Source: Monarcha castaneiventris obscurior
Taxonomy: Eukaryota > Chordata > Aves > Passeriformes > Monarchidae
NCBI GenBank assembly: GCA_026261815.1
Contig: JAMPIT010000437.1
Coordinates: 868,001-932,000 of the forward strand
DNA: 64,000 bases
Direction: 5' to 3'
Shown: piece after piece, positions 1 through 64,000 of the stretch
How the letters are laid out: every line of letters begins with the position of its first letter
Numbering within the stretch: the stretch's first letter is position 1
Made by a program: the position numbers and the translations under genes
Notes under the pieces: model-generated
Database searches by the model: none
What the model saw: only the letters and a program-made list of their open reading frames with translations
Told to the model about the DNA's origin: nothing

Positions 1-96
1 ATTCTAAACTAAATATATTTATGACTTCCCTCTTCAGAGAAAACAAGTGTATTCCTGTCTTTCTGTAAAGACTCTTTGTGCCATGTGTCCATGCAG

Positions 97-21028
<20,932 letters not shown>

Positions 21029-22380
21029 CAGACTGCAAACCTCCCATCTCAAGGAGCTTTCCAGGAAAAGAGACCTTTCCAATTGATTTTGGAAAGGGCA
21101 GGAAGGAAGAAAATGGAGGGGAATATGCTAGAGACGTGACTGTAATTCTTGGTAAACATGCAAACCCCAAATCATCACAGCAGTGAAGAAGGACTAAGGC
21201 AGCACTGAGCTGCTTCTCCCCGCCAGAGCCTTGTAGGACTCAACCCACCTGGCAGTGCACAGCAACACTTCACCTGTAGTTTTAACCCTGACCCCACAGC
21301 CAGTGGCTTGTTGGATTCATTTTAAAATGGCAAAGTACAACACATGATCTCCCCCCCGCCCCGGTCAGTGAATGCAGGTTTCTGATCAGGGGGAGGAAGG
21401 AAATACTCAGTAACACACATTTTAGCCATCATGACACGATAGAGAGACGATAGTTTATATCCCAGTGTCAGACTTTGTACCCCCTGCTGTTATGGGAAAT
21501 CTGTTCTACCAAATGTTTTCATTTTTACTTGAAACCATTTATACAAGAGGAGTCCAAAGACCTGCTGTACTTAAGTAACTTCTCACTAATTACTCCAGCG
21601 TGTATTACCTGAAGTCTCTATTTACAACAGTTTATTTACAGCTTTCCAGCCCAACTGAAATTGTAGGTAATTTATTAATTTCTGTACCTATAATCTGTAA
21701 GATAGTGATCAAAGACCCTTTCACCATTTTCTAAGCTTTTTCTTGCTTTCTCTAAAGTTGCTCTTTTTTAAAGTTTCTAGTAATGTATAAATCATAGTTT
21801 TTATATTTAAATCTTGAGCTACACTTTTGACTTGAAGTATTGTAACATATTTTATCAGTGGCTGCATAGAACTGGGAAATTGGAGTAAAGCATGGTATCA
21901 GGCAATAAGATAAAGCCTACAAAACTGAGCTCTCCAATGGAGGGCACCAACATTGGAGTTTTCAGTGCTTAGGCTCTGATCCTGCACATAACTTGTATAT
22001 GTTCTGATCGATGTCAGTCCTCACATCAGGAAAGCTGCACAGCTGATTGCACGAGTCTGAAGGAGCTTTAGGTAAGAAGGTAAACGGCTTTAAATCTGCA
22101 ATGATAGGGATTAAACACCCTCATGCAGATTTCAAAGGAACTTACTGCTTTGTTTATCAAAGCAAAGTCATTTCCAAACCAAGTACCAGATACCTCAGAT
22201 GACTGCTACAATAGGTCTATTTAAAAACCTATGTTCTTTTAGCTTTCTGAGTTTGTCATCTGATCAAAACATTTTGATAATAAACTGAAATTATGAGCCA
22301 AATGCAGTGTGTGTTTTTCATAGGAATTATAAAAATACAAAACAATTCTCTGCAAATAAATGTCTGCACTCGCCCCTGAG
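21029..22380 (+). other. MME: Probable MME 3' UTR
   Basis: AT-rich non-coding sequence directly after the MME stop. Candidate poly(A) signals on the + strand are ATTAAA at 22110-22115, AATAAA at 22279-22284 and AATAAA at 22355-22360. Base composition changes abruptly to GC-rich just after the last one, so the transcript most likely ends near 22.3-22.4 kb. The exact end is inferred. Confidence 0.5.
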
Positions 22381-22620
22381 CCCCACAGCTCGGAAAACGC
22401 AGACCACAACAAAAAAATCCTTCACACAACTCCCGGGATTGGCTTTGCACGGGAACGAGCCTCTCACAGAGAGGGGAAGCCCAGAGCTCCTCCGTTTTCA
22501 CACAGGAACCAACATTTCCCCCATCTTTTCACAGAACAAGGACAAAAAAGCCTCCAGCGCCCTGAGGATGCTGGAACGGGTCTGGAGGCGGAGCGGGAGC
22601 AGAGCGCGGCGGTCCCGGCG

Positions 22621-22903
22621 CAGGTGAGGGAGCGCCCTCCCCCGGCGGCGCCCCGCGGCCCCGGGGCTGAGGGTCCCTCCCGGCCGGGCTGCGCCGCTAA
22701 CGCCGCCCGCGGCTCCTACCTGAGCCGTGCCCGCCGCGGGTCCGGGCGATCCGGGGCTCCGGGTGCTGTGCCGGGCCGTGGTGGGGCCGGGGCTCGCACC
22801 GGGGCCGCCGCGCTGGAGCGGGGCCGGGGCGGCTCCGAGGGTCCCGGGGCTCCTGAGGGCTCCGGGCAGGTGAGGGAGCGCCCCCCCGCGGCCCCGCCCC
22901 GCG
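22621..22903 (+). repeat. Duplicated 40-bp segment containing a donor-like CAG|GTGAGG
   Basis: The segment at 22621-22660 (caggtgagggagcgcc, then ccccgcgg) recurs at 22867-22903 with few changes, 246 bp apart. Both copies contain the same good 5' splice-site-like sequence. This indicates an internal duplication inside the CpG island. Confidence 0.7.
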
Positions 22904-22910
22904 CACCTGG

Positions 22911-23335
22911 CACCGGCCCATGGAGGCACCGGACTGGCACCGGCACCGGCACTGGCACCGGCCCACGGGGGCACCGGACTGGCACCGGCACTGGCACCGG
23001 CCCATGGAGGCACCGGCACTGGCCCCGGCCCAGGGGGGCACCGGCACCGGCCCACGGGGGCACCGGACTGGCACCGGCACCGGCACTGGCACCGGCCCAC
23101 GGGGGCACCGGACTGGCACCGGCACCGGCACTGGCACCGGCCCACGGGGGCACCGGACTGGCACCGGCACCGGCACTGGCACCGGCCCATGGAGGCACCG
23201 GACTGGCACCGGCACCGGCACTGGCACCGGCCCACGGGGGCACCGGACTGGCACCGGCACCGGCCCATGGGGGCACCGGCACCGGCACCGGCACTGGCTC
23301 ACGGGGGCACCGGCACTGGCCCCGGCCCCGGCCCC
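22911..23335. repeat. GC minisatellite with a 45-bp higher-order unit
   Basis: It is built from hexamers CACCGG and CACTGG, arranged in units of about 45 bp beginning caccggcccacgggggcacc. Five or more units are visible, with shorter variants between them. Unit lengths are multiples of three, so several frames on both strands stay open, giving ORFs up to about 350 codons. Composition (GTGTG/RGHR or PVPVP repeats) and the lack of any domain argue against coding. Confidence 0.9.
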
Positions 23336-23550
23336 GCGTTGTTCCCGTGGCACTCGGACCCCGGGAACCCTGCCTGCATAACGGGACACCGGCACGGACC
23401 GGCCCGGGTGCGCGGGGCTGAGAGCCGGGAGCAGCTCAGCCTCTTCCCCGGGCTGGTGCCGCCGCTGGGGCAGGAGAGGCGCGGAGGGCGGGCAGAGCGC
23501 CCTGGAGCCACCGTCCCACCGTGGGGCTGGGAATGTGCCACAATAAACCC

Positions 23551-24080
23551 TGGTTCACGGGCAGGTGTTATCCCTGTCCCACCCCAGACTGGTTCATAGG
23601 CAGGTGTTATCCCTGTCCCACCCCAGACTGGTTCATAGGCAAGTGTTATCCCTGTCCCACACCAGACTGGTTCACAGGCAGGTGTTATCCCTGTCCCACA
23701 CCAGACTGGTTCATAAGCAGGTGTTATCCCTGTCCCTCACCGAACTGGTTCACAGGCAGGTGTTATCCCTGTCCCACACCGAACTGGTTCATAGGCAGGT
23801 GTTATCCCTGTCCCACACCGAACTGGTTCATAGGCAGGTGTTACCCCTGTCCCACACCAGACTGGTTCACAGGCAGGTGTTATCCCTGTCCCACACCAGA
23901 CTGGTTCACAGGCAGGTGTTATCCCTGTCCCACACCAGACTGGTTCACAGGCAGGTGTTATCCCTGTCCCACACCGAACTGGTTCATAGGCAGGTGTTAC
24001 CCCTGTCCCACACCAGACTGGTTCATAGGCAGGTGTTACCCCTGTCCCACACCAGACTGGTTCACAGGCAGGTGTTATCC
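23551..24080. repeat. 39-bp tandem array, 13 full units plus a partial unit
   Basis: The 39-bp unit starts tggttcataggcaggtg and runs through ttatccctgtcccacac to agac. Thirteen complete units span 23551-24057, and a fourteenth is cut at about 24080. Units differ at a few sites (ttcata/ttcaca, cagact/cgaact). Because 39 is divisible by 3, frames stay open and would encode a 13-residue repeat WFxGRCYPCPTPx. It is most likely a minisatellite; no start context or conserved gene supports translation. Confidence 0.93.
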
Positions 24081-26370
24081 CCATGGCTCCACTCTGCACC
24101 ATGGAGAGGAATGCAGTCATGCTCTGTGTCCACCAACACCCTTAAATGGGATTACAAGCATTACAAGAATATAAATATGAGCCTGGATAAGTTTCCAGGA
24201 TGCCACATGCAGCATCCCAGCACAGGGGGACAGAGACTCCTCCCTGCTCAATTTACTCCAAGAGCTGTTCAGGGGAAACAGGGAAAGCCAGGCAGAGGCC
24301 ATGGGGCAAGCCTGGCATTATACTGTAACAATATCATAGTGGCCTGACACGGTGACAAAAACTGAAGCTATAACCTCACTTTAATAGTGTAGCACCAGCA
24401 TTTTGCAAGAAATCTGAATGTGCATGGTTTTTTTCCCCTCAATCACCAGCATTTCTTTGAGAGAAAAGAACCCAGCTCTGAAACACTCGTTTTATTTTTC
24501 AGGAATGAAAAACCCCAAACCTTTTGCTGCCCCTTTTACTCCTGCATGTAAGGGGAGCTTCACGCTGTACAGCTGCACCCTGAGCAGACACCCAAGTGGG
24601 TTGTCTGAAGGTGGTTACAAAAGGTCACTCTGCAGAGTGCTCAGGGATCTTCCAACAGCGTGGGGGATGCATATTTTCTTGGAATAATCCTCTCTTTATT
24701 ACCCCATAAAACTGGCAGAAACTTCTCCTTTGTATACAGCAAGTCAGCTCGGTGACATTGAAGCCAGCCTAGAAAGTTATTTTGGTTTCCTCTGCCAAAT
24801 CAGATCTCAAAAATCAGGTAAAGCTAAACCAGATTGTAGTGTTTACATTTTAGCTCTGTAACATTTTAATTGGAAACATTCGATTTCCAGCATTGTAAGA
24901 CACCCAAAGAGCTGTTTGGGCCAGCAGGATCTCTCAGAACTATTTCCCTCTGTGCCTGGTAAATGAACTGAGTTGTAAAAACACAGACATGGTCACTGTG
25001 GAGTCACTGCTGGATCAGTCTGGGTGGGCTCAGACACCGAGGAGCTGGTCCTCAAGGGGAGACCCTGAGGTGCTGCTCAGGGTGGGCTCCGAGCTCAGCC
25101 AGCCCCTCGCAGGGACTCCCTGAGGTGCTGCTCAGGGACACAGCAGCCACGCAGGGATCGGCAATCTCCAGGACTTAGCCCCTCTCTTTCAAGACATCAG
25201 ATGAGACTGGATCCTCCCCCTGCCCTCAGTTCATTCACAGGTGAAGAAACCTGGTGTTAAGACAATTCCCAAACGGAATGTCACACTTCAGTGCTCCTGC
25301 TGACTGCTGGAGTGGCCCAGGAATGTTCACGGCTGCACTATGGTCAAATCTATTTGTGTTTCCATTCCTGAAGATCAACAGACAGTGCCCACAGATGGAG
25401 ACAGGATGTCTGACTGATGTGCCTTCCTCACATTCTCAAAATTATACAAATTGTGTGAGCAGCAGTCAAAAAAATAGCTTCTTTCTCTATTTAACCCCAT
25501 CAGGGATCATTAAGATTTTTCTCACATTCCCTTAAACACATCTTGCTGGGATCTTCCAGACATGCCTTTCACAATCAATTCTCTGCTTTAACTGGGGATT
25601 GAATTACTAATGATTTCATCTTCTGAGAACGGCAATTCTTCAGTATAAAAATCTTCATGCTCAAAAGCCCAAAGCTGTCTGTGAAAATGCAGCGATCTGA
25701 TGCTCAGCTGTGATTTAAATGGCAAAGTCACTGGAAGTTCACAAGGCTTGTTATTGACTGGGGGCATATAATTATCTCCAATTATAATTTAAAAAGGCAA
25801 CCCCCCCAGTACAAGCCACTCAGGGCCCTCAGTGAGCCTGAGACTGCAGACTCTCAGCTGTATGACCTTCCCAGTCCCGAATAAGCCCAAGGTTTTCTTT
25901 TCGAAGGACATACATGTTTCTGTTTCATAACAATAGATTCCAAGAGATTTTCCCCATAATAAGGCTAAAAATACTTGCCCAGGCCCCATGAGAAATTAAC
26001 CCTTGCCTGTTTCTAGCAAGCTTGTAGTTCCTTAGCTGGTAGCAGCTATTATAAAAGTTTGCTGTTCAGCAAGCAGGCAGGTATCTGACCTACCACAAGA
26101 TTCCAAAAACCACCCCCTCGATTGCAAATAACCTGAGAACAGGGAAATTGGTTTGGTGATTCTTCCTAATGCTGTGGATAAAAAGTGTGCATGGCCTTTA
26201 CACTGTTGATATTAAAAATAACTCATTTTATACTTCTTTTAGTCATTAGAAATCTCAAATAAACTTCCGTGTTCTTCTAATCAACATCACTGTAGGTTCT
26301 TCCGACCTGTAAGACACAGAAAATTCAGTTTAAAAGGGCAGCAGTGCCAAGCAGGGCAGGGGAGGCTGGT
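24081..26370. other. Intergenic sequence with no supported gene
   Basis: Mixed-composition DNA between the 39-bp array and STRIT1 exon 2. A 20-bp segment ccctgaggtgctgctcaggg occurs twice, near 25066 and 25118. On the - strand AATAAA occurs at 24695-24700 and 24491-24496, possible ends for a STRIT1 transcript with a third exon. No conserved ORF was recognised. Confidence 0.5.
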
Positions 26371-26482
26371 GTGTGACACTGCCCTCACTTACCACAGGGC
26401 TGCTGTGTGACCCTGCCCTCACTTACCTCAGGGCTGCTGTGTGACCCTGCCCTCACCTCAGGGCTGCTGTGTGACCCTGCCA
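26371..26482 (-). repeat. 34-bp tandem repeat that multiplies splice donors after the STRIT1 stop
   Basis: Units start at 26371, 26405, 26439 (30 bp, lacking four bases) and 26469 (partial). Read on the - strand, the strand of STRIT1, the first two units contain GGTAAGTGAGG and the third GAGGTGAGGG. These are strong 5' splice sites with exon ends at 26393, 26427 and 26457. They lie 102, 68 and 38 bases after the STRIT1 stop. Use of any of them is unproven. Confidence 0.85.
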
Positions 26483-26494
26483 TCCCTTCCTGCA

Positions 26495-26589
26495 TCAGGA
26501 GAAGACAATGTAAACCATGAGGGCACAGCCCACGATCCAGCCGAGCGCCAGCAGCACCGGGACCAGCAGGCGGGACAGCGGGGCCTGGG
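26495..26589 (-). CDS. STRIT1: STRIT1 coding exon 2 (transmembrane helix and stop)
   Basis: The acceptor is tgtgtgccag. It encodes [13 protein letters not shown], then [17 protein letters not shown], and stops with TGA at 26497-26495. The hydrophobic stretch with a central Gly-Trp and an N-terminal Pro is characteristic of DWORF and unlike phospholamban or sarcolipin. Confidence 0.92.
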
Positions 26590-28704
26590 CTGGCACACAA
26601 AACAGGGTCAGTTACACTGACAGGGAACTTGCTAAATGAATCCCACCAAACCCAGGATGGTCACAGAGCACAGGGACACCCGGGAGCTCAGGCCACACTG
26701 CCTGGGATGGCTGTTTCCAGCACGGAGTCGCCGTGGCCTGGGGTCTTCCAGTGCGAATCCAAAGCCCAGAGGGGATAGGGAGGAGACGAGCACAGGGCTG
26801 CCCTTCAGCTCCATGGGGGAACATCCTCACTGGACTTAGTGACAGCAGAGCCCGGATCCGAGCCCTGACACCTTCAGCACCTGCCAGGAGCCTCACTGGG
26901 CTGGTGGCAGTAAAGCACAAACAGTGATTATTTAACACTGCAGCCAGTCCAGGTCCGTGTGCCTGGGGCTGCAGGGAGGGGAGGCTGGATGGGCTCCCAT
27001 GTCCCAAAGGGAGGCTGGCAGTGGCTGCACACCAGGGACTCACAGCTCCTCTCTCTGCCCACCACAGCCCTGTCCTGTCCTGCCACCACCGTGGTATGGG
27101 GTAGCTCAGGCTGAGGTAATCACCCACTGCAAAGGTGTTCCCTCCTTTCCAGAAGGAAAATACCACAAGTTTGCAATGCGGATGTCCCAGGGTGGCTGCT
27201 CAGCAGGCCTGGAACAGGCTCAGTGCAGCCCAGTGCAGGCCATGGTTCTCTGTGGAGCACACGGGAAGCAGGACTGGCTTTACATAAATAAATCTCCATG
27301 CAACATCAGAGTTTTAAAGACCCTTCTATCAGTTTCCAGCAAACAGCACACTCTCATCAGAAAGCAGAATAACAACCTTTGAGATCCTATTACTTACCAA
27401 TATATTACAGCCTCTTACAGCACATCTTTACACAGTTAATAGAATTACAGGTTTTTGAAGGGATTCATAAATTATGTAAAACTATTCACAACACCTTGCA
27501 CAGTTTAGATCAAGCAGGCAGACTCGGAGGGATGCTTAATAATTCAAGGATTGCCACATTGTTCTTCTAAAGCTCTGCATAGCAAACCTGTCTCACCATG
27601 ACACTGCACAGTGTGTCTGCCAGAGGGAGAGAGAGAAGATCTGCATGTGCTGCCATGAAAATATTAAACACATAAACAACCACACAGCAAACAAATCCTG
27701 CCCTGAAACTGGATGTCCTCTTGCCCCAGGGGAGTCCCTCATGCATTTCATTTAGAGACTGCTACTGCTTTGACACTGTGCACAGTGAAGCTGCTGGGGA
27801 TCATTTCCCTGTACTTGCCATTTCTCCAAAGGCCTGACCACAAACCCAGGGCTGGATTCTGCTGGGCTGCAGGGCGGGGTTTGTCAGAGCTCTGCTGATG
27901 CTGTTGAGGCTACTGACTATAGGGGATTGTAATGGGAGCTCCAGTATAAACCAGTATCAGAGTAATTTCTGGGGCTATCCATGAAAACTCAGATAAATGA
28001 ACAGTGTTCAGTATCCTGTTGCACTTTAGCGAAACTCACTCTCCCTAGATAGCAAACTCAATGGTGAAAAAACCCCAGGAGATAAATCCTTAAAAACTTT
28101 GAACATAGCTATGAAGACATATTAAAAAGTTCCCTTTACAAGTGTTACCTGAGTAACTGTGCACACAGCACACATCACAGCTACAGTTGTAAATTAAGGT
28201 GAAATAAATAAAAAATGACAACAGATATAAAGTGCATTTTTATGAACTGCCTTTTCTCCTTGGAGAGAGTGAAGCGTGCTTACAATGGAAAGGTCATTAT
28301 TAAAATTTCATTTTGCTCTGACACTTGAGCTTTGCGGGGTTAAAATCTAAATTATTCCGTGTTCACTTGGCACTACACTTGGAGCTCAGCTACACACAAT
28401 ATAACCAAAATGCTGTCAAACATAACTCATTTCACACACTGTTCCATTGTGTTAGCTAACTTGGAATGACAACTACAGAAAATAAACAAAACTAGTAGGA
28501 GTCAAAAATACAGGAGGAACTCAAGCTGTTAATAGAATTAGCTTTTAAAGTGATTACACTTTCATACTGAAAAGTAAAATATATATGGTATATCAGACAA
28601 GAATACAAGTAGCTGAGTATGTTCACCCTGCATTGCTCAGATCGATTAATTTCAGTATATTATCACATTCACATTTAATTGTGCCTCTTACCTGGTTCTG
28701 CCAT
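26495..28704 (-). CDS. STRIT1: STRIT1 (DWORF) SERCA-activating microprotein, two coding exons
   Basis: DWORF is a single-pass micropeptide of the muscle sarcoplasmic reticulum. It binds SERCA and raises calcium-pump activity, counteracting phospholamban. Exon 1 (28704-28692) reads ATG GCA GAA CCA G and is followed by gtaagag. Exon 2 (26589-26495) follows tgtgccag and completes an Ala codon, then encodes [25 protein letters not shown] and YIVFS before TGA. The product is exactly 35 residues, as in human. From memory human DWORF starts MAEK and contains HLLVPILL, GWIVGC and VVFS, so the membrane helix (residues 12-34), the kink proline Pro15 and GWIVGC are kept. Residue 4 is Pro instead of Lys. 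The ATG context has G at -3 and G at +4. Human STRIT1 also lies between MME and PLCH1. The intron is 2102 bp. Confidence 0.9.
26590..28691 (-). other. STRIT1: STRIT1 intron 1
   Basis: 2102 bp bounded by gtaagag and tgccag on the - strand. Apart from ordinary mixed sequence I see no repeat family or further coding segment in it. Confidence 0.75.
28692..28704 (-). CDS. STRIT1: STRIT1 coding exon 1 (13 nt: MAEP + 1 base)
   Basis: On the - strand the sequence is ATGGCAGAACCAG followed by the donor gtaagag. In mammals the first coding exon likewise carries only the first four codons (MAEK). The phase-1 end fits the CC at the start of exon 2 to make Ala. Upstream bases give a favourable start context. 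Confidence 0.85.
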
Positions 28705-28744
28705 TCCCCCTCTGCTAGTTTAATGGCAGGTTGAGGTTTGCCTC

Positions 28745-28810
28745 TGCAGCTGCTCTGGGAGCCCTGGGATGCTTTAAATAGAGCAATATTTGGAATGTGC
28801 TGCAGCTGCC
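28745..28810 (-). promoter_or_regulatory. STRIT1: Putative muscle-type promoter of STRIT1
   Basis: Going toward the gene on the - strand there is an E-box CAGCTG (28803-28808), an MCAT/TEAD site CATTCC (28797-28792), CTATTTAAAG (28781-28772, a TATA-like box one base from the MEF2 consensus) and a second E-box CAGCTG (28752-28747). The TATA-like box is 68 bases from the ATG, so the start site would be near 28745-28750 with a short 5' UTR. These families (MyoD-type bHLH, TEAD, MEF2) drive striated-muscle genes. Function is inferred. Confidence 0.5.
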
Positions 28811-31800
28811 TGGCTCACTGGTGCCAGGGGTTGGCTATAAGCATTCAATTGTCTAAAAAGGCAGGAATTCAGGGGTTCAAGGTTACCTCTGCCTGTTCCT
28901 CCAACTGCATCTCTATTTCAGACTCGAAAAAGAAGGGTCAGTTTATTGAAGAGGGAGGGAAACAAGGATGAAAATTGCTTTATGGTCTCTTTAGAGCCAC
29001 AGAAAGCTCAGATATTCCTCCTGCCCACCCCTGTATTTCCAGTATGACAGGGATCTGGTGTGTTCTGAGTCCCCCAACCTTCTCTCATCCCTCTCCTATG
29101 AAAAGTCCAGCCAAGCCCTGCTCAGGATCCCTGTGCAGGACCCCTGTAGTTGTTAGGTCTCTGCTAAGCACCAGCAGCTATCCTGTACTTGCAGCAGAAG
29201 CTCAATCCCAAGGAAGGGCTGCTTTGCAGGGATCCCTCCCTCCACAGGGGCAGAGCAGGGGGGCAAGAACATGTCCAACATCACAGCTACAACACAGCTG
29301 GGAGGGACAGCCCTCCCCCAGACACCGCCTAAGGAAGGGGATTTCATTACTGCTTCTCCAAAATGGGAGCAATCTCACAATAACACTCAGGGCTGTGGAA
29401 CACTTTATTATGCCATGCACAGTTCAGCCTATCACAACATTTTGAGACACGAGAATAAACTCTGAGCTTTACTTTCTTTGTCTGGCTTTGCTATAAAGCA
29501 AATCCCTTTGGGATAAGATCCAATTTGTTGTAAAAAGAAATATGACTGTGTAAAATATTTATTGGAAAAAAAAATCTCTGCTACAATAACTTTGTTGGCT
29601 GCACAGCTGTTCCTGTAAGAATCCTATCTGTTTTGGTTCTGCTAATTATATATATCCATCTGATCTCATGGAAATAATTTCCACCAGGAATCATGTATTC
29701 CTGACAAGACCATCTGACCTTCAGGGGTTGGGATCCTTCCAGGCCCAGTTGCCACAAGCAAGGGCAGCGAGTCATTGCTGCTCACCCCAGTCTGGGTAAC
29801 TGCTCCCCCAGTGAGTGCTGTCCTGCACGTCCAAAGCTGGAATCAAAGGAGATAAAAGTTGTAACTGCAGCAAAGAATAGAGTAACAATGTAGACATTAT
29901 TTTAAACAACACATCTTCTGTTGGGAACTGAGGAATGAACTGCAGACATCAATTCTACAATAGAGCTCAGTCCAACAGCCAGAAAAAAAGCAGAGGGACA
30001 GCTTCAAAATATAAAAACAAGGAGAGGACACAAGGCTTAAGAAAATACTCAGAATGATCCGTGGCAAAATGCATCTACTGCTTTGCTGATGAAGAACAAT
30101 ACACAAGAACAACAATTCCCTCATTTCTATTTGTGTTTCCAATTACGTGATCTTTTTTATGTTTTTCCCTCCGTGTTTGTGCTGGGACACTGAGATACTC
30201 AATATCCAGAGTTACACTTGGATGGGCAGTTGGGCTCAGAAATGAGAGTTCTTTTTAGCCTCAAACAGATTGGTCTCAGGGCAACCTTCGGGGCAGCCTC
30301 TGGGACTTCATTCCCATTAACTGCCTGAAGCTGGAAATCACTTCAAATGCTTTAAATGTCTACAGTGCTTTAAGAGAATTAGGGCCAAAATTAGGAGGAG
30401 GAACAGAGTAAGACAGCAGGGCTGCAATTCTTTCTGTAAGAGAAGCGATTTTAAAAGGAAAATTACTTTTAGTGCCTGATGTTTGGGCAGGAACTGTCAG
30501 AACCTCACTGACCTCCCCCCAGGTTGGCTATTTTTTGTATTAATATACCCAATATGTTAAGAGCACATCCCAATCTTCATCACTGCACCAGAGATCAAAT
30601 ACTGGAATGTCGCATTTCTGTCTTTGTTACTGTACTTGTAACCTCTGGGAATCTGCACCCACATGCAGGAGGCTGGCAAAGAAATGCTTTGTTTTACAAA
30701 TTCTATATGATCTCTATAAATAACTGCAGCCTACACTGCTTTACAGGAGATTAGAAGGACAGACCAACTCATCTTCACAAAGGGAATGCTCCAAGTAATA
30801 AAATCTTTATAGCTTTGTAATACTGGTATTAATTTTTAAATCACATTTCTTTCAATTGATCTTTTTCCTTTAAGAAAAAATCCTGATTTACTGGCAAATC
30901 AAAAGCCAACTTTATACGCCTTGAATTATTTTATGACTTTACCATACTCTCTTGTGACCTGCAGACTAACATATGAGAATATCATATTGTTGCATTCACA
31001 AAATAGGTTTACGTGTGGAAAATTTGTCTAATGAACTGCATTTTATTAGTCACACCAATCTTAGCATTTGAAAGGTCCCTTACAATTTGCTAGACATTAC
31101 TTCTACTCACATTTGCGTCATGAAAATAAAGGCTGATTTATTTGATAACCATGCAACCGAAGACCTGAAAAAAATCCATTTATTAAGCTACTAAATAATT
31201 AATTCCACATGCTGCTTCCCGGGTTTCTGGGTCTACACATCATTTCTCCTGGCAGAGAGAAGCATCACTCAGCTGAATGCTGAGATACCTGCAAAGAACA
31301 GCTGCAAATATTATGGGGAAAAGCACCATGGTGTAGAGATCTCCATGAGCCGTGCCCTTCCTGGATCAGTCCCCACTGGTGTCTCAGAATAGCATCGATA
31401 ACGAGGTGGGCTTTGCCTTTGCACAGCTCCGTCCCTGGCAGCTGAGGGACAGCGAATTCCTCTGGAGCTGGCACAGGGCATGGCCCCATCTCCCTGACCC
31501 CTCCTTCACCAGCAGCAGCTCCCAGCATCGCTGGGGCCCTGCAGAGCCAGAGGTGGCTGCGAGGTGAAGAGCAGCACCATGAGCCCAGGGCACTGCCCGG
31601 GTCAGGGCACAGCCAAGGGCAGGGCCCAGCCCAGGGGTGGCAGCAGCTGGACACGGAGCCCCATGTCCATAACCACAGTTATCGGACCCAGAGCAGCTCT
31701 GCAGCCACGTCCTTGCCCTGAGCTGAACTGGCACTGAGCCCCCCGAGGAACAGCTCAGCCTCCAAAGCTGCCCAGCTCAGGGTCAGCCACAGGACAGGTT

Positions 31801-33019
31801 TCAGATTCTTCATATAAAAACTTCACCCATTTCTTCCTGTCATTATTATTCTGGAAGGGAACCCAGCCCATCGCACACCATAAATCCCCAGGGATTTATG
31901 ATTTGAGAAATGGCAGCTTTCTGGAGGATGTGAGTTATGATTTATACATCACTGCAACCTGTTGCTGTGGCTTTTACTGTCTCCTTGGCGTTTTCTCAGA
32001 ACTGAAAGGCATTTAATGTGTCACTTGGATTTGCACTGAATCCTAACTCCTGGACCAAGTTAGAACTCCAGGCTTACCATGCTGCATTTTCCATGTGATT
32101 TTTCTGCTGTGACAGAACAATGAAGTTAATAATTACTCCATTCTGTTTCTTTGGATGAGAAAAAATAACCTGCAGTGCACTCTGTGTGCAGCAAAGTTTA
32201 AGGAAGACTGCCTGGTGCAGGCACAGGGAGGTGTTTTTGTTCAGTCATCACCTCTTGCACTGCTCCATGGTGGTGGCACAAAGCTGGAGGAGCCCCAGGG
32301 CACCCCCAGGACACACACAGCCCCCAAACTGCCCTGCAGCAGCTGCAGCCAACTGGCCACCACCCCTCACCTACCACTGCAGGCTCAGTGGGCAGGGAAA
32401 GCTTCCTCCAGAGGGTGGCTGAGCAGGGGAGGCAGCAGAGCAGGAGGCAGGAGCCAGCTGGGACACCCCAACAAGGGTTTTACCAGGGTGCTCTGGACAC
32501 AGGGGTGGGAACAGCTGCAGACTGGATTGCATTTTTGGCTGCTCCTTTGTTCTAACTTCTGAAAAACAGGCGACTGAACCACTCAGCTGGGATGTGTGTC
32601 CCAGTTAGTGGTTCAGCCCTACATTTCCTGGTTGAAAACAACTGGCCAGAGTGAAGATGCTGCATTCACAAACAACCACTGGCCTGAGTGATTTCAGCTC
32701 ATGTGCTGGGCAAAGTTGGACATGGGCTGAAAACATCTTTATCTGATCTTAGTGTGTCCTCTGAAAGAACATTGGCTTGTGCCAGCAAGGAACACAATGG
32801 CAAAACACAAACTGGCTGACGAAAAAAGGGTATGTTCATTAGCATAAATTGTGAAAGACTTTCTAAAATGTTGTGTTTGTCTAAGATTGATCTAATATAT
32901 GTCTTGATCTGACCATTTCAGTTGACCACAAACACTGGATAAAATGGAGCAAGTTAATTTCAATGTCCTCTTTAGAGCAAAATGAAGGATTTCATCAGAA
33001 TCTTTTATTCTACGTTTTC

Positions 33020-33096
33020 GTAGAATCAGGGAATGGTTAATGTTGGAAAAGACCTTTAAGATCACCAAGTCCAACCATCAGCCCAGCATCACCAGG
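33020..33096 (-). mobile_element. CR1 LINE 3'-end fragment (- orientation)
   Basis: The + strand reads tagaatcagggaatggt, then ttggaaaagacctttaag and atcaccaagtccaacc. This is the reverse complement of a CR1 tail. The body beyond about 33100 is too diverged to delimit. Confidence 0.75.
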
Positions 33097-36000
33097 TATA
33101 AAAAACCTACAGCTCAAGTGGGTACAAGCCAGCCCTAAAGTCACCTTCCCCAGCAGATATCCTGGTCTTACCTGGTCATGTGAGGACTCCCTGTTCTTAA
33201 AAACTTGGAAAAGCAAGGTTGGGACAAAATTCAAAGAAAACTTCTGATAAATCCAAGCCACACCCAGGTGCAGGGATCCCCCAACATGTCCCAGCAGTTC
33301 CTGTGAGGGGCAGGGAGCTCCACACCCTCCAGACTCACTGCTGGGAATGCCAGTGGGGCCCTGGGATCTCGGTGCCAGACGGGCACTGTGCTCCTGCTGG
33401 GGCTGCCTCACTCCCACTCATTTTGCAGACAACCAGCCAGGTCATCTTCTCCTTCCTTTTCCAGGTGATTCTGGCATCAGCTTCTCTGATTCCATACCTC
33501 TGTGGAGATGTTCCCTCCTTTTGCAGTCCATCTACCCGAGGGAGAACATGAAAGGGATCCTTGTCCTTGCTTTTCCTAAAGCTTATATATTCCTTTTTAA
33601 ATGAACCCTCTGTGCTGGGAAAAATACACTTTTAAAGTTACCATGGCAAATCACTTAATTCAAAAAAGCTTTGCAAGCCTTGAAGAGCCTTGAAGATATT
33701 ACCAAGTTTTACCTGACCAGAAATAAAGTTCTCAAAAGCAATAAAAATGGACAATTTCATGCCCAAATTAAAAGAGTATCTTATTTGTAAGAACAGAGCA
33801 GCTTTAGGAGGAAGATACGACTGAACCACGCAGTCCTTAGAGAAAAGGTGTGTGAAGAACAGCAGCTCCAAAGTGGTGCTGCAGTTCCCTCTTGTGACAG
33901 CCAGAGCAAATTCCTGCTTGCAGGGAAGCCTTAAAGCCCATCTGGGCAGGGACTCCTTCCACAGACCGGGGTGCTCCAAGCCCCCTCCAGCCCCTGAGCA
34001 CTGCAGGGAGGGTCTCTGACTGCCAGACCACGGCACCACAGAGCCAGCAGTGCAGGCTGGCTCCGGCACACCCCGGCTCATCCCGGACACTGCGCCGGGC
34101 TCAGGCTGTGCCCCCGGCACCGCCCCGGGCACTTGGGCACGCAGGGCTCGGGGGCTTGGTCGCTGCCCGGCTTGGGGGGAATTGCTGGGATCTCAGCAGG
34201 TCACACAGCTCCTCCAGGAGCTGAGTGAGGAGTGGGAATCTCTCCTGGAAGCTCCGCTGCTCCCGGCAGGGCTGGCTGCCAGCAGATGGCAATCCCTGCC
34301 CGCAGTGCAGGGCAGCCGGGCCAGCCAATGTCTCAGGGTTGGAGAAAAAGTCTTGTGAACGATTAAGAAAAATGAAAAATAATGAAGTATTTCTAGAACG
34401 AATTGCATTACATAATGTTTACATAGGAGGAAGATCCTTTTGTGTTGGATTTCTGGATGCAAACCCCTCCTCTGGGGATACAGAACCTACAGACAGAAAA
34501 TAGTGAGGCAGCTCTCCCTTTTCCCTCAGCCACCTCAATGACACCTCACAGCCACAGACTCCGGGAAATAACACAGAATAATCACCACATTGATGAGAGA
34601 AGAGCCGTACTGGGAAGGGAGCTCCTTCTGCAGCAGCCCTGCCCTGGAAAACATTCCCATGATCCACGTTTCTGTTACTGCATCTCTCAACCCCCTTCCC
34701 TTGTTTTTAGGGAGCAAGGAATAATGCCTGAACTCACCTATCTTCCCTCAAAAATCAGCGTGTTTTGCAATGCACCTCAAATGACAAAGAAGGTTACAAC
34801 TGAAATTTCCCCAAATTGGTGTTATATTTTGAAGGCAAATGAGTTTATAAAATCCTCATTCAAAAGATAAAAGGCCAATGGTCCTTTTTCCAAGCCCTTC
34901 CCTGCACACAGAAATTCACCACTTAAATTACTCCACTTTTAAGTCTGCAAAAATGCAGAAATTCTTAGTTCAGTAAAAGGCTTTCCTCAGAGTCAGTTTA
35001 TTCTTGGTTCATTTAAATTAATCTGAAATAATCTATCTTTAAACCTCATCAAGAGCATGTTATCTTTTGTAAGGGCTTAAGAGCTTTAAGATCATGCTGC
35101 CAGTAAAAGGACAGGCAAAAAAGCCTGAAGGCTAGGGGAAAAAAGATAGTTTTGAAGATTTTTATAGGGGTATAATCTCTAAAAATGGTCTTTTGGTAAG
35201 TTATCTTGAAGTTCGAATTTAAAGCAAAAATGGAGGAAAAGCACCCTCCCAGGGGTGTAATAATCTCTGCTGGATCATCTTATCAGCAGATAGCAAGAAC
35301 TTCATGCTTTCTAAATGTGTGTCAGAATTTTTCATGCATTTTTACCTGGGCATCAGCCTTTGCTACTTCAGCAGGTGAACTGCCATCGAGTTTTCTAGGC
35401 TACAAAAATCACCAAAAATACTGAAGTCAAAATACTGCACGTTACATGAACAGTTACCATCATCAACAACCAGCAGCAATAGTTTAAAATATACAAAAAC
35501 CCCAAAAGAAGCACAAAAATCACTTATTCTCCTCTCTAGAGAAACTGATGCTGCTGGTAACTGACACAAATATATCAGTGAATATTAGTATTATCATTAT
35601 CTGATACATTCCTTCATGCAAATTGAATATTCTAAAACCACAAGGCTTATTTTTGTATGAGCAGACACATGGGATGGAAATTGAAGCAACAGTTTAATTT
35701 CCAAACAGCTTGGGATTTTTCAGACATTCCCTAAGTGCCTTTTTTCCCTCGGGAGTTATTTCTGAACAAGCAACATGAAGTTTAAATGCTGTCAAATGCC
35801 AAAGGATGTTTTCTTCTAAACAAATGCTAATTAAATTAGTAGCAAGGGTAATTACACTGACCTTAAATTCTGGATGTATTAAGCCACATTCAAATGAGGA
35901 CAATTAATATTCAGTGTCATGTCTTTCTGCACTGATATATTAACATATAATTTTTAATGGTGTACAGTTATTAAATTAAGGATCTATAATGTACTGACCA

Positions 36001-36335
36001 TGTCCTTGATCTGTGTTTGTGCAGCTCCTTGAGCAATTGACTGTGACACTCCCAGTGCTGGGTGCCCTCATCCCACAGGTGACACAGGACAGGTCTGCAG
36101 GTCAGTGCAGGATTTGGTGCCATGGCTCTGTCCTTCTGAAATAAGCTCAGGTGAGTTAAAACTGATGCCAGAGAATTTCATTTAAAACAGTGTCCTTCAC
36201 ACAGCTTAAAGGAACCTTTGTGTCATCCCTTCCAGGAGTTATGAACTGCCACAAGGATGCCACCTTTGTCCTTCCAACACCTCCACAGCAGCAGGACTTG
36301 GGAAAGGACACCAGGAACCTGGGAAAGAACATCAG

Positions 36336-36425
36336 GAGCTGGAGGGACAGGACAAGGGGGAATGGCTTCCCACTGCCTGAGGCAGGGTTAGATGGGATAT
36401 TGGGAAGGAATTGTTTCCTGTTCTC
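36336..36425 (+). mobile_element. CR1 LINE fragment (+ orientation)
   Basis: The sequence ggacaaggggg, aatggcttcccactgcc, gggttagatgggatattgg and gaaggaattgtttcctg matches the segment that usually lies 150-250 bp before the CR1 3' terminus. It is truncated at both ends and inactive. Confidence 0.75.
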
Positions 36426-39400
36426 CTTGGAAGAAGAACAAGGGCAGCACAAACATCAACATTCAGATTTAGCCAAATCATGTCACAACCTCCAACGCGC
36501 CACCACTCATGGCAACGAGAGCATTTAAAAACCTACTGAAAACAGAGTAAAACAGTCTTAAAAGGCCATCCTTTAGCCTTTGTCCTGTGCCTGACAACTG
36601 TCCCCTGGCAGCTGGAGGGGTGGGGGGTTGTGACACCGGCTCCTCCCAAAGCAGCCCCGTGCCCTCATGTGAAAACAATGCCCAGCCTCTGTGGCGGGGC
36701 TGCATTTTGGGCAGCAGCAGCTGAGCAGAGCTGGCCCCTTCCCTCATTGTCAGGGCACCTGCGGCTCAGCTGGGGACTGATGACTGACAATGTGTCGAGT
36801 TCCAGGTTTGTTGATGCACAGTCTATTTTCAGTTGATTTATTTTTAATTTGCCTTCTGTACTACACTTACTGCTGCGAGATCCCTGGGCTGCACCTCCCA
36901 CTGCAGGGCTCACCCCTGTCCCACTGCACCTCGCCCCCAGTCACTCCAGGAGCATGAAGTTATGCATGTGTTATATACCATATTATATTTTGGGGTACAT
37001 AGGAGTCACTAAGATCACAGCTTTGGCCCCTCTGTGCTCTGACCTGGGCTCTGACACTGGAATGATGACATAAAAAAACCCCACATTTCACCCATTTCAA
37101 AGTATTATCCTCTAGCCTCCCCAAAGTAGTTAATATGCTTTAAAATGTCAATAAATTAATTTTCTCCTACTAAAATTAAAAGTTTTGGATGGTTCTCTCC
37201 AGACTGGTCAATAATACTGACAGAAGGAGCTATTTTTGGAGCTCTTCACTGACTTCAGTGAACATTACAGGAGAGCCTGGGCCTTGAACCACAACGATTT
37301 CTATTCACTCTGAAAATCATCGATTTCCTCACTTTTCTGACTGTGAGGAAGAGTTCTCCCCATCCATCCAGGTATATCCACCAAGCTCCTCCCAACATTA
37401 TCTCACCACAGCAATATCCACCCACAGCACAACACTCAGTCCCATTCCTAAAATGACAGCTCCCAAACACAGGGAAGCCAATGATCCCATCATTTAAACA
37501 GCCTCATCTTTAAAGGCTGCACCTGGAAATGCATTTTAAAATTTAGCATGAGATAATATTAACAAATTCCCAGTATTGCACTTATCCCTTATTTAAAAGG
37601 CTTAAGATATATCCCTTTCTCCTTGTATAAACCAATTCAAGTTATATAATGTATGTGGATTTACTTTGCCCCAGATCCAGCTGGCAATATATTGCTAAGC
37701 CAAGGCTGTACAACTGCAATTTGGCAGAAAACAGGTCAGGATTTTATTACACATCAAAACTCTCAAACTGTTCTGAATGTTTCAAATTAAAAAGGAAAAT
37801 AGAAAATAACCCTTGTGTCAGAATGATCCTATTCCATTACCTTGCTCATAAATTTATACTGGGGACACATTTTGTTAGTTCTTTTGCTGCTTTTCCACAT
37901 CTGTACGTGCAGTTTGTTGAGACAAATCCTGGGACAAAGCGAGGAGGGAGTGCATGGATACAGGAGGAGGGGTCACCTGGCGACTCCTGCCGTGCCCAGC
38001 CATGGGAAGGGCTCAGTTCAGATCCTACAGGGAAAAGGCAGCTTCAGGTGAAGAAGGAGCAGGAAGACAAAGAATGATGAGGGAAAAACCTTACAGGGGG
38101 TGGGCTGAAGGTTTGGTGATCCTGGCAGGACACTGGGCTGTGACCCAGGCCACGGGAGGCACGCTGGGCTGTGACCCAGGCAGACGTGTGGCTCCCCCAG
38201 CTCATTAACAACGAGCTCATCTCTGAGCAAAGATCTCCCTGCCAGCAACCCGAGGGACATCGCTGCCTTTTCAGTGCCATGTCCTTTGAACCAAAGCATG
38301 TGGAATGTCAGACTGCTCGTTCCCCTGCAGCTCCAGGGCAGCCCTCGATAACCCAGTAAATCCATGAATTTCCAGCCTTGTCCTTCCCTGGCACACGGGG
38401 TCAGTGCTGCCTGTGAGCTGTGGTCGTGGCTGCTTTGGGCAGATTCACTTTGCCTTGTGCCACCCCACTGCTCAGCCACTTCCTGGCCTGCCTTAATCCT
38501 CTCAACATTATATTTTTAGCATAATTACAGCTGTTCATTAATTTGCTGCTAACAGATCATTCCAAGTTCATTGAAGGAGATACCAGAACTACAAAGAGCC
38601 TCTTTGACTCTCCACTGCCAATTTTAACAAATATCAAGGAGTCTCTAACAACTGAAATCAAGCTGCATATTGGCTCTTTGGGGAAAAATATCTTGATAAC
38701 AACATAGACCTTAAACTAATTACAGATCTTAAATGATGGGACTGTCTTCCACCAAACAAGACATCCCAATATAAGCATGTCCCAATACAAGCTCCTACTG
38801 TCTCTGAACTTTCCTTACTCCACCCTTCTACCTGTGTGATGTCACACAGTGTTGTGTGCCTCAATTTCATAAACAGCAGCTGCTCCAGGAAAACAAAACA
38901 CAGATCATTTCCTTCCTTATTAAATCTCCTTCCCAACTTGTCTTCTGGATTTTTAAACAGCCTATTACTGAATGATCCCTCTACACATTTTGATATTGAC
39001 ACATCCTGAGCCTGAGAATGCTCCCATGCCACATCTGCACATTGATTTTTTAAGGAGAAAAACAGGGCCTTTATTTTTTTCATCGATACATTGCAAAGCT
39101 GATCATCTAATCTTAAAGATGAATGCAAGCATATAAAGCCTGGAATGCTGTCATGCGTGGCTCAGAGGCAGTGGGATGTGTTATGGATGGTACCCCAGGG
39201 GTGGGTACACAGGGTTTTGGGAACAGGGCTGGGAGGGGACAGAGGCAGGCACACGAAGCAGCTGGAGGAGCAGCCCCTGGAGAGGGTCTGCAGGGGAAGG
39301 GCAGGATGGAGTGGTGAGCATGAACTGCTGGCCACTCACTTTGCTCTGGTTAACAGAGTGCTTTCCTCCAAGGACACAGTGATATCCCCGATCCCCATCA

Positions 39401-41477
39401 CTCACTGGTGTTTTTAGGGCAAGGGAGGTATTTTTTAGCCTGAAGTGAGGCAGAGCTCCCCAGGGAGAAGAGGAAGTTGGCAGCACCTCTGTCTGTGCAG
39501 CTGCACAACCCCCACCTGAGGCTGCCCACCCAGCCCATATTTTGGGCAGCATCCCAACGTAATTCCAGGTACTGCCATGGCTCCTTGGCTTCAGAGAAGA
39601 GCATTTACAACCCCCCCTGCCATTAAAATGCTTGGAAGAGTAAGGGTGGCTCAAGCCTGTCTAAACAGTTGTCATTTATTAACTTATGTTTTATGGCACC
39701 AGCTCTACTGCTGCAAGGAATTAGTCATTTATTTAGTTCTGACATTTCCTCTCCTGTCATTAAATCCAGTCTTCTGTATAATACAGAGAAAATAAAACAA
39801 TTCCCCCATAGCTACTCAGACTTTATGTATAACAATTCACTGAACAAGATGATGATTGTGTGGGCTGAAATCTCACAGAACTGCAGTGGGACTCAGGATC
39901 ATTTCCAGATAACTTTAAAAATCCTATTAAAATTCATCCATATTCATTATTCGTGTCTCCTGACATGTGACAACTCATTGCACACAAATCAATGAATTTT
40001 CATTGCCACAGAGGCATTTCCCCAGCACATCCTTGCACACAGGGCTTGATCCCTTCTCCCCCCCTGCTGGGTACAGATTGCTGCCACACACAATGAGCTG
40101 TCAACAATCTCAGTACACACAAGGCAGACTTGCACATTCTTGGGGTTTTGTGACCCACTAAAACACACTTTTCTGCAGAATCCCCCCTTTCCTGCTGGCA
40201 CAGGGAAAGGTGCTGGGCATTCCCAGTGCGAGGTGTGAGCCACCACTTGCTGGACAAGTTCAGCTAAGGACGAGGAGCAGGAATCCATGGGCTGTCCTTA
40301 AGGGATGGCTTTATTGCTGCCTCACAGAACTAACTGCTCCACATCCAGGAAACATTCTCTCTTCAGTTTGCTTCCCTCCATGGAGGGAAGCCAGGACTGC
40401 TGGAGGTGAGAGTGCCTGCTGGGAGCTGGGGCAGGGCAGCTCAGCTCCCTCAGGGATGTGCCCTGGACACTGAAATCACTGACTCCAGAGATCCCAGCTC
40501 TTGAGGGGACTCATCAGCCACAGACAGCCTCAGCTCCTACTTTGAATTACAGAAATAAAACCACGAACATTTTTCTCTGCTGCCATATCTCAAGATTAAA
40601 CACATTGCAATTCAATAAAGCAAATACTGAGGAAATAAATTCTTTTCTCTGAACACAAGTGTAAGGAACTAAGGATGACAACAAAGCTGTTGATCATCTA
40701 ACAATACTAAGGCAGGACCACGTGTACATTCAGCAAAATAATTAGCTCAAGATGCAGGAATGCTAAACAAAGTCAGGCTTCACTGCATTGATCCATCAGA
40801 GCTCTTGCCTTCAAACTGGACCTGGCACAATGCAATCCTGTCACAGTGGGAACAATTAATCATGGGAAGTCAGATGACAGAGACTTTTCTATCCCTATCC
40901 AACAGTTCACAGATTTAAATACATATGACTAATGAGATATTTTCCATCATATTTTTCCACCTCCTCAATTTCTGTCATTTCCAGGTACAGTCCTCTTGCA
41001 TTTGTTCTATAGAGAAGGAAGAGATCTGCTGTACCTGCTGATTTTCTTGGCATATATCCTCCATGTTCAGAGCAGGGGCTGTGGGAGAGGGGCTTTTGAG
41101 AGTTACCCTTTGTTTTCAAATGCAGATCCACTCACGTTTGTCCCACTGAATTTTAATTTGAAGTGTAATATTCTGCATATGCCACTCTGATTCTTTGTTC
41201 TAGTTTCCCGAAAGCAAAAGGATTTGACAAGGGGCCAAAAGAGGCAGAAACGTCTGAGCGAGTTCCAGCTGCACCTCGAGAGCTCCTGCTTTGCTTTAGG
41301 AAGCTCCTGGTCTCCATGGTTACAGAGGAGTTGAAAAATAATGATCAAATGTTACCTTAAATGCTCTCACCCAGCAGGAAAAAATAACCCTGCTCAGGAT
41401 GCCCCGTGCTGACAGCCCACTGGAGCACGACCCCACATCCTGCCCTGGGGGCTGGCTCCAGACCTGGGCAGGAGGGG

Positions 41478-41931
41478 CTGCTGGCCATTCCCCTTGCTCC
41501 TGCTGGCCATTCCCCTTGCTCTGCTGGCCATTCCCCTTGCTCCTGCTGGCCATTCCCTTCGCTCCTGCTGGCCATTCCCCTCGCTCCTGCTGGCCATTCC
41601 CCTCGCTCCTGCTGGCCATTCCCCTTGCTCTGCTGGCCATTCCCCTCGCTCTGCTGGCCATTCCCCTCGCTCCTGCTGGCCATTCCCCTTGCTCTGCTGG
41701 CCATTCTCCTTGCTCTGCTGGCCATTCCCCTCGCTCCTGCTGGCCATTCTCCTGCTGGCCATTCTCCTGCTGGCCATTCCCCTTGCTCCTGCTGGCCATT
41801 CTCCTGCTGGCCATTCCGCTGCTGGCCATTCCCCTCACTCCTGCTGGCCATTCTCCTGCTGGGCATTCCGCTGCTGGCCATTCCCCTCACTCCTGCTGGC
41901 CATTCTCCTGCTGGGCATTCCCCTTGCTCCA
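41478..41931. repeat. 21/22-bp minisatellite with 15-bp variants, about 23 units
   Basis: The unit is ctggccattccccttgctc plus tg, in 22-bp and 21-bp forms. A shorter 15-bp variant, ctggccattctcctg, dominates toward the right end. About 23 ctgg(c/g)cattc cores are countable. The mixture of 21- and 22-bp units shifts frame repeatedly, and overlapping ORFs of about 130-230 codons on both strands are by-products of the array, not genes. Confidence 0.92.
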
Positions 41932-43282
41932 GGCACACCCAGCCAGGAGCTGCCCAGCAGCCCAGGCCCAGCCCCACGGGCCAGCCCAGACAAGGCCTCC
42001 CTCAACCACGGGCAAAAAGTGCCATCAGCTGGGGCAGCAGGGGGAAAGCTGCAGTCCCACCCCGTGTCAGACCCAGCCCTGGAGGCTGAGAGCTGCTCCT
42101 TAGGCTGAGCACACAGAAGGGAAAGACGACTGGAGAGCAAAGCCACCCCGCAGCTCCTCCAACACAGATGGCATTTGTTTCATTTATAAAAGGGCAAAGA
42201 ACAAAGTCTCTGATTCACACTAAAAAAATCCCAAAGAACCAAATTCCAAAACCCAGACCAAATCCCCAAACATTTCACAGAGCCCAATTCCCCCCACGCT
42301 GCTCTCCTGGCTGTCCTGGAGCAGCAGGAGCTGTGATGGAGCCAGGGAAGGGAGGGACACCCACGGTGGGAAGGGCTGACCCTGCACCCCTGGTTCAACC
42401 CCTCTGGCTCCTCCTGCCCACACCCGGGGGGAGGATGAGCAAGGGACGAGTGTCCCTAGGATGGAGGGGCACTGACTGCACGTGTGCCACCAAGGAGAGC
42501 TCACTCACCTCTGGCTCCTAAAGATGCTGACTGCTTCAGCAGATGGTTTCTGTTTTCCTACTATCCCTGCTGATCAACAAGTGTAGTGAGTCTTGACAAC
42601 ATAATAAATTCACCAGTGAGAAGTGACATGCACCAGTGACATATGCCAGGGCTGCCACAGGGAGAGGCCATGAGGGCAGCCCAGTGACAAAAAAAAATAA
42701 ACCATTTTTTGTCTACAGCGCAGAATAGCAAAAAAAAAGGGGGGAGCCACACATGAGAGATGGAGGAGAAAAATTCCCAACAAATTCTGACCCCAGAGAA
42801 TATGCCTTCAATAAGTCTTACAAACCTGACACCCCTAAGCATCTCCAGATAGGTTTATTAAACACACTGAAGTTTAACCTGTCCCCTGGAAACCAAAGGA
42901 CCCACTTCAGTCTGGAGGAGCTGAGTGTTACTCAGACACTGACAGGCAAGTACAATTCCCAAAGAGCAGGAGGCACCAGGGTGACACCTCAGCTGTGACA
43001 AATCTGTTCTGCAGACACTCAGGGTCCCTGCCAGCACTGGCAGCAGAAACATGACAGTGACAGAACCCGGGTGTGCAAGTTCAGAGCTGGATCCACCCTC
43101 AATGTCTGAGTGATTAATTAAACTTTACGAGTGTCTGTCTAGCAGCTATTTAGTTATTATGCCCAGCTCCATACTGGTGTTTGTGTGGCTCAGGGGGCCA
43201 AGTTAAACCCAAGGGGTTTCTGTCCAATCCTTCCCTGCTGCTACTGCCACCCCTTGGTCCCCTCCTGCTGCCTCTGAGGCCC

Positions 43283-43313
43283 CCAGGTGTGCCCAGGTGT
43301 GCCCAGGTGTGCC
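43283..43313 (+). repeat. Triple 10-bp repeat gcccaggtgt
   Basis: Three head-to-tail copies, each holding a CAGGTG E-box word. The array is short and no gene is adjacent, so a regulatory role is only a possibility. Confidence 0.7.
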
Positions 43314-46300
43314 AGCCCCAGCATTCAGCAGAGAGGCTGCAGTTGCTGAATGGATACATGGTCTGGAGAGATTCCCAGCTTTTGCCAAACAAAGCTTTGT
43401 GTGGCAGCTCAGGAGCTGCCTGGATAGAAAAGCCTTTGGCAGGAGGGTCAGATCCATGTCAGATGGGCAGCCCTGGGCTCCCTCAGCCCCTGAGCTTCTC
43501 CATCATACTCTGGATTGGTCTTGGCAAGGTCTCCAGTGATCTCTGTTCCTTTTTTCTTCTTTATTTCTTTAGGCTTAAGGAAAAAGCTGCTGCCAATGCA
43601 TTCAGCAAAGCCCTGTCAGCCAGTCTGCCTTGCTGTGGAATATTAGCAAACAAGCACTTATGGTAACACAGCCAAGTTTAACAAGATCTCCACTTATTAT
43701 CCTGTCATTTTTGGTGGGAGAATATGGCACTGCTGTCACATCCATCTGTTCAATGCACAGCCCATGCATAGAAATCACCTCGTCTCACACATGGGGAAAG
43801 ACTGGGGAGAAATCTGAAGGTAAGAGTGAAAGATGAATTAAAGATCTGTTAATAAATAGCGAGAACTCAATTAAGATAATTTACTGTCTGAGAGCAGCCA
43901 GGGTTTGTTCTGGTGTGGAGAGGGTGAAACTTCTGTCTCTCTGGCCCAACAAACAGGATTTGTTGCAGCCTGCACAGATCAATGTCATCCACAGCTTGGA
44001 TCACCACAAAGTGATACAGACAGGAGGCACAAGAGCATTGCTAGGAAAAGCCATGGAAGGAAAGGCCCTAAGAAGACATCAATTTAAACATATTTTTTTC
44101 AAAAAGCAACAAATTAACCTGAACACTTGCCACAAAAAACACTGCTGGTGTAGTTGGAGTTACTTCCTTGGAAGAAGTGGAAAGGGAATGAAAAAACTAA
44201 CAAATGCTAGAGAAGCTTCATGGGACAAATATATATCCCTAACAATATTCCATTATTGTTTCTCCTTTAACATCTAAGAGGTTGAAGGAAAGTTGGTGGG
44301 CAAGAGAACAGCTGGTGGAATGATTTCCTCAACAAAAGCAGGAGGCTGCCATTGGATTCTGCTGGGGGAGAAAACTGAGCTCTAAGGGGTTGGGTATCAT
44401 ATTCCACTTCTCACAAATCAATCAATAGTGGTTTGACTAGCTCTAAAACCATTCCAATAAAAAAATGAATATAAATCCATTCAGCAACTGCAGCCTCTGG
44501 ACTGTTGAGCCTGGGAAGGCTTTGGTGGATCATCACCCCAGGACTGCCATCACTCCCCACAATTCTTTCACTTGATAACAAGTTAAAATATATGGGATGT
44601 GTATGACCAGCAACTCAGAATTTTGGTCTAATTTAGATTATTATATGCCTCAGACAAAATACATGGAGTTACTCCTGGTTTAAAGCTTCCCATCAGAGCA
44701 GCACTGGGCCTTGCTGTGTGAATTCCTCCTGCTGAGCTTTCAGCATCTCCATTATGTGCAGCAGGAGGTGCTGCCAAAACCATCCCAGAGAGACGAACCA
44801 TTTCCTCCAGCTCTGGACTGAATCCCTCTGCACCATTCCCAGCACAGACCTACAGCAGAACAGGGCCTGCTGGCCTGATGATGGATGAGCCTGAGTTACT
44901 GGCTAAAGAAACACCTCCTCTGAGTCAAAACAAGGACTTTTCTGCAAGGAAATCAAAGGGACAATTCCTGTACACGTGTGCATCAGCCCTTTTCCCTCAC
45001 TCCTGTTGTCAGTCCAGCAGCATTCCTGCTGCAAGGCTGGCTCAGCTCTGTGCCTGGAACAGAGGCCAGAAGAGCTGCTGAGGATTTATCTTTCCAATTA
45101 AAAACTATATTGATTGGTAAATCCTGGTTTCTCTCATGAAAGCACATATTGGCTTCAGGAAATGCTGAAAGATTAAATCCTCAGCAGTTTTCTCTCTCAG
45201 CTTGGATGGGGTTGGATACCACTGCAACCAGGGCCTCATAGTTTCCAAACCTGACACATGCTTTAAGCCAAACTTCCACCTCTGGTGCCTTTGGAACAGT
45301 TTTACATGGACCAAGTCTGGACAAGCAGACAAGAAACAGACCCCACCCACTGCACCATTTACACTGGATGCACACTGTCTAAAGCACCAAAATTTAGCAC
45401 TCAGTTGTGTTCCCTCATCCTGCTGAACTCTGCACTGCAAGATGATCCTCTTGGACACAGCTGAATTGTCATGTTACTGAAAAAATGTTACCAGCACTGG
45501 AAATAAGAAAGTCAAATTAACACGACTTGCAGCACTCTGCAACTCTCCATATTCTCTTCTCTGAGCAGTGCTCATTTGCAGAACTCCACTGAATGTAAAA
45601 GTATCACTTCAGACAAACACATCTTTAACTGAAATGAGATTGTGACTATAAATGTTTAAGACGTGAAACACTAAATTAAAGAATCCACTTTAAAGAGCTT
45701 GTAAGTTAAATGAGTACTTGAAAACTCAGCACGAATTAATCATCTGCTTCCAGACATCTGTTTCACTTAAAAATGTGCTTCCTTAAGTCTATTACTCCTC
45801 AAAATGGGATCACATCAATGCTGTGTGAGTGCACTGGAGAGCTGAAGCCTCTCCCCAGCTGCACTTTAATTACCCACCCAAGCCATGCCACTGCAGCAGG
45901 GCTGGAGCAGAGCAGCAGCACTCGGGGGAGCTGCTGCCATCCCAAGGCCTTGGAGCGCCTCTGACTCGGAGCCCAGCCCAGTGCTGCTCCTAATGGGGAC
46001 GCTGCAAATCCCACACGGTGCTGCAGCAATGTCTGATCCCAGCTCGGGGCTCCTCTGGGAATCGTCTGCTCCTCGTGCCACTGCACAGAGCAGTGGGTGC
46101 AGCGAGGTGGCTCCTCAAGGAAGGTCACAGCCATCCCTCACAGCTACAGGGCTGTCCCACACCTAAGTTTTGGGCTGTCAGACACCAAAGTTCCCACCCC
46201 TGGTGTCACTTTGTGAATGGCTGCATTCCCTGTGTGCTGGGATTAGATCAGAGAACAGTGGAGTTTGGAAAAGACCTCACTGGTTTGAATATAAAGGAAC

Positions 46301-48259
46301 TATTTCTGTGTCATTATGAAATCTGACATGGAAGTTCATATCTCTTTTAAATGCACCCACCAGGAAAAATGGGATTCATCTTTATTTGCAAGCGCCCAGC
46401 CAAGCAACCAGTGAAATTCAGGCCATTCAGAACCTCAAACTCCCTTTTCACCATCCTTCCCTGTGTTTTCACTGCACACACACGTACATGGAACCAAAGC
46501 AGCAAATCCATGTGGCTCCACCTGCAGAGAGGCTGATGAGCTCCTCAGGCTGGAGCTGGACCCTCCAAACGCTGCTGGGCCTGCAGCAGTGCCAGGGCAA
46601 AGACAAGGCTCTGCTGCAGAGGGTTTTCACGTTGGAACCCCAGCTGCTCCTAAAGCAAGGACTAACAAAGCCCTGCACCAGCTACAGCTGCTCTCCCTCC
46701 CCTCCACACAAGCACAGCCACGTCCTGCCAGGCCAGCACCGTGAGCAGGGACAAGGGCCAGGTAACTCAGCTGCACCTGGACTGCAAACTCTCCTCCTTT
46801 GCTCCATAGCTAGACTAAAGCCACATGCAAAAGAAGGTATTTCCACTTCCATGGCTTTCTACACACACAAAATTCCAACTCAACTAGGCCAGCCAGGCAC
46901 TGCGCATTTTAATTTCTTTCTGTCTCAACCAATACAGGACTTCGAAAGATAATCTCTGGTAGAAATTCAATTTATTTCTCCTCCTGCATGTCTAAGCAGA
47001 TCTGTAATCAGTGTAATCACTGTGCCACTGTCTCGTGTGTGACTGAGGGTCCTGCACATGATTTTCCCTGTTGCAAACACAAACAGCATTAAAATCTTAT
47101 CAAAACAAATCCAAATGAGCATCAGTCCCGAGAACAAAACTGACCCAACATGCTCCTGGGTGAAAATCTGGCTGTTTTTTCAAGAAATGTTTTATTCTTA
47201 CATAGCTTAATCTTACTTAAGACGCAAATGGTAAACTCAGGATGAAAGTCCTCCTACCAAAGCATCAGCACAGGGGCTCTAGTGCCAGGAGTGAGGAATG
47301 TGGAATGGCTCCCTAACACCTGGAACATTCTGTACCACTGTTTAAAGCAGGGGCAGTTGATATTCCAGTAAACAATCATATAAATGTAACTGGAGACTCT
47401 GGTTTTGAATTAGAAAAGATATAATTTCTCAGAAGTAATATTCCAAACCCATCTGTTCTCTGCAGATTCTTGAACAGCTTAATTTATGCCTTCTTTCATA
47501 AATTAGCAAAGCAATTTAAGCCTACTAACCCAGGATGTGAGCCACTAGCCTTTTGTAGGCAAAAGTAATTGTTTATTCTGTATTGGTGCAGATTCTGCAC
47601 CAAAAAAGTCTTCACTAGATGGATTTTCAACAAGCTGCAGCCTTGTTCAGACAGTTTAATTAATTTTGGGAGAGGACTAAAATTGAATGGCCTTATAGAT
47701 GTCTGGATTGCAGACTGCTGGTCTGCTCCACCCATATGTCTAAAACCCCTGTCTCTAAACAATGCTGCTTGGAATCCACACACCAGATGTTCCCAGGGTT
47801 TAAAGACTGAGTTCTGGAAGTGCTGAATTTCCAAACTCAGTGTCCCTTCAGTTTATGATCCAGGGCACAAAGCTGGAGAAGGAGGCATCTGCGGTTTTCC
47901 CAAAGTGTCCCGTTCCCACTGAGTTTCAGAGTAGCTGCACAGAGCATGTCACCTCCAGGCTGGATTTTCTGGGACCCCAAATGGCTGCTGCAGCAGCAAT
48001 TCAGAGTGACACAGACATTTCTGACCCAGTGTCCCACACCAGCTCGGGGCTGGTATCACCAGTACTCACCAGTAACACCACATCACCCGGACACGGGAGG
48101 ATCAGCACTGTGCTTCAGGTATCCCAGGAAAGATTCATGGCAGGAACATCCCCGCTGGAGCAGCTGGATTGGCAGCAGGTACATTTGTTCATATTGCTTC
48201 CACTCCATGAAAAAAAAATGAAGCTTGTTCATTTAAACTAAAAACCGAAGAAATATGAC

Positions 48260-48293
48260 ACATTGGTATATATACATATATATCTATATATGT
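48260..48293. repeat. AT-dinucleotide microsatellite
   Basis: An imperfect TA/CATA tract, of the form gtatatatacatatatat followed by ctatatatg. It is intergenic. Confidence 0.8.
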
Positions 48294-49959
48294 AAAGATT
48301 ATAGAAATCTTTAATAGATATAAAATCCATTGGAATTGAGACTATAACCTGGTACAGAATGCAGTAAATCTCCCTTAAAATAATGGGTTTACAGCAAGTG
48401 ACTTCACTGGAGAGTGACATCTGCCCATCTCCAGTTCACCTTACCCTCCCAATTAGCACAGAGAAAACTACAAATTAATCAAATAAATGGTGTATACAGA
48501 CTCTGATCTGAAAAAAACCCTGAAATTTTGAGGTTTCAACATCTTTATACATTTACAGACCAGCTCCTAATCCTGTGAAACCTTGAGCACATATTTAACA
48601 GTAGGCCCAGAACAGCCCCCGAGGCCGTGGGGATCTGACCCCTCCCTGACCTGGCCCCAGGAGGAATCTTCACCTGCCTGTGCTGCAAGGACAGCACAGA
48701 CTCAGCTCCTCTGCATCTCATGTTCTTCCTTGCAAGCTCTGAATGATCTCCATTTCTAGCAAATTAAGAGAGAGATGGTCAAATGATTACCTTGTAGACA
48801 CCTGGTGCAGCTGCTTTAATACAGAATACTAAATTTAATGCAAATGTATTACATGTGCAAAATTATACATGTGTTAAAACACGTGCTTAAGGACCAAATC
48901 CAATTCTAAATACAACCTATTGAAATTCAAGTTCTGCAGACTGAAACCTCCCTGTTTTACCATCACCTTTGCAAACAGACACAAGAATGGTCTTTCCTCA
49001 GTGCTCTGCAGGCCCAAACTGCAGAGCCCTGGAGAGCAGGAATCAGTGGGAGTTGGCACAAGCACGCTCTGCCCTCTCCCCTGTGCTACATCCCAGCAAG
49101 GCTGGGAACTCCCTGCATCCTCTGACTCCAGTCCCCCCAGGCTCAGAGGCCCCAGTACTGAGAGCTGAGGAGGTTTGGCACAGCCCAGTGCTACACCACC
49201 AAAACCTAACTGGTGCAAACAAAACAGAATTCAAATCTCAGTGAGAGGAGGGAAAAACCCCACAAGCACCAAGTCCAGTGAGACAGTAAAAACCACTAAG
49301 GCTGATGTGCCTTTGGCTTCAGCTACACTACAGAAACCCTGCCCTGCTCCATTAGCCAATGTCACTGTCACACAAAGAACTGTCCCCATCTGGATTAACT
49401 TCTAAAATTAAGATGAGAGTATAAGAGATTATGTGATAAAACACTGCCGCAATAATCTATCCTGACCTCCTGCAAGCATCATATAATTTTCCTAAATTAA
49501 TTCCAATTAAAGCAAGGTTTTTCACCTCCCACAATGGAGATCTTCTCATTTGCTTCCTTACAAGGCACTTTTACTGGGCTTCAGTCACACTTCCCAAACT
49601 GCATCCTGGGTATGAGACAGAAATTCAGGTCCAAATCTTAAGGGATTTATCCAGTGTCTCATTCTGTTCCTCCATGGAAAAATGCTTTTTGTTTAGAAAA
49701 TCCACTGTTCTCTCCCAAGTGATAACACAGCCACCCTCCTGTGTTAGAGCCTGAGTGGAACAGTCAGACAAAGTCAAACGTGGCTCCTGATCCAGAAGGG
49801 AGACCAGAGCTCAGCTGCCATCTCCAGCCAAGAACCACTGTGTGAAATGAAGGCTCTTCCCTTCCTGCATCTCCTGCCAAGACAGGTGTGTGCAGTCACT
49901 GCTGCTGGATTCAGCACCAATCTATTTGCCAAATAGATCTTTTTCAGAAAACATGTAAC

Positions 49960-51008
49960 CAAGTGCTTAAAAATCTACTTTAATGATGTTTTCAAGAATA
50001 ATAATACTCTGCATTACAAAAGAAAGAGGTAAAAGGTACATCTTTGACATATCAGAAAAACTTACAGCAAAGGCAAAAAATATCTTCCAACCAAAATAAA
50101 GCTATGTTGTTCCCTACAGGGAAGCTTCAGGTATCTGAGATTCCTTCACCCAATTCACTTTCAGCCTTCAAAGAAAAAGGTAAACAGTCAAAACAGTCAC
50201 TCTACCATGTCAGCTTTAAATATTCCACTGACTGGTGACAATTTAGCAATAAAATTACAAATATACAGAAAATGGATCTGTTGTACCAAAGCTACTCACG
50301 CAACCAAAAGCAAAAATACATAACGAAATAAGCAGAAATTAAGTGTTTTCATTCATAAAAGCAGAATTACTCCCACATTCCACTCTGTCCCAAATCAGCA
50401 TTCAACACAGTAACCAAAAAGGAAGACAACTGTTGTCATACTTTATACAGAGGGCAGAAGACAAATCTACACGACTCACAAATTTGGACTAACCCTAATT
50501 CTACAAAACATTTGCTGTAGAACCACAGTTCATACATGAAAACATGTAAAATTAATAATAGTAATTCAGAACAAGTGATGCTAATGAAGGGTCGCTGCCT
50601 GCTGGGCAGAACAAGCCCCAGTCCAGCATTCCAGACACCACAGTGCTTTGGAGAATCCTCACAAAAGGCCAAAAGTGATCACCCAAAGTGTTTTTCCAAG
50701 CAGGAGGACAAGACACGAGGAACCCGGTATTGCCTTCAGTGCAAAGTCAGGCTTTGGAGCACAGCATTACAGACACAGAATGCTACAAACGCACACACGG
50801 CCGCAGACCCCGGAGGTCTGGCCCAAAGCACCGCAGCCCCCAGGGACCGAGGGCGGCTCCTGCTTCCCTCAGCTCTGACAGGACGGGGCGCGTTACATCA
50901 CCACGGATTCACGGGCGTGAAACTGCATTGTGAAGTAACTTAAACCCTCGGAACAGCCCCTCACAACCCCCCTCACCGCAGCGCAGCAGTCTGTGGGCCG
51001 TACCTCGG
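49960..51008 (-). other. PLCH1: Probable PLCH1 3' UTR
   Basis: Sequence downstream of the PLCH1 stop on the - strand. The nearest poly(A)-signal-like word is ATTAAA on the - strand (TTTAAT at 49979-49984). No AATAAA was seen between it and the stop, so the true end could be farther left. The boundary is a guess. Confidence 0.35.
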
Positions 51009-53083
51009 CTACAGCCGGAGCAGAAAGTAGATCTCGGGCTGGTCCTGGGCGCCGGGCGGCAGCGGCAGGCCGGGGCCGGCGCCGTGCCCGCAGAGCCCGT
51101 CCCCACAGCCGCGCTGCAGGGCGGAGCAGGCACCCTCGGGCACACCGCGGTGCTCCCCGGGGCAGCCGTGCAGGTAGCGGCCGATGTAGGAGCCCGTGGA
51201 GTGCCTGTTGGCGGCGTGCGGGGGCCCCGCGGCCTTGCTCCGCAGCACCACCCCGGGAACGCCGCTGCCGTCGCACGGCCGGGGCTTGCCCGCCGCCTCC
51301 TGCCGCTCCCGGGCGCGGCTGGCGATGTTCCGCACCCGGCTCTGGCTGCGGGACGACAGCTTCCTCACCAGGGCCCGGGGGCAGTCCTCGTCCGTCTGCC
51401 TGGAGCACAGGGGATCGCGGCTGTCCTCCTGCTCCAGGGACAGCAGCTTCCGCAGCTGCTCCGTCAGCGCGTCCGTCGAGTGCGGCCTCACGCCCTGCGC
51501 GGCGGCCGCCTTCCCGTCCCTCAGGCCCGAGGAGATGAAGCTCCTGCTGATGTACTGATACTTACTCTCAAAGTTGCAGGAAATGTCCTCCGAGGTCAGG
51601 TCTCCCAGGCTCTTGGACTTGCAGGGGCTGCTGTGCTGGATGGCCGGGTGCGGGAGCAGCGGGCAGGCTGGGCCCAGCCGGGGGGCACGCACCGCATCCC
51701 TGCGCTTCTCTGAGTGCTGCTGGCACAAAAACCCAGCGTGCTCACACCTGGGGAAAGGGAGCTGGCTCCCTGCCGTCCTCAAGTCGTTGGAGCAGTGCCA
51801 GGCAGCGGCACAGAGCCCAGCAGTGGTGCTGCTCCCAGAGGTCCTGTCCCCAGCGTGCCCAGGGTCCTGCTTCTGCCGCAGTCTCAGGGGAGAAGCCAGC
51901 TGGCTCATGTCCTCCCGTCTGTACTCACAGGCAGTGACCAGCAGGTCCTGCGAGTCCCCGTCCACCTCCACCAGGCTGCTGCTGTCCGAGTGCTCCCCAC
52001 TGACAGGGGGCCCCAGCGCCTCCTCAAAGATGAGGCTGCTGGAACCAAAAGAGCTGCCACGCTCAGGGGCTTCCCAGCTTGGTCCAGATTTTGTACCACA
52101 GTTCCTTTTGGGATTTGCATTTAGCATAGAGAGGGATGAAGAACAAGGAGATCCAGGCAAATTATTTTCTAGACTATTAAATCTTTTCTTGCACACTAAT
52201 TCCCTGTGGCTGTTACATTCGGAAGCTGGAGGTGCCTCATGGATAACTGTGTACATGGAATACTCTGCATCCTGCAGGTTGGAGAGCATGGCTGTATCCG
52301 GAGTGGAGAATAAAGGGGATTTGTTGGATTTTGTGGGAGTGAAGTTGTGCCTACAGGGACTGCTCAGGTCTGCAGCAAACACGTGTGGGAGTGCAGCCCC
52401 CAGCCTGGGGGTCTGGCTGCTGCTGCCATGGGGGCTGGAGACAGGGGGAAGGAGAGTTTGGTCCTCTGTGCCATCGAGCTGCCCAATGAGAGCGGACACA
52501 GCACTGTCCAGCTCGCTCTCAGTCGACAGAGAGACTTCATCAATGAGGTGAGAAATGTCACTGTCCTGCAGGGCTACCGTGGAGTGACAGTCAGGGCCCT
52601 CAGAGCACACAGCAGAAGAAATATCAGTCAGGGAAAGAGGTGCTGCCGTGCTTTTCTTCATGTTGTATTTGTGATCCTCCACCTCTGCTTTCTGAGAAAG
52701 AGAAGTCCCCATGAGAGTGATTTTCCCTTCCTTAGGCCCTTTTGTGTCATCTTCCTTTTTACTGTCTGCACTGCTTTTGTGGTGTGATTTTTCTGTGGGA
52801 AGTTCAGAGTCAGGGTCCTGCATTAGTGGGACAGTTCCATCAGAAAGATTATTCTCCTGATAGTCCGTGAGGTGATTTGCTTGAGCTACACCATTTGCAA
52901 AAACCAAATGTTCAGGTTGCTCCTGTGGAGGTGGTACTAAAGAGTCAGCTGTAGAATCCCTCTGGTCATTCTCCTTCTTGAACTGAGATGCTAAATTTGA
53001 AGCATTTGCCTTTGGCTCCGAACATGGAAGAACCAATTCTTTCAAGCTCGTTTCCTTCCCATTTGTATTGTTGTCACTGTTGG
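51009..53083 (-). CDS. PLCH1: PLCH1 last coding exon (long C-terminal tail)
   Basis: This 2075-bp exon begins after tttaatttag and codes for 690 residues before TAG (51011-51009). Most of it is low-complexity Ser/Pro/acidic sequence, probably disordered. Conserved islands are [105 protein letters not shown] and the C-terminus PEIYFLLRL. The hydrophobic last residues could form a PDZ ligand. The 3' 500 bp are very GC-rich, so antisense ORFs appear there. Confidence 0.95.
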
Positions 53084-56000
53084 CTAAATTAAATGAGAAA
53101 CATATTAGTGGCATACAAGACTCTGCTCTGTCTATCAACAGCTATTTTGTCCTTAGACAGACAAATGGAGAACGCAAAATTAGGTACAGTTGTGACAGAA
53201 CTTAATCATGGGGTTGTGCAGGTTTAGTACAAATTATCTGACTGATATGAAAAAATGGAAAAATACAACTGCAGGCACTTCATTGAAACTTCCTTGGAAT
53301 GTCTATTACATCAAGCAGGTGATGTAATATTTGTTGTAAGTAATGTTAATGAGGTACCACATCATAGCTTGCACGTGGCATTACCTTCAGCTGTGTTCCT
53401 AGTCACATTTGTACTATAAAGAAGCGTGGCAATAAAGACAGAACAAAACAGCTCTGTTAAAACACACAACACTTGGAAACAAGATGCATGCTTCAAGCTG
53501 AGTCAAAAGCATCGAGTAGATGGACTCCAGACTGGTTTATACATGTGGTTACTGTAAAGTGTTACAATACACGGATTTCATTTGGATCTTCTACCAGCAA
53601 GCAGCATTCACAAGGGCAAGGGCTTGAATTCCTTGAAAAACACATACTGGATGTTTTCTCCACCAAATCCTGTCTTTCTATGCCAGATCTGAGCTCTGTG
53701 ACTCACTCCCTTAGAGGTTTAATTAAGCAGGGACTATAGAAGTAAACTTGGCATAACAGATACTGGTTTTAATGCTTGCTAGAAATCAGGTACTCTTGGA
53801 AGAAGCAAGGCGAGCCCTGACCCTTCACTGGCAGTGACTGAACCCCTCGGTGGAGTAGGAACTGCTGCTAATGAACATGGCATTAAATGCCCGTCTCCAA
53901 AATCTGGACAGTTCCCAGGCTTTCCAGTGCTCCAAGAGAAGGGTGGAAGAGATGCACATTTCTTTGATTTGCAGATTTATTTTTTCTATCAGGAAAGAAT
54001 GGATGAGAAAGCAGACAGCACCCTGTCCCCTGGCATAACTGCAGAGCAGCAGAGATGTTCAGCCAGAGCATTTTAGCAAGAGAGATCTCTTTGGGACAGC
54101 GTCTCCATAGGGATATGAACCAAGCCTTACAGAGACTCTAAGGGACAGGATCCACCCCTCTCACAGATAGAAGGGGCAGGATTCAACCCTGTGACAGCTT
54201 TTTAGATCACCTCCCAGGGCCTGTGCTTTTGGCAATAGGTTCCTTTGCTGGAAGTGAGTATCTGTGACCTCCAAAAAGTGTGTAAGTTTCCTTGTCTGTA
54301 GCACCCTTGGGAAGAAACACCCAGGAAACTGTTACAGCTGCTGTGATGAATGGCTGAGCTGTATCATCTTCACATCTAATTCATGTGCCTGGTTTGCAGA
54401 GCCGGCACCTTTCCAGGTGTCACCTATGTAAGGAGCTGATCAAATCTCAAAGAGATGTGATTTAGCCCACTGACTCTTCCTTGAGTTGAATAAAACTACT
54501 TGCACAGAGGCTGCAGGACCAATCCTTTTGAACACACTATTTCAACTTGCTACACCAAAAGTAACTTTGGAAGCCTCTTACCAGATGTGTTTTCCTCTCC
54601 GTTGGCCTCCTGGGCAGTGTCCTCTGCTGGGCAGGGCAGCTCTACCATGAGGAATCTGTCCACGGGCATGGACGCAGGCCGCGCCTGCAAACTGCGGTTC
54701 GGCCGCCGGACCACGCCTTCCTTGTCCTTCAGGTCTGTCGGCTCGGAGGCGCTGTCCTTCATCTCAGCAGCCTCCAGGAAGCCCATCTTGCTCTTCTTCC
54801 TGCCCTTGGCCGGGGCGCTGGCCGTGCGCCGCAGGATGCGCTCGCCGATGGAGCGCTTGCGCACGTGGTGCCCGCCGGCCTCGGCCGCGCCCGCCTTGGG
54901 CGCCTTGGAGAACAGCCCTCGGAGCCCCATCAGCTGCTTGCTCTGCAAGGACAACACACCACGGCCTGGGCTGAGCTCACCCTCACCCACGGCGAGCACG
55001 AGGCAAAGAGCTGCTCTCGCAGTGCGTATGAGTGATGATGACAAAATTCAAAACGCAGCAAAGCAAAAATTCACACCAAGCCACTCACATCTACTCTGAC
55101 CAAGGAGCTCCCAGCACAGGTCTCCATGGATTCATGCATGCCTGGCTTTCTCCTCATTAGGATGGCAGCCTGCCACAGTTACAAGAGGGCTTTGCTCAGT
55201 CTCCTAATGGGAGCTGACAAGGCTCTAGGAAGTGCACGCAGTGACAGGCTGCACATTAACATGGAGGTTTATATGCATGGGTTTCATCAAAGCAATATTC
55301 AGATGTTTCAGAGCCTGCATGGAGAGTGGTGCAAGTTTGGCAGTTGCAGATCATGCGACTGGGAACCACTGGAAAGTCTGTGCCCAGCAAGTGCAAAGTG
55401 CATGCTCATGAGCTCTACCTTTGTGGCTCCTAGAAAGTGCATTATTGTGTAACTGGGATTGAGGATTAAAGGGCTCCACTGAAAGGCAAAAAGAAAGGCA
55501 AATCCATTTGGCTCATGTTTTCAAGACTGCCACACAAGCAAATAAAGTAACACTGCATCAGCTGTAAACAGAACCCACTCTACAGCAAAGCATTTAAAAC
55601 TATTTATTAGTTTAATATAAGTGTCCCCCAGAAACTGACCAAATCTCACTCATAGATGCAAACCCAGCTAGAAACTACAATGCAGCTCATCATTCATTCA
55701 GAGCAGCATCAGGTGAGCAGACCCAGTGACAGAGATCAAATCCCAGTGGGTGTCCCCTCCTGCTCCTCTTGCCTCCCCTCTGGCATGGTTTTCTTGAGCA
55801 TATTTGCTCTTACAGGAGCAGCAGCCAAACAGGCCCCTGCAAACCCTCCCCAAGGGATGTGATTTCACAGATCAGGGAGGAGAAAGGAAGTGGAGCTGGG
55901 AGAGGATCTGGACAAGAGCAAACCTCAGCCCTGGGCCCTTCTCTGCTGTTCTCTCCCTGCTCCCCTGAGCTTGCTGTGGGTGCTGCACAGCTTTGTGTTC

Positions 56001-59000
56001 CTGTTTGTCATGATATTCTCTGTATCCTCTCAGAAGGCACAAGGAGTGAGGGCTGAGTGTCCTCTGCAACCTCAAACCTCACAAAGGTCAGGTTTTTGTG
56101 GGTTTTTGTCTTCATTTCTTAAATCACTGCAAAAGTGCTATTTTACTTTAGCATTCTGCTGAACATGGCCTTAATTTCTTTGTGCTGCTTATCTCCAAAT
56201 GGAAACAGCTAAGGAGGGCAGCTGAAAACACAGAAAAAGCACTGTGCTTTCACTTTCACTTTAAAAACATTCTAAAATTAGCAAACTTGCAGAAAAGCAA
56301 AATCCATGTACTAAAACCTAAAATTGAATTACGTTAATTTAAATTAATTAAATTAGTTGCTAAAAATAGCTTGTCAAATACCATGTTCTGGTGCAGTTAC
56401 AGTTCTCAAGATCTACTTCCAAAATAAGACCAGTTCAGCACACTAAAGAAATGTACTTCCTGTACCTAGACAAGATAATTGTTAGGTGCTAACAGTGAGG
56501 ACATCTGTAAGTATGTGTACACCAAGAGTGGAGTCATGGTGTGGTGTAACCCTCACACACACTCTGAGCCTCCTGGGCACTCCAACACAAATCCTGAGAG
56601 GTTCTGGGGTACATTCAAATCCATTTTTATCAGAAGGAAGATGTAAATTTCCATCTGTACGTACCTTCCCATAGGTCTCATTAATGATTATATGGACAAA
56701 TATGGAAGCTTCTGTCAGCCCCTCTAAATACACGTGGCGATAGCCTGGGGAAACAGAAATAGATATATTTCCACACAAACCACCACCAAGAACCAGCAGT
56801 TTGCATTTTATGCCCACCTAGCAATGACTGTCTATAAATGAAGTGATGTATACACAGGAAGCCACCTCGTGCCTTTAGTAAACTTCTCTGGTGTTCTCAG
56901 AGGTTTTCCAAGTCCCCATTATAAATTGCACCCAAGTTATAAAAAACACACCAGCAGTAATTTGCAAAAGCACAGACAACCAAACTCCTTTGAGGAATGG
57001 TGCATAAAGCACCCCAAGAGAACAGAAGTGTTGTCCAAGCTTCACATGAAGTCACAAAGATAAACATTTATAAAAGCTATCATCTCGTGCTGGTAACATC
57101 CTCCTTGGGTTTGAAGGTGGATTTTCAAGCCCAGGAGAACAGGGGGACTCACCAGGCACGAGGCTGCTGAAGGCCACAGTTCTCTGCCCCACAAAGTCTC
57201 TCCCAATGGGATCGTGGTCCCAAACCAGGAACCGCACCAGGGCAATTTCGGGCATGTGGATGGTGAAGGTGAGGGTCTCCTCCCAAACAGGATTGAACCC
57301 TGCCAGGCAAACAGGACACACTTTGGCAAATGAGTCCATGGCGAGTGCTTGCCTCACTTCCCAAGAGACACAGGACACAAGCAGCAGCAATGAGAATTCC
57401 ATCATGTCAGTCATTAAATGTGACATATCTGCCCCAAGGACTGCTTTAAAAACAAAATGGGTCTGCCTGGGAGCCAGCAGGGATACCCAGGCAAGCTGCT
57501 GCTCGGAGGCACTGAGATACAGATACAGATACAGATATAGATAGATTTGGAACTGCTGCATGAAGGAGATTTAAGAACAATTTGGTTAAAAGATCATGTG
57601 GGGAACAACTCCTGCTCTTCACCTCTAACTTGTTTCATCTCCCCACACCAGAAATTCTGTCTGGGTAGCAGAAATAATTTGTTAAAATACAATCATTTGA
57701 TTTCATCAGAGAAGATGCTTTGCAATTTAGAAAGCAATAACAGACACTGAATCATTTATAATTATTTCATATTTTACTCAAAGAAATCACTTAGATTATC
57801 TTACCATTGTCGTCCACCACCCTGGTCTGGTCTTTACAGCAGTCAACAGGTAACCCAATAATCTCCACCTCAACAAAGGGATCTATTATCTGTTTTTCAA
57901 AAACACAGTATTTTAAAAACAAGCCATTGATACAAATGAAGGTGAATTAAAAAAAAATTATGGAGAGAGTTGATTTAAATTCATGTCAGAATTCAAACCC
58001 CTTTGATTGACACAAATTTTCAGGCAGCACTATCATGGGAATTGGTTCCATGAAGTCCATGTCGATGTATGGTTTGTATCAAGAGCTATGGACAGCTGTG
58101 TCTAATTCTCATAAAAGTCACCTTTTAAAATACAAAACAAATCAGCCTGTGTCCTACTTTAACATCACAGGTAGGATACAGGCTGGGGGAAATGTAGTAT
58201 TTAGTGACCAAAAGCTTGACAATTTCTGCAATGTACTGATATATTTAAATGAGGAGAAGGTCTGAGTTACACACTGCTGTGTCACTCCAGGAGCTCCCGT
58301 GGAAGCCTCTGCTGTGACCAGAGCATCTCACCTCTCCTCTGTCCCCCAGCATTGAGTCAGGAGGCTTGGGGAGCTGCTGCCCACTGATGATCTTCAGAAT
58401 GAGCTGCTTCTTAGGACTGGCAGGAAGTGGATCAGCAGAGTAGGGGTTGAATGTGCCTAAAAGATGGCAAGAATGAGAGTGTAAGGAAAAAGATACACAC
58501 AATAAATATCACCCCCAAGACAAACACAGACAGACAAATTCAGTCAGAAATAAGAAACTGTGAGTATGGAGCAGCTGTTTGGTAATTTTAAAATTCTCTT
58601 TCTTACAACCTTTTCTGAGCTGAGCAGCCCTTGTTTATGTGATTCCAAGACAGAGCTGGAACAAGCCCTGGGTGGCCTTGCTCCTGGGCCACTGCACAGC
58701 TTTTTCTACTTTCCTGCAGCTGGTCATCCTAGGACCCCTTTTTCTTCTTTCCAACACACGTTAATAAGACAAAGACCACAAAATATACATATATATATAT
58801 GATCACAATAAGAGATTGCGCACTAGCACAAGTCTAAGAGCTACAAGTGCATGGAAATATGAAAGATTCTGTATTTGTTTGCAATTTCCTTCCTTGTGCT
58901 TTCACTGTGAAGGACACTTTGTGAAAGGCCTGACACAGTGATAACTACACTGGAACCTTACCTTTGCACATCTGCTGAGGTTTGAGGACATAACCACAGT

Positions 59001-62000
59001 TGCCATTTACCCTGAATTTTGCTTCATTTAACTGCATCACACGTCCCTCAGACTGGTAGTTTAGGGCCACTGAAAGAGAGAAGCCAGGTGTCATTAATGA
59101 AGACAGTGTTACTTAGCACATACACACCAAAAGGGAAGGAAGCCTTTCATGCAACTCCTACCTAACTGGCAGCCCACATTCCAGTAAGGAACAGGGTTGA
59201 AGTTGCTGGAGTCGATCCGATAGGCTGAGGGATAGACCCTGGTCAGCTGCCTCTGGTTGTAAAGCATGAACTGCTCAGCCTTCTGCTGCACGGCCTGGTG
59301 GGCTCTGGTCTCACTGAAGGACAGCACGTTCCCTGTGGAGCCTGTGCCATGGTACAACCAACAGACAGGTGACAAACGATCCCAGGGCATGGGGCCTGGG
59401 CCCACACCTCATTACCTGGGGACTAATTGAGGGCAACGTGAGATTTTGTCCAGTGTTACAAGGATAGATTGTCTTGTCTTGCACAAATAATGTACCTTGG
59501 CTAACTGAAGGGCACCAGCTCCCACTTCCAGGAGGGTCTGTTGTTCTCCCCTCAAGTTTGCAGACTTGAAAGCAAAGCCAAGCAAGAGCTCCAGCTAAAG
59601 AGCCCGAGCCCAAGAACTTCTGCTGGGGCCTTTCCTCCTGCAGACCCCTAGTGATGGCTCTGGGCAGAGGAGTCACTGCTGGGGAGGGAGTGCCCCACTG
59701 GGCCCTGGCTTTGCCCTCGTGCCACAATAACAGCGGCACTCTGCCCCCTGCTCTCTCACGAGTGCCAAGGGCTGTGCCAGCCCGGTGCCAGCCCCATACC
59801 ATCATCCACGATGTCCTGGGCTGCCACGGAGTTGGTGTACACCACCAGGTCAGACAGGTCCCGGCACAGCTTCACTGTCTTCCTGCGGCGGGCCAGCCTG
59901 CAGGGTTAGACCAGACAAAAACAGGCACTTGCAGTATTGAAGGTGTATTTAATCCACCTTTCTGTTGTTTTCAATCCCCCTTTCTGTTCTTTCAAACAAG
60001 GAGGTAAACAATTGTGAGCAGGGAACTACATGTGGCAAACCTGCTCTGAGAGGGCTCTGGGATGACTGCTCCCCTCTACCTTCACAGCCCATCCACACAA
60101 ACAAAATGTTTCATTTAAAACATAATGAAATAGCTGCACCATGGCTGTTCTAGACAAAACCAAGAAGCATTTCAGTGACAGCAGGCGCATTCTCAGTGGC
60201 ACTTTTTTGATTGCTTTTTCTTTCCATTCTCAGATGCAATAAAGTTGCCTGGGCTGTGATGCACCTTCTTTAACCTGCACAGTTTGCTCTGAGCACTGTT
60301 TGCAGCGGGTGAAATGGGGCCTGGCATCTTTCCATGAGCAGTTCCTGTCACACTTCTCAGCAGTTCCAGGGTAATTGCTGCTTGCAGCCTGTGACAGGCG
60401 ACACAGCCGAACCCCCGGGCTCACAGCAAACCCACCCCGACAGCTGTGTCACGTGTGAGACACATCATATGTGACATGCACGGCACACGTGGCACATGTG
60501 ACCTGCTCTGGCACAGCCTCACACTCTGATGGCAGCGAGCAGCCCCTGGCTTTACCTCAGGGGTTCCCAGCTCACCTGTGGGGCTGCCCCGGCTCCTTCC
60601 CAGGAGGGTGCTGCTGGCTCTCCTCGTCGTCCGAGCCACTGTGGCCTTTGGCTGCTGCCTTTGCAGCTTTCTGTGGGGAAAAAGCCAAGCAGGGCCGGGT
60701 CAGTCGGGGCTCCAGACACCCCCGTTCCTGTGGCTGCTGCTGGGCAGGAGGGCGAGCTGGGTTTGCTGCTCCAGGGACAAAACTGTCCCCTGGAGCTGGG
60801 CCAGCAGAGTTTCCCTGCTGTGGAGAAGGAAGGGCAGCACAGAGCACCACTCCACCCCACAGCAGGGACCCAGGCTGCAGCATGGGCAGCTCTGTGTCCT
60901 GGCCAGCCCAGCCAGGCCTCACAGCTCCAGGGCACTGCTCCTGCTGGAATCCCAGTGGTTGTGTCATATTTAACAAACAGCAACACACAGCAGGGTCTAA
61001 ATACACAGAGCACTGCTTCTGCCCACCTCTGCTCCCCCCCAGTTTGGAAAATTAAACATATTCTTTAGTGAAGGTGTGAACAGAGTCTGGGCAAAATGCT
61101 CAAACATCATCTTTCTGCTCTCTTTTGAGCCACATACAAATATTCATGTGATTCTAAATTACTACACTATAAAGAAAACAGCTATGATAAAAAAGATTAA
61201 AACCTCAAAATCCCCTTTTTTCATAAGCACCTATGATTTAATAGTTTCTAATTTCAGCGTTACATCTTTTGTAACACTAAACAGCTTCAAGTGAGAGTTA
61301 GTTAATTCCCTTCTCATCAAGAGGTAATTAATGTAAGTAAGAGCTCCTTATCCTTTTGCACACAGCTCACTGAGCACAGATCTTTCCTCCTCTTGCCATA
61401 CACAATATTGAACATAATTTAGTTTGCTGCGTTTAGTGCTGACATGAAGTTGACTATATTGGAAATCATTTGCATGGTTCACTTTGGAGTCTGAAGGTCT
61501 GCACTGAGGATGTTCCATGCAGTTAAATTTCAGGAATTGCCAGGTTTAGTGTCTTTGTCCCTCTCCTGGTAGTTTTTAAAGAGGTTATTCATTTGGCACA
61601 AGAGATGGCTGAAAATGTCACATATCAATACTGTTGGGTGGATCATCCTATATCTGCAAAAATATCAATAACAACCAGTCTTCCCAGGCATCCCTTCAGC
61701 TGGAAAGGCATCAGGGAGCAGTTACAGGATGTCCCTGTTGCCTCAGTCTACGATACAGTCACTATTTTTTAAAAAAATCTATATACACCCTTATTTTTTT
61801 CAGCAGAGAAGAAACAAACAGGCTTTCCAACCTGCTGCATCCATTAGGATAACTAGCTGAAGTAATTAAATTATTGACAGACTTTGCAGCCCTCAGCATA
61901 ACCAGCAGATTGCAGTGGCTGACGTTTGCCTGTGACATCTCACTCCACAGCATTTGTCTGGCCAGCAGCAAGCACAGGGTGCCATGGGAAGTGCCCACTC

Positions 62001-63490
62001 TGAGGGACCACAGGCACTTGGAGCTCCCACCACACCCTGAGTGAGAAATGTGCACTGAGCTGAAGGTGCTGAAGGAAACATGAGCACTTTAAGCTGATGT
62101 AAGCTTGGAATTGAAGTGTAAATACAGTCTGATACAGTCTGCTTAGGCAATTTTTGATGGCTCCTAGCTGGCTTCAGGGCAGATGGACTGATGGCTGATT
62201 AAATCTTTGAAATGTCTCTTAATCACAAAAAACTGCTCAGATTATCAATCCCAGAGCTTGCTGCAGCCCTCACCATGGACAGCACAGACCAAGAACAGCA
62301 GGCTCTGGCAGGCTGGGGCAGAGGGACTGCTGGTGGCACAGGGACTGGGCTGCAGGGCTGCCCCTCTGCTCAGTCACCCACTCTACACTGCTCACTGACT
62401 CCAGGGGGAAGGAGGCTGGCAGCTGGATCAGCTCAGGCCGAGGCCGTAAATCCAAGGCTCAAGGCACTGTGGGAGTGTGGGAACAGGGCAGGCAGATGAC
62501 AGGAGCACATTTGTCAGGATATGGGAACGGAAGGAAACGTGTGCACTGTCCCTCGTGGGGGCTGCTCCGTGCCCAGCTGTGAAATGAGAGCTCTCAGCTC
62601 CCGCCTGGCTCGGTGCAGACACCACTGAAGAGCAGCAGAGCAGGCAGCCCTCCCCAGCAGCTGCACAAACATCACCAGGACATGAAAACCAGGAAGAGAT
62701 CAGGGAAGAACACATCTGCACAGAGCAGGAGCCCAGAGCCAGCACTTGGCCACAGCAGCCCCTGGGAGCAGGGACAGTCCCAGCACGGCACTGCCCATGG
62801 TGGGACACAGCAAAACTGGGCTCTGACTGAACCAGACACCATCAGCTGTGTGGGAAGCAAGATATGCCAAGACATTTGTCAATGTTGCTCTTCTGCTGCT
62901 GCAAGTTTGATCAGAAAATCAGCAATTCCACAGCACGAGTAAAGATGATATTTTAGTCATGTGAGATGGTTTTGTTCATCCTTAAAGGTTCTCAATCTTC
63001 TGAACAGAATTAAGACACCAAGTGTGATCACACAGGTTCCCTCCTCGCTGCCCCCAGGCCCACCAAGCTTATCTGGAGCAGTAAAACACTGCCAGGGTCT
63101 CTGGAATGCTGCCAGTCCCAGAACAGCAACCTGAGCTCTCATTTATTCCACTCACCTTGTGTTTACCAAAGTTGCCCATTAATGATCGACCGTGAGACTT
63201 TTTTCCTCCTTCTTTTGTGTCCAGGTTCTGTGCAGAGAAAGTGCAATAAAAAGTGTAACTAGATACCTTCAGAAATGTCTTTAAAGCGTCTGCTACAGTC
63301 TCTAAAAAACAGCATTTCAACCTCATACAAGTTCTTGTATGTCACCCTTGTTCACTATCAGGAAAGTACAGTTATTGCAAATGAGACAAAGTGAGTTAAA
63401 GTCTGATCTGTGCACACAAATTAAAATCCAAAATCTCATTACAAGACTTTTCTAATTTCTTTGTGTACTTACTTGTTTAGAATCCTCTAA
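51009..63490 (-). CDS. PLCH1: PLCH1 (phospholipase C eta-1), 3' half, 13 exons
   Basis: PLC-eta1 hydrolyses PIP2 to IP3 and diacylglycerol. It is highly calcium-sensitive and mainly neuronal. The window holds, in transcription order, the end of the X-Y linker, the Y half of the TIM barrel ([14 protein letters not shown], then [14 protein letters not shown]), the C2 domain ([36 protein letters not shown]) and a tail of about 800 residues ending IYFLLRL. Exons: 63490-63473, 63227-63156, 60670-60576, 59897-59800, 59341-59162, 59069-58962, 58456-58332, 57889-57805, 57299-57153, 56744-56665, 55478-55419 (cassette), 54942-54582, 53083-51009. All phases join. The total is 1167 codons plus stop. The tail blocks [16 protein letters not shown] and [19 protein letters not shown] and the cassette exon fit PLCH1 rather than PLCH2. 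The PH, EF-hand and X-domain exons lie right of the window. Confidence 0.95.
54582..54942 (-). CDS. PLCH1: PLCH1 exon (proximal tail, [20 protein letters not shown])
   Basis: 361 bp after cttgcag. It encodes [48 protein letters not shown] and [14 protein letters not shown]. The basic [21 protein letters not shown] block is shared with human PLCH1. It ends in a split codon (GCC, Ala) at gtaaga. Confidence 0.94.
55419..55478 (-). CDS. PLCH1: PLCH1 60-nt cassette exon (20 residues)
   Basis: The acceptor is tgcctttcag and the donor gtagag. It is phase 0/0 and encodes [19 protein letters not shown] plus K. From memory the long human PLCH1 isoform carries almost the same 20-residue insert right after NEIYGK, so this is very likely a conserved alternatively used exon. 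Skipping it keeps the frame. Confidence 0.85.
56665..56744 (-). CDS. PLCH1: PLCH1 exon (end of C2)
   Basis: 80 bp after gtttccccag. It encodes [33 protein letters not shown] is the conserved last strand of PLC C2 domains. It ends in phase 0 at gtacgt, so both the following cassette exon and the tail exon can be joined in frame. Confidence 0.95.
57153..57299 (-). CDS. PLCH1: PLCH1 exon (C2 domain)
   Basis: 147 bp. It encodes [48 protein letters not shown]. [14 protein letters not shown] is the second calcium-binding loop of the C2 domain. The donor is gtgagt. Confidence 0.96.
57515..57546 (+). repeat. (ATACAG/ATAG)n short tandem repeat
   Basis: About four ATACAG units followed by ATAG units in a PLCH1 intron. 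It produces a YRYRYR run in one frame and is not coding. Confidence 0.85.
57805..57889 (-). CDS. PLCH1: PLCH1 exon (C2 domain)
   Basis: 85 bp. It encodes [36 protein letters not shown] and VVDDNGFNP carry C2 calcium-site aspartates. It ends in a split Gly codon at gtaaga. Confidence 0.95.
58332..58456 (-). CDS. PLCH1: PLCH1 exon (Y-C2 junction)
   Basis: 125 bp. It encodes [51 protein letters not shown] is the first strand of the C2 domain. It ends in phase 0 at gtgaga. Confidence 0.95.
58780..58800. repeat. (AT)n microsatellite in a PLCH1 intron
   Basis: A short acatatatatatatg-type tract between the Y- and C2-domain exons. Confidence 0.75.
58962..59069 (-). CDS. PLCH1: PLCH1 exon (end of the Y domain)
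   Basis: 108 bp. It encodes [36 protein letters not shown]. The GCGYVLKP-type ending (here NCGYVLKP) closes the TIM barrel in all eukaryotic PLCs. It ends in a split Gly codon. Confidence 0.95.
59162..59341 (-). CDS. PLCH1: PLCH1 exon (Y domain core)
   Basis: 180 bp. It encodes [56 protein letters not shown]. The YPSxYRxDSSNxNP motif supplies the arginine that contacts the PIP2 head group in PLC enzymes. Confidence 0.95.
59800..59897 (-). CDS. PLCH1: PLCH1 exon (start of the Y catalytic half)
   Basis: 98 bp. It encodes [19 protein letters not shown] and [13 protein letters not shown]. This is the conserved beginning of the PLC Y box of eta isoforms. It ends in a split Gly codon at gtatgg. 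Confidence 0.94.
60576..60670 (-). CDS. PLCH1: PLCH1 exon (X-Y linker, acidic/Ser segment)
   Basis: 95 bp after ttccccacag. It encodes [19 protein letters not shown] followed by [11 protein letters not shown] and a split Arg codon. The Lys/Ala start and SDDEES run are typical of the poorly conserved autoinhibitory X-Y linker. The donor is gtgagc. Confidence 0.85.
60671..63155 (-). other. PLCH1: Large PLCH1 intron in the X-Y linker region
   Basis: About 2.5 kb between two phase-0 linker exons. I found no further segment with a good acceptor, donor and linker-like peptide, but the linker is poorly conserved, so an extra alternative exon cannot be excluded. Confidence 0.6.
63156..63227 (-). CDS. 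PLCH1: PLCH1 exon (X-Y linker, [12 protein letters not shown])
   Basis: 72 bp, phase 0/0, between ctctgcacag and gtgagt. It encodes [18 protein letters not shown] and NFGKHK. The basic GRSL-GNFGKHK block belongs to the linker before the Y domain. Confidence 0.85.
63473..63490 (-). CDS. PLCH1: PLCH1 putative 18-nt microexon (X-Y linker)
   Basis: On the - strand, ttttctttacag is followed by TTA GAG GAT TCT AAA CAA and gtaagtac. It would add LEDSKQ in phase 0/0 to the acidic X-Y linker. Strong splice sites and phase agreement support it. I cannot confirm the peptide from memory of the family. Confidence 0.5.
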
Positions 63491-64000
63491 CTGTAAAGAA
63501 AAATATTAACATTAGCACTCAAGACAACAACAAACCACGTAGAAAAAAGCAGTCTAGCAAAACCAGGCAACAAACAACAAACCAAGATGTCTGAGTGTTC
63601 TTGAAAGCAGCCACAAAGGAAAAGGGGAGAGGAAAAAGAATCTCCTGGCAGATAAATGTGGACTTTTCATAGGCAGCCTGCAGGCTGAGCTTCACATTGC
63701 CAGCCATGCCCCTAGACATCAGCTGGATAACTCCTGGCAGCATCTCGCTTCTTCTGTCAGGAACACACAGCCCTTCATCTTCTGAAGAGCAAAACAAAAC
63801 TGAAGAATATTCCCCTAGCGTTTCAGCTGGGTGAGTATTTCAGTGCTGTGAACTCAGCTATTCCCTGTTCAGTGCTGAGCTGGAGTCACTCTGGGCTTTC
63901 ATGACAGGGAGGGCACTGGAGACCCAGCAAAATCAATAACCTGTGTTCAGAGATTTGCTCAGAGCTCAGGCTGGAAGTCTCTCTAACATGTAGAAAGAAT
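63491..64000 (-). other. PLCH1: PLCH1 intron at the right edge
   Basis: The remaining sequence continues PLCH1 upstream on the - strand. No convincing exon was found in it, so the next 5' exon should lie beyond the window. Confidence 0.55.

What the first reader, a model, noticed from the sequence alone, without database searches (positions are those of the whole stretch)
26495..28704. A 35-residue STRIT1/DWORF microprotein split by a 2.1-kb intron
Two fragments 2.1 kb apart on the - strand (ATGGCAGAACCAG|gtaag and ccag|CC CAG GCC...) join in phase into exactly 35 codons. The product has a membrane helix containing LLVP and GWIVGC. The 13-nt first exon makes it invisible to ORF callers and many annotation pipelines. 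Length, exon split, Pro15 and location between MME and PLCH1 all match mammalian DWORF. Differences (Pro4 for Lys4, GCALMV for GCIIMI) are of interest for SERCA regulation in a high-heart-rate lineage.
Basis: partly seen in the sequence, partly recalled or inferred. Interest (0 to 1): 0.88.

Follow-up and report, generated by a model that had tools for sequence, protein, structure and literature searches.

The report
Songbird version of heart microprotein DWORF
In a songbird genome, two short stretches of DNA 2.1 kb apart are predicted to splice into a 35-residue protein that matches DWORF, a known microprotein that would likely speed up the calcium pump of heart muscle; it is an expected relative, not a new kind of gene.

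Summary
The product matches Pfam DWORF (PF22030) end to end, 57.4 bits against a cut-off of 27, and human DWORF in PDB 7mpa (E 5e-11; 22 of 35 identical). Of 973 possible 35-codon spliced ORFs in the window it alone scores 123 against human DWORF; the next scores 9, the best of 30 shuffled windows 23. It lies between neprilysin (MME) and PLCH1 in a passerine bird. Leu12, Pro15, Gly21, Gly25 and Tyr31, tied to SERCA binding or activation in the literature, are kept. 'DWORF orthologue' is right but ordinary: the family is reported from lamprey to mammals. The divergence was understated (13 differences). New details: no alternative acceptor within 60 nt gives the mammalian 34-residue form, and a 34-bp tandem repeat just after the stop repeats a splice-donor sequence three times. 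No transcript and no other bird's DWORF could be examined.

The parts
28692..28704 (-). exon 1 coding part of DWORF/STRIT1: ATG GCA GAA CCA G (codons 1-4 and first base of codon 5)
   Evidence: start context gggggaATGG has G at -3 and +4
26590..28691 (-). predicted intron 1, 2102 nt, phase 1, GT-AG
   Evidence: donor in the top 0.11% of GTs on the strand; acceptor ordinary
26607..26611 (-). CTGAC branch-point-like motif, A at 26608
   Evidence: consensus match only
26495..26589 (-). exon 2 coding part: rest of codon 5 to codon 35 and TGA stop; carries the membrane helix with LLVP and GWIVGC
28773..28780 (-). TATA-like TATTTAAA 76 nt before the ATG; no ATG in between
   Evidence: (0.07 expected in 250 nt from its density in the window); function inferred
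28747..28752 (-). CAGCTG E-box
   Evidence: two CAGCTG sites in 250 nt, 0.62 hits expected counting both strands, so weak
28803..28808 (-). CAGCTG E-box
   Evidence: weak, as above
28792..28797 (-). CATTCC, MCAT-like core
   Evidence: 0.32 expected in 250 nt, so weak
26364..26488 (-). 34-bp tandem repeat, 3.8 copies, starting 7 nt after the stop codon; three copies contain a splice-donor sequence (first intron bases 26456, 26426, 26392)
   Evidence: donor scores in the top 0.6%, 0.03% and 0.35% of GTs
26300..26325 (-). possible acceptor of a second intron in the 3' untranslated region (TTTTCTGTGTCTTACAG|GTCGG, first exon base 26306)
   Evidence: 69% pyrimidine, reached by 34% of compared sites; speculative
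26227..26232 (-). TATAAA, possible weak poly(A) signal; first AATAAA lies only at 24700, first ATTAAA at 24870
   Evidence: speculative
14573..21028 (+). neighbour: last coding exons of MME (neprilysin), ending CRVW-stop at 21014-21028
   Evidence: ORF 14573-14917 matches neprilysin 1dmt, E 1.4e-22; later exons by motif search and recall
51009..63230 (-). neighbour: exons of PLCH1
   Evidence: bird PLCH1 proteins by tblastn; C2 domain

Best explanation
The two fragments are predicted to be the coding parts of exons 1 and 2 of STRIT1, the gene for the microprotein DWORF, in a passerine bird, whose 35-residue product would likely sit in the sarcoplasmic reticulum membrane of heart and slow muscle and activate the SERCA calcium pump. 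Shown here: the intact split reading frame, the full-length match to the DWORF family, and the place between MME and PLCH1. Inferred from the mammalian protein: an N-terminal cytosolic segment (about residues 1-11) leads into one membrane helix bent at Pro15; the helix would bind the groove of SERCA that phospholamban uses, with Leu12, Pro15, the smooth Gly21-x-x-x-Gly25 face and Tyr31 kept, so it should displace the inhibitor and raise pump turnover rather than inhibit. Untested: splicing, translation, tissue and effect on bird SERCA.
For: Exact 35-codon join. Pfam PF22030 DWORF over residues 1-35, 57.4 bits, cut-off 27. Human DWORF, PDB 7mpa, E 5e-11; 22 of 35 identical, 28 of 35 similar. 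1 of 973 candidate spliced ORFs; 123 against 9 for the next and at most 23 in 30 shuffles. Strong donor and G at -3 and +4 of the ATG. MME and PLCH1 on either side. [quoted passage not shown] here the junction codon is likewise Ala5, G|CC. Profile probes: each of 7 single changes at L12, P15 (two), G21, W22, G25 or Y31 lowered the Pfam score, from 57.4 to 49.9-53.6. Membrane helix: best 19-residue Kyte-Doolittle mean 2.57, human 2.92; exon-2 peptide alone modelled as one helix over its residues 4-29, pLDDT 92. Pro15: P15A abolished the calcium-uptake gain in mammals (PMC8203291, passages).
Against: No RNA or protein evidence. No other bird DWORF compared, so no dN/dS. The acceptor is unremarkable. 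The N-terminal 11 residues differ from human at 6 places, among them Lys4 to Pro; each of 11 single changes towards human raised the Pfam score, and human scores 97.5 against 57.4, so this is a divergent member by that profile. The single-sequence model shows no break at Pro15, though such a model cannot judge a kink. No canonical AATAAA within 1.7 kb of the stop.
Confidence: 0.93

Rival explanations
1. It is a recently decaying STRIT1 relic: the frame is still open but the gene is no longer expressed or useful in this lineage.
For: No expression evidence; divergence from human concentrated in the first 11 residues (6 of 11); a tandem repeat has grown just after the stop and no canonical poly(A) signal is near.
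Against: Start, donor, acceptor, frame and stop are all intact, and all functionally named residues are kept. The membrane-helix changes are conservative hydrophobic ones, apart from L19A and I27A.
Confidence: 0.05
2. The locus makes the peptide, but the bird form acts differently on SERCA, as a weak activator or a displacer only, because the N-terminal segment has lost Lys4 and carries Pro4 and Pro8.
For: Pro4 and Pro8 lie in the segment modelled as an amphipathic helix in human DWORF (PMC8203291, passages); in the bird model the helix starts only after Pro8.
Against: Pro15, Leu12 and the GxxxG face, the features tied to activation in the literature, are kept; hydrophobic moment of residues 1-13 is close to human (0.424 and 0.466); mouse DWORF also carries a proline in this segment (MAEKESTSPHLI, PMC12233064) and is an activator.
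Confidence: 0.1
3. Chance: two unrelated fragments that happen to join into 35 codons resembling DWORF.
For: 973 exact-35-codon joins exist in this window under loose splice rules.
Against: None of the other 972 scores above 9 against 123; 30 shuffles reach at most 23; correct neighbours.
Confidence: 0.001

Closest known systems
DWORF / STRIT1 of mammals (Pfam PF22030; human structure PDB 7mpa)
   Same: 35 residues, end-to-end match, junction at codon 5, one membrane helix, L12, P15, GWIVGC with G21 and G25, Y31, FS C-terminus, between MME and PLCH1 (human location recalled).
   Different: 13 of 35 residues differ from human: K4P, G6Q, S7A, T8P, F9L, H11R, I16V, L19A, I20L, I27A, I28L, I30V, V32I. 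No nearby acceptor gives the 34-residue form. Tandem repeat with repeated donor sequence after the stop.
Phospholamban and sarcolipin (inhibitory SERCA regulins)
   Same: Small single-pass membrane peptides of the same pump; Leu12 aligns with PLN Leu31 and SLN Leu8 (PMC13368986, section read).
   Different: Position 15 is Pro, not the Asn of PLN (Asn34) and SLN (Asn11) that is central to inhibition; neither was matched in Pfam or PDB.

Membership tests
DWORF (PF22030) | full-length match to the family profile above its curated cut-off | tested here: met
   57.4 bits against 27, residues 1-35 on profile 1-35 of 35
[quoted passage not shown]
   35 codons, junction codon Ala5; mammalian isoforms from PMC12233064 section 7
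DWORF (PF22030) | Pro15 (helix kink, needed for activation) | tested here: met
   role from PMC8203291 passages and PMC13368986 section 2.4
DWORF (PF22030) | Gly21-xxx-Gly25 face and Leu12 in the membrane helix | tested here: met
   LGWIVGC and LLVP at those positions; feature
DWORF (PF22030) | position between MME and PLCH1, same strand as PLCH1 | tested here: met
   MME + strand to 21028, PLCH1 - strand from 51012; the mammalian order is recalled, not looked up
DWORF (PF22030) | 34-residue isoform by alternative exon-2 acceptor | tested here: not met
   of 5 AG acceptors within 60 nt, 1 gives DWORF (35 aa); the +5 site shifts the frame, the three upstream ones stop early. An isoform, not an essential feature
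DWORF (PF22030) | expression in heart and slow muscle; activation of SERCA | not testable with these tools
   no RNA or assay data

The most novel reading that the evidence does not exclude
Songbirds carry a rewired DWORF gene: a single-isoform 35-residue peptide with a proline-rich, Lys4-less N-terminus, and a 3' region in which a growing tandem repeat offers three donors for a second intron, 38, 68 and 102 nt past the stop, so that donor choice would switch the mRNA between escaping and undergoing nonsense-mediated decay and thereby set SERCA activation in a fast heart.
Probability: 0.05. Interest if true: 0.6.

Novelty: new member of a known kind. Interest (0 to 1): 0.22.

Why it matters
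It adds a divergent, complete bird sequence to a family whose Pfam profile fits human far better (97.5 against 57.4 bits), and shows which residues stay fixed over the bird-mammal split: the Pro15 bend and the GWIVGC face, not the N-terminus. It is also a clean example of a gene that ORF callers miss because its first coding exon has 13 nt. A bird DWORF would let one test whether the activator, with its N-terminus changed, still works on SERCA2a in hearts that beat much faster.

Tried and rejected
Chance joining was tested and rejected. Retained-intron loss or a processed copy was rejected because the intron is present. Rfam gave no RNA family in the window. Whole-genome search with the exon-1 pattern was sent eight times and never answered, so a second copy and the genome itself were not examined. 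Text search for the letters GWIVGC found 0 papers. The paper of Nelson et al. 2016 is not held. In the DWORF/STRIT1 literature searches I saw no bird DWORF sequence or study in the listings, but of the 21 papers that hold both DWORF and chicken I opened 5 (PMC8203291, PMC13368986, PMC9338278, PMC7711957, PMC8818594), as passages, plus two sections of PMC13368986; absence from print is not claimed. Muscle-type promoter motifs were scanned: no MEF2, CArG, GATA or NKX2-5 consensus in the 250 nt before the ATG; E-box and MCAT hits are near chance, the TATA-like site is less so. The single-sequence fold of the exon-2 peptide is a plain helix and decides nothing about the kink.

Full report
What is there. 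On the - strand, 28704-28692 reads ATGGCAGAACCAG and is followed by GTAAGA; 26589-26495 follows ...TGTGTGCCAG and ends in TGA. Joined, they give 108 nt: 35 codons and a stop, [35 protein letters not shown]. The intron has 2102 nt and phase 1.

Is it more than chance. Under loose rules (GTRAG donors, YAG acceptors, first exon of 4-60 nt, introns of 70-12,000 nt, both strands) 70,908 exon pairs yield 973 exact-35-codon frames; this one scores 123 by BLOSUM62 against human DWORF, the next best 9, and 30 Markov-shuffled windows reach at most 23. Human DWORF against the six-frame window finds residues 5-35 with E 2.9e-11, next 0.12. The profile search gives Pfam DWORF PF22030 over its full length, 57.4 bits, cut-off 27, E 1.5e-15; the sequence search gives PDB 7mpa, human DWORF, E 5e-11.

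Signals around it. The donor is among the best 0.11% of GTs on that strand (table recalled). The acceptor is average, with a CTGAC motif whose A is 18 nt from the last intron base. The ATG has G at -3 and at +4, a TATA-like TATTTAAA lies 76 nt upstream and no ATG lies between. Of five AG acceptors within 60 nt of the exon-2 start, only the described one gives DWORF; the site 5 nt downstream shifts the frame and the three upstream run into stops. In mammals an alternative acceptor adds or drops one alanine there, giving 35 or 34 residues (PMC13368986 section 2.2; PMC12233064 section 7). So the junction codon is the same, but this locus shows no route to the shorter form within 60 nt.

Neighbours and lineage. 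An ORF at 14573-14917 (+) matches neprilysin (1dmt, E 1.4e-22), and later + strand exons end in CRVW-stop at 21014-21028 (read as the MME end by recall). PLCH1 exons lie on the - strand from 63230 to 51012. DWORF thus sits tail to tail with MME, about 5.5 kb from its stop, and about 22 kb downstream of the PLCH1 coding end. The PLCH1 last-exon ORF is 81% identical to Vidua macroura and 80% to Cyanoderma ruficeps, and 85% to one unnamed hit; in a tree of 22 rows (21 of 31 hits and the window) it falls in a 7-row clade with Vidua, Cyanoderma and Junco, support 99/96, with Malurus next to that clade. Vidua and Malurus are Passeriformes; that both are oscines, hence 'songbird', is recalled.

Comparison with human. 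22 of 35 residues are identical and 28 similar; 6 of the first 11 differ and 7 of the last 24. Kept are Leu12, Pro15, Gly21, Trp22, Gly25 and Tyr31. Literature ties Pro15 to activation (P15A abolished the gain in calcium uptake; PMC8203291, passages), Leu12 and the Gly21/Gly25 face to SERCA binding (PMC13368986 section 2.4) and Tyr31 to packing in the groove. As a probe of the family profile, each of 11 single changes towards human raised the score (59.1-62.2 bits against 57.4), and each of 7 changes at kept sites lowered it (49.9-53.6); human itself scores 97.5. The profile is therefore human-like and the bird peptide a divergent but clear member. The N-terminus is also poorly conserved between mouse and dog, so its divergence is no sign of a special bird function. 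The exon-2 peptide alone is modelled as one helix from Leu9 to Phe34; without an alignment this says little about the Pro15 bend.

After the stop. A 34-bp repeat, 3.8 copies, occupies 26364-26488, from 7 nt after the TGA. Three copies contain donor sequences (GAG|GTGAGG, GAG|GTAAGT, GTG|GTAAGT) 38, 68 and 102 nt past the stop, in the top 0.6%, 0.03% and 0.35% of GTs. A usable-looking acceptor begins an exon at 26306, and the mouse gene is recalled to have three exons. If this intron is real, only the first donor would leave less than the usual 50-55 nt (recalled rule) between stop and junction. This is a prediction from sequence; the acceptor is no better than a third of comparable sites, and no poly(A) signal better than TATAAA at 26232 lies within 1.6 kb.

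Verdict. The finding is real and correctly named. It is a new, divergent member of a known family in a place where one expects it. What it does in the bird is inferred from mammals. The most novel reading, a rewired avian gene with repeat-borne donors controlling decay, is not excluded and not supported beyond sequence.

Noticed in passing
window 26364-26488 (-): 34-bp tandem repeat directly after the DWORF stop repeats a splice-donor sequence three times (38, 68, 102 nt past the stop), which could offer alternative second-intron donors.
   Followed up: partly
window 14573-21028 (+) beside 26495-28704 (-): The neighbour MME encodes neprilysin, which cleaves SERCA-regulating micropeptides (human neprilysin cuts sarcolipin's luminal end in vitro; PMC9338278, passages). 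Whether it acts on DWORF was not seen there; the adjacency may be coincidence.
   Followed up: partly
window 22907-23336: GC-rich minisatellite with 45-bp (8 copies) and 90-bp units built on GGCACC.
   Followed up: no
window 23550-24081: 39-bp tandem repeat, 13.6 copies, 94% matches; open in several frames by repetition.
   Followed up: no
window 41478-41930: 22-bp and longer tandem repeats (CTGCTGGCCATTCCCCT...), up to 12.8 copies.
   Followed up: no
window 16995-17327 (-): ORF whose translation resembles the end of a CR1-type LINE reverse transcriptase (recalled likeness; Pfam gave no match at 0.1).
   Followed up: partly
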